From Emticicia oligotrophica DSM 17448 (lineage in GTDB: Bacteria; Bacteroidota; Bacteroidia; Cytophagales; Spirosomataceae): 64,000 nucleotides of DNA. How positions within the stretch are numbered: the first letter of the stretch is position 1; every line of letters begins with the position of its first letter. This document shows positions 1 through 64,000 of the stretch, piece by piece. The translations under genes were made by a program, and so were the position numbers. Location of the stretch: positions 4,340,001 through 4,404,000 of the forward strand of contig NC_018748.1 in NCBI RefSeq assembly GCF_000263195.1, written 5' to 3'. The notes beneath the pieces are model-generated. The model saw nothing but the letters and a program-made list of their open reading frames with translations, was not told the DNA's origin and ran no database searches.

Positions 1-3000
1 CCTGCTTCAGAAACTAATTTAACTGAAATTCTTGCATCACGATTTGAGTTTTTCAAATCATAAATTAATTGTGCTAAATCTTCAATTGAATAAATATCAT
101 GGTGTGGAGGAGGGGAGATTAAACCCACACCAGGTGTACTATGACGAACTCGACCAATCCAATCATCTACTTTATGACCAGGAAGCTGACCACCTTCACC
201 AGGTTTTGCCCCTTGAGCCATTTTTATTTGAAGTTCTTTCGCATTAGTTAAATAATAACTTGTAACACCAAAACGTCCTGATGCAACTTGTTTGATGCTT
301 GAACTTAAATTATCTCCATTGGCATCTGGTTTGTAACGAATTTCGTCTTCGCCACCTTCCCCTGAGTTTGAACGACCACCAATTCGGTTCATTGCAATTG
401 CCAAGGTCGTATGAGCTTCCCAAGAAATTGAGCCAAACGACATGGCACCAGTAGCAAAACGTTTGAAAATACTTTCAACTGGTTCTACTTCTTCTAATGG
501 AATAGAATTTCCTTTTTTGAATTTCAACAAACCACGTAGAGTTAAAGCATCTTTCGTTTGCTCGTTGATAAGTTTTGAGTATTGCTTGAAAATTTGGTAT
601 CCTTTATCAAGGTCTTTTTCTCCAACTCTACCAGATTGTTGTAATAGGTGAATACTTTGAGGATTAAACATGTGTCTTTCCCCACGTTGTTTCCATTGAT
701 AAACACCTCCAACTTCCAAGCGTTTTACTGATTCCTGAGGTACCTCTGGGAAAGCGACTCGGTGTCTGATATTGGCTTCTTTTGCAATTTCTGCCAAGCC
801 CATACCGCCAATTCTTGAAATTGTACCAGTAAAATATTTGTCAATTACTTGCTTATTCAAACCGATACACTCGAATATTTGTGCACCTTGATAAGATTGA
901 AGCGTTGAGATACCCATTTTTGAGAAAATCTTCAACAACTCTTTATCAACTGCTTTAATATAATTTTTATTGAGTGTGTAATCATCAAATTCTCCTTCGA
1001 TTAATCCTTTCTTATTCATTGAAGAAAGTGTTTCAAAGGCCATATAAGGGCAAATGCCAGAAGCCCCATATCCAATTAGAGTTGCAAAGTGATGAGTTTC
1101 CCAAATATCACCAGCTTCTACTAAGATTCCAGCCTTACCACGAATTCCTTTTCTAATTAAATGATGATGAATGGCTGCTGTAGCTAACAATGACGGGATA
1201 GGAGCGTGGTCACTATCAATCGCACGGTCAGACAAAATCAAGATTTCAAATCCATCTTCAATCGCATCTTCAGCATAACGACAAATACGCTCTAATCCAA
1301 ATTCTAGTGCTTTTCCAATATCACCTGCTTTTGAATTAAAGTAAGTATTAATAGTTTTTGCTTGGAATCCTTTGTAATCAACAAATCGAAGTTTATCAAA
1401 CTCTTCAATCGTCAATACTGGTTGGTCAAGTTGAACCATACGGCAGTGAATTGGCGATTCTTTGAGAATATTTTCGTTTGCCCCAACAAATGAAATCAAT
1501 GACATAATCGAACGTTCACGAATTGAGTCAATTGGTGGGTTGGTAACTTGTGCAAATAATTGCTTGAAATAGTACGATAAGTGTTGGCTTTGGTCTGAAA
1601 GAATTGCCAAAGGAGTATCTACACCCATTGAACCAATCGCTTCAGCACCTGTTTGGGCCATTTGAGCAAGAATCATGCGAAGGTCTTCTGATGTAAAACC
1701 AAAGGTAATTTGGCGTTTCAATAAAGTATCTTCGCTGTAATGTTGGTATGGGCGAATTGATTTTGGAAGCTCAGTGGTTTTGATTTTGTTTTCATCTAAC
1801 CATTCTTGGTATGGTTGTCGAGAACAAATATCAGCTTTAATTTCTTCGTCTGGAATGATACGGCCTTGTTCCATATCTACTACAAACATTTTACCCGGCT
1901 GTAAACGTCCCTTAGATACTACTTTCTCTTGGTCGATATCTAATACACCAGCTTCAGATGCCATGATAACAGTATCATCGTTTAATACCCAATAACGAGA
2001 TGGACGCAGACCATTTCTATCGAGTGTAGCACCTACCATTTTTCCATCAGTAAATGAAATTGAAGCCGGACCATCCCAAGGCTCCATAATGGCCGCATGG
2101 TATTCATAGAATGCTTTTCTTTCTTGGTCCATTGCTTCATTGCCATCCCAAGCTTCAGGAACAAGCATCATCATTACATGCGGTAATGAACGGCCAGAAA
2201 GATATAGTAATTCAATTACATTATCTAATTGAGCAGAATCAGAGTTTCCTGCATCGCAGATTGGTAAAATCATATCCATTTCTTCTTTCGTAAAGAATTC
2301 AGAAATGAATGATTTTTCTCCAGCACGAATCCAGTTTACGTTCCCTTTTACAGTATTAATCTCACCATTATGTGCAATAAAGCGGAATGGTTGAGCCAAT
2401 TTCCAAGAAGGGAATGTGTTTGTAGAGAAACGTGAGTGAATAACTGCAAATGCAGATGTAACAGATTTGTTTGATAAATCTGGGAAATAATATTTTAATT
2501 GCTCTGTCGTTAATTGGCCTTTATAAGAAATTGTACGGCAAGATAACGATGAGAAATAGAAATGTTCTTTAGCTCCAACAACTGCATCTTTAATTACTCG
2601 AGAGGCATATTGGCGTAGTATGTATAATTTTCTTTCAAAATCAATTTCTTCAGTAATATCCACTGGACGTTTGATGAATACTTGTTCTACTTGTGGTTCA
2701 ACTGAACCTGAACCTTCACCAAGAATATCTCCTTTGGTATCAACAATACGGTATCCGAGTAACTCTAAACCAAGTTTTTCAATTTTACGATTCAAAATTG
2801 CACGACATTCTTCACGCTCGGTTTCATCCATTGGGAAGAAAATCATACCAACACCATATTCTCCTATTGGTGGAAGATGGAAATTGAGTTTACGGCATTC
2901 ATCTAAGAAAAACTCATGAGGTATTTGGAGTAAAATACCTGCTCCATCACCTGTGTTAGGGTCGCATCCACATGCACCACGGTGGTCCATGCGTTCGAGC

Positions 3001-3140
3001 ATTTTAATCGCATCGGCTACAATCCCGTGCGACTTGCGTCCTTTCAAATGAGCTCTAAAGCCAATACCACAAGCGTCGTGCTCAAAATCTGAGCGATATA
3101 AACCTTGTTGTTGCTCTGTAACTTGTTCAGTTTCAGTCAT
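1..3140 (-). CDS. gltB: Glutamate synthase large subunit (partial, C-terminus beyond left edge)
   Basis: Large subunit of glutamate synthase (GOGAT), which makes glutamate from glutamine and 2-oxoglutarate. The minus-strand frame is open from ATG at 3140 to the window edge, about 1046 codons of a family near 1500. After a short propeptide the N-terminus reads HDACGIGF; the Cys is the expected nucleophile of the glutaminase domain after processing. Near the left edge the frame encodes the FMN/glutamate-synthase domain signature [15 protein letters not shown]. The 3Fe-4S region and C-terminal beta-helix domain lie outside the window. The small subunit gltD is not seen and could lie further left. 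Identification is secure; only the end is missing. Confidence 0.97.
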
Positions 3141-3616
3141 CGTACAAAAAAATAGTGATTTAAAATTGTACCTAACGGACGAAGCATGTTGTTAAACACG
3201 AAATGCTTTGTTTTCCGACAGTGATTTTGTTGTAAAATTGTAATTATCTACGACCCATATAATCTTTTGAAACGTATATGTATAGCTTGAGTATAGATAA
3301 ACACATTGCAATATAATACCAAATTTATTTGGCATAACAACATTTAAACCAAATTTTCTTTCATACTCGAAAAATACTTGTTTTAGCAACAATTATTATA
3401 AGAAAAGTCCAAAGGCATTGGAGTGATTTAGTTTTTAAATGAGTATTTGTGCTTAAGTTCTGCCATTATTGCTAACAATTTGGGGCAAAATAACAATATT
3501 AGGCATGCATCCTAATATTGTACATTTTCTGGATTCTTGAATTTTAAACAATAGTAGAAATAATATAATTAAAAGAAGAAAATTTAAAAAATGCATAACA
3601 AAATTTGAATAAGTGC
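3141..3616. other. Divergent intergenic region between gltB and the GH108-like pair
   Basis: This non-coding, very AT-rich stretch must hold the gltB promoter. One candidate -7 element on the minus strand is TAAATTTG at 3327-3320, with a TTTG at 3353-3350 about 22 bp upstream; this would give a long leader. A perfect hairpin lies at 3493-3521 (listed separately). A short open frame at 3192-3392 on the minus strand has no family resemblance and I do not treat it as a gene. Confidence 0.5.
3493..3521. repeat. Perfect 11-bp inverted repeat with 7-nt loop
   Basis: ACAATATTAGG and CCTAATATTGT flank the loop CATGCAT with no mismatch. No T-tract follows on either side, so a simple terminator is unlikely. 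It lies about 120 bp upstream of the promoter of the first GH108-like gene and about 350 bp upstream of gltB. It could be a regulator binding site or a structured leader. Confidence 0.5.
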
Positions 3617-3646
3617 TTGATAATCAATAAATTAAATTTATCTTTG
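3617..3646 (+). promoter_or_regulatory. Bacteroidota-type promoter of the first GH108-like gene
   Basis: TTG at 3617-3619, a 19-bp spacer, then TATCTTTG at 3639-3646, matching the TAnnTTTG consensus of primary-sigma promoters in Bacteroidota. The expected transcription start is near 3653, about 15 nt before the ATG at 3669. Confidence 0.65.
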
Positions 3647-3668
3647 TGCTTCACCATCAAATTAATAT

Positions 3669-4283
3669 ATGACTTTTCAAAAAAGTAAATTATTAACAAC
3701 ACTTCTTACATTACTTACAATTCAATTTTCATTTGCTGCTTCTTTCGATAAATATTTTCCAAAACTAATCAAATTTGAAGGTAACGGATATGGTATCCAT
3801 CAGCCTATTTGGGGAAGCAAACCATTTACAAAAAATCAAGCTTATTTAATCTACAAAACACATTATTGGGATAAATACAATGCTTCATTGTTTAAAGACC
3901 AAGGTGTTGCAGAAGTATTTATTGACCAATTAATTAATGCAGGCGTAGGTAAAGAGTGCGTTCACATCAAGGCTTTTGAAGCAATCATTGGTGTTAGACA
4001 AGACGGATATCTTTCTTTAAATGATATTAAAGCAGCGAATAAATTCAAATCTCCTGAAAAAATTATTAATCCTTACATAAATTACCGATTGTATTTTTAC
4101 AAAGGGAGAAAAAATGCTAGTCGAAATAAAGGTTGGCTTAGTCGAGCAAAGAGTTTTGCCATAAGAGACAAGGCCGGAAATATGCTAGCCAATTATCTAG
4201 TACTGCCAAAAATGCTCGAAAAAGTTGAAATTCCAATCAACAATTGCGAATTCGAAGCAGAAGAAGTTGTGTTAAACAATTGA
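3669..4283 (+). CDS. Secreted GH108-like muramidase, paralogue 1
   Basis: 204 residues with a signal peptide (hydrophobic stretch at about residues 8-22, cleavage near SFA-AS). The mature protein starts with FxKYxPKLxKFEG, whose Glu sits where GH108 peptidoglycan hydrolases have their catalytic Glu. YGIHQPIWG, then FTKNQAYLIYKTHYWDKY and a D-x(4)-NAG motif follow, matching the helix pattern of the family. The middle part (DGYLSLNDIKAAN) resembles the small peptidoglycan-binding domain attached to GH108. The usual GG-x-T-x-x-GI segment after the catalytic Glu is shortened. It probably acts on cell wall in the periplasm or outside the cell. A close paralogue follows. The fold assignment comes from reading motifs, so substrate and activity are inferred. 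Confidence 0.6.
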   Translation: MTFQKSKLLTTLLTLLTIQFSFAASFDKYFPKLIKFEGNGYGIHQPIWGSKPFTKNQAYLIYKTHYWDKYNASLFKDQGVAEVFIDQLINAGVGKECVHIKAFEAIIGVRQDGYLSLNDIKAANKFKSPEKIINPYINYRLYFYKGRKNASRNKGWLSRAKSFAIRDKAGNMLANYLVLPKMLEKVEIPINNCEFEAEEVVLNN

Positions 4284-4298
4284 TTTTAGAAACTCCTT

Positions 4299-4347
4299 AA
4301 ATACTATCAATTATTTTTTTTCGTTAAATAGTTGATAGTATTTTTTT
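4299..4347 (+). terminator. Intrinsic terminator after the first GH108-like gene
   Basis: AAATACTATCAA pairs with TTGATAGTATTT across a 21-nt loop and runs into seven T residues. It separates the two paralogues into distinct transcription units. Confidence 0.7.
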
Positions 4348-4475
4348 GTTCATTTTATGTGTCCCTACCAAGAAATAGCTCTACTTGATTAATTTATTGC
4401 CTATCAAAAATTTCTACTTTACTATTTAGCGGTACAGTTTTTGTATTAATACAATTAACTGTAAATAATTATAAA

Positions 4476-5072
4476 ATGAATCTTAAGAAAATAATTTTAA
4501 GCTTATTTGCTATTAGCTTTTTATCAACAATTTGCGTAGTTTATGTCAATCAGGCGGCGTCTTTCAGTAAATATGCTCCTAAGTTACTCAAATTTGAAGG
4601 CAGTGGATATGGTATACATAAGCCTATTTGGGGCAATAAAATGTTTACAAAAGAAGAGGCTCTTTACATTCATAAGCATTACTACTGGAATAAATTCTTA
4701 GGGCCTCAGTTCAAAAGTCAGGAGGTTGCAGAAGTATTAATTGACCATTTGATTAATGCAGGAGAAGGTAAAGAAAATAGAAACATCATGGCTTTTGAAA
4801 AAATAATTGGTGTTCCTGAGAATGGCGTACTTACGCTAAGTGATGTTAAAGTTGCCAACTCGTTTGAATACCCTGAAGATATTGTCAATCCTTATGTAGA
4901 GTATCGATTAAGATATTATCGTTCAAGAAAAGATGCCAATGTAAATAAAGGATGGTTTAAGCGTGCTAAATCTTTTTACATGCAGAAATCTGAACGTGAG
5001 GAAGAAGCAACAATTGTTGAAGACTATATTGTTTTGCCAAAGGAGCAAATAAGTAATACTGATAATCGTTAG
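4476..5072 (+). CDS. Secreted GH108-like muramidase, paralogue 2
   Basis: 198 residues, with an N-terminal signal or anchor segment (about residues 5-24). It shares most of its core with the preceding gene: KFEGSGYGIHKPIWG, FTKEEALYIHKHYYW, a VAEVLIDHLINAGEGK stretch and RRAKSF-like C-terminal wording. The putative catalytic Glu in FEG and the DHLINAG Asp are kept, so both copies look active. The C-terminal tails differ (DYIVLPKE here, NYLVLPKM in copy 1). It has its own upstream region of 192 bp after a terminator, so it is probably expressed separately. No phage genes lie nearby, so this looks like a resident duplicated wall-hydrolase pair and not a prophage remnant. Confidence 0.6.
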   Translation: MNLKKIILSLFAISFLSTICVVYVNQAASFSKYAPKLLKFEGSGYGIHKPIWGNKMFTKEEALYIHKHYYWNKFLGPQFKSQEVAEVLIDHLINAGEGKENRNIMAFEKIIGVPENGVLTLSDVKVANSFEYPEDIVNPYVEYRLRYYRSRKDANVNKGWFKRAKSFYMQKSEREEEATIVEDYIVLPKEQISNTDNR

Positions 5073-5256
5073 AGTTTCTTATTAAATGGAAGTAAATTTT
5101 CAATTAAATGAGCAGAATTTGCCCTAAATGGGCGTTATACTGGAGGAAATTTATGTTTGGATCTACTTAAAAGCCATGGTGTCTGCATTTTCGAACGATA
5201 ATAACTCCTACTAAGCGTTTTATTAGTTTTAAAATTACTAACTAAAAGGATTTGGA

Positions 5257-5285
5257 GAAAAAAAAAGACAGCCAATTAGCCGTCT
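5257..5285 (-). terminator. Terminator of the sulfate assimilation operon
   Basis: On the minus strand AGACGGC pairs with GCTGTCT (one G-U pair) and is followed by nine T residues. It lies 70 bp beyond the cysN stop, as expected for the end of the operon. Confidence 0.6.
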
Positions 5286-5354
5286 AATTTTTATCTAACC
5301 TAAACTAATAGAATGATAGTTTGGTTGATGAATATGGTTTTAAAAATAGTTTTT

Positions 5355-6614
5355 TTATTCGACAAATCCAACTCCAACCGTTCCATTACTACTTTCGTCA
5401 ATTAAAATGAAAGAACCGTTTGCTGGATTGTCTTCATATTTATCAGCAAAAACTGGGCTTGCTGTCTTTACACTAATCCAACCAATTTCGTTGAGTTTTA
5501 AGCCTCCATCTGCCGGTGCAGTATTGCTCAATGACATATTTTTAATATCAATTACTGAATTAATTTTAGTAACTTTTGCTTTAACTCTATTGATTCCGTG
5601 TTGAAGCAAGTAAGTTTTACCAACTGTAAGCATTTGGCTATCTAACCAGCAAATTTTTGCATCAATTTCTTTTCTAGATTCTGGTTGTTCACCAACTTTA
5701 ACCAGCATATTTCCTCGACTTACATCAATATTGTCTTCAAGAGTAATTACCACTGATTCTTTTGATTTTCCAACTTCCAGTTCGACACCAAATTTCTCAA
5801 TAGTTTTGATTTTACTGATTTGGCCACTCGGAAGAGCTTCTACTAAATCACCTATATAAAAGCTTCCACTGGCAATTTTACCAGCATAACCTCTATAATC
5901 ATGGAATTCTTCTGTTTTTGGTCGAACTACATGTTGAACAGGGAACCGAGCTTGTTTTGTGCTTAGTTCAGCATTCTGTGTTCCGTAATGTTCGAGTGTT
6001 TCTAAAAGTGGCTCGCCTTCGTACCAAGGAGTTTCAGTAGATTTTCGAACTAAATTTTCTCCATAAAGTGAAGAAATTGGAATAAATTTCAAGGTTTGTC
6101 CTTCAAAACTTACTTGTTCGGCAATAGCTAAAAGTTCAGATTTAATTGATTCAAATCTTTCTTGACTATAGCCAACCAAATCCATTTTATTTACAGCCAC
6201 AATGATATTCTTAATTCGAAGCATTGAGGATATGTAAAAATGGCGTTTGGTTTGTTCCACAACACCATTTCGTGCATCAATCAAAATAATTGATACTGAG
6301 GTATTTGATGCACCAGTTACCATGTTTCGCGTGTACTCAAAGTGTCCTGGCGTATCAGCAATGATGTATTTTCTGTTGGGCGTGCTGAAGTAAATGTGAG
6401 CCACATCAATCGTGATACCTTGTTCACGCTCTGCAATTAAGCCATCTGTCAATAGTGATAAATCTAAGAAATCAAGGCCTTTTCGCTTTGAGGCCGATTC
6501 AAGTGCTTCGATTTTATCTTTTGTGATTGAATTTGTTTCATATAACAAGCGGCCGATTAGAGTACTTTTACCATCATCTACCGAGCCAGCCGTAGCTATT
6601 CTTAATATGTCCAT
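5355..6614 (-). CDS. cysN: Sulfate adenylyltransferase subunit 1 (GTPase)
   Basis: The GTPase subunit of ATP sulfurylase, which with CysD activates sulfate to adenosine 5'-phosphosulfate (APS). The N-terminus carries the P-loop GSVDDGKSTLIGRLLY, then DTPGHFEYTRN (G3) and NKMDL (G4) as in EF-Tu-like GTPases; beta-barrel domains follow. At 419 residues it ends after the elongation-factor-like domains and carries no fused APS kinase (CysC), which fits direct reduction of APS by the upstream CysH. ATG start at 6614, 94 bp after cysD. Confidence 0.95.
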   Translation of the reverse strand: MDILRIATAGSVDDGKSTLIGRLLYETNSITKDKIEALESASKRKGLDFLDLSLLTDGLIAEREQGITIDVAHIYFSTPNRKYIIADTPGHFEYTRNMVTGASNTSVSIILIDARNGVVEQTKRHFYISSMLRIKNIIVAVNKMDLVGYSQERFESIKSELLAIAEQVSFEGQTLKFIPISSLYGENLVRKSTETPWYEGEPLLETLEHYGTQNAELSTKQARFPVQHVVRPKTEEFHDYRGYAGKIASGSFYIGDLVEALPSGQISKIKTIEKFGVELEVGKSKESVVITLEDNIDVSRGNMLVKVGEQPESRKEIDAKICWLDSQMLTVGKTYLLQHGINRVKAKVTKINSVIDIKNMSLSNTAPADGGLKLNEIGWISVKTASPVFADKYEDNPANGSFILIDESSNGTVGVGFVE

Positions 6615-6708
6615 AATTATTGAAGCCTAAAGAGAAAAATTAAATCTTTTTAAAAGATTTGACTGAAATTTTGTTTGATAAATGTAAACGTAAATACTGT
6701 GAAGAATA

Positions 6709-7644
6709 TTAAAAATACCCAGCTTGTTTACGTTTTTCCATAGCAGCTTCCGAGCGTTTATCGTCAATTCTTGCTCCTCTTTCGGAAATCTGTGCTGATA
6801 GAATTTCTGAAATTACATCATCAATATTATCTGCCGTAGATTCAACGGCCGCAGTACATGTCATATCTCCAACAGTGCGGAATCTCACTTTTGATTGATA
6901 AGGCACTTCATCTTCTGATTTGTTAATAAATTCTGAATCTGCCCAAATCATTCCATCACGCTCAAATACTGCACGTTCATGAGTAAAATAAATAGAAGGA
7001 ATTTTAAGCTTTTCTTCCTTAATATAATTCCAAACATCGAGTTCTGTCCAATTTGAAATAGGGAATACCCTTACATTTTCACCTAACTCAATTTTTCCAT
7101 TAAGCATATCAAATAATTCTGGACGTTGTTTTTTTGCATTCCACTGACCAAAATCATCTCTTACCGAAAAAATTCTTTCTTTAGCACGAGCTTTTTCTTC
7201 ATCTCTTCTTGCACCTCCAATACATGCATCAAATTTGAATTCTTCAATGGCATCTAATAAAGTGACTGTTTGAAGTGCATTTCTACTGGCATATTTCCCA
7301 GTTTCTTCCTTAACTTTCCCTTGCTTAATTGAATCTTCAACATAACGAACATGAAGTTCTAAGCCTAATTTTTCAACAAGCCAGTCACGGTATTCAATTG
7401 TCTCAGGAAAATTATGTCCTGTATCTACATGAAGAAGTGCAAAAGGAATTTTCCCAGGATAAAATGCTTTTTGTGCTAACCTAACAACTGTGATAGAATC
7501 TTTTCCACCTGAGAATAATATAGCTGGTTTTTCAAATTGAGAAGCTACTTCTCGCAAAATATAGATTGCTTCATCTTCCAATTCTCTTGGAAAAGAGCTA
7601 TCATTTGCTTGATAAACCGTTGTTTTTTCTGAAAAAGTACTCAT
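6709..7644 (-). CDS. cysD: Sulfate adenylyltransferase subunit 2
   Basis: The catalytic adenylyltransferase subunit partnering CysN. The 311-residue length is typical. The PP-loop motif FSGGKDSITVVRLAQKAF sits near residue 44, and LLHVDTGHNFPE follows. The C-terminus ends with the family-typical SEAAMEKRKQAGYF. ATG at 7644; the 122-bp gap to cysH holds no gene. Confidence 0.96.
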   Translation of the reverse strand: MSTFSEKTTVYQANDSSFPRELEDEAIYILREVASQFEKPAILFSGGKDSITVVRLAQKAFYPGKIPFALLHVDTGHNFPETIEYRDWLVEKLGLELHVRYVEDSIKQGKVKEETGKYASRNALQTVTLLDAIEEFKFDACIGGARRDEEKARAKERIFSVRDDFGQWNAKKQRPELFDMLNGKIELGENVRVFPISNWTELDVWNYIKEEKLKIPSIYFTHERAVFERDGMIWADSEFINKSEDEVPYQSKVRFRTVGDMTCTAAVESTADNIDDVISEILSAQISERGARIDDKRSEAAMEKRKQAGYF

Positions 7645-7766
7645 TTAAAGAATAGTGATTAACGATTTACGAATAAATAGGGTAATTGGCCTAAAAATTC
7701 GCTTAATTTATATTAGTTGGTGCGTAAATGTAACGCAAAAATATAGAATGATAAAATATGAAAGAA

Positions 7767-8444
7767 TCATCCAGCGTGTAGGCCGCACTCTTTTTTTGAT
7801 TCTTCCCACCACCATCGGCCTGCTCTTGGGTGTTCATGTGGTTCAATAGCTCTTGTACAAGGTAAACAACCAATACTTACAAAACCTTTTTTATGCAATG
7901 GGTTATCAGGGACTTTGTTTTCTGCAATGTATTTCAATACTTCTTCATACGTCCAATGTATTAAAGGATTAAATTTCCAAACCTTGTTACCTTCGTCCCA
8001 TTCCCATATTTTCATATCGTTTCTATTCTCAGATTGTTCTGCACGAAGGCCTGTAATCCAAACTTCAGCTCCTGCTAAGGCTCTTTTTAAAGGTTCGATT
8101 TTTCTGATAAAACAACATTCTTTGCGGTTTTCGACAGATTCATAAAAGCTATTAGCTCCTTTGTTAGATACAAGTGCTTGAATTTTCTCAGTATTTGGGT
8201 AAAATACTTCAATATTTTTTTTGTATCTCGAACGAGTTCGGTCTATTAGTTCATAAGTTTCTTGAAATAAACGACCAGTGTCAAGGGTGAAAATGTTAAT
8301 GCCAATTTCATTTCTGAAAATGGCATCAGTAATTACTTGGTCTTCCTGTCCAAAAGAAGTTGAGAAGACAACTTTACCAGGATATTGATTGGCTACAAAG
8401 CTGAGTCCTTCGGGTAATGAATATTTTTCTAATATTTCAATCAT
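7767..8444 (-). CDS. cysH: APS reductase-type CysH (adenylylsulfate reductase)
   Basis: Reduces activated sulfate to sulfite. The 225 residues include the PP-loop-like start FSTSFGQEDQVITDAI and the LDTGRLFQET motif. Two cysteine pairs, KECC (about residue 110) and GCLPC (about residue 193), are the [4Fe-4S] ligands that separate APS reductases from PAPS reductases. The catalytic Cys is in KECGLH at the C-terminus. Lack of an APS kinase in the operon agrees with APS as substrate, although a kinase elsewhere in the genome cannot be excluded. ATG start, 23 bp after the transporter gene. Confidence 0.93.
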   Translation of the reverse strand: MIEILEKYSLPEGLSFVANQYPGKVVFSTSFGQEDQVITDAIFRNEIGINIFTLDTGRLFQETYELIDRTRSRYKKNIEVFYPNTEKIQALVSNKGANSFYESVENRKECCFIRKIEPLKRALAGAEVWITGLRAEQSENRNDMKIWEWDEGNKVWKFNPLIHWTYEEVLKYIAENKVPDNPLHKKGFVSIGCLPCTRAIEPHEHPRAGRWWWEESKKECGLHAG

Positions 8445-8467
8445 TTTGTAATTTCTTCAAGTGTTTA

Positions 8468-9349
8468 TCACAGCCAAGCTTTGGCTAAATTCCAAATATT
8501 CAATAAAACAACCAATACTCCTACTGAAATCATGATTGTTTTTGGTTTGAATAATCTAACTAAAAATGCACCAAGCGGAGCTGCAAAGATACCACCAATG
8601 ATAAGTCCGGCAATAGCTTGCCATGCTTGAATATCAATAAAAAGCATAAATACACCTGTGCTAAAGAAAGAGACAAAAAACTCTGCTGTATTGACTGTTC
8701 CTATTGCTTCTTTCGGGGCATTTCCTTTACTAATTAAATTTGAAGTAACCAATGGCCCCCAACCACCACCACCAACGGAATCAAGAAATCCACCTATTAG
8801 TCCTAAAAGTCCTAAGTTTTTGTTTTGGGGTTCTGGTGGTCTTTGTTTAAATGCCTTTGAAATAATGATACTACCCAGAATAATCATATAAATAGAAATG
8901 TAGGGCTTTATCATTTTTCCATCAAATACATCAGAAATAAGGTATGCACCCAACATAGCTCCTAGCACACCAGTAATAACAATTCTGAAAAATAATTTTT
9001 TATCAATATTACCAAAATAGATATGTGAAAGCCCCGAAACTCCAGTTGTAAATACTTCAGCAGTATGCACACTTGCAGTGGCGTATGCGGGTGGAACACC
9101 CAGACCCAAAAGCATTGATGTACAAGATGCACCGTAGGCCATTCCAAGGGCACCATCTACTAACTGAGCTAAAAATCCAGCTCCGATGTAATAAACAAGA
9201 ACGGTATCAAAATTAAAATTAAAGCTATTTATTCCCGAAGTAATTCTGTAAACCAAAATTCCAATTAGTGAAACTTTCATAAATACCATTGCATAGGCAA
9301 TGAATTTCATTTGTATGTTTTCACTTAATGCTAAAGCAATTCTTTTCAT
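8468..9349 (-). CDS. TauE/SafE family membrane transporter in the sulfate operon
   Basis: 293 residues with about eight hydrophobic segments and the family's repeated glycine-rich motifs (GFLAQLVDGALGMAYG in the first half, GGFLDSVGGGGWGPL in the second). TauE/SafE proteins move sulfite, sulfoacetate or related anions. Lying between cysI and cysH, only 11 bp after the reductase gene, it probably handles sulfate or sulfite for this pathway. Transport direction cannot be read from the sequence. No ABC-type or SulP sulfate importer is seen in the operon, so an uptake role is plausible. Confidence 0.88.
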   Translation of the reverse strand: MKRIALALSENIQMKFIAYAMVFMKVSLIGILVYRITSGINSFNFNFDTVLVYYIGAGFLAQLVDGALGMAYGASCTSMLLGLGVPPAYATASVHTAEVFTTGVSGLSHIYFGNIDKKLFFRIVITGVLGAMLGAYLISDVFDGKMIKPYISIYMIILGSIIISKAFKQRPPEPQNKNLGLLGLIGGFLDSVGGGGWGPLVTSNLISKGNAPKEAIGTVNTAEFFVSFFSTGVFMLFIDIQAWQAIAGLIIGGIFAAPLGAFLVRLFKPKTIMISVGVLVVLLNIWNLAKAWL

Positions 9350-9360
9350 AGGTTAATTTA

Positions 9361-11439
9361 TTAGGCAATTTCTAATTTTAATGTTTCTCTTACAGAAATT
9401 GCTTGTTTTAAGAAATCTTCTGCTGTTTCAATGAAATCTATGGCAAAATCTTTTGTTGGTTCATTTTTATTGATTTGTAAAATCTGTTCTTTTACATTGC
9501 CACCAAATTCATTTTCAAAATGTTTATCAAATTCCGAAATAATACCGTGTTGAGTACTACAATTGATATTCTTGTCAAGTAATAAGGCTTTTGCAGTATT
9601 TACTTGCGATTGATAAGCATAATAAATGGCATCGGCTAAACGATTTTCATTGAAAGCTTCTTTTGCCCATTCTATTTTTTCTTCTGATTCATAGAATAAA
9701 GTAGCCACTAAATCAATGATTACACTAGCACATTCTCCGACCCCAATTTCAGTTTGGAAAATCTCATCTCGACCCCAATCAACGAAGTCGGTGTCAATGA
9801 GATTAGTTAAATCTGCCAATGGTTTTAAAAGATTATAGAAATATTTCTCACCTTGACGCTCATAATAGTCATTGAAGTATTCTCCTTCTAGACCATTGGT
9901 TTCATAATCGTTTAAAACTGTACGGAGTAATTGAGGCCCTCTTTTGCTTGGAACTTTAATTACTTTGTCAGCAATTCTTCCTTGACCGTTGCCGATAGTT
10001 CCGCCTCCTAATAATACTTGTAACGCAGGTAAAACCTTTCCTCCAGCTTTTAACGAGCTTCCATGAAACCCAATATTGGCCATGCTATGTTGCCCACACG
10101 CATTCATACACCCTGAAATCTTGATTTGCATTTTGTTTTCCTCAATCAATTCAGGGAAATCTTCTTTCATCACTTTTTCTAATTCAAGCGAAATACTTGT
10201 ACTATCAGAAATAGCTAAGTTGCAGGTATCAGTACCAGGACAGGCTGTTATATTGACTATACTATTGGCACCAGGTGCAGCTAGGTTGTGCTCGCTTAAA
10301 ATTTCGAAGACTTTCACTAAGTTTTCTGCTTTTACAAACCTAAGTAATAAGCCTTGGTTTACGGTTACTCTTACATCATCAGCAATATAATTAGCTAATT
10401 TGGCAGAAAGGCTACGTGAAACTGTGCTAGAGATATTTCCAAGTGGAACTCTTACAAAAACACCATAATAACCCGACTGCTTTTGTGCAAAAGCATTGGT
10501 TTTGAACCAATTATTAAACTCAACTGAATCTTTTGTTGCAATTTCTGAAGAAACTGAAATACTGTCGTTTTTATCAAATTCCTCAGTTTTGATTGGGTAA
10601 GTTTTTACTTTCAATGAAAGTTTTTCTTCTTCAACTAATTGCATGAAGGCTTCAAAACCAATTTTTGCAATTAAGAATTTTAAACGTGCTTTATGACGAG
10701 AGTTTCTTTCTCCGTGGCGGTCAAAAACACGCAGTACTGCCTCAATAAAAGGAATAATAGCTTCTTCTTCTAAAAATTCATAAGCTGTATGTGCTAATTG
10801 TGGTTGTGCTCCTAAACCTCCACCAAGCATTATTTTGAACCCTCTTTTGCCATCTTTAATTTTAGAAATAAATCCTAAATCGTGCATGTAGCTAAGAGCG
10901 GTATCAGCATCTGTATTTGAGAATGACATTTTAAATTTACGGCCCATTTCTTGACAAACGGGGTTACGTAAAAAGTATTCAAATGTGCTATGCACGTAGG
11001 GGGTAATATCAAAAGGTTCATTTGGGTCAATTCCTGCTGTTGGTGAACCAGTAATATTTCTTACCGTATTTCCACAAGCTTCACGAAGGGTGATATTATC
11101 TTGTTCGAGTTTTGCCCATAATTCTGGTGTTTTTTCAAGACTCACAAAGTGAATTTGTACATCTTGACGAGTTGTAAAATGAAGGTTTCCTGTCGAGTAT
11201 TCATCTGAAATATCTGCAATTCTATTCCATTGTTTCAGGGTCATTTTACCGTAAGGTAATTTGATTCTGACCATTTGTACTCCTTGTTGGCGTTGCCCAT
11301 ATACTCCGCGTGCTAATCTCAGACTACGAAACTTTTCCTCATGAATTTTTCCTTCACGGAATAATCTGATTTTACGCTCTAAATCAATGATGTCTTTTTC
11401 GACTAATGGGTTTTCTAACTCAGTTCGGAAGCTTTGCAT
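9361..11439 (-). CDS. cysI: Sulfite reductase hemoprotein with extra C-terminal helical domain
   Basis: 692-residue siroheme/[4Fe-4S] reductase that takes sulfite to sulfide, the last reductive step of the operon. It has two ferredoxin-like half-domains in tandem (LPYGKMTLKQWNRIADI and the later FVRVPLGNISS stretch) and the two cluster motifs CPGTDTC (about residue 405) and SGCMNACGQH (about residue 444). After about residue 540 comes FVDWGRDEIF..GVGECA and a helical tail of about 120 residues resembling a HEPN-type domain, which standard CysI and NirA lack. Neither a flavoprotein partner (CysJ) nor siroheme synthesis genes are nearby, so ferredoxin is a likely donor. A nitrite substrate cannot be fully excluded, but the operon argues for sulfite. 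Confidence 0.9.
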   Translation of the reverse strand: MQSFRTELENPLVEKDIIDLERKIRLFREGKIHEEKFRSLRLARGVYGQRQQGVQMVRIKLPYGKMTLKQWNRIADISDEYSTGNLHFTTRQDVQIHFVSLEKTPELWAKLEQDNITLREACGNTVRNITGSPTAGIDPNEPFDITPYVHSTFEYFLRNPVCQEMGRKFKMSFSNTDADTALSYMHDLGFISKIKDGKRGFKIMLGGGLGAQPQLAHTAYEFLEEEAIIPFIEAVLRVFDRHGERNSRHKARLKFLIAKIGFEAFMQLVEEEKLSLKVKTYPIKTEEFDKNDSISVSSEIATKDSVEFNNWFKTNAFAQKQSGYYGVFVRVPLGNISSTVSRSLSAKLANYIADDVRVTVNQGLLLRFVKAENLVKVFEILSEHNLAAPGANSIVNITACPGTDTCNLAISDSTSISLELEKVMKEDFPELIEENKMQIKISGCMNACGQHSMANIGFHGSSLKAGGKVLPALQVLLGGGTIGNGQGRIADKVIKVPSKRGPQLLRTVLNDYETNGLEGEYFNDYYERQGEKYFYNLLKPLADLTNLIDTDFVDWGRDEIFQTEIGVGECASVIIDLVATLFYESEEKIEWAKEAFNENRLADAIYYAYQSQVNTAKALLLDKNINCSTQHGIISEFDKHFENEFGGNVKEQILQINKNEPTKDFAIDFIETAEDFLKQAISVRETLKLEIA

Positions 11440-11462
11440 ATATCAATTCAATTTTACTTGGG

Positions 11463-11499
11463 CAAATATATATTAAATCTATAATAATTATAGACTATA
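11463..11499 (-). promoter_or_regulatory. Promoter and palindromic half-sites upstream of the sulfate operon
   Basis: On the minus strand TATATTTG (11470-11463) fits the TAnnTTTG -7 element, about 25 bp before the cysI ATG. Just upstream lies the perfect palindrome TCTATAAT-A-ATTATAGA (11478-11494) and a third half-site, giving CTATA at 11479, TATAG at 11489 and CTATA at 11495. I see no TTG -33 element at the right distance, so this may be an activator or repressor site controlling the operon. The binding protein is unknown. Confidence 0.5.
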
Positions 11500-11557
11500 T
11501 GGGTAATTATTTTTGAAACTTATTAAATAAGTACAATAAATACTTTAAAAAGAAAAA

Positions 11558-12469
11558 TTATACCTTATAAGTGGTGTTTTCTTCGGCCAATAATGTATTT
11601 GCGAAAACTGATTTTGCTTCCTCAAGGTGGGTCTCGAGGGTTTTGTAACGTGAAGAATAATGCCCAATAATCAACTGTTTAGCATTTGACATTTGAGCGA
11701 TTTTTGCGGCTTGTTTGGCGGTTGAATGATTTGTTTGTTCGGCTCTTTTCGCCTCAGATTCAGTAAATGTAGCTTCGTGATAGATTGTATCAATACCTTG
11801 TATTTGGTTGACTTTCAATTCGTTAAATGCAGTATCTGAACAATAAGCGAATGATTTGCTTTGTCCACCGGGAACTGTAAAATCTTTATTTTTATACGTA
11901 ACCCCAGTAAGTTCGTCAAAAATATCTAATCCATCTTTTAGCATTTTCATGTATGGGATAGGAAAATTTGAAGGTAATTTATCTGCAACTATTTTGCGTT
12001 TAGATGCTTTTGAACGAAATAAAAATCCACAGCAAGGAATGCGGTGTTGAAGTGGAATTGTTTCTACGGTAACTAGATTAGTATCTAAAATTTGATTTAT
12101 TGATTCAGTATTAGTTTCAACAAAAATTATTTTAAAATGCAGTCGAGTATCTGAATATTTGAATTGGGTAGTTAAAATTTCGTCAAGCCCACGAGGAGCA
12201 AATATGGTTAATTCTTCTTTACGTTGATTGAGATTCCAACTTGAAAGTAAGCCAATTAATCCAAAGTAATGGTCGCCATGAAGGTGGCTGATAAAAATAT
12301 GTCTTATCCTTGAACTTTTAATTTTATTTTCAAGTAACCGATACTGAGTTCCCTCGCCGCAATCAATCAAAAATGATTCGTTTTCAATAGAGAGAAGAAA
12401 TGCAGAGGGATGACGATTTACAACAGGAGTCGCTGAGCCAGTACCTAATACTAAAAATTCAAAATTCAT
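11558..12469 (-). CDS. rnz: Ribonuclease Z
   Basis: tRNA 3'-end endonuclease of the metallo-beta-lactamase fold. About 303 residues from the preferred start MNFEFLVLGTGSATP at 12469; an upstream in-frame start at 12502 would add 11 residues with no family match. The zinc motif SHLHGDHYFGLIGLL is intact. FAYCSDTAF, IYHEATF and IIGHYSSRY supply further metal ligands as in RNase Z. It lies 58 bp after the STAS gene, as in other Bacteroidota, and the two may be co-transcribed. Confidence 0.95.
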   Translation of the reverse strand: MNFEFLVLGTGSATPVVNRHPSAFLLSIENESFLIDCGEGTQYRLLENKIKSSRIRHIFISHLHGDHYFGLIGLLSSWNLNQRKEELTIFAPRGLDEILTTQFKYSDTRLHFKIIFVETNTESINQILDTNLVTVETIPLQHRIPCCGFLFRSKASKRKIVADKLPSNFPIPYMKMLKDGLDIFDELTGVTYKNKDFTVPGGQSKSFAYCSDTAFNELKVNQIQGIDTIYHEATFTESEAKRAEQTNHSTAKQAAKIAQMSNAKQLIIGHYSSRYKTLETHLEEAKSVFANTLLAEENTTYKV

Positions 12470-12527
12470 AAATAGTTTGTGCAAAAAACCACTGAATAAC
12501 ACATATCCAGTGGTTCAATAAATAGCA

Positions 12528-12950
12528 TTAAAATTTACCTTCTGTAAATCCGTTTTCTTCACCCAAATCAAACTCATCATCTTCTTCTTCACGAAAATCA
12601 TTTTCTAAATCATTCATGAAAACTGCATCAATTCCTTCATCAACCGTTGGAAGAAGTACGATTTCTGGTATTTTTTCACCATCAATTAAGTCAAGGATAT
12701 CATCATCTTTTGTACAAACAATAAATAGACCATGCTCACTGCGGCAAACTTTGGTTGCTTTTCTAAGAAGCGAAAGACCTGATTCATCAATTTCCAAAAC
12801 CTTTGAAAAATCAAGAATCATATTCATAAAACCTTCACGGTAAAGTACAACAATTTGTTTTTCTACCTCAGCAGTGATTGATTTATCGAATTTATTTTCT
12901 TCTATTTGAATAAGTGCGTAATGTTCGGTTTTTTCAACTGAATAAGTCAT
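12528..12950 (-). CDS. STAS-domain protein (anti-sigma factor antagonist-like)
   Basis: 140 residues; residues 1-105 form a STAS domain. The loop IDESGLSLLRKA matches the DSSG phosphorylation loop of SpoIIAA/RsbV proteins and keeps the serine that is normally phosphorylated, although the residue before it is Glu. The C-terminal 30 residues are a very acidic tail (DLENDFREEEDDEFDLGEEN). No partner kinase or phosphatase lies beside it. A regulatory role is inferred from the family only. Confidence 0.85.
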   Translation of the reverse strand: MTYSVEKTEHYALIQIEENKFDKSITAEVEKQIVVLYREGFMNMILDFSKVLEIDESGLSLLRKATKVCRSEHGLFIVCTKDDDILDLIDGEKIPEIVLLPTVDEGIDAVFMNDLENDFREEEDDEFDLGEENGFTEGKF

Positions 12951-13034
12951 ATTGTTGTTAGCTTTTTTTGCAAATTTACAGCAAAAATTTATTTATTGCT
13001 TAGACTTAATTACTTTGAGTAGAAATTTATTTAC

Positions 13035-13913
13035 TTAACCTAGTATTTTATCAATGAGTGTATCAACTTGATTATTGATTAAACGAATTTTCCGAGCAAT
13101 TGTTTTACCTAAAGTTGGCTTGTTTGGGTCATTAATTCCAAAAGCTGGTTGAAACTTCAATAATTTTTTATAAGAATAATTGTTAAGTTCTGTATCATAT
13201 TCCTTTGAAAACTCCATTTTTTTGTAATTCAAAGAAATTAAATTTTGCTCCTTTTTTAAAATTTCAAGATTTCGTTCAGGTAGATTCCAATACCCAACAT
13301 TTACTCCCTCATTTTTTAGAATAAACACTTCTTCAAACATTGCAGGCACATGTTCCAACCAAAGTTGGTCGGCGTTCATGCCTTTACATAAATTGATAAA
13401 TCCTTTTTTACGAGTATTATTGCCCCACCAAGATAAGAATCGAAAAGTTTCTTCAGTATTTTTCAATCCGATAAAACCTGAATGATAAATACCTGAGTTT
13501 AGGATTTGTTTCTCATCTGGATGCTTGTTGGCAAATAATAATTGCGGTGTAATCAAAATATTAGATGTTTGCAGAATATCTTCAATAAATTGTAATGATT
13601 GGAAAACCAAGGATGTACAATCTATATATAATAAAGTTTCAGATTTTTTTAGGAAATATTCCGCAAAAAATGGTTTGCAATTGGCCAACAACTCCTCATG
13701 CGTATAGCGATGAGACATTTCGTTGAAACCTTCAATGCCTAATTCCTGAACTGGAATAATCTCAAATATGGTTTTGAATGTTTCATTAATTTGTGAAATT
13801 TCATCAACCAATCCAATAGAAAAAGTAGCATTTGGATTAGTTTTCTTCAAAGAATCACCCAAAATACAAGCATTTGCTAATTGATTAATATGGCAAATTG
13901 TAAAAATATTCAT
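13035..13913 (-). CDS. GT8-like putative glycosyltransferase with degenerate DxD
   Basis: 292 residues. Its pattern (FTICHINQLANACILGDSL at the start, FLSWWGNN, then a DQLWLEHVP segment and GYWNLPERN) parallels the protein at 14938-15915 and points to a nucleotide-diphosphosugar transferase fold. The metal-binding strand that reads YFDPDIIVF in the paralogue is here LYIDCTSLVF, so the second Asp of DxD is lost. Either it binds donor sugar differently or it is inactive. It is the last gene of the polysaccharide cluster, 3 bp after the GT9 gene. Confidence 0.7.
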   Translation of the reverse strand: MNIFTICHINQLANACILGDSLKKTNPNATFSIGLVDEISQINETFKTIFEIIPVQELGIEGFNEMSHRYTHEELLANCKPFFAEYFLKKSETLLYIDCTSLVFQSLQFIEDILQTSNILITPQLLFANKHPDEKQILNSGIYHSGFIGLKNTEETFRFLSWWGNNTRKKGFINLCKGMNADQLWLEHVPAMFEEVFILKNEGVNVGYWNLPERNLEILKKEQNLISLNYKKMEFSKEYDTELNNYSYKKLLKFQPAFGINDPNKPTLGKTIARKIRLINNQVDTLIDKILG

Positions 13914-13916
13914 TAC

Positions 13917-14930
13917 TTAAATTAGTTCTTTTGATTTGATAACCTCTAAAACTTCTGAAATTTCAATTTCAGAGCTTGGTCCATTTGTATTTCTAATAAT
14001 CGTTGCGGTTTTACCTGATTTATAGCCTCCTGAGTAGGGAATATGGTTGACAAAATTAGCAAGTTTTCCAAGCATAATTATGCCGTAAGTGCCAACCGCA
14101 TTGGCCAAGTGGGCTGGCCCACTATCAATGCCAATGTATAATCTTGCTCTTTTGATTACCTCGGCAGTTTCTAAAAGACTTAATTTTCCACAAAGATTGA
14201 TATAGTTTTTTGAATGAATTGCCAATTCGCTTGATAATCCTATTTCAACAATAGCTATATCGTATTGTTCAATTAGTTGATTAATGAGTTGTTGCCATTT
14301 TGACGCATCCCAATTTCTACTATTTTGTGCAGACTGACAATGAATTACAATAAATTTAGTGGGTAAATTCAACGAATCAATTTTTTGAACTTCCGAATTT
14401 GAAAAGTACAAAATTGGTGTTTCATCAATTAATTCAATGCCTGCAATTTTTTGTTGGACTTCCAGCAAATTTCCATGAAAATAATAATTTTCAATGGTTA
14501 TTCCTTTTTTATCAGCCACTTCATTATCAACAAAAACATTACAGATTTCGCAGTGACTATTATTTCTAAATTGGAGATTATAAACAGTATCAAAAATATT
14601 TGCTCCCAATATTTTTTTTCGATGATTGGCACAAATATCTTCAAAAATAATATCAATATTGGGGTTGTTTTGAACGAGTTCTTTAAAAGCTGGACGAACA
14701 AACCAAATGATTGTTGAATTTGGATGCTTTTTTCTGACTTGACGAGAAAGTGGTTCTCCTGCAACGATATCTCCAAATTGTTGAGTTAACGCAATTGCTA
14801 CAAATGGTTTTCTATGGTAAAGTTTTTGAACCTTGAACCAAAGAAAATCTATTATAAAATGAATGTTTACCTTTAGTATATGAGAATATTTTTGGTAACG
14901 ATGTTTCCAAAGTGCAATGAATTTTTTCAT
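13917..14930 (-). CDS. Glycosyltransferase family 9 (heptosyltransferase-like)
   Basis: 337 residues from the ATG at 14930; a TTG at 14945 would add five. The N-terminal half contains FVAIALTQQFGDIVAGEPL, which matches the GDxxxxxP loop of ADP-heptose:LPS heptosyltransferases. The C-terminal half has GIDSGPAHLANAVG, the classic GT9 donor-binding motif. It probably adds a heptose-like sugar to a surface glycan. gmhA in the same cluster and hldD at 45864-46829 would supply ADP-heptose, which supports the idea; the acceptor is unknown. Confidence 0.85.
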   Translation of the reverse strand: MKKFIALWKHRYQKYSHILKVNIHFIIDFLWFKVQKLYHRKPFVAIALTQQFGDIVAGEPLSRQVRKKHPNSTIIWFVRPAFKELVQNNPNIDIIFEDICANHRKKILGANIFDTVYNLQFRNNSHCEICNVFVDNEVADKKGITIENYYFHGNLLEVQQKIAGIELIDETPILYFSNSEVQKIDSLNLPTKFIVIHCQSAQNSRNWDASKWQQLINQLIEQYDIAIVEIGLSSELAIHSKNYINLCGKLSLLETAEVIKRARLYIGIDSGPAHLANAVGTYGIIMLGKLANFVNHIPYSGGYKSGKTATIIRNTNGPSSEIEISEVLEVIKSKELI

Positions 14931-14937
14931 TTTTTGA

Positions 14938-15915
14938 TTAATCAAACATTAATGCTAGCTTTTCTAAAGGAATTTTTAGATATTTTCTCACTCGCACCAA
15001 ACGTTGTACTTTCTTTGGCTTCACATAATCGCATTTGAAGTTTTTCCAATAAAGCTCGTTATTCTTAAGCAATCGCTCTCTATATAAATCGAATAAAGGA
15101 ATAATATCTGGTCTTTCAGTAAAGTTGATTCTATTTTGATATTTCGAAACCTCTTCTGGTTTGGCTATCAGATACCCACTGTAATGAAAAAACTGTAGAG
15201 GAATCGTTTGATTAATGTACCAATTTCCATCTTTTGAAGTACAGTGCCTTTCATGAAGATTCCAATAAGCAACATTATAGCCTAAGTGTTTATCAATCAG
15301 TACATTATTAAAGTATGCAGGAAAAAACTCCGCCCAATGTTGGTCAACAAAAAGCCCTTCACATAAATTAATCACACATTCTTTAGCTAATTTATCGCAC
15401 CACCAATCAATCATTTTTTGTGCTTCAGATGAACGGTTGATGGCAACAAATCCAAAATTAAAAACCCCCGTATTCACAACATCTTCTTCATTTTGCCATT
15501 TGTCATCGTTGTATGGGGTAGTAATATGCGGTGTTACAATGATGTTGTATTTTTGAAGATTTTGTTCTAAATGAGTAAGTTTATCGAATACAATAATATC
15601 GGGGTCAAAATAAATAATATTACTTATTTCAGGTCGATTTTTTAAGAAATAATCAAAATAATAAGGTTTTACAGCGGTATTTAATTCAGTAATATCATAG
15701 CGTTCGCACATACCCGCAAAATCTGGAATGTTAATTTTATCCACTTCCAATAATTGATAGGCCGGTAATTTTGAAACTTCTATATCTTTAGTGTCGAGTT
15801 TATCTACCAACCCAATGATATACTCAAATTCTGGGTTTAAAGCATGAAGTGAATCACCAAGTGTATGTGCTTGGGCTAAATAATTTACCGAACAAAGTGT
15901 AAAAACAAGCGTCAT
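14938..15915 (-). CDS. GT8-like glycosyltransferase
   Basis: About 325 residues from the ATG at 15915, giving MTLVFTLCSVNYLAQ; the TTG-initiated extension to 15951 adds 12 residues with no match in the paralogue. It carries the DxD motif in IIYFDPDIIVFD, as expected for a metal-dependent retaining transferase, and GVFNFGFVAINRS plus DQHWAEFFPAYF further on. It is paralogous to the last gene of the cluster, where this DxD is lost. It is translated shortly before the GT9 gene (7-bp gap). Confidence 0.75.
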   Translation of the reverse strand: MTLVFTLCSVNYLAQAHTLGDSLHALNPEFEYIIGLVDKLDTKDIEVSKLPAYQLLEVDKINIPDFAGMCERYDITELNTAVKPYYFDYFLKNRPEISNIIYFDPDIIVFDKLTHLEQNLQKYNIIVTPHITTPYNDDKWQNEEDVVNTGVFNFGFVAINRSSEAQKMIDWWCDKLAKECVINLCEGLFVDQHWAEFFPAYFNNVLIDKHLGYNVAYWNLHERHCTSKDGNWYINQTIPLQFFHYSGYLIAKPEEVSKYQNRINFTERPDIIPLFDLYRERLLKNNELYWKNFKCDYVKPKKVQRLVRVRKYLKIPLEKLALMFD

Positions 15916-15951
15916 ATTATTTAAGCAAAATAAATTGCTATATATTTTCAA

Positions 15952-17106
15952 TTATATAGAAGCCAAAAGTTGTTCTATTTTTAAAACTGAGTTTTCAAAA
16001 CTGTATAAATTCAAAACTTTTTCCTTAGCTTTTTCTCCAAGGTGCTTTGCATAAATCTGATTATTATTGAGTTTAATTATGCTCGATGCCATAGCGATTG
16101 TATTCAAATATGGTACAATTATACCAGCATCTTCCTCAATAAATTCACTACAACCACCTGTTTTTTCAAATCCAATCATTGTTTTTTGAGCCAAAGCAGC
16201 TTCGAGCATCACTAATGGAAAAGGGTCTTCTCTTGAAACAATAGTAAAAATATCCAAACAATTAATTAATTCGATGGCATCGGGTGTTTGCTCAATAAGT
16301 GTAATTTTATCTCCAATTCCCATTTTAGCTATATCATACGAAACTTGTTCATAATATTCGCCTTCTTTTTTTACGCCAATCCAAATGAAATGATACTTTT
16401 CGTTAGAAGTATTTAAAATTTGATTAATAACTTGAATGAAAATATCTATACCTTTCCTCCATTCGGCATTTCCACAGCCACCAATTAAATGACAATTTTC
16501 GGGTAAATTGTATTTAATTTTGATTGATTCTTTGTTAGCTTCTGAAAGACGATGTAAAATCTTTTCATTATCAACAAAAGAATGAATAATTGAGGTTTTA
16601 TTTTCATCAACTCCATGTACGGTAATTAAATTCTCGGCAACAGCTCTCGAACAAGCAATTATTTTAGTTGAATTTTTGAACAGAAATTCGCGATCAGATT
16701 TATTTGAATATAATTGAATTGAAAATTCTAATTCATGAATATGCGTAATCAGTGGTGCTGATAAATACTTTTTAATTAGTGGTAGTGCATGGGAAGTTGC
16801 AATGGTATTGGCATAAATATAATCAAATGAGCTTTGTTGAAGTTTTTCAAGCAGCAGTTCTATTTGATTTTGTTCATTTCCTTTGACAAATTTCCTAAAA
16901 GTTCTTTTTAATCCATTCGAAATATGTGCATCATCATTCCAATAGTGAATAGGACATATTTTTGAAAATTCATTCTCTAAAACACCTCCATCAAGTAGCA
17001 ATAATTGCATATTGATACCTTTGGATTTCAAATATTTCATGATATTCAACAAAAATAGCTGAGCACCCGCACGGTTAGCATCATGACTTACGAAGAGAAT
17101 ATTCAT
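15952..17106 (-). CDS. Glycosyltransferase family 4
   Basis: About 384 residues, GT-B fold. ATG at 17106 (one codon inside a TTG). The N-terminus ILFVSHDANRAGAQLFLLN is the acceptor-side domain. The C-terminal domain carries GGCGNAEWRKGIDIFI and [14 protein letters not shown], the donor-binding EX7E-type region of retaining GT4 enzymes. It resembles the GT4 at 17695-18798, so the two may have arisen by duplication. The gene follows gmhA with a 4-bp gap. Confidence 0.88.
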   Translation of the reverse strand: MNILFVSHDANRAGAQLFLLNIMKYLKSKGINMQLLLLDGGVLENEFSKICPIHYWNDDAHISNGLKRTFRKFVKGNEQNQIELLLEKLQQSSFDYIYANTIATSHALPLIKKYLSAPLITHIHELEFSIQLYSNKSDREFLFKNSTKIIACSRAVAENLITVHGVDENKTSIIHSFVDNEKILHRLSEANKESIKIKYNLPENCHLIGGCGNAEWRKGIDIFIQVINQILNTSNEKYHFIWIGVKKEGEYYEQVSYDIAKMGIGDKITLIEQTPDAIELINCLDIFTIVSREDPFPLVMLEAALAQKTMIGFEKTGGCSEFIEEDAGIIVPYLNTIAMASSIIKLNNNQIYAKHLGEKAKEKVLNLYSFENSVLKIEQLLASI

Positions 17107-17110
17107 CAAT

Positions 17111-17695
17111 TTAAGAATTTAAGACTTTCTTTTCAATGAGCATAATTAGAATATGAATAACCTTGATGTGGATTTCTTGAATACGGTCGGCATATCCAAA
17201 ATGTGGAACTCTGATTTCTACATCAGCTTTATCCGCTAATTTGCCGCCATCTTTTCCAGAGAAAATAACAACATTCATCCCTTTTTCACGGGCAGCTTCA
17301 ACAGCATTGATAATATTTTTAGAATTTCCACTGGTGCTGATTCCTAATAATACATCACCTTCATTTCCTAAACCCTCAATAAATCTTGAAAAAATATAGT
17401 CAAAACCATAATCATTCCCAACGCAAGAAATATGACTTGGGTCGGAAATAGCGATAGCAGCCAATGATTTTCTATTATCACGATATCTTCCGGAAAGCTC
17501 TTCAGCAAAATGCATGGCATCACAATGAGAACCACCATTTCCACAAGAGATGATTTTTTTGCCATTTTTGATAGCATTTGCCATCAAATCTGCTACTTTT
17601 TCGATGTTTTTAATGTTCTCTTCAGAATTAATGAAGTTATTAAGAACTTTACTTGCTTCTTCTAATTCTGCTAAAATTGCCTGGTAGTTATTCAT
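17111..17695 (-). CDS. gmhA: Sedoheptulose 7-phosphate isomerase
   Basis: 194-residue SIS-domain isomerase that converts sedoheptulose 7-phosphate to D-glycero-D-manno-heptose 7-phosphate, the first step to nucleotide-activated heptose. Signature segments: [32 protein letters not shown] and [15 protein letters not shown] near the end, the His/Glu-bearing helix of GmhA. Its ATG overlaps the stop of the upstream GT4 by one base. hldD lies 28 kb away; hldE/hldA and gmhB are not in the window. Confidence 0.93.
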
Positions 17696-18798
17696 TATAA
17701 ATCAAATAAGTTATCCCATTTAGAAATCTGATTTTGAATGTCAAAATCTAAGGCTCGATTTCTAAGGGTGTTATTATCAATGTTTAATTTTTTCTCTTGA
17801 ATTTGTGCCATTGCGTCTCCTAAATCTTTTGGGTTAAAACTATCGACACATAAGCCCATTCCATTTTGAATAAATTCAGCAATTCCACCCGAATTATAAC
17901 CAACAATTGGTTTTTCGAGGTAAGCTGCTTCAATCATTACAAGAGGGAAGGGGTCTTCTTTGGCGGTTAAAACAAAACCATCTGAAATATTGAGATAATC
18001 ATAATATTCAGCCGATTTTTCTCCAATTTCGATGAAATTAAGTTTTTCAATCTTAGTTCGCTGACGAATATAATGCAACACACCTGTTTGTTTTACACTT
18101 CCTAACCACACAATATAAGTATTTTGAGGTAAATACTGAAATAAATCGCAAATGGTATCATAACCTTTTCTTAGATTCATCGAGCCAGACATTACCCAAA
18201 CAAATGCATCGGAAGGAATACCAATTTTATCACGGATTGATAAAGCAGACTGCTTGATTGAAATGGTTTGCGTATCAATAAACGAATGAAGTAGGAGGGT
18301 ATTTGAATAACCCATTTCACTGATTCTTCTTTCGACTATTGATGAACAGCAAATAATTCGAGCGGCATTATCAAGCTGAAATTTGAAATCATCGAATCTA
18401 ATTTCATCGTAAATGCTTACCAATTCATGCACATGTAAATCATAGGGTACACCCACCTTTTGAGCTAAACGTGCAAATTGAGGCATTGTTATTGTGTTTA
18501 AATACCATCTATCAGCTTTGATTTTCTTTTGAATATCCAAAACTTTCTTTTCCTCAGGCGTAATCTTAAATATTTTATGGTAGATGCCTTCGTAAATTTG
18601 GTAAATAAAGCTTCGCCTATTATTATTTATAAATGTTTGGTCAGCAGTTGATTGTGTAGCAAATAATTCTCCGTTCAGACGAGTATAAATGGCTGATTTT
18701 ATTTTACCAGAAAGATGCTTCAATAAATACCAAAGAAGCATTTCTGAGCCAGTGCGGCCACCAGTAGGTGTAATAAATAAAACTAATTTTTTACTCAT
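17695..18798 (-). CDS. Glycosyltransferase family 4
   Basis: 367 residues. The N-terminus [20 protein letters not shown] is a GT-B acceptor domain. The C-terminal half has [14 protein letters not shown] and the donor motif [19 protein letters not shown], nearly the wording of the neighbouring GT4. It probably extends the cluster's polysaccharide; sugar specificity cannot be told. ATG start, 23 bp after the GT2 gene. Confidence 0.87.
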
Positions 18799-18821
18799 TT
18801 ACTGAATCAATTGGGTCTAAA

Positions 18822-19811
18822 TTATTTAGATAATTTATAGAAAGTGGGCTTTTTTAAGATGATATTCCAGAAATAGTTTGAAAATATACCTATCATTTTG
18901 GCAAATTTCTTCTGATTTTCAAGTTCGGAAAATGGATTTTTTAAATGGATACAATTTGAAACTATTTTCATTAGGTAAAAAGTCGGAACCCATAGCCAAT
19001 AATGCAGCATCAGTAAAAAATATTGAAACGCACCAAATTGTTTTCTAATCCAGACTAAATTTGAAAGCTGGATTTGATGGTCAAATCTATTAAAATAGGT
19101 GTAATTTTCGGCCTCTTTGTATCTTTCTGGTTTGCTTCCCCATTCTTCATGAATGATATTGCAATCATTAAAAACCAATAATTTACCTAATTTACTTAAT
19201 CTATAGCCCCATTCAACATCTTCACCGTACAAGAAAAATTCTTCATCCAATCCACCAGTTTTTTCAAAACCTTCTTTCCTGACCATCAAAAATGCCGCGG
19301 CAATGTAATCTACTTGTTCGGGGTCTTGATATTGCTTTTGTTTGAAAAATCGGTCTAACTGATTTCTAAATTTTGGCGGGACAATCCAAAAGTCTTTTCT
19401 AAAAGTAAATGTATGATAAAATGTCCTTGGAGTTAGATCGGGATAAACTTGATTAGCTCCACCAGCAATTGCATCCGGTCTTTTTTCTAAATTTTCTACG
19501 CAAATATCAATGACTGGTTGGTAAAGTTTTGTGTCTGAATTTAATAGCAATAAGTATTTACCTTTAGCTATTCTCATTCCAGCGTTATTGGCTCTTGCGA
19601 ATCCTGCATTATAACCAGTTGATAACCAAGTGATTTTAGGAAAATATGACTTGACGTAACCTTCATCATCGCCTTTTGAGGCATTATCTACAATAATTAT
19701 TTCGTAGCTTACTTTTGAAGTAAATTGTTTGATTGTTTTGATACATTCAACAATTAATTCAGGTGTACGATAATTGACAATTATGATAGAGACTGTTACC
19801 AAATGACCCAA
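18822..19811 (-). CDS. Glycosyltransferase family 2 (rhamnosyltransferase-like)
   Basis: 329-residue inverting GT-A enzyme: VSIIIVNYRTPELIVECI at the start, NAGFARANNAGM, the DxD in LLLNSDTKLY (about residue 95) and the C-terminal LYGEDVEWGYRLSKLGK, matching WbbL-like rhamnosyltransferases. The C-terminal part is hydrophobic (about residues 260-290), suggesting membrane association. No ATG exists near the start, since an in-frame stop lies just upstream. TTG at 19811 is the best start. Confidence 0.88.
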   Translation of the reverse strand: MGHLVTVSIIIVNYRTPELIVECIKTIKQFTSKVSYEIIIVDNASKGDDEGYVKSYFPKITWLSTGYNAGFARANNAGMRIAKGKYLLLLNSDTKLYQPVIDICVENLEKRPDAIAGGANQVYPDLTPRTFYHTFTFRKDFWIVPPKFRNQLDRFFKQKQYQDPEQVDYIAAAFLMVRKEGFEKTGGLDEEFFLYGEDVEWGYRLSKLGKLLVFNDCNIIHEEWGSKPERYKEAENYTYFNRFDHQIQLSNLVWIRKQFGAFQYFLLMLHYWLWVPTFYLMKIVSNCIHLKNPFSELENQKKFAKMIGIFSNYFWNIILKKPTFYKLSK

Positions 19812-19825
19812 GATTTAAGTTTTGA

Positions 19826-20905
19826 TTAAAGATTACTATTGATGATTTGTGTAATTCGCTCAACATCAGTTAATGCTAAATCATAATAAAGAGGTAAAGA
19901 TAAGGCTCTTAATGCAATATTTTCCGAAACTGGACAAGGATTATAAAAGTCCAAATAAGGGAGTTGATTAAGTGAAGGATAAAAATATCTTCTTGGTATA
20001 ATTTCTTGTTCCTTCAAAGCCGCAGTCACTTGAAGCAATTTTTCTTCCGATTCTAAAATTACTGGGTAATAAGCATAGTTATACGTAAATCCTTCAATAT
20101 TGTTTGATGGGCGACTCAATTTACTCCAGTTCAATAATGAGTCATATTTCTCCGAAATGATTCTTCTATTATTGATGATATCGGCTACCTTTGGTAAGTT
20201 ACAAAGACCCATTGCGGCATGAAACTCTGAGTTTTTACCATTGATTCCCATCATGTAATAATCATCATTCTTATGCCCAAAACTTCTATAAAAGGCTAAT
20301 TTTTTAAGTAAATCCTCATTATTGCAAATAATTGAGCCACCTTCGATGGTGTGAAAAACTTTAGTAGCATGGAAACTACAAGTAGTAATATCTCCAAATG
20401 AAAGAACTGATTTGCCTTTGTAGGTAGCACCAAAACCATGTGCACCGTCGTAGATTACTTTAAGGTTATATTTTTGGGCAATTTTTTCAATTTTTTCAAC
20501 ATCACAAGGTCTGCCATAAACGTGCGTAGCCAAAATACCACTTGTTTTCTCAGTAATAGCAGCTTCGATTAAATTGGCATTTATGTTATATGTATTTGGT
20601 TCAATATCAACGAATTTTGGTTGAAGATTTTCCCAAAGAATAGAGGTGGTGGTAGCACAGTAAGAAAATGGTGTTGTGATAATTTCACCAGAAAGTTCAA
20701 GTGCTTTCAAAGCAATTTGTATCGCAATGGTTCCATTGCCGACAAACAACAAATTTTCAACGTTTAAATAATCTTTTAGCTTATTTTCTAATTCCCTAAC
20801 TAAAGGGCCATTATTCGTAAGCCAAGTATTTTCCCAAATACCTTTGATAATCTCTTGGTATTCTTCTATTGGGGGTAAAAACGATTTTGTTACGTTTATT
20901 ATCAC
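19826..20905 (-). CDS. DegT/DnrJ/EryC1/StrS family aminotransferase
   Basis: 359-residue PLP-dependent sugar aminotransferase. The N-terminus WENTWLTNNGPLVRELE is typical. VIYDGAHGFGATYKGKS carries the PLP-binding Asp, and CSFHATKVFHTIEGG holds the Schiff-base Lys. It probably makes an amino-deoxysugar nucleotide for the cluster's polysaccharide. No dehydratase partner (such as rmlB or a 4,6-dehydratase) is in the cluster, so the keto-sugar must come from elsewhere. GTG start. Confidence 0.9.
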   Translation of the reverse strand: MIINVTKSFLPPIEEYQEIIKGIWENTWLTNNGPLVRELENKLKDYLNVENLLFVGNGTIAIQIALKALELSGEIITTPFSYCATTTSILWENLQPKFVDIEPNTYNINANLIEAAITEKTSGILATHVYGRPCDVEKIEKIAQKYNLKVIYDGAHGFGATYKGKSVLSFGDITTCSFHATKVFHTIEGGSIICNNEDLLKKLAFYRSFGHKNDDYYMMGINGKNSEFHAAMGLCNLPKVADIINNRRIISEKYDSLLNWSKLSRPSNNIEGFTYNYAYYPVILESEEKLLQVTAALKEQEIIPRRYFYPSLNQLPYLDFYNPCPVSENIALRALSLPLYYDLALTDVERITQIINSNL

Positions 20906-20960
20906 TTTAATGAGCCCAAAAAGAGCATGAAATTAAATTGAACTAAATTTTTTAATTTAA

Positions 20961-22205
20961 CTATACAAGTCCATCCATTTTCCAAGTATGAACAGGTATA
21001 TTGATTGGTCTAACGGCCCCAGGCCATTTGCCATACCAATTAGTGCCTTCTCTCCAATCTGCAACATCAAAGCTAATTGCATCTTCCATAAAAAAGATTG
21101 GGTCTGAAGTATCTTTTACAATCATGGCTGAAATGTAATAAGAGCCATCATTTAAAAAGTTTGCAGGAATTTCTAGCGTTCCTTTAATTAAACCTTTTGA
21201 GAAAGTTTTTGCTTGACTTCCAACATTGAAAACACATTCGCCTGTCATACTATATAAAAACATACTAAGGTTTAAATGAGCAGAATCGAGCATATTCCAA
21301 AACTCAATATTTATTTTCAACGGAGTACGAACATCAATATTTTTACTTCCAGAGATATATTCTGGCACTACTTCAATATTTTTTATTCTTACTTGGTCGT
21401 TTCCCGGAGCATTTTCTGGAGAATCCCAATTTTGTTGAAGTTGAAACTTAGAAATACTTGTCATATAATCATGTAAAACTTCGCCAACTTCCCCGTATTT
21501 AACTAAGCTACCTTTTTGTAAAAAGGCTGCTTTATTGCATAATCCCTGAATGGCTGTTGAATTATGGCTAACAAAAAGAATGGTTCTGCCACTGCTCGAA
21601 ACATCTTTCATTTTTCCCAAGCACTTCTTTTGAAATTCAGAATCACCTACCGCTAAAACTTCATCAACAATAAGAATTTCTGGTTCGAGATGAGCCGCAA
21701 TAGCAAAGCCCAAACGTACATACATACCTGAAGAATAACGTTTTACAGGGGTATCAAGAAACTTTTCGATTCCAGCAAAATTGACAATTTCATCAAATTG
21801 AGCACGAATTTCATGTTGCTTCATGCCCAAAATTGCACCATTCAAGAAAATATTTTCTCTACCAGTTAATTCTGGGTGAAATCCCGTTCCTACTTCCAAT
21901 AAACTAGCCATTCTACCATTAACCTTCACTAAACCATGTGTTGGTTCGGTAATTCTACTAAGAATTTTAAGTAGAGTTGATTTTCCAGCACCATTTGAGC
22001 CAACAATTCCAATTCTATCGCCTTGTTCAATATCAAAGCTTACATTTTTTAATGCCCAAAAGACTTCCTTACTTTCTTCTTCCTCTTTCGAAGTAAATAA
22101 CTCAGTGAAGAAACCCGAAACACTTTCTTTGAGGTTTTGGTATTTCTTCTTTTTGTGACTAAGAATGTACTTTTTGGAAATATTTTCAATCGAAATTGCT
22201 TTCAT
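20961..22205 (-). CDS. wzt: Polysaccharide ABC exporter, ATP-binding protein with Wzt C-terminal domain
   Basis: 414 residues. The ATPase domain (about 1-250) has Walker A GSNGAGKSTLLKIL, signature VKRYSSGMYVRLG and Walker B LEPEILIVDEVLAVGD, all typical of O-antigen/teichoic-acid exporters. Residues 260-414 form a beta-rich Wzt_C-like domain that in related systems recognises the end of the finished glycan. It works with the permease encoded just upstream. The 118-bp gap between them is longer than others in the cluster. Confidence 0.93.
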   Translation of the reverse strand: MKAISIENISKKYILSHKKKKYQNLKESVSGFFTELFTSKEEEESKEVFWALKNVSFDIEQGDRIGIVGSNGAGKSTLLKILSRITEPTHGLVKVNGRMASLLEVGTGFHPELTGRENIFLNGAILGMKQHEIRAQFDEIVNFAGIEKFLDTPVKRYSSGMYVRLGFAIAAHLEPEILIVDEVLAVGDSEFQKKCLGKMKDVSSSGRTILFVSHNSTAIQGLCNKAAFLQKGSLVKYGEVGEVLHDYMTSISKFQLQQNWDSPENAPGNDQVRIKNIEVVPEYISGSKNIDVRTPLKINIEFWNMLDSAHLNLSMFLYSMTGECVFNVGSQAKTFSKGLIKGTLEIPANFLNDGSYYISAMIVKDTSDPIFFMEDAISFDVADWREGTNWYGKWPGAVRPINIPVHTWKMDGLV

Positions 22206-22323
22206 CTATATTTTACTGAAAACTCTTGTTCGGCTTTCTGGAAAATGTGATACAAAATTAATAGCTGGTATTGAATTCAATTAGAATGAATCATTTGTGA
22301 ATTTGAACGAAATCAAAATCTAC

Positions 22324-23154
22324 CTACAAATGGTCAACAAAAGAATTTTCATTTTTACGGAAAAACCAAATGGAAAATAGTACGGATACAACTACAAAAA
22401 ACAGCATAGGTATGAAACTTTGCCAGTTAAAATTTGAAAAGTCGTCTAATAAGCACCATCTAAGTCCATCAATAGCTCCCGCAACAGGATTTAGGTTATA
22501 AATAGGATACCACCATTCTCTACTCACTCGTTCACTTGTGTAAGCTACTGGTGAAATAAAATAACCGAATTGAACTACAAAAGGTATTATCTGAGCAATG
22601 TCCCGGTATTTTACATTCAACACTGATGCCAGAAGCCCAGTACCAAAAGCCGCTAAATAAGCTACTAATAAAAAAAATGGAGCGAAGATGATATGCCAGC
22701 TTGGAATAAATTGATAATAAATGCAAAATATAAAAAACATTGCAAATGCAATCATGGCATCAAGTAAGCCTACCAATAAAGAACTAAATGGAATAATTAT
22801 TCTCGGGAAATAAACCTTAGATACTAGATTACCATTGCCCACAATGCTATTACTTATCTGAGATAATGATTGCGAAAAAAACAACCATATTATTACTCCC
22901 GGAATCACAACCAACATGTATGGAATAGAAGAATCATTTTCAAGTTTAGCAATTTTCCCAAAAGCTAATACCATTACTAGAGCAGTCATGAGTGGCCTTA
23001 TTACTCCCCATGCTACACCAAGGGCAGTTTGTTTGTAGCGTACCATCACATCTCTTTTACCGAGAATCCAAAACAATTCTCTTTGACGCCAAACTTCTCT
23101 CCAATAGTGTAAGGCAGATTTTCCTGCTTTTATTACGACTTCGTTGTTTTCCAT
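22324..23154 (-). CDS. wzm: Polysaccharide ABC exporter, permease
   Basis: 276-residue ABC-2 type permease. LGKRDVMVRYKQTALGVAW is the family's N-terminal signature, and about six membrane segments follow, with GTGLLASVLNVKYRDI in the middle. With Wzt it moves a lipid-linked polysaccharide across the inner membrane. Confidence 0.93.
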   Translation of the reverse strand: MENNEVVIKAGKSALHYWREVWRQRELFWILGKRDVMVRYKQTALGVAWGVIRPLMTALVMVLAFGKIAKLENDSSIPYMLVVIPGVIIWLFFSQSLSQISNSIVGNGNLVSKVYFPRIIIPFSSLLVGLLDAMIAFAMFFIFCIYYQFIPSWHIIFAPFFLLVAYLAAFGTGLLASVLNVKYRDIAQIIPFVVQFGYFISPVAYTSERVSREWWYPIYNLNPVAGAIDGLRWCLLDDFSNFNWQSFIPMLFFVVVSVLFSIWFFRKNENSFVDHL

Positions 23155-23217
23155 TAATTTTTAACTAAAAAGGAGGGCAAAAGTAATATTTTTGAGTTTA
23201 TGAAACAATTTTGTTTG

Positions 23218-24309
23218 TTAACTCATCAATTCCAAGTACGTCCTTCTCATTATGATATATAAAAGGCAAAGAAAAAAACCAACAAATGCCCCTTTAAGTG
23301 TATTACCACCAACTGTGTAAGTACGCTGCAAGAGTGGAAGTCTAACAGGTTGTAATACCGTAAATAAAGGTGTTTGGTTAATTAATTGCATTTTTAATTG
23401 TTCTACCGCTGCTAATTGTTGGAAATACTGCGTTGATACGTAGTTGTTACTACGATTCAACTGCATAGTACGCATAGGTGCGTTAGGGTCAACTGCATTT
23501 TGGTTTTGAAATTGTGCCTGAGCCAATTGTCTATCCGTTGAACTTAATTTACCTTCCAACTCTCTTAGTCTAATCATTTGGATATCGTAGATATCACGAG
23601 TTTTTCTGGTGCGAACCTCTACATAAAATTCTTTTAAAGTTTCAAGCAAAGTCTCTAGCCAAACTTTAGTCAAGAATTCACTATTAGTAGTAGCCGAAAG
23701 AACCATAATCGAACCGTTTTTATCAAGTGGTTGTAGAGTCGTTTGAGCTTCTAATTTCTCATAAATGGTTGATAAGATGATATTTTCATCTTTCGTAAAA
23801 TCATTTGGTGATTTTGGATTAAAGCGGTATTTGATAGCTTTATAGTTGGGTTCATGTAATAAATCTCCTCCCCATTCTTTCTTTGCAATATCACTGCTAT
23901 CCTTATAGAAGTTGATGAAGAGAGTCTTTTTTCCACCAATCATTACTTCTTTCATCAAGGCCTTTTCATAAAGTGTTTTTGAAGTAATCAATAGACCAAA
24001 GTTGCCTCCACTAAATAAATCATTAGATGTAGTTCCTGCACCACCAAAACCGAAAGCACCTGCAAGACCACCTAATCCACCGAATGCAGCTTGTCCACTT
24101 CCTGATTCTAAGTTAAATTGAATTTCACCTGTGTATTCGGTATCTTTCAGTTCCTTTACATCTAATAATAAACTAAAGAAAGTACCAAGGGCGATGCTAA
24201 TCAATAATAAACGCCATTCATTGCCAATTAGGATGAATAAATTGATTATTTTTTTTACAAAATCTTTAGTACTAATTTGTTCTTCTTGTATGGTTTGATA
24301 TTCTGCCAT
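23218..24309 (-). CDS. Wzz-type chain-length determinant / co-polymerase
   Basis: 363 residues with the PCP layout: an N-terminal membrane helix (about residues 33-50), a periplasmic domain with a predicted coiled segment (RLRELEGKLSSTDRQLAQAQ) and a C-terminal helix (about 340-356). A Gly-rich stretch at about residues 75-95 is unusual. No tyrosine-kinase (Wzc) domain is present. It sits between the export protein gene and the ABC exporter, as KpsE-like proteins do in capsule operons. Confidence 0.85.
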   Translation of the reverse strand: MAEYQTIQEEQISTKDFVKKIINLFILIGNEWRLLLISIALGTFFSLLLDVKELKDTEYTGEIQFNLESGSGQAAFGGLGGLAGAFGFGGAGTTSNDLFSGGNFGLLITSKTLYEKALMKEVMIGGKKTLFINFYKDSSDIAKKEWGGDLLHEPNYKAIKYRFNPKSPNDFTKDENIILSTIYEKLEAQTTLQPLDKNGSIMVLSATTNSEFLTKVWLETLLETLKEFYVEVRTRKTRDIYDIQMIRLRELEGKLSSTDRQLAQAQFQNQNAVDPNAPMRTMQLNRSNNYVSTQYFQQLAAVEQLKMQLINQTPLFTVLQPVRLPLLQRTYTVGGNTLKGAFVGFFLCLLYIIMRRTYLELMS

Positions 24310-24344
24310 TTTTCGATTTTCTGTTTTAAATTCCCACCAATCCT

Positions 24345-26825
24345 TTATTTAGTCAATTGGAAAATTGCTAAAACACTTACTAATGTTGTAATAGTACCAG
24401 CAATTGTTGCAAATAAACCTTGTACTTGGGCAATTTGTTGCTGTGCTGTAACCGTTTTTTGAGGGATAATTATTTCAGAGCCTGGTTCAACTTTTGGGTA
24501 AAGATTTACAAAAAGTACTCTTCTAGTTCTATCAACTGACCCATTTGCATATAAAATGTATGATTTACTTCTTAATGATTTTTTAGTAAATCCACCCGCA
24601 TTTGAAATATAATTAATGAAATTTTTGCTATCTAAATATTTAACAGTTGTTGGGTAAAGTACTTCACCTTGTACGCGAACTGTTTCAAGTCTTTTGGGAA
24701 TTCTAATTATATCACCATCTTGTAAAATCATATCCTCATCTGAGCCCGGATTTTGCATAATTTTCGTCAAATTAATGCCAATTGAAGATACAGTGGTTGC
24801 ATTAACATCTTCAACTTGTACGGCTTGATTACCTTTAACACTATTAGTAATTTCAGTAATGGCTTTTCTACGTTGAGCGAGTTCAATTTCGCTCAGTTGT
24901 ATTTGTCTTACCAATGTTGCTCCTTCAAGATATGCTTGTGGACTTAGGCCACCTGCACGTTCAATTAAATCAGAAATTTTCTCAGTTTTACTTTTGATAC
25001 CATAAGTTGCTGGATAAATTACTTCTCCTTGAATTTCTACAAATGTTTGTTTGATATAATTTGGAGAACGACGAATAAAAATTTCATCAAAAGGATACAA
25101 TACAAATTTGTTTCCAGTTTGGTCAACTTTTAAATCCGAGCTAATACTAAATGTATAGGTATCGGAAATTTGTGCATTAGCAGAGGTTGGGTCAACATTT
25201 CTCTTTCTACGAACAACTTCCACTCTTGCCAATGAAGCGGCTTCAGAAAGACCACCAGCTTTTACAATGACGTCCTCAATAGTCATGTTTCTAAGGAATG
25301 GCATTTCGATTCCATCTTCTGCAATTGGATTATTTAATGCACCTTGAATACGTACGTAGGCTGGCTCAGTTAAATCAAAAATAGATGGAATAGTAATAAT
25401 ATCTTCTCGTTTGAGAGCTATATCAGATGCTTTTCCTTTAATGATATCATCATAGTTTACTGAAATATTTTCAATAATCATATCATCTCTTGTGCGAATT
25501 ACAGTAATTCTTCCGGTCAGTGCTTCACCTTTTAACCCTTCAGCTGATTTTATTAGCTGGGTAAGCGTTGGGCTTGATTCTAAAGAATATTCACCCGGAC
25601 GGAAGATAGCACCATTTACCGCCACCATGTTTTCAAATCTCTCCAAAACTCTTTCAATCACAACTGAATCGCCACTTTGCATACTGAAAGTGTTAAATTC
25701 TGACTCCATGACATCCAAAATCTTCCTCTCACGTGGCGTGTTTCTGTAAACTTTTAATCTATGACGATAGGCATAAGGTGCAAAGCCCCCTGCATATTCA
25801 ATCAAGTTAGTAAGTTTCTCTTCTGGTAAAAGTTCAAATAAACCCTCTCTTTTCGTATTTCCTTTTACTGCAATTCTGGTTGAGTAAGGTAATACTTGAA
25901 TAATATCTTGGTCTTGTAAAATGATATTTGATTTAGAGAAACCACTCATCAATAACTCGTAAATATCAAATGTTGAGATTATGCGGTTATTTCTAATCAC
26001 ATTAATTTTGCGGTAAGTACCTACTTCATTCGGTCCACCACAAGCATATAAAGCATTTTGAACAGTTGATAATGAAGAAAGTGTGTAAGTGCCTGGTGCT
26101 ATAACTTCACCCGTAACTGTAACTTTGATACTTCTTATATTTCCAAGGGAAACATTCAAGAAAGTATTTGCAGGATATCCTGAATATGGGTTGAGACCAA
26201 TAAATATTTTTGATAATCTACTTCTAATTCTTTCTTTGGCTTGTTCAATAGTTGAGCCTGCTACGTAGATTAAGCCCACTTTTTCAATTGTAATATATCC
26301 ATCTGCGGTGATGATAGGTTTATACATTACTTGAGAATAGCCATAAACATCAATTAATAATTGGTCATTTGGACCTAACACATAATTGCTTGGAGTTGCG
26401 ATATTAATAGCTGGGGTAGGGTCAAATTTAACAGTATTAAATAGATTATAGCCAAAGATTCTTCTTCTCAAGGTTGCTTTGGCAGCATCTTGTTCAGCTT
26501 CTTGCTCTCTAATTAATCTTAACGAATCTTCTTTATTTACAGCTCTTTGATCGGCTTGATTTAATTGAACATTTCTTACTGCATTTGGGTCATTTGTTTG
26601 TAACACTCTATTTTTAGCAGGTAAGGGCATATTTGCCGTTTGTTGTGCAGGAACACCATTATTTGTTTGGTTGGCAGCCGGAATATTCGCTGGTAGTGTT
26701 GTGGGAATGGCTGTTGGGCCAGTAGGGGTAGCAACAGGATTTTGTGCAAAAGATTTGCTAAATATCAGTATAAAAAGCGTAAATTTGAAAAAAAAATGCT
26801 GAAAACTGTTCTTGCTTAATTTCAT
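24345..26825 (-). CDS. Wza-like outer-membrane polysaccharide export protein with multiple SLBB domains
   Basis: About 826 residues from ATG at 26825, which puts a signal peptide (ending SKSFAQNP) at the N-terminus; the 34-residue extension to 26927 contains no signal and is unlikely. A poly-Pro/Thr/Asn linker is followed by the export domain (NYVLGPNDQLLIDVYG, ITADGYITIEKVGLIYV) and several SLBB-like repeats (VTGEVIAPGTYTL, VNGAIFRPGEYSL, IQGEVIYPATYGI, VQGEVLYPTTVKY). A hydrophobic segment lies close to the C-terminus. It is roughly twice the size of E. coli Wza and is typical of Bacteroidota OPX proteins. First gene of the polysaccharide cluster. Confidence 0.9.
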   Translation of the reverse strand: MKLSKNSFQHFFFKFTLFILIFSKSFAQNPVATPTGPTAIPTTLPANIPAANQTNNGVPAQQTANMPLPAKNRVLQTNDPNAVRNVQLNQADQRAVNKEDSLRLIREQEAEQDAAKATLRRRIFGYNLFNTVKFDPTPAINIATPSNYVLGPNDQLLIDVYGYSQVMYKPIITADGYITIEKVGLIYVAGSTIEQAKERIRSRLSKIFIGLNPYSGYPANTFLNVSLGNIRSIKVTVTGEVIAPGTYTLSSLSTVQNALYACGGPNEVGTYRKINVIRNNRIISTFDIYELLMSGFSKSNIILQDQDIIQVLPYSTRIAVKGNTKREGLFELLPEEKLTNLIEYAGGFAPYAYRHRLKVYRNTPRERKILDVMESEFNTFSMQSGDSVVIERVLERFENMVAVNGAIFRPGEYSLESSPTLTQLIKSAEGLKGEALTGRITVIRTRDDMIIENISVNYDDIIKGKASDIALKREDIITIPSIFDLTEPAYVRIQGALNNPIAEDGIEMPFLRNMTIEDVIVKAGGLSEAASLARVEVVRRKRNVDPTSANAQISDTYTFSISSDLKVDQTGNKFVLYPFDEIFIRRSPNYIKQTFVEIQGEVIYPATYGIKSKTEKISDLIERAGGLSPQAYLEGATLVRQIQLSEIELAQRRKAITEITNSVKGNQAVQVEDVNATTVSSIGINLTKIMQNPGSDEDMILQDGDIIRIPKRLETVRVQGEVLYPTTVKYLDSKNFINYISNAGGFTKKSLRSKSYILYANGSVDRTRRVLFVNLYPKVEPGSEIIIPQKTVTAQQQIAQVQGLFATIAGTITTLVSVLAIFQLTK

Positions 26826-27005
26826 ATCAATAACGTTATTTGTCAAATGACTACCTCTTTTGTTATTTCTTTTAACGAAAAAGTTATGCAAAGTAACACA
26901 AGATTTTTTATTTTGTTGTTGTTTCATGTTAAGTATGTGTTAAAAAGAACTTTGATTTACAAAGTAAGTGATATTTCACCAAACTACAAAATATTCTAAG
27001 AAAAA

Positions 27006-28892
27006 ATGGCTGAGATTAAAGAAGCAACTTATAATGAAGACAGTATTCGTTCGCTAGACTGGAAAGAACATATACGTTTACGCCCCGGTATGTATATCGG
27101 TAAATTGGGCGATGGTTCGGCGGCTGATGATGGAGTTTATGTTTTGCTTAAAGAAGTAATTGATAATTGCATTGATGAATATGCAATGGGTTATGGAAAA
27201 TCAATTGAGATTAAACTTGATGAAGGCAAAGTTGAAGTACGTGATTATGGTCGAGGTATTCCGCTCGGAAAAGTTGTTGATGTAGTTTCGAAAATAAATA
27301 CTGGAGCTAAATACGATAGTAAAGCTTTTCAAAAAGCAGTTGGATTGAATGGGGTAGGAACGAAAGCAGTAAACGCTTTATCTCACTATTTTAAAGTTCA
27401 AGCTTATCGAGATGGTAAAACCAAATGGGCAGAGTTTAATAAAGGAGAATTAACCGCCGAATCTGAAATTATTGATTCTGATTTGAAAAATGGAACTCAT
27501 GTAATCTTTGAACCTGATAGTACGGTTTTTAAAAATTACCATTATATTCCTCAATTTGTTGAGGCAATGATTTGGAACTATTGTTATTTGAATGCTGGAT
27601 TAACTATAAGTTTCAATAAACAGAAGTATATTTCCCAAAATGGGCTTCTTGACTTACTCAGAAGAAAAACGGATGAAGAATCGTTACGTTACCCAATTAT
27701 TCATTTGAAAGGTGAAGATATTGAAGTAGCTATTTCTCATGGTAATCAATATGGAGAAGAGTATTACTCCTTCGTTAATGGTCAAAATACAACCCAAGGT
27801 GGTACTCACTTATCAGCTTTTAAGGAAGCGATTGTTCGTACAATTCGTGAACATTATAATAAGGATTATTCACCAGAAGATGTTCGACAATCAATCATAG
27901 CAGCTATTTCAGTTCGTGTACAAGAACCAGTTTTTGAATCTCAGACAAAAACTAAACTTGGCTCGGCAACTATTTCTCCTGAACCCAATTCGCCTACATT
28001 GAGAACCTTCGTAAGTGATTTCCTCAAAGAAAAGTTGGATAATTATTTACACATGAATTTGGCTGTTAAAGAGGCTTTAAAAAAGCGTATCGAACAGTCG
28101 GAGAGGGAAAGAAAAGAGTTAGCAGGGGTTAGGAAATTAGCAAATGAGCGGGCAAAAAAAGCAAACTTGCATAACAAAAAATTGAGAGATTGTCGTTTTC
28201 ATTTAGATGATGAGAAAAATGAAAAAAGATTTGATACGATGATGTTCATCACTGAAGGAGATTCTGCAAGCGGTTCAATAACAAAAGCCCGTAATCCAGA
28301 ATTGCAAGCAGTTTTTAGTTTGCGAGGAAAGCCATTAAATAGTTTTGGTCTAACTAAAAAGATTGTTTACGAAAATGAAGAATTTAATCTACTTCAACAC
28401 GCTTTAAATATCGAAAACGGTTTAGATGATTTACGCTATCAAAAAATTATTATAGCCACCGATGCTGATGTTGATGGAATGCATATTAGGCTTTTACTTT
28501 TGACTTTCTTCCTTCAATTTTTCCCTGATTTAGTTCGAGAAGGGCATCTTTATATTCTTGAAACTCCATTATTTAGAGTAAGAAATAAAAAGGAAACAAT
28601 TTATTGTTATTCAGATGAAGAACGACAGAAGGCAATCAGTAAGTTATCGCCTAAACCTGAAATTACACGCTTCAAAGGGCTTGGAGAAATTTCACCTGAT
28701 GAATTTGAAGGGTTTATTGGTGAAAATATTCGCCTAGAACCTGTTATTCTCGAAAAAGAATCTTCAATTCCAAAGATTTTGAGTTATTACATGGGTAAAA
28801 ATACGCCAGAACGCCAGAAATTTATCATCGAAAATCTAAGAATAGAAAAGGATGAAATAGATGAAACATTGGCAGAAATATTAGAAATATAA
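27006..28892 (+). CDS. parE: DNA topoisomerase IV subunit B
   Basis: 628-residue type IIA topoisomerase ATPase subunit that decatenates daughter chromosomes. GHKL ATPase motifs: [24 protein letters not shown] and [18 protein letters not shown] motifs: TEGDSASG (Glu417) and [12 protein letters not shown] (Asp486). Residues around 70-90 fit the ParE form found in Bacteroidota better than GyrB. parC does not follow; the next gene is pheA. A strong hairpin closes the unit. Confidence 0.93.
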
Positions 28893-28902
28893 TTTGGAAT
28901 TT

Positions 28903-28954
28903 CATAAATTTAATCGGCCTATCAACCCAAAGTTGATAGGCCGATTGGTTTATG
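28903..28954. repeat. Long perfect hairpin after parE
   Basis: AATCGGCCTATCAAC and GTTGATAGGCCGATT form a perfect 15-bp stem around CCAAA; outer arms CATAAA/TTTATG extend it. No T-run follows, so it may act as an mRNA-stabilising 3' end or a factor-assisted terminator. The remaining stretch to 29295 holds no gene I can support. Confidence 0.6.
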
Positions 28955-29295
28955 AACTTATGAAAATGCTCATTTAATTAGTTTTTATTGGTTTATAATA
29001 TTGGATTATCTAACTTTAATAAATCCTATATCAAACATATTAACCTTTTATTACTATTTGTCCTCCATTTTTTTTAATCTATTCTTTATGAAAAGTAAGA
29101 GTTCGCCAAAGTAGTGTAGGAGGTCTAAATTTTTTACAATTAAGTACAAAATTTAGTGGTTTTATGGTTTATTAATTAGAAAAGAAATTTGCCACTTACT
29201 TAATCTAGCACTTTATGTTGTTTTATTTTAAGGAAATTGCGTGTTTTTAATTAAATTGCGGGTGAATTAATTTACAACCAACCTCTGAAATAAAA

Positions 29296-30369
29296 GTGAC
29301 TCTCGAAGACGTAAGAAAAGATATTGATAAAATTGACGACCAATTATTGGTGCTTCTCAACCAAAGAATGAATCTCGTACATAAAGTAGGAGAGATTAAA
29401 CGTTCAACAAAGGCCATTATTTATCGACCCGAGCGTGAGAAGCAAATTTTAGACAGAATGAATGCTCAAAACGATGGCCCCTTGAATAAAGAGGCAATTG
29501 AAGCTATTTATTTAGAAATTTTTGCTGCTGCTAGAAATATAGAATTGCCCGAAAGAGTTGCTTATCTTGGTCCAGAAGGTAGTTTTACACATCAAGCTGC
29601 CGAAAGTAGATTTGGGGCCATGAGTGAGTACATGACCTTGCCTACAATCAAGTCTGTTTTTGAAGCGGTTGATACAGGTCGTGCCAAATTCGGAGTAATT
29701 CCAATTGAGAATAATCAAGAAGGTATTGTATATGAGACAGTAGATTTACTCAATGAAATGAATGTAAATATTGCTGCTGAATTGAAAATTCCAGTTCATT
29801 TTGCATTAGCTACTGAAGCTGAAAATCCTTCGAAAATCAAGCGTATTTATTCAAAAGATATTGCTTTTCGTCAGTGTAGAGGCTTTTTAAATAAGTATTT
29901 TGAACAGACTCATCCTGAAGAAATTCAAGTTGAATCTACTTCAAAAGCTGCAAAATTAGCAGCCGAAGACCCTGAGAGTGCCGCTATTTGCTCTGAAATA
30001 GCAGCAAAGCTTTTTGCATTGCCTGTATTATTTAATAATATTGAAGATAATAGCCAGAATAGAACTCGTTTCTTTATTTTGGCCAAAAACTTTGTCAATG
30101 CTAAGAGTGAAAATGATAAAACGACAATTATAGCAAGATTACCTGATACTGATAAACCAGGTGTTTTGGCCAACTTTCTTCAAGACTTCAAAAAGTCAGG
30201 AATCAACTTAACAAAAATTGAAAGCCGCCCATACAAAGGAGATGAAGATTTTAATTTTTGGTTTTTTATTGAATTAGAAGGTTTTTATCAAGATGAAAAT
30301 GTAGAAAAAGTCTTCAAAAAATACAAAAATGCAATTAAATGGTTGGGTAGTTATGTAAGAAACACCTAA
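29296..30369 (+). CDS. pheA: Bifunctional chorismate mutase / prephenate dehydratase
   Basis: 357 residues catalysing two steps of phenylalanine synthesis. Residues 1-85 are an AroQ-type chorismate mutase (RKDIDKIDDQLLVLLNQRM). Residues 88-270 are prephenate dehydratase (YLGPEGSFTHQAA, VIPIENNQEGIVYETVD, and NRTRFFILA with the catalytic Thr-Arg-Phe). Residues 275-357 are an ACT domain with GVLANFLQDFKKSGINLTKIESRP, the phenylalanine-feedback site. Start is GTG at 29296; no ATG lies between it and the upstream in-frame stop. Confidence 0.95.
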   Translation: MTLEDVRKDIDKIDDQLLVLLNQRMNLVHKVGEIKRSTKAIIYRPEREKQILDRMNAQNDGPLNKEAIEAIYLEIFAAARNIELPERVAYLGPEGSFTHQAAESRFGAMSEYMTLPTIKSVFEAVDTGRAKFGVIPIENNQEGIVYETVDLLNEMNVNIAAELKIPVHFALATEAENPSKIKRIYSKDIAFRQCRGFLNKYFEQTHPEEIQVESTSKAAKLAAEDPESAAICSEIAAKLFALPVLFNNIEDNSQNRTRFFILAKNFVNAKSENDKTTIIARLPDTDKPGVLANFLQDFKKSGINLTKIESRPYKGDEDFNFWFFIELEGFYQDENVEKVFKKYKNAIKWLGSYVRNT

Positions 30370-30374
30370 TAATT

Positions 30375-30416
30375 AATAAAAATGGGAAGATGAAATTTCA
30401 TCTTCCCATTTTTATT
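30375..30416. terminator. Bidirectional terminator between pheA and the CBU_0592-type gene
   Basis: A perfect palindrome with 21-base arms, starting AATAAAAATGGGAAGATG and ending with its reverse complement. The A/T runs on both sides suit termination in either direction between convergent genes. Confidence 0.75.
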
Positions 30417-30471
30417 ATAGATTTTATCAGTAAAAACTATTGTGAGTATTTATTTATCATTCTCTAATTAC

Positions 30472-30705
30472 TCATTTCTTTCGAAAAATTGCCGCAAGAG
30501 CAATAATAACCCAAACTATATTTACTGCTACAGAGGGGTAAGCATTATGAGCGTAAGTATTGATAATAAAGCATATTCCGCCGATTAAATTGGCTAGTAT
30601 GTAGCGTATATCTTTCGCATCGAGTTTGCCTTGAATGTTAAAAAAATAAGAGCCTACAATAAGTACCGAGCCTATCCATCCGATTATTTCAATTATTAAA
30701 GACAT
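30472..30705 (-). CDS. Small membrane protein, CBU_0592-like
   Basis: 77 residues with three hydrophobic segments (about 4-22, 35-52 and 57-73) and the opening IEIIGWIGSVLIVGSYFFN, which resembles the CBU_0592 family of small bacterial membrane proteins. No function is known. ATG start; it is 36 bp downstream of ribF on the same strand and could be its last operon member. Confidence 0.65.
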   Translation of the reverse strand: MSLIIEIIGWIGSVLIVGSYFFNIQGKLDAKDIRYILANLIGGICFIINTYAHNAYPSVAVNIVWVIIALAAIFRKK

Positions 30706-30741
30706 TCAGTTATGTTGTTGTTGGTAATATTTATGATTAAT

Positions 30742-31671
30742 TCAAGAGCCTAAAATAACTTTAGATTTTTCTCTGTCGGCCAGAATTTGGGATTTTAATT
30801 CATCTAAACCATTGAATTTTTGTTCAGGTCTGATATAGTCAATTATTTCTACAGTTACCGTTTCACCATAGATATCATCATCAAAATCGAAAATATTTAC
30901 TTCTTGAGTTCGTCCAATTCCTTCAACAGTTGGTCGATTTCCAATGTTCATCATACCTTCATGCCATTGATTTCTAAAAAAAGTTCGTACGGCATAAACA
31001 CCATTTGAAGGTATTAATTTATAATATTCAGAAACCTGCACATTGGCTGTTGGAAATCCAATTGTTCGTCCTAATTGTCTTCCTTTAACAACTATTCCAG
31101 TAAAACTATAATTTCGACCTAATAGGTCATTGGCAGATTTTACTTCGCCGTTTAGCAAAGATTGACGAATTTTTGTGGAACTAATTGTAAGGTTATCAAT
31201 TTCTTGACGAGGGATTTCTTCAATTTCAATATGAAAAAAATCTGAATTTGCTTTTAGATAGTCGAATCCACCTTCACGATTTCTTCCAAATCTATGGTCA
31301 TATCCAATAACAAGTTTTTGAGTACCAATTCTTTTTAGAAGAATCTCTTTTACATATTCTTCCGAACTCAATTCTGAAAATTCACGAGTAAATGGAATCA
31401 TTAGTAGATGCTCAACTCCTTGATTTTCGAGTAGTTCTATTTTTTCATCTATTGTTGTAAGCAGTTTTAAATCTTGGCTATCCTTTGAAACAACGATTCT
31501 TGGATGAGGCCAAAAAGTAATCACTACCGATTCTCCTTTTGTCTTTTCGGCGGTTTCTCTTAGAATTTGTAAAATTTTCTGATGTCCACGGTGCACACCA
31601 TCAAAAGTACCACTGGTTACAATGGCTTTTTTTAATGGTTCAAAATCTGCTAAATTATAATATACTTTCAC
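30742..31671 (-). CDS. ribF: Riboflavin kinase / FAD synthetase
   Basis: 309-residue bifunctional enzyme making FMN and then FAD. The N-terminal adenylyltransferase domain has SGTFDGVHRGHQKIL and VIGYDHRFGRNREGG. The C-terminal flavokinase domain has GRQLGRTIGFPTANV and YAVRTFF, followed by NIGNRPTV. It starts at GTG 31671, overlapping the truB stop by 4 bases, so translation is coupled. Confidence 0.96.
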   Translation of the reverse strand: MKVYYNLADFEPLKKAIVTSGTFDGVHRGHQKILQILRETAEKTKGESVVITFWPHPRIVVSKDSQDLKLLTTIDEKIELLENQGVEHLLMIPFTREFSELSSEEYVKEILLKRIGTQKLVIGYDHRFGRNREGGFDYLKANSDFFHIEIEEIPRQEIDNLTISSTKIRQSLLNGEVKSANDLLGRNYSFTGIVVKGRQLGRTIGFPTANVQVSEYYKLIPSNGVYAVRTFFRNQWHEGMMNIGNRPTVEGIGRTQEVNIFDFDDDIYGETVTVEIIDYIRPEQKFNGLDELKSQILADREKSKVILGS

Positions 31672-32366
31672 TGTTGTTTGTTCAAATTTTCGATTTTACT
31701 GAGTTTTTCGGGCAAACTTTCTAAGAACTGCTCAATTGTAAGTGAATTTTCAATCTTAAACTCGCCAATACGAGTTCTTCTAAGTGAACTCATGTAAGCC
31801 CCTGATTGAAGTAGTTTTCCGAAATCTCTTACTAAACTTCTAATATATGTACCTTTCGAACACACAATTCTAAAAGAAATTTCAGGAAAATTGGTAGAAT
31901 CTACTTCAAACTCCTTGATTTCTACTTGTCGGGGTTTAATAATGACTTCCTGCCCTTTTCGTGCTGATTCATAGGCTCTTTTACCATCAATTTTAATTGC
32001 CGAATGAGCAGGCGGAATTTGTTCAATATTACCAGAAAGTTGTTTTACAACCTCGTTTATAGTTTTGCTATTAATGTGTTCTATTGGGTATTCTGCATCA
32101 AACTCAGTTTCTAAGTCAATAGATGGCGTTGTTTTTCCCAATACTAAAGTTCCTGTATATTCTTTCTCTTGTGCCTGAAAAGTATCAATTTGCTTGGTCA
32201 TTTTTCCGGTACACAAAATGAGTAAGCCAGTTGCTAATGGATCGAGAGTTCCTGCATGACCAACCTTTTTATATTTACCAGCCCACCTTACCTTATTCAC
32301 AACATCGAATGATGTCCATTTCAAAGGTTTATCAATCAAAATTACTTCATTTCTTTCGTCTGTCAT
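31668..32366 (-). CDS. truB: tRNA pseudouridine-55 synthase
   Basis: 232 residues. Modifies U55 in the T loop of tRNAs. The catalytic Asp lies in [37 protein letters not shown] and [15 protein letters not shown] are further TruB motifs. Bacteroidota forms are short, lacking part of the C-terminal PUA domain, and this one fits. ATG overlaps the uppP stop by 4 bases. Confidence 0.96.
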
Positions 32367-33154
32367 ATTACATGTAAATCATAACCAGCGGCTAAAAGGC
32401 CTAAAATAATTAATCCTACAATGATTCTATAATAACCAAATACTTTAAAACCATACTTTTGTAAGTAGCTGATAAAGAATCTAATAGCAATCATTGCTAC
32501 AATAAATGCTACAATATTTCCAACCAATAAAAGTTGTATTTCATTTTCTGAAAATGAAAGTGTACCTGTTTTAAATCCCTTTAATAATTTGTAAGCGGAT
32601 GCCGCAAACATTGTTGGTACAGCCAAAAAGAACGAAAATTCGGCAGAATCTTTTCTTGAAAGGCCTTGAAACATTCCCCCAATGATTGTTGCGGCTGAGC
32701 GAGAAACTCCAGGAATCATCGCGATACATTGAAATAAACCAATCTGTACTGCTTCAATGTAGGTAATATTTTCTTTGCTTGCTCTTTTTTCAAAAAATTT
32801 ATCAATGAAAAGTAGAATGACTCCACCTAATACTAACATGATAGCTACAACCGCAACACTTTCGAGTAGTTGGTCAATGAAATCATTGAGAATAAATCCA
32901 ATAATTGCTGCAGGAATAAATGCTGCCAATAATTTTTTATAAAATTCAAATGATTGAAAAAAACGTTTCCAATACAACACTACCACGGAGAGAATGGCAC
33001 CAAACTGAATATTAACCTCGAATGCTTTTGTAAAATCAAGCTCACTTATACCCATCAATGATGAGCCAATAATCATGTGTCCAGTTGAGCTTATTGGAAG
33101 ATACTCCGTAATACCTTCGATGATAGCAAGAATTATTGCTTCGATAAAATTCAT
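32363..33154 (-). CDS. uppP: Undecaprenyl-diphosphatase (BacA type)
   Basis: 263-residue membrane phosphatase that recycles undecaprenyl pyrophosphate, the carrier for peptidoglycan and surface glycans. The family motifs [19 protein letters not shown] (N-terminal Glu-rich) and [14 protein letters not shown] are both intact. Seven to eight hydrophobic segments. Followed by coupled truB and ribF. Confidence 0.96.
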
Positions 33155-33282
33155 GGTTGATTAAAGTTTAGAGGGTAAAAAAATGCGAAAACTGATAGTA
33201 TGAAGTTTAACCATTGGTTTCGATTGACCATCTAGATAAACTTTTGACTACCAGTTCTTTAGATAAGATTATTTATTTTTAT

Positions 33283-33513
33283 TTATTTCTTTTTGAAAAT
33301 TGTTAAAAATTGGAATAAGAACCCAACAAATGCTATGGCTGGTCCAAGCGTTATTCCGAGGAAACCGAATCCAAATTCTTCTTTATCGAGAGTCATAATA
33401 AAAAAACCAATAATCAATAAAGCAATTCCAATTAGCATAAATGTATAATTCCCTTTTCCAAATGGAAGTGCGTTTTGTTCGTTATTCTCAGAATTGTTTG
33501 TAGTATTTTTCAT
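33283..33513 (-). CDS. DUF3098-type small membrane protein
   Basis: 76 residues: a polar Asn-rich N-terminus, then two hydrophobic segments (about 28-44 and 51-72) with a KEEFGFGFLGITLGP linker. It matches the DUF3098 proteins that commonly sit between ftsX and uppP in Bacteroidota. No function is established; its position suggests a role in envelope or division. Confidence 0.75.
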   Translation of the reverse strand: MKNTTNNSENNEQNALPFGKGNYTFMLIGIALLIIGFFIMTLDKEEFGFGFLGITLGPAIAFVGFLFQFLTIFKKK

Positions 33514-33541
33514 TTTCTTATTTTGTTTCTTTACTAATATG

Positions 33542-34423
33542 TTAATATAAATCTTCTAAATCAGTACGCAAATAACGATACATAGATTGGAATGTACTTA
33601 ATAAGCCAATTAAAATGCCCAATAAAATTACAAACCCACAAAGGATAGCTAGTTTGTAAAAGCTTTGTAGTACAACTAAATTTTCGATTTCTCTGATAGC
33701 AATTTGCTCGACTAAAATTAATAACCCACAGGCCAATATCCCAGAAATTAAACCTTGGATTAAGCCACGGCCTAAGAAGGGTTTTTGTATGAACCAATCG
33801 GTTGCACCAACTAACTGCATACTTCTGATGATAAATCTTTGGGAATATAGGGCTAATCTAATGGTGTTATTGATAAGTAGAACAATAGCAATTAGTAGTA
33901 CTGATACAATGGAAGCGATAATTAGGTAAGCCTTATTGGCATTTTTATTAATGCTATCTACAAAATCTTTGGCATAATCTGCTTCAAAAATGCCCGGTAT
34001 TTGTTCGAGGTCAGCTTTAATTTTTGCTAATTCGTTTTCGTTAAAGTATTCCTCTTTAATTTTTAAACTATAAGCATCTCGATATGGATTTTCGCCTAAT
34101 ATAGATTTGTAATCTTCTTTTGTTTCTTTTAAAACTTTTTCGGCTGCACTTTCCTTTGAAATAAACGTTATTTGAGGAGTTTGTTCAGAGTATGCCAAGT
34201 ATGGTTTTTTTGAAATAAAGTATTTTACTGAATCTTTTTGTGTTTGTGTTAAAGACTTATCAAGGTAAACTTGTACTTCAATATTTTGCTTAATATACAA
34301 TACCAACTGCTTTGAAGTTAGAGCAATCCAGCCACTGAATGCAATTAAAAATAATGCGGCTGTTAGGCTAATTATAATAAGCATACTTGGATAACTCCCT
34401 AATTTTCGATTATTTTTTTGCAT
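33542..34423 (-). CDS. ftsX: Cell division protein FtsX
   Basis: 293 residues with one N-terminal membrane helix (about 14-33), an extracytoplasmic domain and three C-terminal helices, the FtsX layout. IEVQVYLDKSLTQTQKD and IPGIFEADYAKDFV are recognisable FtsX segments. It works with the ATPase FtsE to regulate peptidoglycan hydrolysis at division; ftsE is not adjacent here. Confidence 0.92.
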   Translation of the reverse strand: MQKNNRKLGSYPSMLIIISLTAALFLIAFSGWIALTSKQLVLYIKQNIEVQVYLDKSLTQTQKDSVKYFISKKPYLAYSEQTPQITFISKESAAEKVLKETKEDYKSILGENPYRDAYSLKIKEEYFNENELAKIKADLEQIPGIFEADYAKDFVDSINKNANKAYLIIASIVSVLLIAIVLLINNTIRLALYSQRFIIRSMQLVGATDWFIQKPFLGRGLIQGLISGILACGLLILVEQIAIREIENLVVLQSFYKLAILCGFVILLGILIGLLSTFQSMYRYLRTDLEDLY

Positions 34424-34520
34424 AGTTAATCAGACTCGTTTTTATACTTGTCTGCAAAGATAAGCGATGTTGTATAAAATATGCAGAATTTAATGATTTT
34501 TAACAGCCCTTTCACAAAAC

Positions 34521-35363
34521 TTATACGGCTTCACTTTTCCAGCGAGCTATTCGTTCAGGCATATTCTGTTCAATGATATTTTTTACAACTTCTGTAATTT
34601 CTTCAACTGTTGCATCTGGTGAGAAGTGAATTGGCTCTTTAAATTTAACCTTTAGTTCGGTATTTCTTTTCTTATAACTAAGCCCTGATTTATTAAATGC
34701 TCTTCTAAAGCCATCAATTACTACCGGTACAACAATTGGATTGTTATCTTTAATAATGTGTGCCGTACCTTTTCTGATAGGAGCGTATGGGCTGGTAGTA
34801 CCTTGTGGAAAACTTACAACCCACCCAAATTTTAAACCTTTTGCAACATTTTCTCCAGCTGAGGTATCTAAAGTTCGTTTTACATTTTCTCCTTTAGCTC
34901 TCCAAGAGCGTTCAACTAAAATTGCTCCTGCTAAACTGAAAATCTTTGGAAGGAAACCATCTTTCATGGTTTCGCTAGCGGCTACATAAAAAGTTCTGGC
35001 TCTTGGGGCAAATAAGGCGATTGGAAGTACTCTGTTTCTAAAACCCCATTTAACTGAGCAGAAAATATGATAAAATGTTATTACATCTGCGAAATATGTT
35101 TGGTGGTTTGAGATGAAATAAACGTTTTGATTGGGGAGTTTTTCTAAGTATTCAGCACCCTCCACTTTTAATTGATTGGCAACGGCAATACGCCAATAAG
35201 TTGGTATTCCTGCAACAAGTATAATGATTCGCTTTAATATTAGCCAATTACCAAAGGGGTCACGCTCAAAAATGCCAAAAATATCAATGTACGACACATA
35301 CCGAAAAAAAGGATTTGGGTCGTTGTTGGGAATTGGTAAAAAATTTTTCAGTACACTAATCAT
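34521..35363 (-). CDS. 1-acyl-sn-glycerol-3-phosphate acyltransferase family protein
   Basis: 280 residues of the PlsC/LPLAT family. The catalytic HX4D motif is SNHQTYFAD (about residue 87), and FPQGTTSPYAPIRKGTA forms the substrate-binding block. Probably acylates lysophosphatidate or a related lipid at the membrane. ATG at 35363. It sits alone, 97 bp from ftsX. Confidence 0.88.
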   Translation of the reverse strand: MISVLKNFLPIPNNDPNPFFRYVSYIDIFGIFERDPFGNWLILKRIIILVAGIPTYWRIAVANQLKVEGAEYLEKLPNQNVYFISNHQTYFADVITFYHIFCSVKWGFRNRVLPIALFAPRARTFYVAASETMKDGFLPKIFSLAGAILVERSWRAKGENVKRTLDTSAGENVAKGLKFGWVVSFPQGTTSPYAPIRKGTAHIIKDNNPIVVPVVIDGFRRAFNKSGLSYKKRNTELKVKFKEPIHFSPDATVEEITEVVKNIIEQNMPERIARWKSEAV

Positions 35364-35545
35364 CCTCTAGTAATTTACTTTTATTGGTTTAGGTAGTTCG
35401 TTTGCAGATGTTAAGTTATACAAAAAATCTTACTTTTTCATTATTATCAACAAAAAAGATGTAATATTCTTTGAAAATATATAAAAAAAGCGTCAATTTC
35501 AATTGAAACTAACGCTTTTTGAATTATATAGATTGTAGGAAATAA

Positions 35546-36148
35546 TTAGTTTCTTTTGCTAATTTCATCTCTGATTTTAGCCGCTTTTTCATATTCTTCT
35601 TGAGCTAATGCATCTTCAAGCATTTTATTTAACTCATCTAATGTGAAATCTTTTAAGCCACTTTTTACTTGTTTTTGAGGACGTGTTTTTGAAGGTTCTA
35701 CCAACTCTTCCGCTTCTTGTTCATCTGCATCAGATGCTTCCGTTGTGGTGATTCCTGCTTCTGAAAGTATTTGATTAGTTGTATAAATTGGAACCTGGAA
35801 TCTTAGACCAATGGCAATTGCATCCGATGGACGTGCATCAACTGTTTTTTGTCTTATACCGTCAGTACAAACAATTTTCGCAAAGAAGATACCTTCTCTA
35901 AGGTCTGAAATTAAGATTTCTTCTACTGTAAAATCGAATGCTCGGGCAAAAGATTTGAATAAGTCGTGTGTCATTGGTCGATTTGGAGTAATATGCTCCA
36001 TTTCAATTGCGATTGCTTGAGCTTCAAACATTCCAATGATAATTGGTAATCGGCGATTTCCATTTTCTTCCGATAATACCAAAGCAAACGAGCCAGTTTG
36101 AGATTGACTCGGCGATAGTCCTAATATTTCGAGTTTTATTTTTTCCAC
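35546..36148 (-). CDS. Bifunctional nuclease family protein with UVR motif
   Basis: 200 residues. Residues 1-135 match the bifunctional nuclease (BFN, DUF151) domain: LVLSEENGNRRLPIIIGMFE, DARPSDAIAIGLRFQVPIY. The C-terminus (about residues 165-200) is a UVR motif, LNKMLEDALAQEEYEKAAKI, as in UvrB/UvrC. An acidic linker joins them. The GTG start at 36148 is directly followed by the domain. Nuclease activity comes from a plant member of the family, so it is uncertain here. Confidence 0.88.
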   Translation of the reverse strand: MEKIKLEILGLSPSQSQTGSFALVLSEENGNRRLPIIIGMFEAQAIAIEMEHITPNRPMTHDLFKSFARAFDFTVEEILISDLREGIFFAKIVCTDGIRQKTVDARPSDAIAIGLRFQVPIYTTNQILSEAGITTTEASDADEQEAEELVEPSKTRPQKQVKSGLKDFTLDELNKMLEDALAQEEYEKAAKIRDEISKRN

Positions 36149-36299
36149 GGTGCAAATATAAATAAAACTTAGCTTTTTAGTAGTTTAAAATTTTGTTTTT
36201 AAGTATATGAAATAATAAACTAAAATCTGTTCAATTAGTTTCAATTAAAATTACTATTCCTTTTGAATCAAATTAAACACGTTTAGTTTTTCAACACAA

Positions 36300-36715
36300 T
36301 AAATTATAGAAATTTTAAAAGAGTGGGAGAGAACAAAAATTTACAAAAAAGAATACTCTAATGCTATGCCAGAAGCTGGGAATGCTCTTAAACCAAAGCC
36401 TGAAATGCTTTCTTTCACGAAGCAAATGCTGATGCAAATTATAGATTGGTTTCGGCGGCAACTGGAGAAATAAGTCCTTTGGTTTTGGAGAATGAAAAAA
36501 AACAACTCAAAAATCTAAAGAGAACAAAACGAAGTTAGTTATGGCTGGATATGACTTTGTCATTAAAAAGTAAAGAAATAAATGAAACTGTAAAATTATT
36601 TGGTAGATTCAAAATGACTAATAGAATGGCTCTTGCAAATGCTTTGAACACCAAACCCATCACAGTGGAACTGTCTATATTGGATTAGAAGTAGCTAAAT
36701 ATCCACAAGAAAAAC
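36300..36715 (+). pseudogene. Decayed reading frame of unknown family
   Basis: Several short coding-like stretches lie in different frames on the plus strand: one from about 36307 with WERTKIYKKEYSNAMPEAGN and a later KPKPEML, one around 36424-36535 reading YRLVSAATGEISPLVLENE, one from 36600 reading MTNRMALANALNTKP, and one from about 36659 reading SGTVYIGLEVAKYPQ. Each ends in an early stop, and they follow one another as if frameshifts had broken a gene of about 140 codons. I do not recognise the parent family. It could also be chance non-coding sequence. Confidence 0.4.
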
Positions 36716-36746
36716 AAAAAAGAGCGGTCTTTTAACCGCTCTTTTA
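36716..36746 (-). terminator. Terminator of etfA
   Basis: AAAGAGCGGT pairs with ACCGCTCTTT around a short T-rich loop. T-runs follow on the minus strand, 7 bp after the etfA stop. Confidence 0.75.
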
Positions 36747-36752
36747 TTAAGA

Positions 36753-37715
36753 TTATTTTGAAGCTAATACTGCTTTAGTCAATTTTGGTAAAACTTCAAA
36801 AACATCACCAACAATTCCATAGTCGGCGGCCTTGAAGAATGGAGCTTCTGGGTCTTTATTGATTACTACAATAACTTTTGATGAATTAACCCCAGCTAAA
36901 TGTTGAATTGCTCCCGAAATGCCACAAGCAATATATAAGTTTGGAGAAACTTTCACACCTGTTTGTCCAACATGTTCGTGGTGAGGTCTCCAATCAAGGT
37001 CAGAAACTGGTTTCGAACAAGCGGTTGCGGCACCCAAAGCATCTGCCAAATCTAATAAAGGCTGCCATTGGTCTGGACCTTTCATTCCTCGTCCTCCTGA
37101 AACAACTAAGTCGGCTTCTGGTAAAGAAATAGTTCCTGTAGCCTTAATTGTTTCTGTAACTTTGGCTGTAAAAAGGTTATCAGACAATGCTGGTGATATG
37201 CTTTCAACCGTTGCACTATTGCTGCTTTCGGTCGGAGCGACAACATTTTTCTTGATAGCCAAAATCTTCACATCCCCATTTACATTTACATCAGCAAATG
37301 CTTTTCCTGTAAAAATACTAACTCTCACTTTAAAGCCATTGCTCAGGTCTGGTAATTCAGTAACATTTCCTACAACAGCCGCTTTTAAAGCACCAGCAGC
37401 TCGTGCAGTTACGGCATCAGCAAAAGATGATTTAGCCGCTATTACAATTTTTGTTCCCGTACTTTTCACAGTTTCGGCCAAAACACTTGCGTAGGCCATG
37501 CTATTTGGGTTAGATAATTTTGCATCATTGGCGTGTAAAACTTTGCTTGCTCCGTAATTTCCTGCTTTGGCTAGTTCAGCAGCATCAGCAGTACCGATTG
37601 CAAGTGCAGTAGCTGTTGTTCCCATCATTTCAGCTACTTTTGAACCGTAATAAACGGCTTCAAGTGATGATTTTTTGATTGCTCCATCGGCAATCTCAGT
37701 GAATATGAGTATCAT
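36753..37715 (-). CDS. etfA: Electron transfer flavoprotein alpha subunit
   Basis: 320 residues. With EtfB it carries electrons from acyl-CoA dehydrogenases towards the quinone pool. The C-terminal FAD-binding domain is clear: VVSGGRGMKGPDQW, GQTGVKVSPNLYIACGISG, INKDPEAPFFKAADYGIVGD. The N-terminal domain is Ala-rich, as usual. It follows etfB after an 85-bp gap filled by an inverted repeat. Confidence 0.96.
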   Translation of the reverse strand: MILIFTEIADGAIKKSSLEAVYYGSKVAEMMGTTATALAIGTADAAELAKAGNYGASKVLHANDAKLSNPNSMAYASVLAETVKSTGTKIVIAAKSSFADAVTARAAGALKAAVVGNVTELPDLSNGFKVRVSIFTGKAFADVNVNGDVKILAIKKNVVAPTESSNSATVESISPALSDNLFTAKVTETIKATGTISLPEADLVVSGGRGMKGPDQWQPLLDLADALGAATACSKPVSDLDWRPHHEHVGQTGVKVSPNLYIACGISGAIQHLAGVNSSKVIVVINKDPEAPFFKAADYGIVGDVFEVLPKLTKAVLASK

Positions 37716-37718
37716 TAT

Positions 37719-37798
37719 AGTTCTAAGTTTTGAGTTCTGAGTTCTGAGTGAAAGTTTGAGTCAAAAACTCAGAACTTTAAACTCAGAACTCAGAACTA
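37719..37798. repeat. Decamer repeats forming a 17-bp inverted repeat between etfB and etfA
   Basis: Left arm AGTTCTGAGTTCTGAGT (37733-37749) is exactly complementary to ACTCAGAACTCAGAACT (37781-37797). A further half-unit (ACTCAGAACT at 37767-37776) lies between them. The unit is ACTCAGAACT, present several times in both orientations. It fills the intercistronic gap. Confidence 0.75.
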
Positions 37799-37800
37799 AT

Positions 37801-38535
37801 TTATAATACTTTAGCTTCCGTTCTTAGTAAGTCGATTAATTTTTCAGCTTCTTCCGCAGGAATCATTTTACATGCACCTTTTGGAGCTGGTAAACTATAT
37901 TTTTCAGTATTTGTCAGTGCTGCACCAGCCGCTGGAATTACTTTTAGTGGTTTTGTACGGGCTGTCATGATACCTCTCATGTTTGGAATTTTCCATTCTG
38001 CAATTGGTTCTTGACATCCTAAAACTAATGGTAATGAAGCAGTCAGTTTTTCTTTGCCACCCTCAATTTCACGTGTTATACTCGCTTCTGAACCATTGAT
38101 ATCTAATTGCATTACTGGTGAGAACGAGGCAATTCCAAGCATTTCACCAACAATACCATGTACAACACCCGAGTTGTAATCGCTACTTTCACGACCCATC
38201 AATACCAAATCATAAGCACCTTCTTTCGCAACTGCTGCAATTTGTTCTGCAACAAAATAAGAATCAGTTGGTTCAACATCAACTCTTATTGCATCATCAG
38301 CACCAATAGCCAAAGCTTTTCTAATTTGTGGTTCGGCATCTGCTCCACCAACATTTAACACAGTAATACTTCCACCTTGTTGTTCTTTTAGTTCAACTGC
38401 ACGGGCTAAAGCATAATCATCGTAAGGCCCGATGATGTAAGTTACACCAGCTTTGTTTAGCTTTGTGTCGTTTTCTGTAAATGAAATTTTTGAGGTTGTG
38501 TCGGGTACGCTCGAAATACAAACTAATATTTTCAT
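37801..38535 (-). CDS. etfB: Electron transfer flavoprotein beta subunit
   Basis: 244 residues. Partner of EtfA; binds AMP and forms the electron-bifurcating or transferring heterodimer. Begins MKILVCISSVPDTTSKI and contains LVLMGRESSDYNSGVVHGIVGEML plus NMRGIMTARTKPLKVI (the recognition loop region), typical for EtfB. ATG at 38535. Confidence 0.95.
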   Translation of the reverse strand: MKILVCISSVPDTTSKISFTENDTKLNKAGVTYIIGPYDDYALARAVELKEQQGGSITVLNVGGADAEPQIRKALAIGADDAIRVDVEPTDSYFVAEQIAAVAKEGAYDLVLMGRESSDYNSGVVHGIVGEMLGIASFSPVMQLDINGSEASITREIEGGKEKLTASLPLVLGCQEPIAEWKIPNMRGIMTARTKPLKVIPAAGAALTNTEKYSLPAPKGACKMIPAEEAEKLIDLLRTEAKVL

Positions 38536-38540
38536 AATTT

Positions 38541-38604
38541 TAGGCTCCCAACCCCTAAAGGGAGATTTTATTTATTGTATGCTTTTAGGGGTGCTGAAAA
38601 GCAT
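38541..38604. repeat. Intergenic hairpin repeat upstream of etfB
   Basis: ACCCCTAAAG (38551-38560) is matched by CTTTTAGGGGT (38582-38592). A second hairpin, ATGCTTTT with AAAAGCAT (38579-38604), encloses the latter. It lies in the etfB leader or promoter region and looks like a dispersed Bacteroidota intergenic repeat. Confidence 0.55.
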
Positions 38605-38720
38605 ATTTATATAATTATCTGAAAATCAATGCACTTGAAAACATTTTATTATTTATAAAAATAAGTAAATAATAGTATGCGTGCATAACATTATGCAAAT
38701 CTAAATTAAAGTAATATTCA

Positions 38721-39044
38721 ATGCAAGAAGAACGCTTAAAAATTTTATTAAAGTATTTAGAAGAGGAGCCGAACGAGCCTTTTAACATTTATGCCATTGC
38801 AATGGAATATATCAATCGGGACATTCAAAAGGCTAAGTATTACCTTGAGATTTTATTAAACGAGCATCCAGATTATATCCCAACCTATTATCATGCAGCG
38901 GCGGTATATGTTGAATTGGAAGATTATATAAAAGCCGAACAAACTTATTTGTTAGGCATAGAAAAAGCTCATCAACAGCAATCAAAGAAAGCCTATGATG
39001 AGCTCAAAAGGGCATACAGAATGTTTCTTGATGAAATGGATTGA
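38721..39044 (+). CDS. Small TPR-repeat protein
   Basis: 107 residues made of two to three tetratricopeptide repeats (residues about 17-50 and 51-85; DIQKAKYYLEILLNEHPDYI, then DYIKAEQTYLLGIEKA). No signal peptide, so probably a cytoplasmic scaffold. It stands alone, divergent from etfB. Partner unknown. Confidence 0.75.
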   Translation: MQEERLKILLKYLEEEPNEPFNIYAIAMEYINRDIQKAKYYLEILLNEHPDYIPTYYHAAAVYVELEDYIKAEQTYLLGIEKAHQQQSKKAYDELKRAYRMFLDEMD

Positions 39045-39080
39045 CGTTATTGTGTTTATTCAGTATTGTTCAAGAATTTA

Positions 39081-39467
39081 TTAGTAATACAACTCGTTTG
39101 CTTCTTCGGTTTTGTTTTTACCAAATAAGGCACGAAATGTATTAGTCATATAAAGCATATCTAATACTTTACTTTTTGCCTGACGCATGATATATGTATG
39201 GTTGTTGTTTCTGATTTGTTCATCAAAATGATTGAGTACTAAAGCCATACAATCTTGATTATCAGTAAAGTCATCAATGATATACATTAAGAAACGATTT
39301 TCAAGTTGTGAGTCTGAAAAGTAGAATGCTACGTGTAGGTCTTGCCCAACTAGGAAGGTAGCAGTTTTATTTGTATCAAAGGATTTGAACATTTCACCAT
39401 GGTCAACTAAGCAATCAATAATTGCTACATCATCACTAACAATGCGTAAGGTTGGCTGGATATTCAT
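39081..39467 (-). CDS. Hypothetical protein, 128 aa
   Basis: I do not recognise this family. The 128 residues show no signal peptide or membrane segment. The sequence alternates predicted strands (IVSDDVAIIDCLV, TATFLVGQDLHVAFYF) with a C-terminal helix (YIMRQAKSKVLDMLY), which suggests a small soluble alpha/beta domain. ATG at 39467, convergent with the TPR gene and divergent from ansA. Codon use matches its neighbours, so it is likely a real gene. Confidence 0.65.
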   Translation of the reverse strand: MNIQPTLRIVSDDVAIIDCLVDHGEMFKSFDTNKTATFLVGQDLHVAFYFSDSQLENRFLMYIIDDFTDNQDCMALVLNHFDEQIRNNNHTYIMRQAKSKVLDMLYMTNTFRALFGKNKTEEANELYY

Positions 39468-39748
39468 AACTATATTTTTTTTAAATTTTCCGAATAATAT
39501 TTTGTTCTTGTATCAAACATAACGAAAAAATCTAAAAAAAATTCAATATAGTTTAAGTATTTCTTGGAATAGTATAATTTTTAAAATTTAAAAAGTAGAA
39601 AATTTGGTTTAAAAATTGAGTATAAGTACTTATAAAAGATTTGATTATTCAAAAACAGCTTTAGATTTTACTTGATTTCAGGAAAAAAATATTGTTTTTG
39701 TAAAAACAGCCTATTTTGACACGCAAATTTTTTTTCAAAAAAAATATT

Positions 39749-40819
39749 ATGAGCTACAAAACTTCTAAAATTATCACTTCATCAGATAAAAAAAAACGTT
39801 CTGCTTCTGTACTTATGATTTACACTGGTGGTACTTTGGGAATGGTTTATGATACAAAATCAAAGTCATTAGTCCCTTTCGATTTTGACCAAATTTTGGT
39901 AAATGTACCAGAACTCCAACGTCTAGAATTTGAATTAACGATTCTTACATTACCAAAGCCCATTGATTCGTCTAATATCAAGCCTTCTACTTGGATAGAA
40001 TTAGCTAAAATTATAAAAGATAAGTTCGAAGAATTTGATGCATTTGTTATTCTACACGGAACAGATACAATGGCCTACACTGCTTCAGCATTAAGTTTTT
40101 TGTTAGAAAACCTTTCAAAACCAGTTATTCTCACGGGTGCACAATTACCAATTGGAATTGCTCGCACTGATGCACGTGAAAATTTAATTACAGCCTTAGA
40201 AATTGCTTCGGCACAAATAAATGGTCGTCCAGTAATACCAGAAGTTGCAATTTATTTCAACTCATATTTATTGCGTGGAAACCGAGCAAAGAAGAAAGAG
40301 AGTAGTCAGTTTAATGCTTTTCGTTCCGAAAATTATCCTTCGTTAGCTGAGGCTGGTGTTACAATTGATTTCAATTTTCCATTTATTATGCCATTTAGAC
40401 CAGATTTACCACTGGTTGTTCATGAAAAATTGGAAGAACATGTGATGATTCTTAAGTTATTTCCAGGAATAAATAGGGCAATGGTTCATAATTTATTAAC
40501 AACCGAAGGTTTAAGGGGAGTAGTTTTAGAAACATATGGTGCAGGAAATGCCCCATCAGATGAGTGGTTTTTAGAGGAACTTTACGAAGCAACTAAAAGA
40601 GGAATTGTAATTGTAAATGTTTCTCAATGTGATGGGGGCAGAGTTCTACAAGGACACTACCAAACCAGTTCAAAATTGAAATCTATCGGCATTATTAGTG
40701 GGTCTGATATTACAACCGAGGCTGCCATTACAAAGCTAATGTTTTTATTGAGTCAAGAATCTGAACCAGAGCGTGTAAAATATAGAATGGAGAATGCAAT
40801 TTGTGGAGAAATGAGCTGA
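39749..40819 (+). CDS. ansA: Type I (cytoplasmic) L-asparaginase
   Basis: About 356 residues from ATG at 39749; a TTG at 39716 would add an implausible KKFFFKK-type leader. Hydrolyses asparagine to aspartate and ammonia. The first catalytic Thr is in MIYTGGTLGM and the second in ILHGTDTMAYTASAL. No signal peptide follows from the chosen start, in line with a cytoplasmic type I enzyme. It ends before a shared terminator with tesB. Confidence 0.93.
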   Translation: MSYKTSKIITSSDKKKRSASVLMIYTGGTLGMVYDTKSKSLVPFDFDQILVNVPELQRLEFELTILTLPKPIDSSNIKPSTWIELAKIIKDKFEEFDAFVILHGTDTMAYTASALSFLLENLSKPVILTGAQLPIGIARTDARENLITALEIASAQINGRPVIPEVAIYFNSYLLRGNRAKKKESSQFNAFRSENYPSLAEAGVTIDFNFPFIMPFRPDLPLVVHEKLEEHVMILKLFPGINRAMVHNLLTTEGLRGVVLETYGAGNAPSDEWFLEELYEATKRGIVIVNVSQCDGGRVLQGHYQTSSKLKSIGIISGSDITTEAAITKLMFLLSQESEPERVKYRMENAICGEMS

Positions 40820-40838
40820 TGGTTCTGATAAAATTAAT

Positions 40839-40873
40839 AAAAGGTCTTTCAATAATTTCTGAAAGACCTTTTT
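40839..40873. terminator. Bidirectional terminator between ansA and tesB
   Basis: AAAAGGTCTTTCA pairs with TGAAAGACCTTTT, with A and T runs on either side, between two convergent genes. Confidence 0.8.
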
Positions 40874-40879
40874 AGAAAA

Positions 40880-41734
40880 CTATTTTTTCACTCGAATCAG
40901 GCCTTCTTGTACAACTGAGGCTACTAATTTTCCTTCTTCCGTAAAGAAATTACCTCTTGTGAACCCTCTTGAATTTGAAGCACTTGGGCTATCAAGAGCA
41001 TACAAAAGCCATTCATCAATTCTGAAATCTTCATGGAACCACATAGCGTGGTCAAGGCTAGCTAAAAATAAATCATTTAAAGAAACGCTGTCTAAATGGG
41101 GGAGGGTGGCAGTTCCTAGTAAGTTGTAGTCTGCTGCATACGCTAAAATAATTTGATGTAATCTCAAATCATTTGGTAATTCTCCATTTGCTTTAATCCA
41201 AACGTGTCGGAATGGTTGTTGTTTTTGTGGTTTTAAAGGATTTATTTTTTCAACAGGTCTAAATTCTAATGGTCGAGGATGAGCAAAGTTTTTGTAGAAA
41301 TCAGGTGCTTTTTCCTTGAAAGCTTCCAATAGAACCAAGTCAGAAACAAGTGCATCGGGCGATGGAACATTAGGCATTGAAATTTGGTGGTTGAAACCTT
41401 CCTGATTACTTTGAAAAGAACTAATACTACTAAATATAGCCTTTCCATTTTGAATCGCACTAACTCTACGGGTAGTAAAACTGCCACCATCGCGGATTCT
41501 ATCTACTTCATAGAGGATTGGCATAGAAATATCACCCGTTAAGATAAAATACCCGTGCATTGAGTGTAAAATTCTATCTTCAGGAACAGTCTGATAGGCC
41601 GCATATAATGCCTGAGCAAGTACTTGTCCACCAAAAACTCTTTTCCAAGGTGCTTGATAGTTTTCACCTCTAAAAATATTTTGTTCTATTTTCTCAAGAC
41701 TCAATAATTGTACTAATTCTTCTGCTGTTTTCAT
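40880..41734 (-). CDS. tesB: Acyl-CoA thioesterase II
   Basis: 284-residue double hot-dog thioesterase that releases fatty acids from acyl-CoA. Begins with LLSLEKIEQNIFRGENYQ and has RVFGGQVLAQALYAA, then HSMHGYFILTGD. In the second half, HAMWFHEDFRIDEWLLY holds the catalytic Asp-containing segment and SRGFTRGNFF the Gln/Thr region. Third gene of an operon with an AraC regulator and an NMO-like enzyme (35-bp gap). Confidence 0.94.
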   Translation of the reverse strand: MKTAEELVQLLSLEKIEQNIFRGENYQAPWKRVFGGQVLAQALYAAYQTVPEDRILHSMHGYFILTGDISMPILYEVDRIRDGGSFTTRRVSAIQNGKAIFSSISSFQSNQEGFNHQISMPNVPSPDALVSDLVLLEAFKEKAPDFYKNFAHPRPLEFRPVEKINPLKPQKQQPFRHVWIKANGELPNDLRLHQIILAYAADYNLLGTATLPHLDSVSLNDLFLASLDHAMWFHEDFRIDEWLLYALDSPSASNSRGFTRGNFFTEEGKLVASVVQEGLIRVKK

Positions 41735-41769
41735 GCAAAATATTTTAAATGGCTTAATCCATTCTATTT

Positions 41770-42744
41770 TTAATATTTATGTAATAAATTATATTGCTCT
41801 TCAATGGCAGTTCGAAACTCTTTTTTAAGGTTATCAATTAGTTGTCGTGTGCTCAAAACATCATTGATTGAAGTAACCCCTTGTCCAGCCGACCATATTG
41901 TTTTCCATGCTTTGGCTTCTGCTTGAGCTGCATCTAATTCTTTACCAAAATCTATCTTTCCAGCTTTTGACCAAAGTTCTGGTGTAAGTCCTGCCGCTTC
42001 AAGGCTTGGTTTCAAGAAATTGGCATTGACACCCGAAACAGCGGCCGTATATACAATGTCATTCGTATTACTTTCGACAATCATTTCTTGATATGCACTA
42101 TCTGCTTTACTTTCTTTAGTATTGATAAATCTAGTACCCATATAGGCCAAATCTGCTCCAATTTGTAGGGCAGATGCTACATCTCGACCAGTACTAATGC
42201 AGCCTGAAAGTAAAATGGTTTTGTTGAAAAACTGTTTTACTTCATTAACAAATGCCATTGGGTGTAACGTTCCTGCGTGTCCACCTGCACCTGCACACAC
42301 TAAGATAAGACCATCAACGCCAGCTTCCGCCGCTTTTTCCGCATGTCTTTTGCTAATCACATCATGAAAAACCACTCCACCATAGCTATGTACAGCATCA
42401 ACGATATCTGAAACAGCTCCAAGCGAAGTTATCACAACAGGAACTTTGTGCTTAACTATCATTTCAACATCAGCATAGAGGCGTGGGTTTGTTTTATGAA
42501 CTATTAAATTTACGCCATAAGGTGCTGCTGGCTTTCCATTGGTTTGAACGAAGCCAGATAATCTATTTTCTATCTCAATTAGCCATTGTTCGAATCCCTC
42601 CGTTGAGCGTTGGTTTAGTGCAGGAAACGTGCCAACAACCCCATTTTTGCAACATTCTACTACTAAGTCAGGTCCAGAAATGAGAAACATTGGGGCAGCT
42701 ACTGCTGGTAATGATAATGTTTCTGAGAAATTTTGTGGTAACAT
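41770..42744 (-). CDS. Nitronate monooxygenase-like flavoprotein
   Basis: 324-residue FMN-dependent TIM-barrel enzyme of the NMO/2-nitropropane dioxygenase family. LPAVAAPMFLISGPDLV at the start, the phosphate-binding VCAGAGGHAGTLHP and GADLAYMGTRFI are family signatures. It oxidises nitronates, or in some members reduces other substrates with NAD(P)H. It lies between an AraC regulator (39 bp) and tesB (35 bp) on the same strand, so it may take part in a lipid-linked or detoxification function. Substrate unknown. Confidence 0.9.
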   Translation of the reverse strand: MLPQNFSETLSLPAVAAPMFLISGPDLVVECCKNGVVGTFPALNQRSTEGFEQWLIEIENRLSGFVQTNGKPAAPYGVNLIVHKTNPRLYADVEMIVKHKVPVVITSLGAVSDIVDAVHSYGGVVFHDVISKRHAEKAAEAGVDGLILVCAGAGGHAGTLHPMAFVNEVKQFFNKTILLSGCISTGRDVASALQIGADLAYMGTRFINTKESKADSAYQEMIVESNTNDIVYTAAVSGVNANFLKPSLEAAGLTPELWSKAGKIDFGKELDAAQAEAKAWKTIWSAGQGVTSINDVLSTRQLIDNLKKEFRTAIEEQYNLLHKY

Positions 42745-42783
42745 TTTATTTGGTTTTTTGTTGAATTTGTTTTGAGTGAATAC

Positions 42784-43656
42784 TTATACGAAGGTTTTGG
42801 TGCCTGTATAGTTGTCTCTAAACTCTTTTGGAGTAATCGAGTATTTTTTTTTGAAAACTCTGTTAAAGTATGAAAGATTGTTGTATCCACACTTAAAAGA
42901 AATTTCAGAAATTGTCAATGAAGTATCTATTAATAATCTTGTTGCGTGCCCAAGTCTAATATCATTTAGACTATCAATAAAGGTTTTTCCTGTTCTTTTT
43001 TTGATAAATCGGCTGAAACTCACCTCCGCCATATTTACTTCCTGAGCAATGTCTTCTAAAGAGATATCCTTGTGATAATTGACTCGCATGAATTCGAATG
43101 CTTTTTCGATTCTTCTGCTCTTAAAACTGACTTTTTCACTACTAAAAGCACCACTTGTAAGTAATCGAGATTCATTAGAAATGGAAAGTTCATGGAGAAT
43201 GGCTATCAATTCTATTACAGATTCAAAGCCACTTTTTTGCGTTAGAGCAATTAATCTTGGTTTTATTTTTTCGATGGTTTCTTTCGAAAAAACAACTCCT
43301 CTTGTAGAACGTTCGAGTAAGTCTTTAATTTGATTTAATTGATTTCTTTGGAGTAAATTGTTATCAAATAAATCACGGTGAAACTGAATGGTTATTTCAT
43401 GAATATCATCTTTATCAGATTGGTAGGCCAACCAAGCATGGGGCAAATTCGGACCAACTAAAGTAAGTTCTAAATAGTCAATCGCTTCATTGCTATCACC
43501 CACAACTCTTCTAGCTCCTTTGGCATTTTCAATGAAATTTATTTCGTATTCGTCATGGAAGTGAATGGGAAAATCAAAGTCTTTTTTTTGTCGATTAAAA
43601 ACCATGAAGCAATCATGAGGTGTAAGCGGAGTGATTTCATGGTGAAAGGTGCTCAT
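42784..43656 (-). CDS. AraC-family transcriptional regulator with N-terminal cupin
   Basis: 290 residues. The N-terminus has a cupin-like sensor (DFPIHFHDEYEINFI). Residues about 185-285 are a double helix-turn-helix: DISLEDIAQEVNMAEVSFSR and ISEISFKCGYNNLSYFNRVF followed by KKYSITPKEFRD. First gene of an operon with the NMO-like enzyme and tesB, so it may regulate them. ATG at 43656. Confidence 0.92.
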   Translation of the reverse strand: MSTFHHEITPLTPHDCFMVFNRQKKDFDFPIHFHDEYEINFIENAKGARRVVGDSNEAIDYLELTLVGPNLPHAWLAYQSDKDDIHEITIQFHRDLFDNNLLQRNQLNQIKDLLERSTRGVVFSKETIEKIKPRLIALTQKSGFESVIELIAILHELSISNESRLLTSGAFSSEKVSFKSRRIEKAFEFMRVNYHKDISLEDIAQEVNMAEVSFSRFIKKRTGKTFIDSLNDIRLGHATRLLIDTSLTISEISFKCGYNNLSYFNRVFKKKYSITPKEFRDNYTGTKTFV

Positions 43657-43837
43657 AATAAATAGGTATAGGTTAAAATAATTATAGGTATTTAGATTTT
43701 GTAAAAATAATATTTTTGTTTTTAAATGAATGTTTTTTCTTGAAAATGTTATAAAAATTTAATTTTAGGAAAATATGTTTTTAAATATTGATTAAGAAAA
43801 ATGAGTTTTTCGATTAAAATAGTATCACATAAAAAAC

Positions 43838-43870
43838 AAAAAGGGTGCTGAATTATTCAGCACCCTTTTT
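43838..43870 (-). terminator. Terminator of lepA
   Basis: AAAAAGGGTGCTGAA pairs with TTCAGCACCCTTTTT around TTA. It lies 15 bp after the lepA stop, with A/T runs that give a U-run on the minus strand. Confidence 0.8.
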
Positions 43871-43884
43871 AGAATTTACTATTA

Positions 43885-45675
43885 TTAGTTATTAATCTTT
43901 AAGATAGCCATAAATGCATCTTGAGGAACCTCTACTGTTCCAATCTGACGCATTCGTTTTTTACCTTTTTTCTGTTTTTCCAAAAGTTTTCTTTTACGTG
44001 AAATATCACCACCATAACATTTTGCTGTTACGTCTTTTCTCAAGGCTTTTACAGTTTCTCTCGAAATTACTTTTGCCCCAATGGCTGCTTGAATAGCAAT
44101 GTCAAATTGCTGACGCGGTAAAAGTTCGCGTAATTTCTCACAAAGTTTTTTGCCCCATTCATAGGCTTTATCTCGGTGAACAATTGCCGAAAGGGCATCT
44201 ACAGGCTCTCCATTTAAAAGAATATCAAGCTTAACCAAATGCGATTCACGATATCCGATTAAGTGGTAATCAAGTGAAGCATAGCCACGTGATATTGATT
44301 TGAGTTTATCGAAGAAATCAAAAACTACTTCTGAAAGAGGTAAATCAAATGTTAATTCTACTCGTGTAGATGTTAGATACACTTGATTTTTCAATAAACC
44401 ACGTTTATCCATGCAAAGTCCAATGATTGGACCAACATAGTCTGCTGCCGTAATGATTTGAGCACTAATAAAAGGTTCTTCTATCCAAGAGATACCATTA
44501 GGGTCTGGCATTTCTGATGGAGCAGATACCTCAATAATTTCATTTTTTTTATCTACAACATGGAATTTTACAGATGGAACAGTAGTCAACACGGTCATAT
44601 CAAACTCACGTTCCAATCGTTCTTGAATGATTTCCATGTGAAGCATTCCTAAGAAACCGCAACGGAATCCAAAACCTAAAGCGGCCGATGTTTCGGGCTC
44701 CCAAATCAATGAAGCATCATTGAGCTGTAGTTTTTCCATTGCATCTCTAAGGTCTTCAAATTCAGAAGTATCAACAGGATAAATCCCTGCAAAAACCATC
44801 GGTTTTACTTCCTGGAAACCTTGTACAATTTCTTTTGTTGGGTTTTCGGCATTCGTTATGGTGTCACCAACTTTTACTTCTTTGGCAACTTTGATTCCCG
44901 AAATAATATAACCTACATCGCCACAATCAACATAATCGCGAGGTTCTTTGCTTAAACGTAAAATACCAACCTCATCGGCATAATATTCTTTACCGGTTGC
45001 TAAGAACTTTACTTTATCACCTTTGTTTATTCTTCCATTTTTTACACGGAAAATAACTTCAATACCACGGAATGAATTGAAAGTTGAATCAAAGATTAAT
45101 GCTTGGAGTTCTGCATTGGGGTCACCAACTGGTGGTTTGATTCTATGGATAATTGCCGCTAGAATTTCATTAATACCTATACCTTCTTTAGCACTTGCAG
45201 GAATAATCGAATCTCTATCACAACCAATCAAATCAACAATTTGGTCTTTCACTTCTTCTGGCATTGCTCCCGGTAAATCAATCTTATTTAAAATTGGAAT
45301 GATTTCTAGGTTATGCTCTAAAGCTAAAAACAAATTACTAATAGTTTGTGCTTCGATACCTTGAGCTGCATCAACTACTAAAAGAGCACCTTCGCAAGCA
45401 GCAATCGAACGAGAAACCTCATAGCTAAAGTCAACGTGTCCTGGAGTATCAATTAGGTTAAGTACGTATTCCTGACCTTCAAACTGGTAATTCATTTGAA
45501 TGGCGTGACTTTTAATTGTGATACCGCGTTCACGCTCTAAGTCCATATCATCAAGCACTTGGGCTTGCATATCACGGGCCGAAACAGTTCCAGTAAATTG
45601 TAATAGACGGTCGGCAAGAGTACTTTTGCCGTGGTCGATGTGTGCAATAATGCAGAAATTACGAATATTTTTCAT
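43885..45675 (-). CDS. lepA: Elongation factor 4 (LepA)
   Basis: 596-residue ribosomal GTPase that back-translocates or remodels stalled ribosomes. G1 [16 protein letters not shown]3 [15 protein letters not shown] and G4 NKIDLPGA are intact. The LepA-specific C-terminal domain, with [20 protein letters not shown], is complete. ATG at 45675. The signal-peptidase gene often linked to lepA is not adjacent. Confidence 0.97.
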
Positions 45676-45863
45676 TAAGTACCTTTCTCAGAAAGTAAAG
45701 TTCTTTAAACTGTATATTTTTGTTTGAATATTTAGATGCCTTACGAATTCTTCATGTTTTAGCAAAATACCGCTTGTTCGCTCTTGAAAAACGGCAATAC
45801 TTTTCTAAAACACAAAGTAAATCCTAAATGTTTTTGCAAAAATAGAAAGAAAAAGGCAGAATT

Positions 45864-46829
45864 TTAAAGATATTTTTGGTCAACCAAATAATTTGTCACA
45901 TAATCTTTTACAGCATCTTCTAAACTTGTGAATGGTTTTTTGTATCCAATCATTCGAAGTTTGCTCATATTTGCTTGTGTATAATATTGGTATTTATCAC
46001 GAATATCAATCGGAGTATCTATAAAATCAATGTTTGGAGTTAAATTTAATGCCGAGAAAGTTGCTTTAGCTAAGTCGAGGAATGTTCTTGCCTGACCAGT
46101 TCCTAAATTATAAATACCAGAATTTCGGCGTGAATGCATCAAAAAAATACAAACATCAATTAAATCTTTCACGTAAATGAAATCTCTCATTTGTTCACCA
46201 TCTTTGTAGTCTGGTCTATGAGATTTGAAAAGTTTAATATTGCCGTTTTTGTTGATTTGATTAAAGGAATGGAAAATTACTGAAGCCATTCTGCCTTTGT
46301 GATACTCATTTGGACCGAAAACGTTAAAGAACTTTAGTCCCGCCCAGAAGAATGGTGTATTTTTTTGTTGTAAGGCCCATTTATCAAAATCATTTTTTGA
46401 ATCTCCGTAAGGATTAAGTGGTTTTAGTTGCGGAATTACTAATTCATTATCATCGTACCCTAATTCTCCCGCTCCGTAAGTTGCTGCTGAAGAAGCATAA
46501 ATTAATGGAATTTGAAATTCATGGCATTTTTGCCAAATACGCTTTGAATAATTGAGGTTTAGGCGGTCGAATATTTCTGTGTCAAATTCAGTGGTGTCTG
46601 TTCTAGCACCAATATGAAAACAAAATTCAACTTCAGATTGATTTTGTTCTAGCCATTCAAAGAAGTTATCTCTGTGTACAAACTCTTGAATTGCCTTCCC
46701 TTCCAGATTCTTCATCTTTTCTGGATTAGAGAAGTCATCAACAGCAATTATAAACTTAAAGTTATCTTGATTCAAACGTTGAATTAAGCAACTTCCGATA
46801 AAACCAGCGGCACCTGTTACAATTATCAT
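45864..46829 (-). CDS. hldD: ADP-L-glycero-D-manno-heptose 6-epimerase
   Basis: 321-residue SDR-family epimerase that makes ADP-L-glycero-D-manno-heptose for LPS core. N-terminal VTGAAGFIGSCLIQRLN is the NAD(P)-binding motif. YASSAATYG and the catalytic NPYGDSKNDFDKW (YxxxK) follow, and FNVFGPNEYHKGRMASV is an HldD signature. Together with gmhA in the glycan cluster it points to heptose use. It stands alone. Confidence 0.94.
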   Translation of the reverse strand: MIIVTGAAGFIGSCLIQRLNQDNFKFIIAVDDFSNPEKMKNLEGKAIQEFVHRDNFFEWLEQNQSEVEFCFHIGARTDTTEFDTEIFDRLNLNYSKRIWQKCHEFQIPLIYASSAATYGAGELGYDDNELVIPQLKPLNPYGDSKNDFDKWALQQKNTPFFWAGLKFFNVFGPNEYHKGRMASVIFHSFNQINKNGNIKLFKSHRPDYKDGEQMRDFIYVKDLIDVCIFLMHSRRNSGIYNLGTGQARTFLDLAKATFSALNLTPNIDFIDTPIDIRDKYQYYTQANMSKLRMIGYKKPFTSLEDAVKDYVTNYLVDQKYL

Positions 46830-46995
46830 AAATGTATTTCTTTTCTATTTTGAAAATAGTTTGCAAAATTAAATCATACACATTTAGAAAACTATACACT
46901 AAACTTTGATTAAATTGTACTTTTTTAAGAAAATGCAGCTTTTTATATAATTAAGGTTTTTTGTTGGTAATTTTGTAAAAAAATAAAGTATAATA

Positions 46996-47406
46996 ATGAT
47001 TTTTATTACAAGAAGAGAGACCTTCAACGCTGCTCATCAACTATATAATCCAAAATGGTCAGAAGAAAAAAATAGAGAAGTATTTGGCCTGTGCTCAAAT
47101 ATTCATGGCCATAATTGGGAGTTATTTGTAACCGTCAAAGGTGAAATAAATGAAGAAACAGGTTTTGTAATGGACTTAAAAGTTTTGAGCAAAATCATGA
47201 AACAAGAAATTGTTAATAAAGTTGACCATACGTTTTTGAATACAGATGTGCCGTTTCTGAAAGGCAAATTGCCAAGTACCGAAGTATTTGCGGTGGAAAT
47301 TTGGAAAATATTAGCTCCAATAATCCCTAATTTTTGTAAAGGTCAATTACACAGTATTAAATTAGTAGAAACAGCTAATCATTTTGTTGAATATTACGGA
47401 AACTGA
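46996..47406 (+). CDS. queD: 6-pyruvoyltetrahydropterin synthase / QueD-like
   Basis: 136-residue T-fold enzyme. Zinc ligands in FNAAHQL and NIHGHNWELFV, and FVMDLKVLSKIM with the catalytic region DHTFLN. Probably makes 6-carboxy-5,6,7,8-tetrahydropterin for queuosine or a related pterin; the length suits either QueD or PTPS. A -7 element TAATTTTG lies at 46968-46975, about 20 bp upstream. No other queuosine genes are in the window. Confidence 0.85.
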   Translation: MIFITRRETFNAAHQLYNPKWSEEKNREVFGLCSNIHGHNWELFVTVKGEINEETGFVMDLKVLSKIMKQEIVNKVDHTFLNTDVPFLKGKLPSTEVFAVEIWKILAPIIPNFCKGQLHSIKLVETANHFVEYYGN

Positions 47407-47411
47407 TGTAC

Positions 47412-47466
47412 AATGAATAATTGATAATTGTTGTAAACTTTCACGGTACATTTTACATTATTCATT
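47412..47466. repeat. Inverted repeat between the queD-like gene and lpxB
   Basis: AATGAATAAT (47412-47421) is complementary to ATTATTCATT (47457-47466). The spacer is AT-rich and includes another partial TTGATAATTG element. It resembles strain-specific intergenic repeats; a terminator role is not evident. Confidence 0.45.
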
Positions 47467-47482
47467 TTGCATTTATTTTCAG

Positions 47483-48601
47483 ATGAAATATTTCATTATT
47501 GCTGGCGAACGCTCAGGTGATTTGCATGGGTCAAATCTTATAAAAGCTATAAAAAATGCAGATTCTAACGCCGAAATAATGGCATGGGGTGGCGATTATA
47601 TGCAAGAAGCTGGGGCTAAAATAAGCAAGCATTATCGAGAATTAGCTTTTATGGGTTTTTTAGAAGTTCTGAAAAATCTTGGTAAAATTTTAGGGTTTAT
47701 AGGTATTTGTAAGAAAGAGATTGAAGCATTTCAACCAGATGCTCTAATATTGATTGACTACGCTGGATTCAACTTGAGAATTGCGAAGTGGGCAAAAAAG
47801 AATAATTATAAGGTTTTTTACTATATTTCACCAAAAGTCTGGGCATGGAATCAGGGTAGAGCGTGGAGTTTAAAGAAAAACATTGACCGTTTATTTGTAA
47901 TTTTTCCATTTGAAGTTTCTTTCTTTAAAAAGTATGATTTTGAAGTTGAGTTTGTAGGAAACCCACTCTTTGATGCAATTGCTAATTTTCAGCCTGCTAG
48001 TAATTTTCTTGAAGAAAATAAATTAACCAATAGAAAAGTTATTGCATTATTGCCGGGAAGTAGAAAACAAGAAGTTGAAAATATGCTCAACTTGATGGTG
48101 GCAACACAACCACATTTTCCTGATTTTCAGTTTGTTATTGCTGGGGTTGGGAATTTACCTAGGTCTTTCTATGAACCGTTTTTAAATGAAAAAATTACTT
48201 TAGTTATCGACCAAACCTACGATTTACTTTCACATAGTACAGCAGCTTTAGTGACGTCGGGCACTGCAACTCTCGAAACTGCTTTATTTGAAGTTCCTCA
48301 AGTGGTTTGTTATAAAACCAGTAATATTTCTTATCAAATTGTAAAAATGCTCATAAAAGTGCCTTTTATTTCGTTAGTAAATTTAGTTGCTGAAAAAGAG
48401 GTCGTCAAAGAATTGATTCAGAAAGACCTAACTTTTGGAAATCTTTGCGATGAATTGACTAAAATTATCCGAAATTCTGAATTTAAGGAAAGACAAATAA
48501 GGGGGTATAAAGAGGTAAAATTGAGTTTGGGGGAAGTGGGTGCTTCTGAAAAAACAGGCAGAAGGATTGTAGAAATTTTGAACATCAAACAAAATCAATA
48601 A
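47483..48601 (+). CDS. lpxB: Lipid-A-disaccharide synthase
   Basis: 372-residue GT-B enzyme that joins lipid X and UDP-diacylglucosamine. MKYFIIAGERSGDLHGSNLI at the start and YYISPKVWAWNQGR in the middle are diagnostic; ALLPGSRKQEVENML and TSGTATLETALFEVPQVV form the donor site. It shows that the organism makes lipid A. Followed by a small lipoprotein gene after 6 bp. Confidence 0.96.
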   Translation: MKYFIIAGERSGDLHGSNLIKAIKNADSNAEIMAWGGDYMQEAGAKISKHYRELAFMGFLEVLKNLGKILGFIGICKKEIEAFQPDALILIDYAGFNLRIAKWAKKNNYKVFYYISPKVWAWNQGRAWSLKKNIDRLFVIFPFEVSFFKKYDFEVEFVGNPLFDAIANFQPASNFLEENKLTNRKVIALLPGSRKQEVENMLNLMVATQPHFPDFQFVIAGVGNLPRSFYEPFLNEKITLVIDQTYDLLSHSTAALVTSGTATLETALFEVPQVVCYKTSNISYQIVKMLIKVPFISLVNLVAEKEVVKELIQKDLTFGNLCDELTKIIRNSEFKERQIRGYKEVKLSLGEVGASEKTGRRIVEILNIKQNQ

Positions 48602-48607
48602 TAAACA

Positions 48608-49093
48608 ATGAATTTTAAAATTTTAACATTAGCTATTACTTTAGTTGTGGGCACTCTTTTTTCGTGCAAAAAAAGTGAAACGGCGGCTCCAAAAACAAAA
48701 ACAGAATTATTGGCTGGTACAACTTCAAAATCTTGGAAAAACACAAAAGCTGTTGCAGCTAATGGTGGTCTGAGTATTGATTTGGTTTCAACCCAACCTA
48801 CGTGCGTAGTTGATAATATCTTAACTTTCTATTCAAATAAAAGTTATGAAATTCGTGAAGGGGCTACCAAGTGTAACGCAGCAGACCCTGACTTGGTTTT
48901 AAAAGCAAATTGGAGCTTAAGTTCAGATGAAACTAAATTTACGGTAGATAAAATTATTTTTCAAGGTCGTCAGTTTGATAACATAACATTTGATGTAGTT
49001 CAATTAACAGAAGATATTTTTGTTGGTAAAACTATGCTTACAATCAGCAATGTAAGTTATGAATTCTCAGCCACTTTTGAGCCTGTAAAATAA
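48608..49093 (+). CDS. Predicted lipoprotein, lipocalin-like
   Basis: 161 residues with a lipobox VGTLFSCKK, so Cys20 is the likely lipidated residue. The mature part (KSWKNTKAVAANGG, LTFYSNKSYEIREG, TMLTISNVSYEFSATFEPVK) has the alternating strand pattern of lipocalin-like Bacteroidota lipoproteins. Two Cys residues (about 66 and 84) may form a disulfide. It is co-transcribed with lpxB, but its function is unknown. Confidence 0.7.
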   Translation: MNFKILTLAITLVVGTLFSCKKSETAAPKTKTELLAGTTSKSWKNTKAVAANGGLSIDLVSTQPTCVVDNILTFYSNKSYEIREGATKCNAADPDLVLKANWSLSSDETKFTVDKIIFQGRQFDNITFDVVQLTEDIFVGKTMLTISNVSYEFSATFEPVK

Positions 49094-49144
49094 GGTTAAG
49101 AACAATTTTCTCAGAATTTTTTAAAATCTTATTTATATTAAGTC

Positions 49145-49152
49145 TAAATTTG
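49145..49152 (+). promoter_or_regulatory. sufB: Candidate -7 element of sufB
   Basis: TAAATTTG matches TAnnTTTG, about 60 bp before the sufB ATG. There is no clear TTG 19-21 bp upstream, so this is a partial promoter match only. Confidence 0.4.
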
Positions 49153-49212
49153 CGAACATTTACTACAAGATTTTTGTTAAAAAAAAGAGAGTAAATCAAG
49201 CAAAATAAAAGC

Positions 49213-50658
49213 ATGAGCAAAGATTTAGAATTACTAGAAGAACTAACTACATCCGAATATAAATACGGATTTTATACAGACATTGAAGTTGATGAAATTC
49301 CTGCTGGTTTAAACGAAGACGTAATCAAAATGATTTCGGCTAAGAAAAACGAGCCAGAATGGATGCTCGAATATAGATTAAGTGCATATAGAGTTTGGCA
49401 AACAATGACCGAACCAACATGGCCCAATGTAACTTATAAGCCTGTTGATATGCAAAGTATCAAATATTATTCAGCCCCGAAGCAAAAGAAAGAGGTTAAA
49501 AGCCTCGATGAAATTGACCCTGAATTACGCCGTACTTTTGAGCGTTTGGGTATTTCATTGAAAGAACAAGAGCGTTTATCGGGAGTTGCTGTAGATGCTG
49601 TAATCGACTCAATTTCAGTTGCTACCACTTTTAAAAGCAAATTAGCTGAATTAGGTATTATTTTTTGTTCTATTTCTGAAGCTATCCATGAGCATCCTGA
49701 ATTAGTAAAGAAATATTTAGGTTCGGTTGTTCCCGTAAAGGATAACTATTACTCAGCTCTTAATTCGGCTGTTTTCTCAGATGGTTCGTTTTGTTATATT
49801 CCTAAGGGTGTTCGCTGCCCAATGGAATTATCTACCTATTTCCGAATTAATGCAGCAGGAACGGGTCAGTTTGAACGTACGTTAATTGTGGCTGATGAAG
49901 GTTCTTATGTAAGTTATTTAGAAGGTTGTACAGCACCAATGCGTGATGAAAATCAGTTACACGCAGCAGTTGTTGAAATTTTTGCCCATGAAAAAGCAGA
50001 AGTAAAATATTCAACTGTACAAAATTGGTACCCGGGTGATAAAGATGGTAAAGGAGGTATTTATAACTTCGTTACTAAGAGAGGATTATGTTTTGGTGAA
50101 GGTTCAAAGATTTCTTGGACTCAAGTGGAAACAGGTTCAGCGATTACTTGGAAATATCCTTCGGTAGTATTACGTGGAGATAATTCAATCGGAGAATTCT
50201 ATTCTGTTGCAGTTACAAATAATATGCAACAAGCAGATACGGGTACTAAGATGATTCACCTTGGAAAAAATACCAAGAGTAGAATTGTTTCTAAAGGTAT
50301 TTCAGGAGGTAAAAGCCAAAACTCATATCGTGGTTTAGTTGAAGTTTCAAAACGTGCGGAAAACGCCCGAAACTTTTCACAATGTGATTCATTATTACTC
50401 GGAGATAAGTGTGGAGCTCACACTTTCCCATACATTGAAGTAAAAAATTCAAGTGCTTCAGTTGAACACGAAGCCACTACTTCTAAGATTGGAGAAGACC
50501 AACTATTCTATTGTAATCAACGTGGTATTCCAACTGAACAAGCTGTTGCCTTGATTGTCAATGGATATGTGAAAGAAGTTTTAAATCAATTACCAATGGA
50601 ATTTGCAGTAGAGGCTCAAAAATTACTTGAAATTTCATTAGAAGGTAGTGTAGGTTGA
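49213..50658 (+). CDS. sufB: Fe-S cluster assembly protein SufB
   Basis: 481 residues, a subunit of the SufBCD scaffold that assembles iron-sulfur clusters. The N-terminus [17 protein letters not shown] and the C-terminal [20 protein letters not shown] and [20 protein letters not shown] are SufB signatures; the Cys in GDKCGAH is the conserved essential Cys. Unusually, sufC and sufD do not follow: the gene is terminated at once and the next gene faces it. Confidence 0.96.
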
Positions 50659-50677
50659 TTTTTTGCAAGAATTAATA

Positions 50678-50717
50678 TAAAAGAAAAAGACTGTCTAATG
50701 GCAGTCTTTTTCTATAT
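50678..50717. terminator. Bidirectional terminator between sufB and the Lrp/AsnC gene
   Basis: AGAAAAAGACTG pairs with CAGTCTTTTTCT around TCTAATGG, between two convergent genes. Confidence 0.8.
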
Positions 50718-50745
50718 AAGATAATTATGAATACATTTTGAGAAA

Positions 50746-51210
50746 TTAAACCAGTGGGATTGGTCGATTAAACCTTTCTTCTAATGAAATGAATGTTTCA
50801 GTTCGGTTTATTCCGCCTACTTTCTGAATTTTATCGTGTAATACTTCTCGTAAATGCTGCGTATCTCTGCAAACAATTTTGACGAAAATACTATATTGCC
50901 CCGTTGTATAATTTATGCTCACAACTTCTGGAATATTCTCAAGTTGGTCGGCTACGGTATCATATAATTCACTCTTATCTAAATAAATTCCCAAAAAAGC
51001 ACTAATATCCCAGCCTAGTTTAATCGGGTCAACAATTAATTGAGAGCCTTTTACAATCCCCATTTGCTCCATTTTATTCATTCGAACGTGTACAGTTCCA
51101 CCTGAAACGAATATTTTTTCGCCAATGGCCGTGTAAGGCATTTTGGCATCTTGCATCAATAAAGATAAAATCTTTAAATCAGTTTTATCAATTTCGAAAT
51201 TTTTGTCCAT
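50746..51210 (-). CDS. Lrp/AsnC family transcriptional regulator
   Basis: 154 residues. Residues 5-60 are the winged helix (DLKILSLLMQDAKMPYTAIGEK, then SGGTVHVRMNKMEQMGI). Residues 70-145 are the RAM/ACT-like effector domain (GIYLDKSELYDTVADQL, GQYSIFVKIVCRD). It probably senses an amino acid. It reads away from the RNA gene at 51296-51612, with an AT-rich 85-bp region between them. Confidence 0.93.
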   Translation of the reverse strand: MDKNFEIDKTDLKILSLLMQDAKMPYTAIGEKIFVSGGTVHVRMNKMEQMGIVKGSQLIVDPIKLGWDISAFLGIYLDKSELYDTVADQLENIPEVVSINYTTGQYSIFVKIVCRDTQHLREVLHDKIQKVGGINRTETFISLEERFNRPIPLV

Positions 51211-51295
51211 TTTTGAAATTATAAATTATGAAATTTTTAATAAATATATATAATTATTGAATTAAATAAAAATTTTAAATATTTTTTATGAAATA

Positions 51296-51328
51296 TTTGC
51301 AATGAATATGAATTATGTATTACCTTTG
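51296..51328 (+). promoter_or_regulatory. Promoter of the tRNA-like RNA
   Basis: TTTG at 51296-51299, a 21-bp spacer and TACCTTTG at 51321-51328 form a full Bacteroidota promoter. The expected start is near 51335, giving a leader of about 55 nt before the tRNA-like domain. Confidence 0.65.
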
Positions 51329-51389
51329 TAACATCAAAGTAAAACAAGGCAGCATCAAACAAAGCTTAATTGAATCTTTTGATAGATAC

Positions 51390-51553
51390 TGTAAGGTGAT
51401 GAAATTGGCAGCCATGCCCTCCTGTCTCGAGGGTGGTGATTACGGGATAAACGCAGCATAATGCCGGACTTTCTTAGTCGACTGGGATTGACCACCAAAT
51501 TTGTACTGTGGCTAACTGCACCGTGGGCGGTTCGACTCCCCCTCTTACAGCCA
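51390..51553 (+). ncRNA. tRNA-like RNA with a ~90-nt insertion in the variable region
   Basis: 164 nt with a tRNA frame. Acceptor stem TGTAAGG (51390-51396) pairs with TCTTACA (51543-51549, last pair G-U), then discriminator G and encoded CCA (51551-51553). D arm: ATG/CAT stem around a GG-containing 11-nt loop (51399-51415). Anticodon arm: CCCTC/GAGGG (51417-51433) with loop CTGTCTC, i.e. GUC as in tRNA-Asp. T arm: GGCGG, loop TTCGACT, CCCCC (51526-51542), one C-C mismatch. Between anticodon and T arms lie 92 nt that can form further hairpins (GACT-TTCTT-AGTC at 51467-51479; ACTGTG/CACCGT at 51505-51524; TGGTG 51434-51438 with CACCA 51493-51497). It has its own promoter and terminator. It is too short for a group I intron and lacks the conserved tmRNA 5' domain. 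The family is unknown to me. Confidence 0.65.
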
Positions 51554-51562
51554 AAATTCCGA

Positions 51563-51612
51563 AAGTGTGAAAGAATATTTTACTAAATAAATTTCTTTCA
51601 TACTTTTTTTTT
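51563..51612 (+). terminator. Intrinsic terminator of the tRNA-like RNA
   Basis: AAGTGTGAAAGA pairs with TCTTTCATACTT (one G-U) and is followed by a run of nine T residues, 10 nt after the CCA end. Confidence 0.85.
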
Positions 51613-51674
51613 AAGTATTTTTGCTTAGTAAAAATATTATTTGGTTTTTAGTTTGTTGATGAAGTGTAATTGCG

Positions 51675-51711
51675 ACACGCAATCCCAAGTTGAGGTTTGC
51701 GTGTTTTTTTG
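51675..51711 (+). terminator. Second hairpin terminator
   Basis: ACACGCAA (51675-51682) pairs with TTGCGTGT (51697-51704) followed by seven T residues. It lies 63 bp after the first terminator and 116 bp before the DUF819 gene. A -7-like TATTTTTG at 51616-51623 could start a short transcript ending here; otherwise it is a backup terminator. Confidence 0.6.
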
Positions 51712-51827
51712 TTTTATGTAAATCCATATTTTACTATGTATAGTAAATCCCCAAAAATTGCTAACTCATAGTAAATAAAATTCTTATTTTTAATTTACCT
51801 TGCAATGCAATACAACCAATCAAATAG

Positions 51828-53066
51828 ATGAATCAAAGCACTACACTCATTACAAATGATGCAATAGTATTAGGACTTTTAATGACTACTTTGGCGTTAA
51901 TTTTTTATTCTACCACATTAAAAGCTTTTGAAAAATTTTACAAAATAGTACCATCAATTCTATTGTGTTTTTTTATACCAGGCTTGTTGAGTTCATTTAA
52001 TATTATTTCTGCATCGGAGTCACAATTAGATGAAACAGCTTCAAAATTTTTCTTACCTACGTGTTTGGTTTTCTTTACATTATGTATAGATATCAAGGCC
52101 ATTAAACAATTAGGGGGAAAAGCTTTATTTGTTTTTTTTGCTGGTGCTATTGGCGTTATGATTGGCGGGCCAATTGGTATTTGGGTAGGAAAATTAATTG
52201 ACCCTAGTTTTTTGGGAAAAGATGGCGAAGAAATTTGGAGAGGTTTAGCAACAATTGCTGGTAGTTGGACTGGAGGAAATGCCAATCAATTAGCGTTGAA
52301 AGAAATATTCCAACCATCTCCAACAGTTTTTGCTCAGACGAGTGTTATTGATGTATTATTTGCGGAGTTGTGGCTCGGAGTTTTATTGTATTTTGTTGGT
52401 AAGGCGGCTATTATTGATGCTAAAATGAAAGCAGATAATTCAGTAATTATTGAAATACAAAAAAGAGTTGAATTTGAAGATTCAAAACAAGTAAATCCAA
52501 ATTTAAGAGAACTTACGATTTTATTTGCCTTAGGTTTTGGTATCACAGGATTAGCTCATCTTATAGCAGATAGGGTAGCTCCATTTATTGAAACTAATTA
52601 TCCTAATTTAAAGGCTTATAGTTTAGCCTCGAAATCATTTTGGATTGTTAGTATTGCTTCAATTTCTGGCTTTTTATTATCTAATACAAAAGTTAGAAAC
52701 CTTGAACATTATGGAGCATCAAAAATTGGCACTTTGTTTCTCTATTTTCTCATTACTACGATTGGAATGCAATTGCATATTTTTGAAGCATTTAAGAACC
52801 CAATGTTATTCTTAGTTGGCTTAATTTGGATTTTGATTCATGCTATTTTTACCATCTGTGCAGCACGTTTAGTTCGTGCTCCCTTTTTCTTTACAGCAGT
52901 AGCCTCACAAGCTAACGTAGGGGGTGTTGCTTCAGCATCTGTTGTAGCTGCTGCATTTAATCCGTCGTTGGCTCCTATTGGAGTGTTGTTAGCAATCTTA
53001 GGAAATGCAGTTGGCACGTATTGTGGGTATTTGACAGGAATAATAATGAAATGGATTTCTATGTAA
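51828..53066 (+). CDS. DUF819 family membrane protein
   Basis: 412 residues, about eleven hydrophobic segments. The wording FFIPGLLSSFNIISA, ATIAGSWTGGNANQLALKE and ASQANVGGVASASVVAAAF is characteristic of DUF819 (YjcL-like) proteins, which resemble ion- or substrate-coupled transporters. A GGxANxxA motif recurs in both halves, which suggests an inverted-repeat transporter fold. Substrate unknown. Confidence 0.85.
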   Translation: MNQSTTLITNDAIVLGLLMTTLALIFYSTTLKAFEKFYKIVPSILLCFFIPGLLSSFNIISASESQLDETASKFFLPTCLVFFTLCIDIKAIKQLGGKALFVFFAGAIGVMIGGPIGIWVGKLIDPSFLGKDGEEIWRGLATIAGSWTGGNANQLALKEIFQPSPTVFAQTSVIDVLFAELWLGVLLYFVGKAAIIDAKMKADNSVIIEIQKRVEFEDSKQVNPNLRELTILFALGFGITGLAHLIADRVAPFIETNYPNLKAYSLASKSFWIVSIASISGFLLSNTKVRNLEHYGASKIGTLFLYFLITTIGMQLHIFEAFKNPMLFLVGLIWILIHAIFTICAARLVRAPFFFTAVASQANVGGVASASVVAAAFNPSLAPIGVLLAILGNAVGTYCGYLTGIIMKWISM

Positions 53067-53171
53067 AATTCATTTGTCATTTTTTTGTCACCTTAAGTTT
53101 CGTTTTACATACTATTCTTTCTTTCAGGCACCAAAATTGCTAATATTTTGAAATAGCTAATTTGAGTGATT

Positions 53172-54641
53172 ATGAAAAAGGTAATTATTATACTGCTCTT
53201 CAGCAGGTTAATATCCAGTGCCCAAGACAGTATAATAAAGAAATTTAATTATAGATTTGAGGTAGGAAGTTATTTTTCAATAAATAATAAACTTCCTTTC
53301 TGGCAAGCATCCAATCAATTTGGTAGTATTCCTACCGATATGCCTGCATTTTTATGCAGACAAAGTATAAAAACGCAAAAAGATACACTTAATAAGTTTT
53401 TTAAATTTGATTATGGTTTTGAAGCTGTTACAATTCTTGGTAGAAGTCCCCGATTGTTATTACCAGAAGGTTTTGTGTGTACAAGAATTGGAAATTTTGA
53501 GTTTTATGCAGGCAGGAGAAAGGAAATTTTTGGAATAGTTGATACACTTTTATCTTCAGGTTCTGCTTCATGGTCTGGCAATTCTCTTCCGCTCCCGAAG
53601 GTACAAATTGGAATTCCCAATTATACAAAATTATTTTTTAAATGGTTGAGTGTAAAGGGAACATTTGCTCATGGTTGGTTTGGGAATCAAACCTTCACTA
53701 AAGGCCATTATTTACATCAAAAATCATTATTTCTTAGAATAGGAAATCCTACTTCAAGGGTATTCTTATATGGAGGTTTAGTTCATAATGTGGAGTGGGG
53801 CGGGACACCCAAGAATATACTTCCTGTGGGAGATAATAGATTACTGAACGGTAAATTTCCTGCTGATTGGTTTGTTTATGGAAACGTAGTTTTACCATTA
53901 AAATCAATTTGGCGGAGTTCTTCTAAATACCAAACCTATAATGCGTTTGAAACCACTAATCATTTTGGCAATCAATTAGGCACCATTGATGCAGCTGCCG
54001 AATTCAAAGTGAAAAGAAGTAAAGTAATACTTTATAGACAGTTTTTATTTGAAGATGGCCAACTTTTTGGACTAACCAATACTGATGATGGCTTATATGG
54101 AATAAGTTTTACACCAAAACCTGAATCTTCATTCAAAAGAGTCGTTTTTGAATATTTATTTACCAAAAATCAAGGGCGTTATGTTGCTGGTATTGGTCGA
54201 TTGTTAAATATGCCCGATAGACACCCCAATGAAGAAAGTTTTTTGTTCAATCATCAACAATATTTTGATGGATGGTCGTATAATCGAAGAACTATTGGAA
54301 CTCCTTTCTTAACTCCAGAAGAAAATATTAGAAATGAAAATAAATTAGGAAACGATAATGTTTTCGTCAATAATAATAGAATTTGGGCATTCTACGGAGC
54401 ATTTTTGAATCAAATTGGAGCTATAAGTTTATCTAATCGTTTATCGTACAGTAGAAATTTTGGAAATACCAGTTTATTAGGTAGGGTAATAAAGCCAGTA
54501 AATCAGATTTCTTATTCAATAAATACAATTATTCCTCTTAGAAGATTAAAAGCAGATTTGAATGTCAATATTGCTATTGACCATGGGGATTTGATAAAAG
54601 ACAATTATGGTACGTTTATTTCAATCATAAAAAAATGGTAA
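53172..54641 (+). CDS. Capsule assembly Wzi family outer-membrane protein
   Basis: About 489 residues from the ATG at 53172 (a GTG two codons earlier is less likely). A signal peptide ends near ISSAQ. The rest is rich in aromatic beta-strands (FYAGRRKEIFGIVD, HNVEWGGTPKNILP, RTIGTPFLTPEENI), the pattern of the Wzi capsule-assembly family. Wzi-type barrels hold surface polysaccharide at the outer membrane. It is 26 kb from the polysaccharide cluster, so linkage is only functional. Confidence 0.85.
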   Translation: MKKVIIILLFSRLISSAQDSIIKKFNYRFEVGSYFSINNKLPFWQASNQFGSIPTDMPAFLCRQSIKTQKDTLNKFFKFDYGFEAVTILGRSPRLLLPEGFVCTRIGNFEFYAGRRKEIFGIVDTLLSSGSASWSGNSLPLPKVQIGIPNYTKLFFKWLSVKGTFAHGWFGNQTFTKGHYLHQKSLFLRIGNPTSRVFLYGGLVHNVEWGGTPKNILPVGDNRLLNGKFPADWFVYGNVVLPLKSIWRSSSKYQTYNAFETTNHFGNQLGTIDAAAEFKVKRSKVILYRQFLFEDGQLFGLTNTDDGLYGISFTPKPESSFKRVVFEYLFTKNQGRYVAGIGRLLNMPDRHPNEESFLFNHQQYFDGWSYNRRTIGTPFLTPEENIRNENKLGNDNVFVNNNRIWAFYGAFLNQIGAISLSNRLSYSRNFGNTSLLGRVIKPVNQISYSINTIIPLRRLKADLNVNIAIDHGDLIKDNYGTFISIIKKW

Positions 54642-54812
54642 ACCAATTTAAAGTTTCATTTTACCAGTTTGATTTGTGTAGAATCTATTAATTTACTACC
54701 GTTTAATAAAAATAAATTAATTAAATTAAACCCATGCAACATTTTTCAATCAAATGTTCGTCTTTACAAGAAATTTATGCAACTGTTATTTAAGATTCTC
54801 TTTTTTAAATAT

Positions 54813-55001
54813 ATGACTGAACTAAAAACTAAGATACTTTTAAAAGACTCGCAAGGAAAAATTCTTGAGATAAAAGAATTATCAAGTGAGTCATCGAATG
54901 AATTTGATGTAGATAAACTCAATGATGGGGTTTATTTTGTGGAATTATCATTACCACATGGAAAGACGATAACACATCAGTTTAGTGTAAATCATAATTA
55001 A
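54813..55001 (+). CDS. Short protein resembling a type IX secretion C-terminal domain
   Basis: 62 residues from ATG at 54813; the frame is open from 54669 but the upstream part is low-complexity. The sequence KTKILLKDSQGKILEIKEL, then LNDGVYFVELSLPHGKTITH and QFSVNH matches the terminal beta-sandwich strands of type A sorting domains (GxYxVxL..G....F.V). There is no signal peptide or cargo domain. It could be a free module, a remnant of a larger secreted protein, or an unrelated fold. Confidence 0.5.
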   Translation: MTELKTKILLKDSQGKILEIKELSSESSNEFDVDKLNDGVYFVELSLPHGKTITHQFSVNHN

Positions 55002-55037
55002 ATAAAAAAGGTATGGTTTAAACCATACCTTATATTT

Positions 55038-55916
55038 TCAATAAATTTCTCTTTTGGCTGAGAGTAATGTATTATACATCAAAGCTGCAACTGTCATTAA
55101 TCCAACGCCTCCTGGCACTGGTGTAATATAGCTACATTTTGGAGCAACTTCATCAAATTTTACATCACCCTTAAGTGCAAAGCCACTTTTTTTAGATGTA
55201 TCTACCACTCGGGTTAATCCAACATCAATTACAACCGCACCTTCTTTGACCATATCAGCAGTGATAAATTCGGGTTTGCCAAGTGCAGCAATGAGAATAT
55301 CTGCTTGTTTTGTAATTTCTGATAAATTTTGGGTTCTACTGTGAACCAATGAAACTGTACAATTGCCAGGATAAGTATTTCTTTGCATTAGAATACTCAT
55401 CGGTAAACCTACAATTTGGCTTCTTCCAACAACCACACAGTGTTTTCCAGCAGTTTCAATATTATATCTTTTTATTAATTCTAAAACGCCAAATGGTGTT
55501 GCTGAGATATATGAAGGTAAACCTTTGGACATTCTTCCGATATTGATTGGGTGAAAACCATCAACATCTTTTCGAGGCTCAATCGCTTCTATTACTTTGT
55601 CAACGTTTACATGTTGTGGTAATGGAAGCTGTACGATAAATCCATCAATATCATCATCTTGGTTTAATTGTTGAATGATTTCTAGAATTTCATCTTCAGT
55701 AGTACTTGAATCACGGCGAATAAGTGTAGATTTGAAACCAATTTCTTCGCAAGATTTGATTTTACTTGCAACATAAGTTTCACTTGCACCGTTATCACCA
55801 ACCAAAATTGCTGCTAAATGGGGTGTTTTGCCACCTGTGGCTTTCAGTTTTTCAACTTCTTCTTTCAGTTCTAATTTAACTTGAGCAGAAATGAGTTTAC
55901 CATCAATGATTGTCAT
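55038..55916 (-). CDS. folD: Methylenetetrahydrofolate dehydrogenase / cyclohydrolase
   Basis: 292-residue bifunctional enzyme of one-carbon metabolism. Catalytic Lys in [14 protein letters not shown], then [26 protein letters not shown] and [13 protein letters not shown] (NADP site). C-terminus [21 protein letters not shown] at 55916. Confidence 0.96.
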
Positions 55917-56004
55917 TGGAACTAATTTTAAATGAGTTGCAAAGGTACGAAGATATTTATGAAATATAAATTTGGTTTTTGTGATTCATTAAAGGAATAT
56001 TATT

Positions 56005-56511
56005 TCAACGATTGATTTCTTTAATAACTTTTTCCATATCAAATTCGTCTTCACCACTTACATTTACAACACCTTTTAATTCTTTATGGGGTTTTCCAAA
56101 TCTTAGAAAAGATTGCCAAACATGGTCAATAAACCAAGTTGGCTCGTAGCCCCATCGGATATCCATTGCCCTTCGAATGAGGAATGTACGTTTAGAGATT
56201 TTTACATGAAACTTTTTATCATATAATTGATTGATGCCATCATCATAAAAAGCAAAAAGTCCTTCGGCTATAACTACATCAAATCTACTTCTAAAGAGTT
56301 CAATAACTTCTTTATACAACTCAAAATCAATGGATTCTGGGGATTCCCAATTGGTTTTATTTCTTATTTTGGGAATTTGGGTTTCTGGAAATACAAAATC
56401 ATCTTGGTGAAAGATGATTGCTTTTTTACCTGTTTTTCTAAAATAAGTTACTAACAAATTAGCTAGGGTACTCTTTCCAGAGCGACTTACGCCACCAATT
56501 CCAATAATCAT
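56005..56511 (-). CDS. Uridine kinase / nicotinamide riboside kinase-like P-loop kinase
   Basis: 168 residues. Walker A GGVSRSGKSTLANLLV, then FHQDDFVFPE, which resembles the acidic substrate-binding strand of NRK/uridine kinases, and VVIAEGLFAFYDD (Walker B-like). The lid helix RRAMDIRWGYEP follows. Probably phosphorylates a nucleoside such as nicotinamide riboside; the exact substrate cannot be told. Not in an obvious operon (88 bp from folD). Confidence 0.78.
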   Translation of the reverse strand: MIIGIGGVSRSGKSTLANLLVTYFRKTGKKAIIFHQDDFVFPETQIPKIRNKTNWESPESIDFELYKEVIELFRSRFDVVIAEGLFAFYDDGINQLYDKKFHVKISKRTFLIRRAMDIRWGYEPTWFIDHVWQSFLRFGKPHKELKGVVNVSGEDEFDMEKVIKEINR

Positions 56512-56612
56512 TTTATTTTATGAAATTTGCTAAAATTGATTAATTTTTAATTGACTACAAAGAAAGAGAAATTTGCTTATATTTAAGTCAAAATCTTTTA
56601 AACCCTAACATA

Positions 56613-56786
56613 ATGAACAAAGATAAACTATCTTATTATTCAAGTTATATTGCCATTATTTGCGGTATTTTCTTAATAATTATGAAGTATTATGCAAACG
56701 ATAACTCTAATTTACACCTTGTTATGGCCTTGTTATTTATCTCAATTGGACTTATTGGACTTTTCCAGTATAGAAATAAAATCTAA
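56613..56786 (+). CDS. Small membrane protein, 57 aa
   Basis: ATG at 56613, stop at 56784-56786. Two hydrophobic stretches (about residues 11-24 and 35-51: YIAIICGIFLIIM and LVMALLFISIGLIGLF) with a short polar linker and a basic end (QYRNKI). It lies 32 bp upstream of the amidohydrolase gene in the same direction. I do not recognise it. The composition suits a two-helix membrane peptide. Confidence 0.6.
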   Translation: MNKDKLSYYSSYIAIICGIFLIIMKYYANDNSNLHLVMALLFISIGLIGLFQYRNKI

Positions 56787-56818
56787 TTTTCGATTCATTA
56801 CTTAAAATCTTCATACAA

Positions 56819-58078
56819 ATGCGTGTATTTTATATATTGTTAGTTGTTTTATTTTTTGAAAAATCTTTCGCTCAAAATAGTCTATATCTGAAACCTGACA
56901 GGGTTTTTGATGGCGAGAAAGTATGGGAAAAGTATGGAGTAATAATTAAAGGTAATAAAATTGAAGCTTTCGACTCTTTTTCTAATTTGGATAAAAGTGT
57001 TTTAAAAGATGTAAAAGTGATAGAACTTAAAAACTGTACATTATTACCAGGTTTAATAGAAGGTCATACACATTTGTTTTTACACCCTTACAATGAAGTT
57101 ACTTGGGATGACCAAGTTTTAAAAGAAGCTCGTTCTTATCGAACTGCGAGGGCTGTTGTTCATGCTGAAAAAACTTTAAAAGCTGGTTTTACAACTGCCA
57201 GAGATTTAGGCACAGAAGGTGCAGAATTTGATGATGTTGGTTTAAAAAAGGCTATTGAAGATGGCTTAATTTTGGGGCCTAAATTGTTGATTGCAACAAA
57301 AGCCTTAATCGCAACTGGAAGTTATGGGCCAAGAAATTTTTCACCAGATATTAAAATACCACAAGGAGCAGAAGAAGCTGATGGTAATGATGATATAATT
57401 AAGAAAACTAGAAATCAAATTGGAAAAGGGGCAGATTTAATAAAAATTTATGCAGATTACCGTTGGGGATTGAGAGGTGAAGCCGCTCCAACTTTCACAA
57501 TTCAAGAAATAAAGCTTATTGTAGAAACCGCTCAGAGTGCAGGAAGACCAACTGTTGCTCATGCTGCAACGCCTGAAGGTATGAGAAGAGCTATTTTAGG
57601 TGGAGTAGAAACCATCGAGCATGGTGATAATGGAACTCCAGAAATTTGGAAAATGATGGTTGAGAAAGGTGTTTATTTTTGCCCAACTTTGGCTGCGGGC
57701 GATGCTATTTTGCAATATAGGGGTTGGAAAAAAGGGATAGAAGAAGAACCCGAACGAATTAAAAAGAAAAGGGTTTCTTTCAAACAAGCGATAGAAGCAG
57801 GGGTGAAAATTTGCTTCGGAGGCGATGTTGGCGTATTTGCTCACGGAGATAATGCTCGTGAATTAGAAATGTTGGTGGAATACGGAATGACTAGCACAGA
57901 GGCTTTGAAATCTGCTACAAGTATCAATGCAGATGCATTTCATATTGAAAAGGAAGTAGGAAGAGTAAAGAAAGGTCTAATGGCTGATATATTAATTGTA
58001 GAAGGCAATCCTATTCAAAATATATCAGACATTAGAAAAGTAAAGCATGTTTATAAAAATGGTGCTTTGGTTAATTAA
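56819..58078 (+). CDS. Secreted amidohydrolase family protein
   Basis: 419 residues with a signal peptide (MRVFYILLVVLFFEKSFAQ). Metal-dependent TIM-barrel hydrolase: LLPGLIEGHTHLFLHPYNE supplies HxH, TVAHAATPEGMRRAI and VETIEHGDNGT the middle His residues, and FGGDVGVFAHGDN the final Asp. Related to imidazolonepropionase-like and dipeptidase-like Bacteroidota enzymes. The periplasmic substrate is unknown. Confidence 0.88.
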   Translation: MRVFYILLVVLFFEKSFAQNSLYLKPDRVFDGEKVWEKYGVIIKGNKIEAFDSFSNLDKSVLKDVKVIELKNCTLLPGLIEGHTHLFLHPYNEVTWDDQVLKEARSYRTARAVVHAEKTLKAGFTTARDLGTEGAEFDDVGLKKAIEDGLILGPKLLIATKALIATGSYGPRNFSPDIKIPQGAEEADGNDDIIKKTRNQIGKGADLIKIYADYRWGLRGEAAPTFTIQEIKLIVETAQSAGRPTVAHAATPEGMRRAILGGVETIEHGDNGTPEIWKMMVEKGVYFCPTLAAGDAILQYRGWKKGIEEEPERIKKKRVSFKQAIEAGVKICFGGDVGVFAHGDNARELEMLVEYGMTSTEALKSATSINADAFHIEKEVGRVKKGLMADILIVEGNPIQNISDIRKVKHVYKNGALVN

Positions 58079-58891
58079 TTACAATAACCTTAAAACAGTG
58101 ATTCCTGAGTGTTTTTTTATTCTATTGAGGTAATCAGCTAAAGGTTCGGTTGTAATCATAACTTTTTTTAGGTCGTATGAAGCATGTAAAAGGTGAATAC
58201 GACCATTTTGTTTGATGGCAAAACCCTCATGATTAAAGTCAAGACCCGGCACTGTTGATGTAATACCAATGATATCACCATCTTGAATTTCTGATTCAAC
58301 TTTGGCTACTTTTTCCTTAGGAATATAGAAAAAATCGTATGTATTGATTGTTTTTTGAGATTTTTCAACTTCAGCAAAGGCTTTATTATCAAGCAATTTA
58401 GAATACAAATTTCGGTGAGAGGTCATGAAGTTGATTGTTTTATTTATTTCTTCGCCCCCGATTAATGGTGTCATATCTTGAGTAATGTTGTAATCTTCAG
58501 TTTGAATCATCCATTCCTTGAAATAATGAATCCTTGAACCATAACCATTAATTTCTCCCTTTCTATATCGTAGATTTTTTAGGTAATTATTGAATTTATC
58601 ATAACTTTGATTTTCGTCGAATTTTGTCAATGCCATCGCTGTTACACTTTCTACAAAAGTCCAACAATCAAAATCTCGAAGATTGCAAACTAATTGTTCA
58701 ACTGGCTGAGCGTCAAGTGTTCCTGCTTTATATGGCTGGCCAATGAAGCTTTTGGCTATTGCAAGGGCAGTTTGTGCTTTAGTAGCAGATTTTTTTATTT
58801 TCATTTTTTGCATGAAAATCATTTCGTCGGGACTTTGGGCGATAATATTGAAAGTCGTAAATGCAAAAATTATTAAGAGCCTAAGATTCAT
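58079..58891 (-). CDS. DUF1460 family protein (amidase-like)
   Basis: 270 residues with a signal peptide (about residues 1-18, IIAQS). NLRDFDCWTFVESVTAMAL carries the expected catalytic Cys of DUF1460, an NlpC/P60-like fold, and GLDFNHEGFAIKQNGR the His. Members studied elsewhere cleave N-acetylmuramoyl-L-alanine bonds, so a role in cell-wall turnover is likely. Convergent with the amidohydrolase gene (no gap). Confidence 0.85.
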   Translation of the reverse strand: MNLRLLIIFAFTTFNIIAQSPDEMIFMQKMKIKKSATKAQTALAIAKSFIGQPYKAGTLDAQPVEQLVCNLRDFDCWTFVESVTAMALTKFDENQSYDKFNNYLKNLRYRKGEINGYGSRIHYFKEWMIQTEDYNITQDMTPLIGGEEINKTINFMTSHRNLYSKLLDNKAFAEVEKSQKTINTYDFFYIPKEKVAKVESEIQDGDIIGITSTVPGLDFNHEGFAIKQNGRIHLLHASYDLKKVMITTEPLADYLNRIKKHSGITVLRLL

Positions 58892-58937
58892 TTTAAAAGT
58901 ATTTTTTGTGGTTATATTTAATACATGTGTGTTTTGT

Positions 58938-60227
58938 TTAATTCGACATTAGGGCTTCTATTTCATCTATTTCAAGCGGAATTCCCTCCATCAAATCAAT
59001 ATTGCCATTTTCTGTTATCAAAATATCATTTTCGAGGCGAATCCCAATTTTTTCTTCAGGAATATAAATCCCTGGCTCGCAAGTAAAAATCATTCCAACT
59101 TTAAATGGTTCATATCTGTTTCCAACATCATGAACGTCGAGTCCTAGGTGATGAGAGATACCGTGTGGAAAGTATTTTTTGTATAAAGGAGCATCTTCAT
59201 ATTGATTAGCAACTTCATTTTCGGTGAGGAGGCCTAATCCAATAAGTTCTCTTTCCATAACTTTTGCTACTTTATTCCTGAGATTTTCCATGGTATTCCC
59301 AGCAATAATCATAGACTTGGCTGCTTTCATGACATTTAAAACAGCTTGATAAACTTCTTTTTGTCTAGAAGTAAACTTTCCATTTACAGGCAGACAACGT
59401 GTAATATCAGCATTATAATTTGCATATTCGGCTCCAAAATCCATCAATACTAATTCATTATCCTCACAAATCTGATTATTTGAAACATAATGAAGAACAC
59501 ACGCATTTTCTCCAGAAGCAATAATTGGTTGAAATGCATGACCACGAGAACGGTTCATTAAAAACTCATGGGTTAATTCAGCCTCTAATTCAAATTCAGC
59601 AATTTTGGGTTTCAAATATTTTGCCATTCGAACGAATCCTTTGTGAGTAATTTGAATGGCTTTTTTGATTAATTCAATTTCGATAGGTTGTTTGATAACC
59701 CTTAATTGATGCATTAATGGAGCAAAACGCTCGATTCGATGCAAAGGGAATTTCTCCTTAAATTCTTTGATGAATCTTCTTTCACGCGTTTCGAATTCCC
59801 AATTTCCACCATCGTGTTCATTCAAATTTAAGTAAACGTGCTCGGCTAAGAAAATTAGTTTACGTAATAGAGTTTCGAAATTGCTTGTCCACAAAACTTT
59901 TTCTATGCCCGAAACCTCATTTGCTTGTCTTTTTGATAATTTTTCTCCTTCCCATATCTTTAAATATTCACTTGTTTCACGTATTAACAAAACCTCTCTA
60001 AATTTTTCATCTGGAAAATCAGGGAACAATATCAATAAGGTTTCTTCTTGGTCAATACCTGTCAAATAAAAAATATCGTTGTTTTGGCGAAATCCAAATG
60101 TCCCATCTGCATTTGTTGGTAGCACATCGTTTGATTGAAGTATTACCATTGAATTCGGTTTTAACAAGTCTTTCAGCCTTTGACGATTTGAAATAAAGAG
60201 TTGCGAATCAATTTTTTCGTAACGCAT
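58938..60227 (-). CDS. pepP: Xaa-Pro aminopeptidase
   Basis: 429-residue M24 family peptidase. An N-terminal domain (NRQRLKDLLKPNSMVILQSN) precedes the pita-bread catalytic domain. Metal ligands: Asp in LMDFGAEYANYNADITR, His in FPHGISHHLGLDVHDVG, Glu in FTCEPGIYIPEE and IGIRLENDILI. No signal peptide, so cytoplasmic. ATG at 60227, divergent from the subtilase. Confidence 0.94.
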   Translation of the reverse strand: MRYEKIDSQLFISNRQRLKDLLKPNSMVILQSNDVLPTNADGTFGFRQNNDIFYLTGIDQEETLLILFPDFPDEKFREVLLIRETSEYLKIWEGEKLSKRQANEVSGIEKVLWTSNFETLLRKLIFLAEHVYLNLNEHDGGNWEFETRERRFIKEFKEKFPLHRIERFAPLMHQLRVIKQPIEIELIKKAIQITHKGFVRMAKYLKPKIAEFELEAELTHEFLMNRSRGHAFQPIIASGENACVLHYVSNNQICEDNELVLMDFGAEYANYNADITRCLPVNGKFTSRQKEVYQAVLNVMKAAKSMIIAGNTMENLRNKVAKVMERELIGLGLLTENEVANQYEDAPLYKKYFPHGISHHLGLDVHDVGNRYEPFKVGMIFTCEPGIYIPEEKIGIRLENDILITENGNIDLMEGIPLEIDEIEALMSN

Positions 60228-60286
60228 TTCCTTTTTTTATATAGAATTTTTAGAATATTTGCGAAATTAAAAATTAATAAATACTA

Positions 60287-61858
60287 ATGGCCAGAATCAG
60301 ACAAATTTTATCTCTCATAATTATTTTCTTAGCGTTTGAAGCACAGCTTTTAGCACAGGATAACAAGTATTGGATTGTACTGAAAGATAAAAATTTAAAG
60401 TCTGAACCTGCCATTTCTACAAAAACCAAAGAAAATCGAAGAAAATTAGGCCTTAAAGAATCACAATGGTCTGATTTACCCATCAATAATGATTATCTGA
60501 GCAAGCTACAAGATAATGATATTAAAGTACTTCAAAAGTCAAAATGGTTGAATGCCGTTTCTGCCGTAATTCCAACTCATCAACTTGATTGGGTGGTTCG
60601 ACTAGGTTTTGTTAAAGAAATTATCCCAATTAGTAAGTTCGATTTGCTGACTATAGATAAACCCAAACCCACTAGTGTAAATGAAGAAGATATCCGTGTT
60701 GATTTTGCCATGAAACAAGTTGGAATCGAACACTTTTTAAATGCAGGGCTCAGTGGTGAAGGTGTATTAATTGGCGTTATAGATGCTGGTTTTTTTGGAG
60801 CAAATGATAGTCAAATGCTAAAGCATTTATTCGAGAGAAATCAGATTTTAGGAGTGAAAGATTACGTCAATCCCAAGAAAAAAGATTATTTTGGAGAACG
60901 AGAAACCGTTTCGGATTTTCATGGAACTGAAGTTTTAAATGCCATAACAGGACGTAGTTTCAAAGAAAAAATACAAGTTGGATTGGCAACAAACGCAAAC
61001 TTTTACCTTGCCAGAACTGACAGCGGAAATCGAGAATTTAGAAGGGAAGAAGATAATTGGTTGGCAGCAATGGAGTGGATGGATAGTTTGGGAGTTAGAT
61101 TAATTAATACGTCGCTTGGGTATGCAAAAGGATTTACGAATCCTAAAGAAAGTTATACTCCCGAACAAATGGATGGTAAGACAAGTGTGATTGCGAAAGC
61201 TGCGAAAATGGCTGTAGATGAAAAAGGAATAATATTGGTAGTTTCGGCTGGAAATGAGGGCGATGATAATTCTTGGAAGATTATCTCTACACCCGCTGAT
61301 GTTGATGGGGTCATTGCCGTGGGTGCTACTAATGAAATCAGTATGAAAATGGGCTATAGCAGTATAGGTCCAGAATTTTTATCTTACTTGAAACCTAATG
61401 TTTCGTGTTTTTCCTTGTTTGGTACGTCTTTAGCTGCTCCTGTTATCACTGGTTTTGTTGCTTGTTTATTACAAGAGCAACCTGATTTAGATAATAGAGA
61501 ATTACGAGAAATTTTACAAAAATCTGCAAGTTTGTATCCTTTTGGGAATAATTTTATTGGGTATGGCGTTCCCAATGCGAAAAAGGCTTTAAATTTATTA
61601 GCCAAGAAAAGTTTTAATGATAAATCGCCTAGAATTGTAGAAGTTAACGAAAACGAAAAACAAGTCGAAATTCCTGTGTCTGCAGGGGAAATGGTTGTAT
61701 TATTTCATAAAAAAGACGAAGCACATGTATTAAATCAAGAATCTTTGAAAGCTAAATATAATTTAGTTTCATTGAAAAGAAATACATCTATCAAACAAAC
61801 AACAGTACTTACTGCTGAAGAGGTGATAGAAATAATTTGGAAGACTTCAACTAATTAA
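60287..61858 (+). CDS. Secreted subtilisin-like serine protease (S8)
   Basis: 523 residues. Signal peptide to about residue 25 (EAQLLAQ). An N-terminal propeptide-like region precedes the catalytic domain: Asp166 in IGVIDAGFF, His212 in VSDFHGTEVLNAI, Asn323 in VVSAGNEGDDN and Ser381 in LFGTSLAAPVI. A C-terminal beta domain of about 80 residues (VEIPVSAGEMVVLFH) follows. It does not show a clear type IX sorting domain, so the route of export beyond the periplasm is uncertain. Confidence 0.92.
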   Translation: MARIRQILSLIIIFLAFEAQLLAQDNKYWIVLKDKNLKSEPAISTKTKENRRKLGLKESQWSDLPINNDYLSKLQDNDIKVLQKSKWLNAVSAVIPTHQLDWVVRLGFVKEIIPISKFDLLTIDKPKPTSVNEEDIRVDFAMKQVGIEHFLNAGLSGEGVLIGVIDAGFFGANDSQMLKHLFERNQILGVKDYVNPKKKDYFGERETVSDFHGTEVLNAITGRSFKEKIQVGLATNANFYLARTDSGNREFRREEDNWLAAMEWMDSLGVRLINTSLGYAKGFTNPKESYTPEQMDGKTSVIAKAAKMAVDEKGIILVVSAGNEGDDNSWKIISTPADVDGVIAVGATNEISMKMGYSSIGPEFLSYLKPNVSCFSLFGTSLAAPVITGFVACLLQEQPDLDNRELREILQKSASLYPFGNNFIGYGVPNAKKALNLLAKKSFNDKSPRIVEVNENEKQVEIPVSAGEMVVLFHKKDEAHVLNQESLKAKYNLVSLKRNTSIKQTTVLTAEEVIEIIWKTSTN

Positions 61859-63072
61859 TTCTTTTTAGGTCTAGTTAAGAACTTTGTTGTATAAAACTTG
61901 CCCTTTTGGAATCTGAAATAGATATTTCCCACCCTTACCACACTCATATCTTTCATTTTTGTGATATTGTCTATGTCATCTTCAAGGGTATGGATAGTGC
62001 CATTGGTCTTTTTAGCAATATCAATATAATCTTCTTGAAATGCCAAATTCTTACGGTAGGTTTCTCCACAAAGAATAATGTGAACTTTTTTCTTCACTTT
62101 CGAAAGCAGTTTCATATCTTTTACTTCACTGCTATTATCGGCAATCATGACTATTTCATCAACATCTGGAAAATTCTTTTGAGCATACAATAGTGCTTCA
62201 ATATTGTTTTCAGGTTTATCCTTATTATTTTCAGTATTATTGATGGCTGCAAACATCGTATCCCATAATACTAACTCATCTTTACTTCTCACAGTAAACA
62301 TTTTTCCCGGTAAACGACCACGAGTTTGACGGCCAAGGCTATCACAATCGGTGAAGAAAACTATACCTTTGATTGAAGTATTTTCGGCGTTTTCATTCAT
62401 CCAATCAAAAACTTGGGTGGTGTATGGAAACATGCTTGATGTAATATCACAAACGATGACAATATTTTTCCATTTATCAATATTTCTATCGAGTGCATCA
62501 TAGGAAGTTTGCTCATAAGTTTTACCTAATTCACGAACTCTTGAGATTTTATCACTCATCGAAACGGCACTCGCAGACATGAACCTAATTTCTCTTTCAG
62601 CTAAGTCATTGGCATAATTATTCTGAAAAAGGAGCCTTTTGTTTGTTATTTTGCTGAGTTTTATCTCTGTTTCAGCTGTTTCATCGAATTCTTTTGTTTC
62701 GTTGTAAAGTTCTGGAAAAACAGGACTTCCTTTCAGTTCGGCAATGCTTTCATCTTTAGTTTCTTCAATATTTGACTTAGTATTTTGACTCTTCTTCTCC
62801 GTAGATTTACTTATGGTCTTTGTATCTTCACTAGGAATTATTTCCAGTGATATGGGTTTACTATTCATATAAAACTCAACAATAGGTGTTTCGCTTACAA
62901 GAACATAAACCAAAGAGAAAATGAGTAGTCCAAAAGTAGGGTAGAGGAATCGTAACGTTTTTCTAATAAAGAGCTTACGGCTCATCTTTTTCCAATCATC
63001 TGGAGATTTCTCAGGAACATACTCTTCAAGTTTATCCTTAATAAATCGATGAAAATTTTGTTCGTCTTGCAT
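61855..63072 (-). CDS. Membrane-anchored VWA-like protein, likely sigma-factor partner
   Basis: About 405 residues from ATG at 63072 (a TTG at 63078 is less likely). Residues 1-33 (NFHRFIKDKLEEYVPEKSPD, then DWKKMSRKL) resemble the cytoplasmic anti-sigma segments of Bacteroidota. One membrane helix (about 42-60) follows, then a Lys/Ser/Glu-rich linker. Residues about 205-385 are a von Willebrand A-like domain: VIVCDITSSMF is a MIDAS-like site (DxTxS instead of DxSxS), and IVMIADNSSEV and VHIILCGETYR are later strands. Two bases after the ECF sigma stop, so co-translated. Function is inferred; no anti-sigma homologue is named. Confidence 0.6.
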   Translation of the reverse strand: MQDEQNFHRFIKDKLEEYVPEKSPDDWKKMSRKLFIRKTLRFLYPTFGLLIFSLVYVLVSETPIVEFYMNSKPISLEIIPSEDTKTISKSTEKKSQNTKSNIEETKDESIAELKGSPVFPELYNETKEFDETAETEIKLSKITNKRLLFQNNYANDLAEREIRFMSASAVSMSDKISRVRELGKTYEQTSYDALDRNIDKWKNIVIVCDITSSMFPYTTQVFDWMNENAENTSIKGIVFFTDCDSLGRQTRGRLPGKMFTVRSKDELVLWDTMFAAINNTENNKDKPENNIEALLYAQKNFPDVDEIVMIADNSSEVKDMKLLSKVKKKVHIILCGETYRKNLAFQEDYIDIAKKTNGTIHTLEDDIDNITKMKDMSVVRVGNIYFRFQKGKFYTTKFLTRPKKN

Positions 63073-63074
63073 TG

Positions 63075-63593
63075 TCAAAGCATTTTTCTTAGTTTTTCAC
63101 GTAATAATCCATTTGCTAATGATAAATTAGCTCGCGAGGTGCTTTCGGCCATTTTGAGCATTTCACCAATTTCTTTGTGTGAATAGCCCTCGACCGCATA
63201 CAAATTAAAAACTAAGCGATAGTTAGTCGGTAAACTTTGTACCGCATTCATAATATCTTCCGACGTTAGTTTGGCATATATTGATGTATCTCCAAAATTT
63301 GTCTCTATAATATTTTCGGGTAATGATGTAGTCTGATTTTTTATGTTTCTTCTAAAATGGTCTATGGCAACATTAATCATTATGCGGCGAATCCAAGGTT
63401 TAAGGCGTTCGATACTTTCTACTTTGTCTAAACTTTTGAAAACCTTCAGAAAACCGTCGTTCATTATTTCTAGTGCATCATCTCGATTATCACAATAACT
63501 CATGCAAACAGACAAAGCAAAGCCATGAAAATGCTCATAGAATTTCTTCATAGCACTTTCTTTGCCATTTAGGCAGCCTTCTACGATTTCCAT
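63075..63593 (-). CDS. ECF-type RNA polymerase sigma factor
   Basis: 172 residues from MEIVEGCLNGKESAMKKFYE at 63593; a GTG at 63665 would add 24 residues not seen in the family. Region 2 includes ALEIMNDGFLKVFKSL, and region 4 includes LPTNYRLVFNLYAVEGYSHK and EIGEMLKMAESTSRANLS, the -35-binding helix-turn-helix. Followed after 2 bp by the membrane VWA-like gene, a typical place for a cognate regulator. Confidence 0.92.
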   Translation of the reverse strand: MEIVEGCLNGKESAMKKFYEHFHGFALSVCMSYCDNRDDALEIMNDGFLKVFKSLDKVESIERLKPWIRRIMINVAIDHFRRNIKNQTTSLPENIIETNFGDTSIYAKLTSEDIMNAVQSLPTNYRLVFNLYAVEGYSHKEIGEMLKMAESTSRANLSLANGLLREKLRKML

Positions 63594-63758
63594 TAAACTA
63601 TTTGAGTTCAATAGCGTCTTTCGTGTTAATGGGTTGAAGTAAATTTCAGTTATGTACGTTATCACGGAAAATTTACGTTTAGATGTGCTTTTAACTAAGA
63701 CGTAAATTTCAAGTGATAACGCTGTAAATTTGTTTTATTAGTTTGAATTTAGAAAATA

Positions 63759-64000
63759 TCAGAATTTATATCTAATATTTACACCACCAAAATAATATGC
63801 TTTACTAGGGCCAGGGTTCACATCGGTAGCAACACCTGTTGGGTAGCCACTACCGGGGTCTGAATCATTGATATTGTTTCCTAAAAACAAGAATGTATAA
63901 TTTACTTGATTCGTTAAGTTGTTACTGGCAATATATACGTCAAAGTCGAATTTAGGTTTGCTGTATTTGTATCCCACTTTGCTATTTAATAATGAAAAGC
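63759..64000 (-). CDS. Probable TonB-dependent receptor / outer-membrane protein (C-terminal fragment)
   Basis: The frame is open to the right edge and ends at 63759. The visible 80 residues run FSLLNSKVGYKYSKPKFD, then DVYIASNNLTNQ, and end GGVNIRYKF, a C-terminal Phe expected for an outer-membrane barrel. NNLTNQxxY and the alternating aromatic strands are common in TonB-dependent receptors. Most of the gene lies outside the window, so the substrate is not predictable. Confidence 0.7.
   Translation of the reverse strand, partial: FSLLNSKVGYKYSKPKFDFDVYIASNNLTNQVNYTFLFLGNNINDSDPGSGYPTGVATDVNPGPSKAYYFGGVNIRYKF

Follow-up and report, generated by a model that had tools for sequence, protein, structure and literature searches.

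A conserved tRNA-like RNA of Bacteroidota, probably a dedicated carrier for RNA-dependent asparagine synthesis

In a 64,000-nt stretch of the Emticicia oligotrophica DSM 17448 genome, the whole of which is called the window here, positions 51390–51551 encode a member of an undescribed family of tRNA-like RNAs that is conserved across Bacteroidota. Guided by its conserved positions and by the gene content of the genomes that carry it, we propose that this RNA is probably a dedicated, non-decoding carrier for RNA-dependent asparagine synthesis. No description of such an RNA was found in the open-licence PMC literature, outside which most subscription papers fall, and to our knowledge there is no known case of an RNA reserved for carrying a metabolite precursor.

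The RNA spans 162 nt on the plus strand from U1 to C74 (G73 at 51550), as delimited by a covariance-model match (G000:C5:4391390-4391551, 168.3 bits), BLAST and covariation, and a BLAST search with the window copy found one copy in the E. oligotrophica genome. It has a complete tRNA frame, consisting of an acceptor stem of 7 bp (51390–51396 with 51543–51549), a D arm with a 3-bp stem, an anticodon arm with a 5-bp stem (51417–51433, plus strand; stem CCCTC/GAGGG, loop CTGTCTC with G34 U35 C36 U37 C38), an expanded variable arm, a T arm, G73 and C74, all of it read from the sequence and the alignment of relatives. A preliminary description of the locus had placed a tRNA frame of this make-up here and had likened the loop to the CTGTCAC of tRNA-Asp; both points hold, and the loop of the genome's own tRNA-Asp is indeed CTGTCAC, differing at position 37 only. 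The Asp-type anticodon arm is the main clue to function.

The insert reported between the anticodon and T arms is present as well, its size being 91 nt (51434–51524, plus strand). Its outer stem, GGTG/CACC (51435–51438 with 51519–51522), pairs in 100% of cells among 98 distinct sequences, with two-sided changes in three of its four pairs. It is followed by an internal loop, nearly invariant among relatives, in which GGGATAAA (51444–51451) faces CTAAC (51512–51516), and then by an inner helix and an apical domain. Three relatives (L041, L042 and L044) have just a short hairpin in this place, and the large insert is thus not essential to the fold. A 77-nt version lacking the variable arm, with the loop CTATCTC, occurs at L145:538-614 in the AsnA-bearing genome G046. 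The T arm (51525–51542, plus strand; loop TTCGACT), which is also defined by covariation, has five pairs and a bulged C at 51528 instead of the C–C mismatch first described; at that site the number of additional bases in relatives is 0, 1 or 2. The CCA end that had been noted is encoded in the window copy but is incidental, as CA follows C74 in 8 of 103 copies.

Upstream of the RNA, TTTG (51296–51299) and TACCTTTG (51321–51328) can be read by eye as a Bacteroidota-type promoter on the plus strand, following TTTG/TAnnTTTG, which we take to be the consensus in this phylum. The same promoter type stands upstream of many relatives, and transcription of the window copy would be expected to start near 51335. 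Downstream, an A-T-rich hairpin followed by T9 (51564–51612, plus strand; fold z -3.97) is a likely terminator; it does not have the same form in all relatives. Promoter and terminator had both been called visible; they can be pointed out in this way, but a generic promoter and terminator scan of 51200–51800, whose scope excludes Bacteroidota promoters and loops of more than 8 nt, returned nothing, including no sigma-70 site. Further downstream lie a second conserved element, TTTGGTTTTTAGTTTGTTGATGAAGTGTAA (51640–51669), and a second terminator-like hairpin (51674–51705; z -3.19), both on the plus strand. The 30-nt TTTGGTTTTTAGTTTGTTGATGAAGTGTAA is unique within the window. In family f1, and at two loci of two other families (L038 and L043), it recurs on the 3′ side of the RNA with hardly a change, in L038 directly after the RNA. 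It may trail the same transcript or be a small RNA in its own right.

Folded on its own, the window copy does no better than its shuffles (z +0.79; equalled or bettered by 155 of 200 shuffles). Lone-sequence folding is uninformative here; the proof of structure is comparative. The MAFFT alignment (29 sequences) has 96.8% of its cells paired and two-sided changes in 14 of the 29 pairs; none of 500 shuffles reached the alignment on four of five measures and 44 did on the fifth, and slid versions of the structure paired in at most 61.0% of cells. Fitting 98 distinct sequences to the covariance model gave 97.6% pairing and two-sided changes in 22 of the 29 pairs, with 0 of 500 shuffles matching it on all five measures and slid versions reaching at most 59.3%. 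A model-fitted alignment leans towards the structure, and the earlier MAFFT alignment agrees with it. A covariance model from relatives, tested stem by stem, had been proposed as a check on the RNA, and it yielded two-sided compensatory changes in all six helices.

ARAGORN and Rfam at gathering thresholds gave no match in the 64-kb window, and Rfam at E values up to 10 gave ten matches, all far under their gathering scores and none a tRNA. The 43 RF00005 places listed in the E. oligotrophica genome do not include the RNA; the 41 of these over the cut-off, including two tRNA-Asp genes, make the ordinary tRNA set complete, and the tRNA-like RNA is therefore extra. The earlier judgement was that no tmRNA, group I intron or tRNA class fits. 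For tmRNA, there is no Rfam tmRNA match in the window; a group I intron in a tRNA likewise has no Rfam match, and the insert lies in the variable arm, not the anticodon loop. A tRNA-Asn requires the anticodon GUU and a tRNA-Leu requires A73, and the family has C36 and G73, respectively, in 98 of 98 copies.

Relatives were first found by BLAST with the window copy in a draw at the level of the order Cytophagales, and a covariance model, R1, was built from 29 of them. With a strong match defined as E below 1e-14 (roughly 70–168 bits), R1 detects the RNA in 35 genomes of a 345-genome draw from the whole phylum and in 108 of the 148 genomes drawn from the order, counts from large draws that were filtered more strictly and may miss some divergent copies. 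Weaker R1 matches of about 83–88 nt resemble tRNA-Leu, with loops such as CTTAAAA. A loop-motif scan of named genomes returned at least 120 stretches; the 80 listed all match R1 and all bear Bacteroidota names, except one 'bacterium' and one Ignavibacteriales. Several loci hold tandem arrays of up to six copies. In family f19 (L061, L066 and L071), tandem copies differ in their variable-arm inserts, and in the L071 copies the 5′ strand of the variable arm is interrupted by a palindrome resembling CCCGATAGCTATCGGG, which looks like a mobile repeat.

The same loop motif is found in 69 viral contigs, and all 69, together with one 636-kb phage record, match R1 at no less than 72 bits. Searching 50,697 phage records with the window copy gave one match, and searching them with a viral copy gave none. 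At least one other tRNA is called on 56 of the 69 viral stretches, 8 have a call on the RNA itself only and 5 have none; ARAGORN calls the RNA tRNA-Asp in 13 of the 69, mostly short-armed versions, and a tmRNA is also called on 11. Phage copies often have an extra D-loop hairpin or an altered variable-arm internal loop, as at four viral loci (L271, L273, L283 and L294).

Conserved positions were counted on 98 distinct copies gathered by BLAST and the model without the loop motif and not on the motif-found set of 103, because loop-filtered counts are circular for positions 35–38. U1 (97 of 97), A72 (98 of 98), G2 (97 of 97) and C71 (98 of 98) are without exception, and the U1–A72 pair is present in all 97 copies with letters on both sides. 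G73, U35, C36 and C38 each occur in 98 of 98 copies, C74 is invariant, and G34 occurs in 93 of 98, being lost in family f12, genus g52 and two other genomes. U33 is kept in only 84 of 98 copies, and position 37 is U or C in all 98 and a purine in none. The motif-found set includes four copies of 103 with G37, all second copies of Mucilaginibacter, and one copy without U1. G10 is found in only 5 of 97 copies, most having A10, and acceptor pairs 4–7 vary freely with compensation, whereas pairs 1–3 do not.

In the part of PMC9976931 available to us, bacterial Asp identity is assigned to G73, G10, G34, U35, C36 and C38, with the second pair as a minor element, and amidation by GatCAB is described as dependent on U1–A72 and blocked by G1–C72 and U20a. 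Because the conserved positions match these lists, the RNA joins most Asp determinants to the GatCAB determinant: it has U1–A72 of a GatCAB substrate and G34, U35, C36, C38 and G73 of tRNA-Asp, and it lacks the decoding features of tRNA-Asp, U33 as a kept base and a purine at 37, as well as G1–C72 and G10. Judged by its bases, the anticodon loop would decode poorly.

Family f12 departs from this pattern: all nine copies seen there, from seven of the ten f12 genomes in the phylum and order draws, lack G34 and have the loops CTCTCTC, CTATCTC or CGATCTC. Both f12 genomes scored for these genes contain AsnA and are without GlnRS; giving up an AspRS determinant in the presence of a second asparagine source fits the carrier model. 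Four genomes do not fit simply: G217 and G327, the other two RNA-bearing genomes with AsnA, have an intact loop, and G374 and G495 have U34, with no asparagine synthetase found in G374. At L372, L370, L368, L067 and L375 (family f12 and genus g52), position 34 is A, C or U; CUC and UUC are Glu anticodons, and identity may have shifted in these groups.

As its determinants combine those for AspRS and GatCAB, the RNA should go with GatCAB, an expectation that was reasoned from the determinants and not recorded in advance. All 35 RNA-bearing genomes of the phylum draw were compared with RNA-lacking genomes of their class, 36 out of 53, with 17 (mostly of family f25) and the other classes left aside. 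GatB (PF02934), from which alone GatCAB was judged, is present in 35 of 35 RNA-bearing and in 2 of 36 RNA-lacking genomes (Fisher p 3e-18, ignoring kinship). Within families f22 and f23, the four RNA-lacking members tested (G059 and G177; G074 and G170) have no GatB and the RNA-bearing members have it, so the tie is not only one between distant groups. AsnRS is over the cut-off in all 71 genomes and GlnRS in 64, the exceptions being six RNA-bearing genomes (G046, G221, G327, G329, G337 and G395) and G098. With both AsnRS and GlnRS, 29 of the 35 RNA-bearing genomes thus leave GatCAB without an evident task in charging tRNA-Gln or tRNA-Asn.

It had been predicted in advance that RNA-bearing genomes would lack both AsnA (TIGR00669) and AsnB (TIGR01536). 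For TIGR01536 this failed: 29 of the 35 have such a protein over the cut-off, as do 62 of the 71 genomes together, mostly in frames of 570–690 aa. Three TIGR01536 proteins of RNA-bearing genomes scored 88 to 280 bits against the AsnB equivalog of NCBIfam, whose cut-off is 499, and a 509-aa frame of an RNA-lacking genome scored 886 bits. This equivalog, NF006949, is found in 0 of 35 RNA-bearing and 28 of 36 RNA-lacking genomes (p 8e-13), a comparison that is partly post hoc, the model having been chosen after the failure of TIGR01536. Applied unchanged to the order draw, NF006949 was found in 8 of 148 genomes, none of the 108 with the RNA and 8 of the 40 without it (p 2e-5), or 0 of 95 and 8 of 40 when 13 genomes already used are removed (p 3e-5). 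In the other 32 of those 40 genomes AsnB, the one synthetase scored in this draw, is missing as well; the 40 include several that are small or incomplete. AsnA occurs in 4 of 35 RNA-bearing and 4 of 36 RNA-lacking genomes of the first comparison, and either synthetase is present in 4 of 35 RNA-bearing and 30 of 36 RNA-lacking genomes (p 6e-10; all p values ignore kinship). A TIGR01536 paralog may make asparagine in some RNA-bearing genomes. Six of these have neither AsnA nor a TIGR01536 protein over the cut-off (G000, which is E. oligotrophica, G245, G014, G374, G205 and G323); in E. oligotrophica, AsnRS, GlnRS, GatB and a bacterial AspRS are all present. Six of the 36 RNA-lacking genomes (G074, G098, G102, G170, G209 and G109) have neither AsnA nor AsnB over the cut-off, G109 falling just short for AsnB at 491 of 499 bits, and two of the six carry GatB. 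A single open frame of 1117 aa in the RNA-lacking genome G209 (G209:C43:19343-21634) holds GatB and AsnRS-like matches, which suggests a fused aminoacyl-tRNA synthetase and GatB.

The RNA is also linked to an AsnC-like gene. In the window, a divergent gene on the minus strand (50746–51210) encodes a 154-aa regulator of the Lrp/AsnC family, whose best NCBIfam model is AsnC (NF008384; 160 bits, under the cut-off of 227, with the next model at 73 bits). AsnC was the best model for all ten neighbours tested, the nine others, from other families and the Ignavibacteriales contig, scoring 149–180 bits, all under the cut-off. Of 84 loci, among which some genomes are counted twice, 71 have a homologue no more than 1.5 kb away. 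Among the 80 listed named loci, 51 have one, and of the 53 genes concerned 51 lie upstream in the opposite orientation; the other 29 show the RNA without an AsnC-like gene on the stretch, some being cut by contig or stretch ends. No other neighbour recurs widely in these 80 loci (next clusters of 12, 12 and 11), and no AspRS or GatB gene was found on loci L045-L098 and L147-L226.

From these observations we infer charging, amidation, release, regulation and exclusion from the ribosome as follows. The RNA would be cut out and given CCA as the tRNAs of the cell are. Bacterial AspRS would then load aspartate, thanks to G34, U35, C36, C38, G73 and G2–C71, and GatCAB would convert the bound aspartate to asparagine, thanks to U1–A72. 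Released from the RNA, the asparagine would serve AsnRS and metabolism. Exclusion from translation would be needed because an Asn-RNA with the anticodon GUC would misread Asp codons, and the RNA could be kept off the ribosome by the pyrimidine at 37, the lack of a conserved U33, the size of the variable arm and a T stem that is bulged in some lineages. The divergent AsnC-like protein would tune the RNA to asparagine supply. We lean, by a small measure, towards regarding it as the first known RNA with the synthesis of an amino acid as its dedicated task, both chromosomal and phage-borne, with an AspRS and GatCAB identity, a body kept off the ribosome and a variable-arm domain that serves, perhaps, in release or feedback.

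The preliminary description had offered three readings. Of these, the evidence favours a chargeable RNA with a novel role, the charging itself being predicted; a decayed tRNA is unlikely, as conservation throughout Bacteroidota, compensatory changes, up to six tandem copies and phage copies contradict it; and a tRNA-derived regulator is kept as a rival. The strongest rival to the carrier, unlikely in our estimate, is a scaffold or activator of an asparagine transamidosome, in which the RNA holds AspRS and GatCAB while asparagine is made on tRNA-Asn by a non-discriminating AspRS. Scaffold tRNAs occur in the Thermus transamidosome complex. Such a role in the same complex would call for the same determinants and produce the same GatB and AsnB co-occurrence, the tRNA-Asn of E. 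oligotrophica has U1 and G73, and large transamidosomes are described in the part of PMC9976931 available to us. A pure scaffold, however, would have no need of G73 and C74, a strict C36 would be superfluous for an AspRS that accepts GUU as well, and multiple copies and phage carriage would rather suggest a carrier that is consumed or turned over. A regulatory mimic or decoy, binding AspRS, GatCAB or the AsnC-like protein and sensing or setting aspartate and asparagine levels but not itself serving as an intermediate, is improbable: the divergent AsnC-like gene of many loci and the conserved variable-arm internal loop, a possible binding site, speak for it, but it leaves the absence of AsnB from RNA-bearing genomes unexplained, and 29 of the 80 listed named loci have no AsnC-like gene on the stretch.

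The remaining two explanations are fainter still. The AsnB absence and the AsnC tie point to asparagine, and most copies keep GUC, which makes it very improbable that the RNA carries another aminoacyl group for use outside translation, such as Ser, or Glu or Gln where position 34 is C or U; this would accord with the class II shape, G73 and the CUC and UUC loops of f12 and g52. We give the least credence to an unusual elongator tRNA-Asp, or a tRNA that reads GAC and GAU as Asn. It has on its side the GUC anticodon, which U33 precedes in 84 of 98 copies, the 13 phage versions that ARAGORN calls tRNA-Asp and the many phage copies near other tRNAs; against these stand a pyrimidine 37 in all of the 98, a U33 that is not kept, the size of the variable arm, the inserts in the D loops of phage copies and the two ordinary tRNA-Asp genes of this genome.

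The amidation chemistry is already known; an RNA dedicated to carrying a metabolite precursor would be new. If the carrier role is correct, it would fill a gap in asparagine biosynthesis in a large part of Bacteroidota, explain why many of them keep GatCAB despite having AsnRS and GlnRS and how they obtain asparagine with no housekeeping synthetase, show that a tRNA body can move out of translation and still be chargeable, and explain its carriage by phages beside tRNAs. How asparagine arises in bacteria that have AsnRS, GlnRS and GatCAB while lacking an asparagine synthetase becomes a directly testable question. The part of PMC7311316 available to us names one Echinicola and one Pedobacter species among bacteria that make all 20 amino acids, and in the named-genome scan the RNA is present in both genera, an overlap at the genus level.

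The nearest known system is asparagine synthesis on tRNA-Asn by AspRS and GatCAB, as in Bdellovibrio, Deinococcus and Thermus; the same source, in the part available to us, counts 18 genera out of 547, some of them Bacteroidetes, that combine AsnRS, GlnRS and GatCAB with the lack of an asparagine synthetase, and proposes tRNA-Asn as their route (PMC4206432). The system proposed here would share with it the enzymes, the U1–A72 logic, the retention of GatCAB beside AsnRS and GlnRS and, probably in most genomes, the lack of a housekeeping asparagine synthetase; there, however, asparagine is formed on a decoding tRNA-Asn through a non-discriminating or second AspRS, whereas the proposed carrier would be an RNA of its own with an Asp anticodon. 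With tRNA-Asp the RNA has in common G73, G2–C71 and the loop except for position 37; it differs in U1–A72 for G1–C72, the pyrimidine at 37, a class II body with a large variable arm, mostly A10 and the D loop GGCAG. The 3-bp D stem, a similar D loop and a long variable arm recall the class II tRNA-Leu, but the RNA has G73 for A73, the Asp loop and a far larger variable arm. Like tmRNA it is tRNA-like and probably non-decoding, and tmRNA is called on 11 of the 69 phage stretches too; unlike tmRNA, it possesses an anticodon arm, and Rfam gave no tmRNA match to it. The staphylococcal tRNA-Gly for cell-wall bridges is a tRNA set aside from translation. Both would be tRNA-shaped RNAs for a purpose other than protein synthesis, but the staphylococcal RNA is a close variant of an ordinary tRNA and serves wall synthesis, whereas the RNA described here would serve the synthesis of an amino acid.
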